Below, in pieces: positions 1 to 15,003 of a stretch of 15,003 bases of DNA (its first letter is position 1; the number at the start of each line of letters is the position of its first letter). The notes under the pieces are model-generated. The model was not told the origin of the DNA, did no database searches, and saw nothing but the letters and a program-made list of their open reading frames with translations. Location of the stretch: contig CAKMNE010000018.1 of NCBI GenBank assembly GCA_927798505.1, forward strand, positions 1 through 15,003, in the 5' to 3' direction. This DNA is from an uncultured Bacteroidales bacterium (GTDB lineage: Bacteria > Bacteroidota > Bacteroidia > Bacteroidales > UBA932). The position numbers and the translations under genes were made by a program.

Positions 1-16
1 CAGCATCAGTATGGGT

Positions 17-1504
17 TTACTCATTGTCATAAACAAGCATTGTCTGAGCATTGATTTCATAGTCCGGATGAGGATTCTTCAATACGAACTTGAGAGTATG
101 GTGTCCGCTGGCGAAGCAGTACTTAGAGAAGAGTTCATACTTGCGGGTTATGTAGTCGTAAGGCATCACCCACTCCTCAATCAGCTCGCCGTCGAGGTAG
201 GCCTGAAGCTCTGCCCGGTAGTCGGAATCATCGTGTCCCGTTTTGACCACGCTGCCCTCAACGACTATAGAATTGCCGTCGAACTCAAGTGTAAGACTAT
301 CTGAAAAGCGCTTCTTCAGCACGATCTTATTCACCGGTTTGATACCCTCGAAACTCTGCTCGAAGCGTACCGGCTCGGGAGCCTCCACAGTGAAAGTGAG
401 AACTCCGTCCTGCAGGTCCATAAGTTCAAGATTCCTGCGGCAAACTTCGTTGAGGCTGAGAGTGGTATAAGGGAAAGGATAATCCGCAATCATATCCGCA
501 CCCTTGCGGTACTTCTCCGGAATGGCGTCGTAGCCGTAGATTACGCCCAGAACGCCTGCCGACGAAGCCGGATTGCAGTCCGAATCGTGGCCGCAGCGGG
601 TGGATATATCCATGGTTTTCTCGAAATCCCCCTCTCCGTAGAGCAGGCCCATCACAACATAGGCTGAATTGATGACCGCATCGATGCTGAATCCGTTCCA
701 TACCCCTTCAGGGCAGCCCTTCTCATAAGCATAGAGCTTGTCTATTTCAAACCAGCAGCGCTTCCAGTCCTTCGGATACTTCTTCCAGAAACGGAGCACA
801 TCGTCCATGCAACTGCGGAACTTGGTGCCTTCTGGAATCACTTTCGAAGCCTCGCGCACTATGGTAGGGATGTCGTCGCACACATAGGCGTAGGCGTACA
901 GTGCGCTGATGAAAACACCTCCGTACCAGCCGTCTCCGTAATTCATAATATGTCCTATCCCGTCAGCCAGGGCGGCGGCGCGGTTCGGGCGCCCAGGACA
1001 TAGCATTCCGATGAAATCTGCCTCGATCTGGAAGTCAATGTCGTCGGCGTGAGGATTGTTCATCCAATGGCCCGACTGCGGCGCTCCGATGCCGTTGAGT
1101 ATGTTGTAGCGGGCGGCCTGGTTGGCGTGCCAGAGTTTGTAGTCGGCATGGGCGAAACGCCTTGCATATTCCTCCACCGGGGCATCTATGCCCAGGTCGC
1201 ACATCACTTCAAGGAAGGTCAGGTCCATATAGACATCGTCAAAAAGACCCGGATCCTCGATGAAGGTATCGTAGATATATTCGTCGTACCAGATGATTGG
1301 CTGTTCATCCTGCATCAGTCCGCCTTTGAACTTGAACTCGGTGGGGCCTCCGTAGGTGCATCCTATGGTCTGGGCAAACCATCCGCCGCGGATTTTGTCC
1401 ATCAGGACATCCTCGCTTATGGAAACGGTCTTGCCGTACTCTATGCGCCCGGAACAAGATGCCAGAAGCAGCAGGGCAAACGCTATATGGATTGCTTTCT
1501 TCAT
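17..1504 (-). CDS. ADP-ribosylglycohydrolase-family lipoprotein (single catalytic domain)
   Basis: A 495-residue predicted hydrolase of the ADP-ribosylglycohydrolase/DraG family, which removes ADP-ribosyl groups or cleaves related ribosides with bound Mg2+. The N-terminus is a lipoprotein signal peptide with lipobox LLASC and acylated Cys17. The catalytic domain spans about residues 35-330. Visible family motifs are the N-terminal acidic motif FDDVYMD (88-94), SGHWMNNPHADD (144-155) and the C-terminal metal motif CGHDSDCNPA (304-313). Residues 365-490 form a separate module, probably a beta-sandwich. The protein aligns without large gaps to the C-terminal half of the upstream neighbour (its residues about 669-1160), so the two are paralogues. 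It starts one base after that gene's TAG stop and is the last complete gene of the operon. The expected Thr/Ser after the DSD pair is Cys. Family assignment is strong; substrate is unknown. Confidence 0.88.
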   Translation of the reverse strand: MKKAIHIAFALLLLASCSGRIEYGKTVSISEDVLMDKIRGGWFAQTIGCTYGGPTEFKFKGGLMQDEQPIIWYDEYIYDTFIEDPGLFDDVYMDLTFLEVMCDLGIDAPVEEYARRFAHADYKLWHANQAARYNILNGIGAPQSGHWMNNPHADDIDFQIEADFIGMLCPGRPNRAAALADGIGHIMNYGDGWYGGVFISALYAYAYVCDDIPTIVREASKVIPEGTKFRSCMDDVLRFWKKYPKDWKRCWFEIDKLYAYEKGCPEGVWNGFSIDAVINSAYVVMGLLYGEGDFEKTMDISTRCGHDSDCNPASSAGVLGVIYGYDAIPEKYRKGADMIADYPFPYTTLSLNEVCRRNLELMDLQDGVLTFTVEAPEPVRFEQSFEGIKPVNKIVLKKRFSDSLTLEFDGNSIVVEGSVVKTGHDDSDYRAELQAYLDGELIEEWVMPYDYITRKYELFSKYCFASGHHTLKFVLKNPHPDYEINAQTMLVYDNE

Positions 1505-1505
1505 T

Positions 1506-4500
1506 CTAATTCGTGTAATAAGGGTTAGTCACCGGTTTTTCGGAATAATACTGTATGGCATTGATTCTGAGGAGGTAAACCTTAGGGTTAGGGTTGCGCC
1601 ATACCATCTTCACATGGTGGCGTCCCTCAGGCATGCAGTACTTCCAGGCAGGTTCCAGCTTGCGGGAAGTGCCCCTCATAGGAAGAAGGGATACCTGGTC
1701 GAGCTGTCCGTCGATCCACACCTCGATTTCAGCCACATAATCGTCATCCTGCTCGGCGAGTGCGAACACCTCGGAGCCGACGTGCTTCTTGGCTACCCTG
1801 TTGGCGTAGTCCCTGGAGATGCCGCGCAGGCATACCAGATTGCCCCAAATGCAGAATCCGTTTCCACTGAAGTCAAATTCGTACTCTTTTTCCATCCAGG
1901 CATCCTTCTGGTCGCGGAACACCGGATAGGTATCCACAAAGTTCTGCTCAAGAGGAAGAACACCTATGTGAAGCTGAGGGATGGACACACTCTGAGCGTC
2001 CACCTTGCCTCCGTTACGCTCGATCAGTTGGAGAGCATGATTGTAGGAATAAAGCGAGCCCTTTGCGAGCGAAACGTCAGTTCCTTCGAAATTACTGTCC
2101 CATACCGGCTCCAGAGGCTTGCTCCAGAACTCCGGAATGCCGCTCTTGCCATACATCACGCCGAGCACGCCTCCCACGGTGGCAGGATTGCAGTCCGAAT
2201 CCTGGCCGCAGCGGGTAGCGATTTCCATTGACTTTCCGAAATCGCCGTTTCCGTAAAGCAGACCGATTGCGACATAGGCCGAATTGATCTTTGCGTCAAT
2301 GTTGAAACTCAGGAACACACCCTTCGGGCAGCCCGTGTCGGCACCCCATTTCTTGAGTATTTCAAACCAGCACTGCTTCCAGTCGTCAGGATACTGTTTG
2401 TGGAATTTGCGCACATCGTCTATGCACTGATAGAAGGTACTCTCCTTAGGAATGCCCTGAAGAGCTATGTCCACGATTTCCACAGGGTCGTCGCAGATGA
2501 AGGCGGCCGAATAGAGTCCAGAAACGAAGGCTCCTCCGTAGAAACCGTCTCCGCTGTTCATTATGTGTCCTACCTTATCTGCAATCTCAAGGGCCTGAGG
2601 CACCATGCCCGGAGCCATAAGCCCGATAAAGTCAGCCTCAATCTGGAAGTCCAGGTCGTCTGCGTGAGGGTTGTTGAGCCAATGTCCTGAAGCAGGCGGC
2701 ATTATGCCCTGACGGATGTTGTAGCGTCCGGCCTGATTTGCATGCGCCAAGTGATAGTCGGCGGTCGCGAAAGGGATTGCGATCTGCTCGGCTGTGGCAT
2801 CCAGGCCATATTTCTCGAAGGCCTCGGCAAAGGTCAGGTCATTGTAAATATCGTCGAAAAGGCCTGGTTTGACCTTCCACCAGTACTCCACATAGTCCTC
2901 GCCCCAGCCGATGGGCTGTGAGTCCGGAATAAGGGTGCCCTGATGCTTGAACTCGGTGGGAGCTCCGAAAACAACGCCTATGGTCTGTCCGGCCCATCCA
3001 CCCATAATGCGGTCCATAAGCTCGTCCTTGGACATTGTGACACACTCCACGGGACGAGCCTTGTAAACCTCCAGCTCGGCTATTGAAATGAAGGAAGAAA
3101 CGTTCTTGGTGTATTTGTGCCAGTGTACGAGAACGGCATCGTCACCGATGATGCGCACTCCCTTGGTCGTAACCGGGGCGAAGCGGAAGAGGAACTCTCC
3201 GTTGTGCGGCTGTATGAAGACTTCATCGCTCTGAGGAAGGGCAGGGCTGACGCTGCTGTGAACGTCCACCCACTCGCCGCTGCAATCCAGCACCTGGACT
3301 CTCATATTGGAGTACCATCCTCCGAACTCTTCGAGACAACCGTAGCGGAAAGCGAGCATATCAATGGTCTGAGGCTCGTCCCAGGTGTAGCCGAAGTAGT
3401 CCTGCTTAGGTGCGAGGGACTTTTCGGTAAGGGAATAGAAGGCCGAACCAGGTCCGTCGAGAATACCGTCGTTGATAACGCTGACATCCTTGGCGTAGAA
3501 AGCATGGGACACTGTGGTCCAGCAGCTGTCCAGCACATCGAAATTAGTTTGCTTTGCGAGCGACACTATGGATGAGGCTTTCCGGGCGATGTTTTCTCCC
3601 CTTACCACAAGGTGGAAGTCCTTGGTGATGGTCTGCCTGCCGTCGCTGAGGCTGAGGGTGATGTCATAGTCCCCCGGCTCGGTGGCTACTCCGCTGAGGC
3701 GGCCGCCCTTGAACCTGAGGCCCTTCGGGAGCTTGCCGGCGGTCATTTTCCAGTTGTAGCCGCGGTTGGTCACGCAGGCGAAATCATAGTCCACCTTCTC
3801 CCCCACCACTATGCGCGGGTTAGGGCCTACGCAGAATTCGAGAGGGGCGGCAAAACGGGCGGCCGTATTGATTCTGAACCAGCGCTCTCCGTCTTTTTCA
3901 AACTCCTGTCCTCCGTTCTCCACAATGATCTTTGCGGCCAGTTCGGCGGTTCTGTCGATCAGGTCCTCGATGGAGGCGTCCGGCATATCGTAACGGGTCA
4001 CATTGATGTAGCGGTCATTGAAAGGCTTGGTCCAGTGCGGGAACTGTTCAGGCATAGACCAGGTGGAAGGCACGCTGGCCGCTCCATTGATCACTCCCAG
4101 CAGTCCGCATATGGTCGCGGTCTGGTTGTCGGCATCGAAACCCAGGGCGCAGCCAATGAGCAGGGTCTTCTCTATGTCACCCTGACCGTAGAGCAGGGCG
4201 AGTATTCCCATCGCTCCGTTCAGATCGGCGTTCCATATGGTCTTGGTCTCGTCAGCCTCATCGGTCCAGTATTCCTGCTTGATGACCTTGCGCGCCTGCT
4301 TCCAGTCCTCCGGATACTTGTGATAGAGTTCGAGGCACTGGTCTATGGTGTGGCGGAAGCGGTCTCCCTTCGGAAGATACTCCTTGGAATGCCTCACGAG
4401 GGTCTCTATGTCGCTTTCGAAGAAGGCTTCGGAGTACATTGCTCCATAGACCACGGTAGGAGAGGTAGCCCAGTCGTCGGAAGTGATGCGGGCAGCCCAC

Positions 4501-5030
4501 TCGGAGATGCCTGCCGCATAGGACGGCATACCCGGGGCGGTGTAAGCCCAGATCTCGTTGATGAGCTGAGGGTCGATCTGGAACCAGTGCGGGTTGTAGC
4601 GCTTGTCACCGGTGAAAGGAGGCGTGAGCCCGTAGTGCATGGCTCCGAGGGTGGCGCGGTTTGCAAGCCACACGCGGTCGCGGATATGGTACATCCAACC
4701 CTCGCGAATCTGGGCGTAGGTAGGATGGACACCATATTTCTCCATCATCAGAAGATAGAGGTACTCCACATCCGTATCATCATCGGAGAAGGCTCCGTCC
4801 ACGGCGGTCATCTTGCGTACAGCCTTGTTGAATACGAAAGGCGGTTCACCCGGCTCTTCAATGAATTTGTTCTCATACTCGAGTCCGTAGATATTGCCCA
4901 CCATCTGCCCCAGCCAGGCCCCGGCTATCTTGTCGTGGAGCTCGGTGTAGCTGATTTCGGCTGTCTGCGGTTTGCCCGTGCAGGAGATGGCCAGAACTGC
5001 GGCCAGTGCAGTGTAAAGTATCTTTTTCAT
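1506..5030 (-). CDS. Large lipoprotein with two ADP-ribosylglycohydrolase domains, Ig-like and discoidin-like modules
   Basis: A 1174-residue multidomain hydrolase, far longer than the usual 300-500 residues of the family. Order: lipoprotein signal peptide (lipobox LAISC, Cys17); ADPRGH domain A, about 28-325, with canonical-looking SDDDTD (82-87) and a C-terminal DADNQTAT motif (299-306); a putative Ig domain of the He_PIG type, about 405-477 (LPKGLRF, GRLSGVATEPGDY); a module of about 480-656 resembling an F5/8 type C (discoidin) carbohydrate-binding fold; ADPRGH domain B, about 669-970, with FDDIYND (725-731) and CGQDSDCNPA (941-950); and a C-terminal beta-rich module, about 1010-1160, shared with the next gene. 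Domain B is closer to the downstream paralogue than to domain A. The ATG overlaps the SusD-like stop codon as TAATG, indicating translational coupling. It probably processes the ligand imported by the SusC/D pair. The discoidin assignment is my weakest domain call. Confidence 0.87.
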   Translation of the reverse strand: MKKILYTALAAVLAISCTGKPQTAEISYTELHDKIAGAWLGQMVGNIYGLEYENKFIEEPGEPPFVFNKAVRKMTAVDGAFSDDDTDVEYLYLLMMEKYGVHPTYAQIREGWMYHIRDRVWLANRATLGAMHYGLTPPFTGDKRYNPHWFQIDPQLINEIWAYTAPGMPSYAAGISEWAARITSDDWATSPTVVYGAMYSEAFFESDIETLVRHSKEYLPKGDRFRHTIDQCLELYHKYPEDWKQARKVIKQEYWTDEADETKTIWNADLNGAMGILALLYGQGDIEKTLLIGCALGFDADNQTATICGLLGVINGAASVPSTWSMPEQFPHWTKPFNDRYINVTRYDMPDASIEDLIDRTAELAAKIIVENGGQEFEKDGERWFRINTAARFAAPLEFCVGPNPRIVVGEKVDYDFACVTNRGYNWKMTAGKLPKGLRFKGGRLSGVATEPGDYDITLSLSDGRQTITKDFHLVVRGENIARKASSIVSLAKQTNFDVLDSCWTTVSHAFYAKDVSVINDGILDGPGSAFYSLTEKSLAPKQDYFGYTWDEPQTIDMLAFRYGCLEEFGGWYSNMRVQVLDCSGEWVDVHSSVSPALPQSDEVFIQPHNGEFLFRFAPVTTKGVRIIGDDAVLVHWHKYTKNVSSFISIAELEVYKARPVECVTMSKDELMDRIMGGWAGQTIGVVFGAPTEFKHQGTLIPDSQPIGWGEDYVEYWWKVKPGLFDDIYNDLTFAEAFEKYGLDATAEQIAIPFATADYHLAHANQAGRYNIRQGIMPPASGHWLNNPHADDLDFQIEADFIGLMAPGMVPQALEIADKVGHIMNSGDGFYGGAFVSGLYSAAFICDDPVEIVDIALQGIPKESTFYQCIDDVRKFHKQYPDDWKQCWFEILKKWGADTGCPKGVFLSFNIDAKINSAYVAIGLLYGNGDFGKSMEIATRCGQDSDCNPATVGGVLGVMYGKSGIPEFWSKPLEPVWDSNFEGTDVSLAKGSLYSYNHALQLIERNGGKVDAQSVSIPQLHIGVLPLEQNFVDTYPVFRDQKDAWMEKEYEFDFSGNGFCIWGNLVCLRGISRDYANRVAKKHVGSEVFALAEQDDDYVAEIEVWIDGQLDQVSLLPMRGTSRKLEPAWKYCMPEGRHHVKMVWRNPNPKVYLLRINAIQYYSEKPVTNPYYTN

Positions 5031-6592
5031 TAATCGTTGTATCCTGTATTCTGTTCGAGATTCGGGTTGTCGGCCCTACGCTGGTCAGGGATAGGGAGAA
5101 GTTCCATATAGGCCTGCCCCTCTTCCTTGGCCCACCAGGCCTTGGTGTATTCGCCGAAGCGGATGAGGTCCTGACGGGACCAGCCTTCCATACACAGTTC
5201 GTGCTGGCGCTCGAGAAGGAGATTGTGCAGAGTCAGCTGATCCGCTGTCATAGGCTCAAGGCCTGCCCTTCTACGGATCTGCTGGAACTCTGGAACAGCT
5301 GCGGCATCTGCCGTCCTGCCCTGGCGCACAAGCGCTTCCACATACATCAGAACCACGTCTGAGTAACGCATCAGTATGAAATCGTTTTCCATGCAGATAC
5401 GGTAGGTGTTCAGGGTGCCGTCGGTCTGGTAAGGCCACTTCACGATACGGGCTCCGTCCATCCTGGAAAGACCTGAATGGTACTTGGATTCATCGATTGC
5501 GGAAGGCTCGAGAACATAAGGGATGTAGCTGACGGACTTGTCCGCGTTGATCTGTTTGAGCTTGTACTCCTGTCCATTGTAATCATAGACCTGTCCGTAG
5601 AGCCAGCAGGCGTCCTTTCGGGTGTCGCCGCTCTCGTAGGAGTCGAAGAAGTCAGGCTGGCAAATCATGGAACCGTTCCAGGCGGAGCCCAGGTTGAATG
5701 CCTTGGTGAGGTCGTCGTTGAATGTCATTACCCAAATGTAGAAATATTCTCCCACATTATAGACACTGCTGTAAGGGATGGCAAATATGGCCTCGCTGCC
5801 GTTAACCGCGTTTATTGCAAAATTGGCGGCATAGGTAGGGGTGAGGCTGTAGTTCCCGCTGTCCATAATGTCTTTGCACACAGCCTCGAGCTCAGAGTAA
5901 CGGGCTGTGCCGGTCCATTTCTCAGAGTTGAGATAAATCTTGGCAAGAATGAACTGAGCCATGCCCTTGGTAACGCGGCCGTAGGTCTTTGAAGAGACCG
6001 TTGCTTCGAGATGAGGCAGGCATTCTTCTATTTCATCCTCTATCCACTTCAGCATAAAGGCCCTGTCCTTCTGCTCCGGATAGCCGACCTGGTGCTTGTC
6101 TATGGAGAAAGGCACATTGCCCCAGCAATCGACTGCGAGCAGGTAATAGTAAGTGCGCAGAACCCTCAGGTCGGAAAGAGTCTTGGTCTTGGCTTCGGTG
6201 TCAGGAGTATCCTGAATTACGGCAATGGCGTCGTTGCAGGCGGAAATTCCGTTGAAGCAGAAGTCCCAGCCCAAACGCACCAGCTTGTTGCTTGCCGGAA
6301 TGTCGTGGGACTGCACTTCACCGTAACGCGCTTCCGCCCAGCTGCCTTCGTAAGACTTTGGGATTGCGACCTCGTTGGTGAGCTGCAGGAGCAAAGTGAA
6401 CATACTCTGCTCGTGGCCCCAGTTCTGGAGCATGGTGTAAGGTCTTGCTGTATAGAGGTCCAGAAGTGCAGGGTCGCTGAGGAAGTCGTCCTTCATCATC
6501 TGTGAGTACGGGCGCTCGTCGAGATTGGTGCAGGATGCTGCCAGCAGGGCCGCACCAAGTATGATGTTCTTTATATTCAGTTTCATAGCCAT
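5030..6592 (-). CDS. SusD-like (RagB/SusD family) nutrient-binding outer-membrane lipoprotein
   Basis: A 520-residue SusD homologue, the surface lid that captures ligand over its SusC partner. Evidence: signal peptide with lipobox LAASC and Cys21, followed by TNLDER, whose acidic residues fit a lipoprotein export signal; the SusD helix motif RVLRTYYYLLAVDCWGNVPF (143-162); RYSDVVLMYVEAL (409-421); the ERQHELCMEGW motif (461-471); and the C-terminal LPIPDQ...NPNLEQNTGY (499-518). Length is normal for the family. The first ATG overlaps the SusC stop as TGATG; a second in-frame ATG two codons later is possible, and either start keeps the signal peptide. Ligand is not readable from sequence. The adjoining ribokinase, permease and ADPRGH genes suggest a ribose-containing ligand. 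Confidence 0.95.
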   Translation of the reverse strand: MAMKLNIKNIILGAALLAASCTNLDERPYSQMMKDDFLSDPALLDLYTARPYTMLQNWGHEQSMFTLLLQLTNEVAIPKSYEGSWAEARYGEVQSHDIPASNKLVRLGWDFCFNGISACNDAIAVIQDTPDTEAKTKTLSDLRVLRTYYYLLAVDCWGNVPFSIDKHQVGYPEQKDRAFMLKWIEDEIEECLPHLEATVSSKTYGRVTKGMAQFILAKIYLNSEKWTGTARYSELEAVCKDIMDSGNYSLTPTYAANFAINAVNGSEAIFAIPYSSVYNVGEYFYIWVMTFNDDLTKAFNLGSAWNGSMICQPDFFDSYESGDTRKDACWLYGQVYDYNGQEYKLKQINADKSVSYIPYVLEPSAIDESKYHSGLSRMDGARIVKWPYQTDGTLNTYRICMENDFILMRYSDVVLMYVEALVRQGRTADAAAVPEFQQIRRRAGLEPMTADQLTLHNLLLERQHELCMEGWSRQDLIRFGEYTKAWWAKEEGQAYMELLPIPDQRRADNPNLEQNTGYND

Positions 6593-9504
6593 CAGAATTT
6601 AACGTTAACGCCAAAGGTGAAGGACCTTGTCCTCGGGTAGTAGCTGAGGCCTTCTATGCCCGGAGCCAGTCCGCTGAGGGAAACCTCAGGGTCAACTCCC
6701 GAGTAGCCGGTCAGCACGAAGAGATTCTGTCCTGAGAGATAGACGCTGCAATTCTTCACGAGCGAGGTCTTCGGCACAGGGACATTGTAGGTGACAGTCA
6801 GGTTGTCGAGCTTGAGGTAGCTTGCATCCTCTATATACTTGGACGAATAAGCGTTCTTTCCTGTGTACTCAGGCTCGTCAAGCCAGCTTGCAAGCACGTT
6901 CTTCTGTCCGAATTCGGTGATGTTCTCATAAACCGCCTTCATCTGGTTCAAAACCACTCCGCCAAGGGAGCTGCGAAGCGCGGCGCTGATGGTGAACTGT
7001 CCGATTTCCACGCTGTTGCTCCATCCTATGGTGCAGAAAGGATTGGCATTGCCGAGTTTCACCCAGTCTTTCTCATTGCGCTGCTCCAGGTTTGCGGAGC
7101 CGCTGGACTTGAGCCCAAGATAAACCGGTCCGTAGAAGGTGCCTATTGCCTCGCCCTCAACCAGCCTCTGGCTGTAGCAGGCAAGAGGAGAGTTGAGCCA
7201 GCCAACGCGATACTCCTGTCCTGCAAACTCTTCGTTGGTGAAGGATATGAGCCTGTTCTCGTTGTGGGCAAAGGTGAAGGTGGTGTTCCAGGTTACGCTC
7301 TTGGACTTTACAGGAATGGCATTGAGGGTGAACTCTATGCCGGAGTTGCTGATTTTGCCCACATTGGTGAAGAGGGTGTTGTAGTCATAAGGCGGCACCG
7401 GCACCGTGTAGTTGTAAAGCAGGTCCGTGGTAAGGCGGTAGTAGTAATCCACCGCTCCGCTGATGCGGCCATCCAGCACTTCGTAGTCCAGACCAATGTT
7501 GAACTCCGACTTTTTCTCCCAGGCAAGATCCGGGTTGGCGTTGCTTGCAGGGGCATAGGCTGTCTGCCATTTGCCGTCATAGTAGAAATAACCGTCAGGC
7601 TTTACGAGGAAGAGGGACTTGTAGTTGTCGAAGTCCTGGTTTCCGGTCATACCGAATCCGGCGCGCAGCTTGAGTTCGTTCAGCCAGCTGAGTTCCTGCA
7701 TCCAAGGTTCCTGGGTAAGGCGCCATCCCAGGCTCACTGCCGGGAACCATCCCCATTTCTGGTTAGCTCCGAAACGGCTGGAGCCGTCACGGCGCAGGGA
7801 GGCGGAAACCATATACTTCTCCTTGTAGTTTGCCATCACACGGCCGAAGAAGGCCACATAGCGGTTGCCGTAGCGGCTGGAGCTCATATCTCCCTTGCCG
7901 TTCAGCAGGGCGGTTCCCGCACCTATGTTGTTCACATTGAAGTAGTCGGTGTCGAAACCGTAATTGTACATGTAAGTGGTAAAGGTCTCGGACTGCTCGA
8001 AGGTGTAGCCTGCAATTGCCTGAAGAGCCACTTCCCTGATTTTAGTGCTGTACTGCACAGTGCGCTCGTGCTGGAGGTTGGTCCTTCGGGTATTGTCAAT
8101 CTCGGCGGTTCCCTTCTGGGCCGTTTCACCAGGATAGTAGCGTGTCTTGTAGTCAGTGTAAAGGCTGTTTTTGCTGCCCCAGCTGACGAAGTTGTCCCAT
8201 TTCAGACCCTTCACCGGAAGAATGTTGAGAGTGAAGCGTCCGTTCACGGAAAGATCGTCCACATCGTAGCCGTTCTGACGCTCGTTGAGCATGGCCACAG
8301 GATTGTAGTAATCCATTCCTCCGATGGTGAAATAGCCACCGTTGTCCTCATCGGTTTCATCGTAGATAGGCTCGGTCGGGTTGTGCATGAAGGCCTGACG
8401 GAAGATGCCGGTACGGGTGCCGTTGAATTTGCGCTTGCCGTAACTGAAGTTTCCGTCGAAAGTGAGCCAGCCCTCGAGAGCCTCCTGGTGAATGTTGGTG
8501 CGGAAGAGGAACTTGTTGTTATCGTTGTTTCGCAGCAAACCCTGGTTCTGCTCCACGTTCATAGTGGTTCTATGGGAGAACTTCTCGCTGCCTCCGCTGA
8601 CCGCAACGCTGTGGCGGTGAGAAACCGGAGTGCGGGTAACCTCATTGAACCAGTCTGTCTGGGCGCCGTACTGGTATGCGGCGGCATCAGGAAGATAATT
8701 CTCTACGGTGTAGTTGTACTGCTCCGCAGTCATAGGCACCGCACGCGAGAGCAGGGTCTGCACTGAAGCCTGACCGCGGTACTCGACCGATGTGTGGCCG
8801 GCGCGGGCACGCTTGGTGGTGATAATGATCACGCCGTTGGTTCCGCGGGTTCCGTAAATGGCCGCAGCCGAACCGTCCTTGAGCACATCAATGGTCTCCA
8901 CTTCCTGGAAATTGATGGTCTGCAGGTCCGCTCCGCTGACTCCGTCGATGATGATCAGAGGACCCTGGCCTGCACTGAGGGTATTGGTTCCTCGCAGGAT
9001 GATTTCCATAGAACCGTTAGGGTCTCCTCCGTTAGGATTGGTGATGGAAAGACCGGCCACCTTTCCCTGGAGCATTGCGCTGGCATCGATGTAGGAACCC
9101 TTGTCAAGGGATTCGCTCCTGATGGAAGTAACCGAACCGGTAACCTCCTTCTTGGTGGTGGTTCCGTAACCGATTACCACGGTCTCGTCCAGCATAGTTG
9201 CGGCGGAAACCGGGAGCACTACCGGATAATTGTCCACACCGTCCTTCACGGTGAAAACGGTGTCATCATATCCGAAGAAGGAGACGGTGAAGGAATCGCC
9301 GGTCTTTGCGGCGATTTCGAATTTGCCGTCCATGTCAGCAATCACATAAGGGCTGCCCTTGGTGCTGACCACGCTTGCGCCCGGAAGAATTTCCCCGTCC
9401 GCGCCCTTTACCGCACCGGAAACGGTACGGGTCTGGGCCGAGGCGGTCAGGCCTGCCGCAAAACAGAAGGCCAGAAGCGCTATTATAGTATTTAATCTGT
9501 TCAT
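6592..9504 (-). CDS. SusC/RagA-family TonB-dependent outer-membrane transporter
   Basis: A 970-residue TonB-dependent transporter that, with SusD, moves ligand across the outer membrane using energy from TonB-ExbBD. Domains: signal peptide 1-23 (cleavage after ASA); carboxypeptidase-regulatory-like beta domain, about 27-100; TonB box region DETVVIGYG (106-114); plug domain, about 117-235, carrying the SusC signature EVETIDVLKDGSAAAIYG (201-218) followed by TRGTNGVIIITTK; then a 22-strand-type barrel ending in aromatic Phe (FGVNVKF). There is no N-terminal STN/secretin extension, so no sign of direct anti-sigma signalling; this fits control by the LacI regulator instead. It follows the permease stop by 6 nt and overlaps the SusD start by one base. 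Length is typical to slightly short for SusC proteins. Confidence 0.96.
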   Translation of the reverse strand: MNRLNTIIALLAFCFAAGLTASAQTRTVSGAVKGADGEILPGASVVSTKGSPYVIADMDGKFEIAAKTGDSFTVSFFGYDDTVFTVKDGVDNYPVVLPVSAATMLDETVVIGYGTTTKKEVTGSVTSIRSESLDKGSYIDASAMLQGKVAGLSITNPNGGDPNGSMEIILRGTNTLSAGQGPLIIIDGVSGADLQTINFQEVETIDVLKDGSAAAIYGTRGTNGVIIITTKRARAGHTSVEYRGQASVQTLLSRAVPMTAEQYNYTVENYLPDAAAYQYGAQTDWFNEVTRTPVSHRHSVAVSGGSEKFSHRTTMNVEQNQGLLRNNDNNKFLFRTNIHQEALEGWLTFDGNFSYGKRKFNGTRTGIFRQAFMHNPTEPIYDETDEDNGGYFTIGGMDYYNPVAMLNERQNGYDVDDLSVNGRFTLNILPVKGLKWDNFVSWGSKNSLYTDYKTRYYPGETAQKGTAEIDNTRRTNLQHERTVQYSTKIREVALQAIAGYTFEQSETFTTYMYNYGFDTDYFNVNNIGAGTALLNGKGDMSSSRYGNRYVAFFGRVMANYKEKYMVSASLRRDGSSRFGANQKWGWFPAVSLGWRLTQEPWMQELSWLNELKLRAGFGMTGNQDFDNYKSLFLVKPDGYFYYDGKWQTAYAPASNANPDLAWEKKSEFNIGLDYEVLDGRISGAVDYYYRLTTDLLYNYTVPVPPYDYNTLFTNVGKISNSGIEFTLNAIPVKSKSVTWNTTFTFAHNENRLISFTNEEFAGQEYRVGWLNSPLACYSQRLVEGEAIGTFYGPVYLGLKSSGSANLEQRNEKDWVKLGNANPFCTIGWSNSVEIGQFTISAALRSSLGGVVLNQMKAVYENITEFGQKNVLASWLDEPEYTGKNAYSSKYIEDASYLKLDNLTVTYNVPVPKTSLVKNCSVYLSGQNLFVLTGYSGVDPEVSLSGLAPGIEGLSYYPRTRSFTFGVNVKF

Positions 9505-9510
9505 TTCGTA

Positions 9511-10533
9511 TTAGTTACCGGATACCACAATGAGTCCGAGACCGATGATGAAGAAGAGGAACATCGCGGCCAGGAGACCATAGACCTTCTTGCTTGAGCC
9601 CTTGAACTCCTTCCATATGAATATACCCCAGATGGCGGCCACCATAGGTGCACCCTGACCGAGGGCGTATGAAACGGATGCTCCGGCCTTGCCTGCGGCA
9701 ATGTAGCTCAGCGCGGTACCGAGGCACCATATCATACCTCCGAGCATGCCGACAATGTGAGTCTTCGCATCACCCTTGAAGTAGGCCTTCATAGAGACAG
9801 GCTCGCCCAGGAAAGGCTTCTTCATCACCAGAGGTCCGAAAATGAAATGGCTTGCAAGCACTGCCAGGGAGAATACTACGATTGCGGTGTAAGGTCCAAC
9901 CTTGCCGGCCTCCATATTCGCGAAGTCCTTGAGGTCCATAGCCCTCATCACGAAAGATGAGAAGAAGGACATCACGATTCCCGCAACGAGGGCGAGGATG
10001 ACGCCCTTGCGCTGATCAGCCTTGCTGATGTTGGAGCTTCCCTTCTTGCCGGAAGCCACGCCGTTGAGAATGACGGCAACCACCACGAGAGCAACGCCGA
10101 GTGCAAGAAGAGGAACATTGCTCTTCAAGGCACCCTGAGCCATCTCCACGCGCAGGTTGTTGAATACTCCCAGCACCAGTGCGAGACCGCATCCCAGAGG
10201 GAAGGCAACGGACATACCGGCGATGGAAGTGGATGCGCTGAGAAGAATATTGGAAGCATTGAATATGAAGCCTCCGAGTACTATCCATCCTATGTTGGCA
10301 ATATCAGCCTGTGCGAGATCCTGGAAGAAATGGCGTCCTTCCGTTCCGAAAGAGCCGAGGGTGAGCGCAAGCAGAAGAGAGAAAATCACCATTCCGATTA
10401 CGTAGTCCCAGTAGAAGAGTTCATAGCGCCAACTCTTGGCAGCGGCCTTCTGGGTGTTTCCCCAGGAGCCCCAGCAGAGCATAATGACAAAGCAGAGAAT
10501 AACTGCTAACGGATAACTGTTGACGATTACCAT
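9511..10533 (-). CDS. DMT-superfamily sugar permease (GRP/RhaT/ureide-permease-like), probable ribose transporter
   Basis: A 340-residue polytopic inner-membrane protein with about ten hydrophobic segments, roughly at residues 8-25, 43-62, 81-101, 107-125, 140-161, 177-196, 214-237, 258-277, 284-304 and 318-338. The Trp/Gly-rich CWGSWGNTQK (20-29), the FYWDY segment (40-44) and the short Lys-rich cytoplasmic loop (163-176) fit DMT-superfamily sugar or ureide permeases often annotated as GRP-family sugar transporters in Bacteroidota. Such carriers are secondary transporters. Position between ribokinase (16-nt gap) and SusC (6-nt gap) argues that it brings the released pentose, or possibly a nucleoside, into the cytoplasm, analogous to the permease of the B. 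thetaiotaomicron ribose locus. Substrate is inferred from context only. Confidence 0.85.
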   Translation of the reverse strand: MVIVNSYPLAVILCFVIMLCWGSWGNTQKAAAKSWRYELFYWDYVIGMVIFSLLLALTLGSFGTEGRHFFQDLAQADIANIGWIVLGGFIFNASNILLSASTSIAGMSVAFPLGCGLALVLGVFNNLRVEMAQGALKSNVPLLALGVALVVVAVILNGVASGKKGSSNISKADQRKGVILALVAGIVMSFFSSFVMRAMDLKDFANMEAGKVGPYTAIVVFSLAVLASHFIFGPLVMKKPFLGEPVSMKAYFKGDAKTHIVGMLGGMIWCLGTALSYIAAGKAGASVSYALGQGAPMVAAIWGIFIWKEFKGSSKKVYGLLAAMFLFFIIGLGLIVVSGN

Positions 10534-10549
10534 AAAAAGTGCTGATTAA

Positions 10550-11440
10550 TTATTTGATATCTGACCTGAACGGGATGCTGTCCTGAGCACCCATTTTCTG
10601 AACTGTGAGGGCCGAAGCCTTTGTTGCGAACCCGGCGGCATCGACCAGGCTGCAGCCTTCACTGAGTGCGACACACAGGGCACCGCAGAAGGTGTCACCG
10701 GCAGCGGTAGTATCAACTGCCTTGACTTTGAGAGAAGGAACGAGGGTCCTTGTGCCTTCGCTGATGACAAGGGACCCCTTGCTTCCGAGGGTAACGACTA
10801 CGTCCTTTACGCCGAGTTGCATAAGCTTTTCAACTGCGGCGTCCAGATTGTCCCCGACCCCGCTGAGCAGGGCGGATTCGGTCTGGTTAGGCGTGATAAG
10901 GGAAATATAGCCGAATAATTCATCTGGAAGATGACAGGCAGGAGCCGGATTGAGAATCACATAGACACCCGCCTCATGGGCGATCTTTGCGGCACGGAGC
11001 ACGCTCTCCACCGGAATCTCGAGCTGGAGGATGAGATAGTCCGCACTGCGGATAACATCCGCCACGCTGTCCACGTCTTCAGGAGTAAGGTCGGCATTGG
11101 CTCCGGGAGCCACTGCAATGCAGTTCTCCGCATTGCCGTCCACCAGAATCAGGGCAGTTCCCGACGCCTTGTCGGAACGCAATATGCGGGAGCAGTCTAT
11201 GCCTTCTTTCTGATATCCCGCTATTGCATTGTCACCGAAGATGTCCCTTCCCACCTTGCAGATGAAAGACACATCTGCGCCGAGACGCTGTGCAGCTACT
11301 GCCTGATTTGCTCCCTTTCCCCCGGGGCCCATACGAAATTCTCCCCCAAGCACGGTCTCACCAGGCTTGGGAAGTCTGTCGCCTTTGATCGTCATATCGG
11401 TATTGCTGCTTCCGATAACGACTACTTTAGCTTTATGCAT
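10550..11440 (-). CDS. rbsK: Ribokinase (PfkB family)
   Basis: A 296-residue cytoplasmic kinase converting D-ribose and ATP to ribose 5-phosphate, feeding the pentose phosphate pathway. Length is close to the ~300 residues of ribokinases. Motifs: N-terminal sugar-binding GSSNTD (10-15); PfkB signature 1 GPGGKGANQA (38-47); NPAPA (164-168); PNQTE (184-188); TLGSKGS (217-223); and signature 2 DTTAAGDTFCG (243-253) with catalytic base Asp249 and the anion hole AAGD. The GGKGANQA form is characteristic of ribokinase rather than fructokinase or 2-keto-3-deoxygluconate kinase. It is the first gene of the operon, preceded by an ~84-nt leader with an operator-like dyad. It anchors the assignment of the locus to ribose use. 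A related pentose, deoxyribose or a nucleoside remains a possible alternative substrate. Confidence 0.93.
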   Translation of the reverse strand: MHKAKVVVIGSSNTDMTIKGDRLPKPGETVLGGEFRMGPGGKGANQAVAAQRLGADVSFICKVGRDIFGDNAIAGYQKEGIDCSRILRSDKASGTALILVDGNAENCIAVAPGANADLTPEDVDSVADVIRSADYLILQLEIPVESVLRAAKIAHEAGVYVILNPAPACHLPDELFGYISLITPNQTESALLSGVGDNLDAAVEKLMQLGVKDVVVTLGSKGSLVISEGTRTLVPSLKVKAVDTTAAGDTFCGALCVALSEGCSLVDAAGFATKASALTVQKMGAQDSIPFRSDIK

Positions 11441-11475
11441 TGCTTATGAATATTATATGGTTATTCAGTGTTATT

Positions 11476-11499
11476 GGTTGCGATAACGATTGCGCTACC
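11476..11499. promoter_or_regulatory. Operator-like dyad in the leader of the ribokinase operon
   Basis: Arms GGTTGCG (11476-11482) and CGCTACC (11493-11499) are inverted with one mismatched pair. The right arm includes ATTGCGCTAC (11489-11498), which matches 8 of 10 positions of the perfect palindrome near the repressor gene. It would lie about 25-48 nt downstream of the predicted operon start site, a position suited to a roadblock operator. The transcript could also fold here as a 7-bp stem with a 10-nt loop, but no U-run follows, so it is not an intrinsic terminator. Confidence 0.5.
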
Positions 11500-11529
11500 T
11501 TAAAAACCATCACGAAAGTACAAGAAACG

Positions 11530-11559
11530 CAAATAAAATCAATTAATTTCTCTAACAAA
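11530..11559 (-). promoter_or_regulatory. Predicted promoter of the six-gene operon
   Basis: On the minus strand, TTTG (plus-strand CAAA 11556-11559) is followed after 18 nt by TTTATTTG (11530-11537), one mismatch from the Bacteroidota -7 consensus TAnnTTTG. The predicted start is near 11524, leaving a leader of about 84 nt before the ribokinase ATG. The weaker -7 match and shorter spacer than in the divergent repressor promoter may leave room for regulation. Confidence 0.5.
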
Positions 11560-11572
11560 GATTGTAAAATTT

Positions 11573-11603
11573 TTTGAGAATTGTGCGCAATATTCTAATT
11601 TTG
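11573..11603 (+). promoter_or_regulatory. Predicted promoter of the LacI-family regulator gene
   Basis: TTTG (11573-11576), a 19-nt spacer, and TAATTTTG (11596-11603) match the Bacteroidota -33/-7 consensus exactly. The predicted start is near 11608, giving a leader of about 24 nt to the ATG at 11632. The -33 box lies only 13 nt from the -33 box of the divergent operon promoter. Confidence 0.72.
11581..11590. promoter_or_regulatory. Candidate LacI-family operator in the promoter spacer
   Basis: TTGTGCGCAA contains the palindromic core TGCGCA and lies entirely between the -33 and -7 boxes of the regulator promoter. Its TGCGCAA is repeated exactly 21 bp downstream. Palindromes centred on CG are the usual targets of LacI-family dimers. 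Confidence 0.55.
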
Positions 11604-11612
11604 TTGCGCAAC
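11603..11612. promoter_or_regulatory. Candidate LacI-family operator over the regulator start site
   Basis: GTTGCGCAAC is a perfect 10-bp palindrome centred on CG. It begins at the last base of the -7 box and covers the predicted transcription start, so a bound repressor would block initiation. Its TGCGCAA element lies two helical turns (21 bp) from the copy in the promoter spacer, placing both on the same DNA face. Confidence 0.62.
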
Positions 11613-11631
11613 CAGAAGCGTAATTACATCA

Positions 11632-12627
11632 ATGAAAGAGACCTTATCATCAATGGCAGAGAGACTTGGCTGTTCCGCCACAACTATTTCACGGGTTTTG
11701 AGCGGAAAGGCCGAAAAGTATCGAATCAGCGAAGCTACGGTGAAGGCCGTATTGCGCGAAGCCCGCAGGTGCAACTACACCCCGAGCGCGACCGCGCAAA
11801 TTTTGCGCACTAAAAAATCCAACACCATAGGTCTTTTGCTGCCATCCGTCTCAAACCCATATTTCGCCGATATGGCAAGCGTGATTATCTCCGAACTGTC
11901 GGACAGCAACTTCACCACAATAGTCGTGGACACTATGGAAAGCGAGCAGAAGCTCAACGAGAGTGCCCGCTCCCTGATTTCCCGTCAGGTTGACGGACTG
12001 ATTGCAGTTCCTTGCGGAGAAAACGGAGAGGAGATGGAGATGCTCAGCGGTCACACCCCGCTGGTGCTCATTGACAGATATTACGAAAACACCTCCCTGC
12101 CCTTTGTCACCACCAACAACTATCAGGGAGGACTGGACGCAACGAAACATCTGCTGAGCCGTGGACACAGCAGGATCACCTGCATCCAGGGAGTGCAGAG
12201 CTCTATGCCCAACAAGGAAAGGGTAAAAGGCTATTGCAGGGCTATGGAGGAAGCCGGGCTGGCGGAGAACATCAATATCGTTGGCAACGAGTTCTCGGTC
12301 CAGAACGGTTATCTGGAGGCAAAGCTGCTGATGAGCAGGGAAATAAGGCCGACCGCCATATTCGCCCTGAGCAATACCATTATGCTGGGCGCGCTGAAGG
12401 CAATACGGGAGGCGGGACTCAGCATCCCGCAGGACGTCGCCCTCATATCCTTCGACAACAATCTGTATATGGACTATATGACTCCTTCCATCACCCGCAT
12501 CAGCCAGCCTGTGGAGGATATGTCAAAGCTTGCCGTGAAAATACTTCTCGACAAGCTTAACGGAGAATCAAACTGCAACTCCCAGCTGAGGCTTTCGCCT
12601 ATGATGGTGGCGGGAGAATCAGCCTGA
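11632..12627 (+). CDS. LacI/GalR-family transcriptional regulator of the ribose-type operon
   Basis: A 331-residue DNA-binding repressor of normal family length. The N-terminal helix-turn-helix is at about residues 3-25 (LSSMAERLGCSATTISRVLSG), the hinge helix at about 49-60 (YTPSATAQILRT), and a periplasmic-binding-protein-like effector core follows, with NPYFADM (75-81), DRYYEN (148-153), GHSRITCIQG (178-187), the ALSNTIMLGAL segment (245-255) and SFDNN (273-277). The effector fold suggests sensing of a sugar or sugar phosphate, plausibly ribose, which is inference. Divergent orientation and shared control region make the six-gene operon the likely target, and palindromes over its own promoter indicate autorepression. 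The ATG lacks a Shine-Dalgarno sequence, as usual in Bacteroidota. The gene ends one base from the convergent oxidoreductase gene. Confidence 0.93.
   Translation: MKETLSSMAERLGCSATTISRVLSGKAEKYRISEATVKAVLREARRCNYTPSATAQILRTKKSNTIGLLLPSVSNPYFADMASVIISELSDSNFTTIVVDTMESEQKLNESARSLISRQVDGLIAVPCGENGEEMEMLSGHTPLVLIDRYYENTSLPFVTTNNYQGGLDATKHLLSRGHSRITCIQGVQSSMPNKERVKGYCRAMEEAGLAENINIVGNEFSVQNGYLEAKLLMSREIRPTAIFALSNTIMLGALKAIREAGLSIPQDVALISFDNNLYMDYMTPSITRISQPVEDMSKLAVKILLDKLNGESNCNSQLRLSPMMVAGESA
11794..11808. promoter_or_regulatory. Perfect palindrome inside the regulator gene (possible auxiliary operator)
   Basis: GCGCAAA (11794-11800), one central base, and TTTGCGC (11802-11808) form a perfect inverted repeat in the codons for the hinge helix, residues about 54-59. 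It carries the same GCGCAA half-site as the two promoter operators and its centre lies about 193 bp from the nearer one, a workable looping distance. Coincidence with conserved hinge codons cannot be excluded. Confidence 0.4.
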
Positions 12628-12628
12628 A

Positions 12629-14017
12629 CTATTTTTCGTTGAGATAATCCCTTATCGCGGCAGCGGCCTTGCGGCCTGCGCCCATGGCGAGGATGACAGT
12701 GGCGGCGCCTGTAACTGCATCGCCTCCCGCGAACACTCCTTCACGGGTGGTGGCTCCCCTTTCGTCTGCGACTATGCCTCCCCTGCGGGTGGTCTGCAGG
12801 CCATCTGTAGTATTGGCAATCAGCGGGTTAGGCGAAGTGCCGAGGGCCATTATGACTGTCTCGGTCTCAATTTCGAACTCGGATCCCGGGATGACCACAG
12901 GTGAGCGGCGGCCCGACTCATCCGGCTCACCGAGCTCCATGCGCACGCAGCGCAGGGCCCGCACCCATCCGTTCTCGTCTCCCAGCACCTCGACCGGGTT
13001 GGTGAGCATATCGAAAATGATGCCGTCCGCCTTGGCGTGGTGCACTTCCTCGCGGCGCGCCGGCAGTTCGTTTTCCGTGCGGCGATAGACGATATGCACC
13101 TCAGCCCCGAGGCGAAGAGCTGTGCGCGCCGCGTCCATAGCCACATTGCCTCCTCCCACTACGCAAACCTTGCGGCCGGCGTGGATAGGGGTGAGATAGT
13201 CCTCGCGGTAGGCCTTCATCAGGTTGTTGCGGGTGAGGAACTCGTTGGCGGAGAAGACGCCGTTGCAGTTCTCGCCCGGGATGCCCATGAATTTCGGAAG
13301 GCCCGCTCCGGACCCTACGAACACGGCCTTGAACCCTTCCTTGTCGAAGAGATCGTCTATGGTCAGGGTTCGACCTATGATGACATCCGTCTCGATCTTC
13401 ACGCCAAGCTGGCGCACCTCATCTATTTCGTGCGCAAGCACCGTGTCCTTAGGGAGGCGGAACTCGGGGATGCCGTAAACCAGCACGCCGCCAACCTTGT
13501 GAAGGGCTTCGAATATGGTGACGTCGTAGCCCCATTTCGCGAGGTCACTCGCGCAGGCAAGACCTGCCGGGCCGGAGCCTACTATTGCCACCTTTTCTCC
13601 CTTGCCGACCTTCTCCACTTCCGCCTTTGGAGCCACTCCGTTCTCGCGGCACCAGTCGGCCGCAAAGCGCTCCAGGTTGCCGATTGCGACGCTCTCGCCC
13701 TTGACGCCGAGCACGCAGCTGCCCTCACACTGGGTTTCCTGCGGGCACACACGGCCACACACTGCAGGAAGAGAGGAATCCACGGCTATGATGCCGGCGG
13801 CTCCAAGCACATCCCCTTCCTTGATTTTCTCTATGAATTCAGGAATGCTGATGCCTACCGGACAGGCGGCAACGCAGCGCGGGTTCTTGCAGTGAAGGCA
13901 CCTTGCGGCCTCCTGCTGAGCCTCCTCAAGATTGAATCCGAGGCTTACCTCATCGAAATTGCAGGCCCTCACCTTAGGGTCCTGCTCCCTGACCTTTGTT
14001 CTTGGTGCTCTTACCAT
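12629..14017 (-). CDS. nfnB: NfnB/GltD-type NAD(P)H oxidoreductase, large flavoprotein iron-sulfur subunit
   Basis: A 462-residue cytoplasmic flavoprotein of the glutamate synthase small-subunit family, commonly annotated as NADPH-dependent glutamate synthase. Cysteines for [4Fe-4S] clusters are at 40, 43, 48, 52 and 87, 91, 97, 101. An FAD-binding VAIVGSGPAGL (143-153) and NADP-binding VVGGGNVAMD (286-295) followed by YRR (311-313) are visible, as is the closing GGDAVTGA FAD motif (431-438). The preceding gene encodes the NfnA-type subunit and overlaps it by 7 nt. That pairing, with no GltB large subunit in view, points to an NADH-dependent ferredoxin:NADP+ oxidoreductase (Nfn) or SudAB-like complex rather than true glutamate synthase. 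In Nfn the pair can couple NADH and reduced ferredoxin to NADP+ reduction by electron bifurcation. No functional link to the ribose locus is apparent. Confidence 0.88.
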   Translation of the reverse strand: MVRAPRTKVREQDPKVRACNFDEVSLGFNLEEAQQEAARCLHCKNPRCVAACPVGISIPEFIEKIKEGDVLGAAGIIAVDSSLPAVCGRVCPQETQCEGSCVLGVKGESVAIGNLERFAADWCRENGVAPKAEVEKVGKGEKVAIVGSGPAGLACASDLAKWGYDVTIFEALHKVGGVLVYGIPEFRLPKDTVLAHEIDEVRQLGVKIETDVIIGRTLTIDDLFDKEGFKAVFVGSGAGLPKFMGIPGENCNGVFSANEFLTRNNLMKAYREDYLTPIHAGRKVCVVGGGNVAMDAARTALRLGAEVHIVYRRTENELPARREEVHHAKADGIIFDMLTNPVEVLGDENGWVRALRCVRMELGEPDESGRRSPVVIPGSEFEIETETVIMALGTSPNPLIANTTDGLQTTRRGGIVADERGATTREGVFAGGDAVTGAATVILAMGAGRKAAAAIRDYLNEK

Positions 14018-14853
14018 TGCATTGCCTCCTTTGCCTTTGTTTCTTCGGTTTTGTATTGTCCCTGACGGCGCATGGCCTCATCGAAATCCACGAGGGCACC
14101 GTCAAACTCAGGGCCGTCAACGCAGGCAAACATGGTCTTTCCGCCAACGCTCACACGGCAAGCGCCGCACATTCCGGTGCCGTCCACCATCAGCGTGTTG
14201 AGGCTGACTGTGACAGGGATGCCGAGCCTGGTGCAGGCGAGAGTGCTGAATTTCATCATTATCATAGGCCCGATTGCGACCGCCCGGTCGAAATGGTGAC
14301 CTTCCGCGACAAGCTTTTCGATCATTGCCGTTCCCACACCCTTGAAGCCCTTGGAGCCGTCGTCAGTGCAGATATGAAGCTCCGAGCAGACGGAGGCCAT
14401 CTCTTCGGTGTAGATGAGAAGGCTTTCGTTGCGGGCGCCTATGATGACTTCGACGTGGGCTCCGCGCTCGTGAAGCCACTTTGCCTGGGGATAGACCGGT
14501 GCGGTGCCTACGCCTCCGGCGATGAATACATAGCTCTTTGAAGAAAGCTCTTCGTCGGAGAGTTCCACGAATTCGGATGCTTTTCCGAGAGGGCCTACGA
14601 CATCGGCAAAGGCGTCACCGGCCTCCATTGCAACAATCCGCGCGCTTGAGGCTCCGATTTTCTGTGTGACTATGGTAACCGTAGCGTTTTCGCGATCGTA
14701 GTCGCTGATTGTGAGGGGAATTCTCTCCCCTGTTTCATCTGTCCTGACTATCAGAAACTGACCGGGCAAAGCCGCTGCGGCCAGCCTCGGAGCCCGCACC
14801 ACCATCCTGCAAATGGTTGGTGTAAGCATCTCTTTCTTTAGGATTGTGTACAT
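14011..14853 (-). CDS. nfnA: NfnA-type FAD/[2Fe-2S] NAD(H)-binding subunit (sulfide/dihydroorotate dehydrogenase-like)
   Basis: A 280-residue ferredoxin-reductase-fold subunit. An FAD-binding barrel is at about 1-98 with RIPLTISD (44-51); an NAD-binding domain at about 105-215 has GGVGTAPVYPQ (113-123); and the C-terminal [2Fe-2S] region DGTGMCGACRV continues to a third Cys (Asp224, Cys229, Cys232, Cys244). The Asp plus three-Cys pattern is that described for the Nfn small subunit. It precedes and overlaps the large subunit, as in other nfn pairs. The first ATG is favoured because MYTILKKEML matches the usual N-terminus of the family. A -7 element sits only 8 nt upstream, so the transcript may be almost leaderless. 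PyrK-like electron transfer is the main alternative, but the gltD-like partner argues for Nfn. Confidence 0.87.
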   Translation of the reverse strand: MYTILKKEMLTPTICRMVVRAPRLAAAALPGQFLIVRTDETGERIPLTISDYDRENATVTIVTQKIGASSARIVAMEAGDAFADVVGPLGKASEFVELSDEELSSKSYVFIAGGVGTAPVYPQAKWLHERGAHVEVIIGARNESLLIYTEEMASVCSELHICTDDGSKGFKGVGTAMIEKLVAEGHHFDRAVAIGPMIMMKFSTLACTRLGIPVTVSLNTLMVDGTGMCGACRVSVGGKTMFACVDGPEFDGALVDFDEAMRRQGQYKTEETKAKEAMQW

Positions 14854-14861
14854 ATCGGCGC

Positions 14862-14869
14862 CAAAGATA
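14862..14869 (-). promoter_or_regulatory. Predicted -7 element of the nfn operon
   Basis: On the minus strand TATCTTTG matches TAnnTTTG exactly and ends 8 nt before the nfnA ATG. No TTTG is present at the expected -33 spacing, so the call rests on the -7 box alone. A start site near 14856 would give a leader of only a few bases. Confidence 0.45.
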
Positions 14870-14892
14870 CTTCATTTTTGAATTATTTCGTG

Positions 14893-14900
14893 TATATTTG
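14893..14900 (+). promoter_or_regulatory. Predicted -7 element of the tRNA-Arg gene
   Basis: TATATTTG matches the Bacteroidota -7 consensus exactly, 19 nt before the mature tRNA 5' end. The nearest upstream TTTG (14877-14880) is only 12 nt away, too close for the usual -33 spacing, so the upstream element is not recognisable. Confidence 0.5.
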
Positions 14901-14919
14901 CAGTCCAAAAGTTAATGAT

Positions 14920-14993
14920 GGTTCCGTAGCTCAGCTGGATAGAGCAACAGCCTTCTAAGCTGTGGGTCACGCGTTCGAATCGCGTCGGAATCA
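14920..14993 (+). tRNA. trnR: tRNA-Arg, anticodon UCU
   Basis: A complete 74-nt cloverleaf reads arginine AGA codons. Acceptor arms GGTTCCG (14920-14926) and CGGAATC (14986-14992) pair with one G-U. The D stem is GCTC/GAGC, the anticodon stem ACAGC/GCTGT encloses loop CTTCTAA with anticodon TCT at 14954-14956, and the T stem ACGCG/CGCGT encloses TTCGAAT. The discriminator base is A14993. The 3' CCA is not encoded, so it must be added by the CCA-adding enzyme. Confidence 0.96.
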
Positions 14994-15003
14994 CTTCTTC
15001 AAA

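Follow-up and report, generated by a model that had tools for sequence, protein, structure and literature searches.

The window, i.e. the whole stretch of DNA that was analysed (15 003 bases), is exactly one contig and carries six genes on the minus strand in the order ribokinase, DMT-type permease, SusC, SusD, long ADPRGH and short ADPRGH (S), with a LacI-family gene in divergent orientation (Table 1). The six genes are separated by 1, 6 or 16 bases or overlap by one base. From family matches and this tight spacing they are predicted to form one operon, in which the SusC/SusD pair stands together with the ribokinase and the DMT permease, as the first-pass annotation had described (SusC/D, ribokinase, permease and ADPRGH lipoproteins beside a LacI gene). 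That annotation had counted two ADPRGH lipoproteins; two proteins are indeed encoded, but the catalytic domains number three, because the 1174-residue protein holds two PF03747 domains (D1 and D2).

Table 1. Predicted features of the window (positions in bases).
Feature	Position	Strand	Remarks
Ribokinase (PfkB family), first operon gene	10550..11440	-	TIGR02152 356.9 bits, cut-off 299.65
DMT-type sugar permease, RusT-like by context	9511..10533	-	PF07168, PF07857, PF06800 above cut-off
SusC-type TonB-dependent outer-membrane importer	6592..9504	-	TIGR04056 688 bits, cut-off 368
SusD-type lipoprotein	5030..6592	-	PF07980 88.4 bits, cut-off 23.1
Long ADPRGH lipoprotein, 1174 aa, two PF03747 domains	1506..5030	-	D1 4065-4922, D2 2130-3002, Ig-like domain between
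Short ADPRGH lipoprotein (S), 495 aa	17..1504	-	One PF03747 domain and C-terminal jelly-roll domain
Candidate LacI-type operator	11479..11496	-	39-56 bases upstream of ribokinase start; 14/18 consensus positions
LacI-family regulator, nearest RbsR	11632..12627	+	NF047341 217.5 bits, below cut-off 382

Base 1 of the window is the contig end and lies 16 bases past the last gene. The six genes seen at first pass are there, but the locus as judged from its relatives is larger: the contig end truncates the predicted operon at a point where relatives continue with an esterase gene directly downstream of S and mostly then a gene for a DUF4595-like lipoprotein. Positions 12629-14994 carry adjacent NADPH-dependent glutamate synthase-like and dihydroorotate dehydrogenase B-like genes, followed by a tRNA-Arg gene; the same pair adjoins the locus in L005 (uncultured Bacteroidales bacterium), which is, by name, the nearest locus found.

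Genome contigs were scanned with the long ADPRGH, which gave 28 loci, 21 of them spanning the whole region; gene labels in the counts were assigned by BLAST, a Terriglobia contig (L018) was excluded and L008 was cut off. SusC, SusD, three ADPRGH domains, permease and esterase were present in 21/21 spanning loci and the ribokinase in 19/21, its absence from two counting against the reading preferred below. Fourteen of the 21 have the order ribokinase-permease-SusC-SusD-D1-D2-S-esterase-DUF4595, two (L006, L007) have this order without the ribokinase, and the order in the other five (L003, L014, L016, L022, L023, several of them named as if from lakes or caves) is ribokinase-SusC-SusD-D1-D2-S-esterase-esterase-permease. 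A fused D1-D2 protein occurs in the window and in L001, L002, L005 and L015. Gene order at these loci appears to be conserved more than by chance. The excluded contig L018 carries three ADPRGH domains (two D1 homologues and one D2 near genes for TPR-repeat proteins) and no SusCD or ribokinase labels, which also counts against the preferred reading. Between the window and L005, SusC (62 % identical) and SusD (50 %; both within 5030-9504) differ more than the flanking genes (83-96 %; permease 96 %, D2 93 %, gltA-like gene 95 %), and the SusC/SusD pair seems, from these identities, to have been exchanged or to be evolving much faster than its flanks.

For the regulatory region, an operator consensus was derived from L013 and scored against shuffled sequences (for the window, 95 % of shuffles at 12). 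Eight of 21 upstream regions exceeded their own 95 % shuffle limit, comprising 8/11 with a LacI-labelled neighbour and 0/10 without; in L015 the best site lies far upstream. A fixed limit of 15/18 was passed by 5/21 upstream regions and 0/21 SusC control stretches, and the window site (14) fails it. Because the consensus came from one of the tested regions, the comparison is partly circular and the signal is suggestive only; the palindrome upstream of the ribokinase gene is a candidate LacI-type operator. No Bacteroides-type promoter pattern was found between the ribokinase and LacI genes in the window.

The kinase passes the equivalog cut-off for ribokinase (Table 1), and every solved sequence matching it at E below 1e-30 carries the name ribokinase (15/15). 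Seven positions, which we take to be the contact and catalytic residues of ribokinase, are identical in 31/31 homologues. By using the permease as anchor, which is present in 13/395 genomes of a phylum sample and 35/295 of an order sample (own genome included), its neighbourhoods were tallied at 50 of the 52 separate sites that lie in other genomes, leaving out G684:C200 and G437:C31 (L083, with ribokinase, permease and ADPRGH). Genes on the same strand within seven listed neighbours were counted, and nucleoside hydrolases were recognised by BLAST match to six PF01156-confirmed proteins. Among the 50 loci, ribokinase was found in 33, nucleoside hydrolase in 16, ADPRGH in 19 and SusC in six; five of the 19 (L085, L150, L155, L165, L166) are of the main locus type. 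A nucleoside hydrolase or an ADPRGH occurs in 26 loci and both in nine; neither is near the permease in 24/50, which counts against the preferred reading. One locus (L154) shows the rus-like order ribokinase-nucleoside hydrolase-permease-SusC-SusD. The window itself holds no nucleoside hydrolase gene and has genes for ADPRGH-fold enzymes instead.

In Bacteroides thetaiotaomicron, genes from BT2804 onward are listed, in the excerpt available of PMC10434189, as ribokinase, TonB-dependent receptor, SusD, DUF4969 protein, nucleoside hydrolase and multidrug DMT transporter permease. BT2803-2809 are the Rus PUL, required for ribose use, and RusT is the proposed carrier of free ribose, according to the corresponding part of PMC12596196. 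Because of this rus-like gene content, the hydrolases near the permease and the kinase residues unchanged in 31/31 homologues, ribose is well supported, and strongly predicted, as the sugar. The first-pass view, in which the locus belongs to the rus-type ribose PULs and ADPRGH-fold proteins occupy the position of the ribose-releasing hydrolase, is supported by the rus gene list, the permease loci and the kinase residues.

The ADPRGH proteins match PF03747 with 136.5 and 218.7 bits (curated cut-off 26.2). Sequence profiles compared with solved structures gave motif-level matches only for A1 (best E 0.00036, with chance cytochrome matches) and no match up to E 1 for A2, so that a fold comparison was needed. 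In a comparison of structure models, S and D1 both came closest to the ARH3 fold and belong to the PF03747 fold; confidence in the D1 model is moderate (pLDDT 70, with much of the chain beyond residue 460 below 50). The acidic motifs DD (76/76 domains) and DxD (75/76), presumably the metal-site residues of ARH3, are kept and are invariant in A1 and A2. The canonical G..MR loop, which we take to bind the ADP part in ADP-ribosylhydrolases, was found in 0/76 domains as against 12/13 canonical proteins, and the TH motif in 0/76 as against 11/13; the canonical set was drawn from the 20 loci L117-L136, of which 13 were used and seven discarded for want of a central ORF matching D[TS]D[TNS].

Both window ADPRGH proteins have a Cys after the signal sequence, and a crude lipobox pattern was found in most homologues (S 23/26, D2 20/25, D1 12/21). 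The enzymes are probably exported as lipoproteins, in line with their first-pass placement outside the cytoplasm. A quick-method tree with flagged long branches, built from 106 domains, separates D1, D2 and S into one group apiece, whichever of the two locus types they come from (support 99 for D2, 94 for S and only 61 for D1), and places the canonical ADPRGHs outside (100). That these three separate enzymes are kept side by side suggests three different bonds. We know of no enzyme of the D1/D2/S branch that has been assayed.

The domains lack the usual ADP-ribosylhydrolase motifs, and ribose is therefore probably freed from another compound than ADP-ribose. The opposite reading, that the nutrient is ADP-ribosylated protein, poly(ADP-ribose) or free ADP-ribose and that the ADPRGHs perform the ARH reaction outside the cytoplasm, can draw on the ARH3-like fold of S and D1, the retained metal acids, a PF03747 score well above the cut-off and the ribokinase in the operon. 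It conflicts with the loss of both motifs in all 76 domains, accords poorly with motif-level matches to solved ARH and DraG proteins, and leaves the esterase unexplained. Moreover, no phosphatase, pyrophosphatase or nucleotidase gene is found among the conserved operon genes of the spanning relatives; such enzymes could be encoded elsewhere. We regard this reading as quite unlikely, and ADP-ribose as a disfavoured source on present sequence evidence. The first-pass proposal of ADP-ribosylated protein, poly(ADP-ribose) or a nucleotide cofactor thus found no support, given the missing motifs, the lack of a phosphohydrolase and an esterase that is always present where the contig reaches; its further option, "another ribofuranoside", appears to be the best fit among those it named.

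A feruloyl-esterase-like gene directly follows S, the third ADPRGH domain, in 26/26 relatives with room for it. PF00756 was confirmed in the three such esterases checked, and the closest solved proteins to that of L005 are ferulic acid esterases (E 1.1e-35 to 7xrt). The motif G[YFH]SMG[GA] is found in 33/33 esterase homologues over 400 residues and a His motif in 29/33. No match to the esterase was found in the window's own genome, which counts against the preferred reading and shows little, because this genome is only 65 % complete. From these associations a non-ADP, acylated ribofuranoside is predicted with moderate confidence as the ribose source; the ARH fold hints, by analogy, that the alpha-anomer of the riboside might be cleaved.

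Two other sources have to be weighed against an acylated ribofuranoside. A nucleoside, a nucleic acid or a small cofactor riboside (including alpha-ribazole) could be the substrate, with the ADPRGHs acting as N-ribosidases that either complement or replace nucleoside hydrolases. This would account for the nine permease loci with both enzymes, for L156 (five nucleoside hydrolase homologues, one ADPRGH, ribokinase and permease), for the main-type locus L020, in which a PF01156 nucleoside hydrolase gene lies directly before the ribokinase gene, and for the metallophosphoesterase gene that adjoins an ADPRGH gene in L080. It would, however, leave unexplained both the esterase and the accessory domains that resemble carbohydrate-binding ones, and assign three separate enzymes to one simple bond, and we consider it unlikely.

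The other possibility is a sugar other than ribose, such as a feruloylated plant furanoside (arabinofuranose, apiose), with a kinase that takes another pentose. The likeness of the esterase to ferulic acid esterases speaks for it, as do the many relatives that are rumen MAGs by title and the occurrence of S-like enzymes with plant-glycan hydrolases. Ribokinase was found nearby in 8/19 loci anchored on S-like proteins and was absent from 11/19 (L070-L072, L082, L084 and L100-L105, by label), which counts against the preferred reading; some of these ribokinase-less loci carry GH26, GH94, GH106 or FGE-sulfatase-like genes, and the branch may therefore act on other furanosides or glycosides. The closest D1 homologues beyond the locus type (L075-L078) likewise count against it, with ribokinase in 0/4 and alpha-amylase-like genes adjoining two, and in a distant D1-like group only one of 14 (L079) combines ribokinase with permease and nucleoside hydrolase. 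On gene neighbourhood, ribose is less firmly linked to loci outside the main locus type. For the locus itself, a plant furanoside is at odds with the ribokinase equivalog and its key residues, the RbsR-like regulator, the nucleoside hydrolase links of the permease loci and the lack of arabinose isomerase and ribulokinase among the labelled conserved locus genes; it is judged quite improbable.

We lean, by a modest degree, towards a rus-type ribose SusCD operon in which ARH-fold glycosidases and an esterase free ribose from an acylated non-ADP ribofuranoside. SusC and SusD would import the ribose-bearing compound, and the feruloyl-esterase-like protein of the relatives would strip acyl groups and so assist D1, D2 and S. 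These ARH-fold, probably metal-dependent lipoprotein glycosidase domains would liberate D-ribose outside the cytoplasm; the free sugar would cross the inner membrane through the DMT permease and be converted by the ribokinase to ribose-5-phosphate, under the control of an RbsR-like repressor. To our knowledge, no common acylated ribose glycan has been described, which counts against this reading.

By its conserved gene content the operon is a real, conserved rus variant, predicted to be new, with ARH-fold enzymes and an esterase in place of the rus nucleoside hydrolase; the ARH-fold enzymes may be a new type of glycosidase. A wider proposal, which we put forward tentatively and hold to be rather doubtful, is that the three domains are new, uncatalogued, metal-dependent secreted ribofuranosidases that, with the feruloyl-type esterase, degrade an unrecognised acylated ribose-containing glycan encountered by gut, rumen and freshwater Bacteroidota. 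If true, a signalling-reversal fold would have been repurposed for glycan degradation. PF03747 genes are annotated as ADP-ribosylglycohydrolases, which steers readers to signalling reversal, and at least 7869 proteins match S at E ≤ 0.001, a count that leaves their motif status aside. The present branch is conserved, exported, without the canonical motifs and partly co-located with ribose-uptake genes. Its confirmation would correct annotations, introduce a further type of glycosidase and suggest a ribose source that bears esters, for which we know of no earlier search. Some rus variants are said to be listed with ADPRGHs by Glowacki et al. (2020); no ribose PUL containing such proteins was found in titles and abstract starts of the open-licence literature, which is no proof of novelty.

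Compared with rus of B. thetaiotaomicron (BT2803-2809), the window shares ribokinase, SusC-type receptor, SusD and DMT permease, the likeness being one of gene content; a DUF4969 protein and a nucleoside hydrolase are listed for rus in the excerpt of PMC10434189, and three ADPRGH domains are encoded in the window. The relatives of the window locus have in addition a PF00756 esterase and a DUF4595 protein, unlike rus as listed there. With the ADP-ribosylhydrolases ARH3 and DraG (PF03747) the domains share the fold and the metal acids; they differ in lacking the canonical G..MR and TH motifs and in the predicted export of the present proteins as lipoproteins with extra beta-domains, and identity is 14 %. 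With CE1-type feruloyl esterases (PF00756) the product of the gene after S in relatives, which lies outside the window, shares the catalytic domain and differs by an extra C-terminal half.
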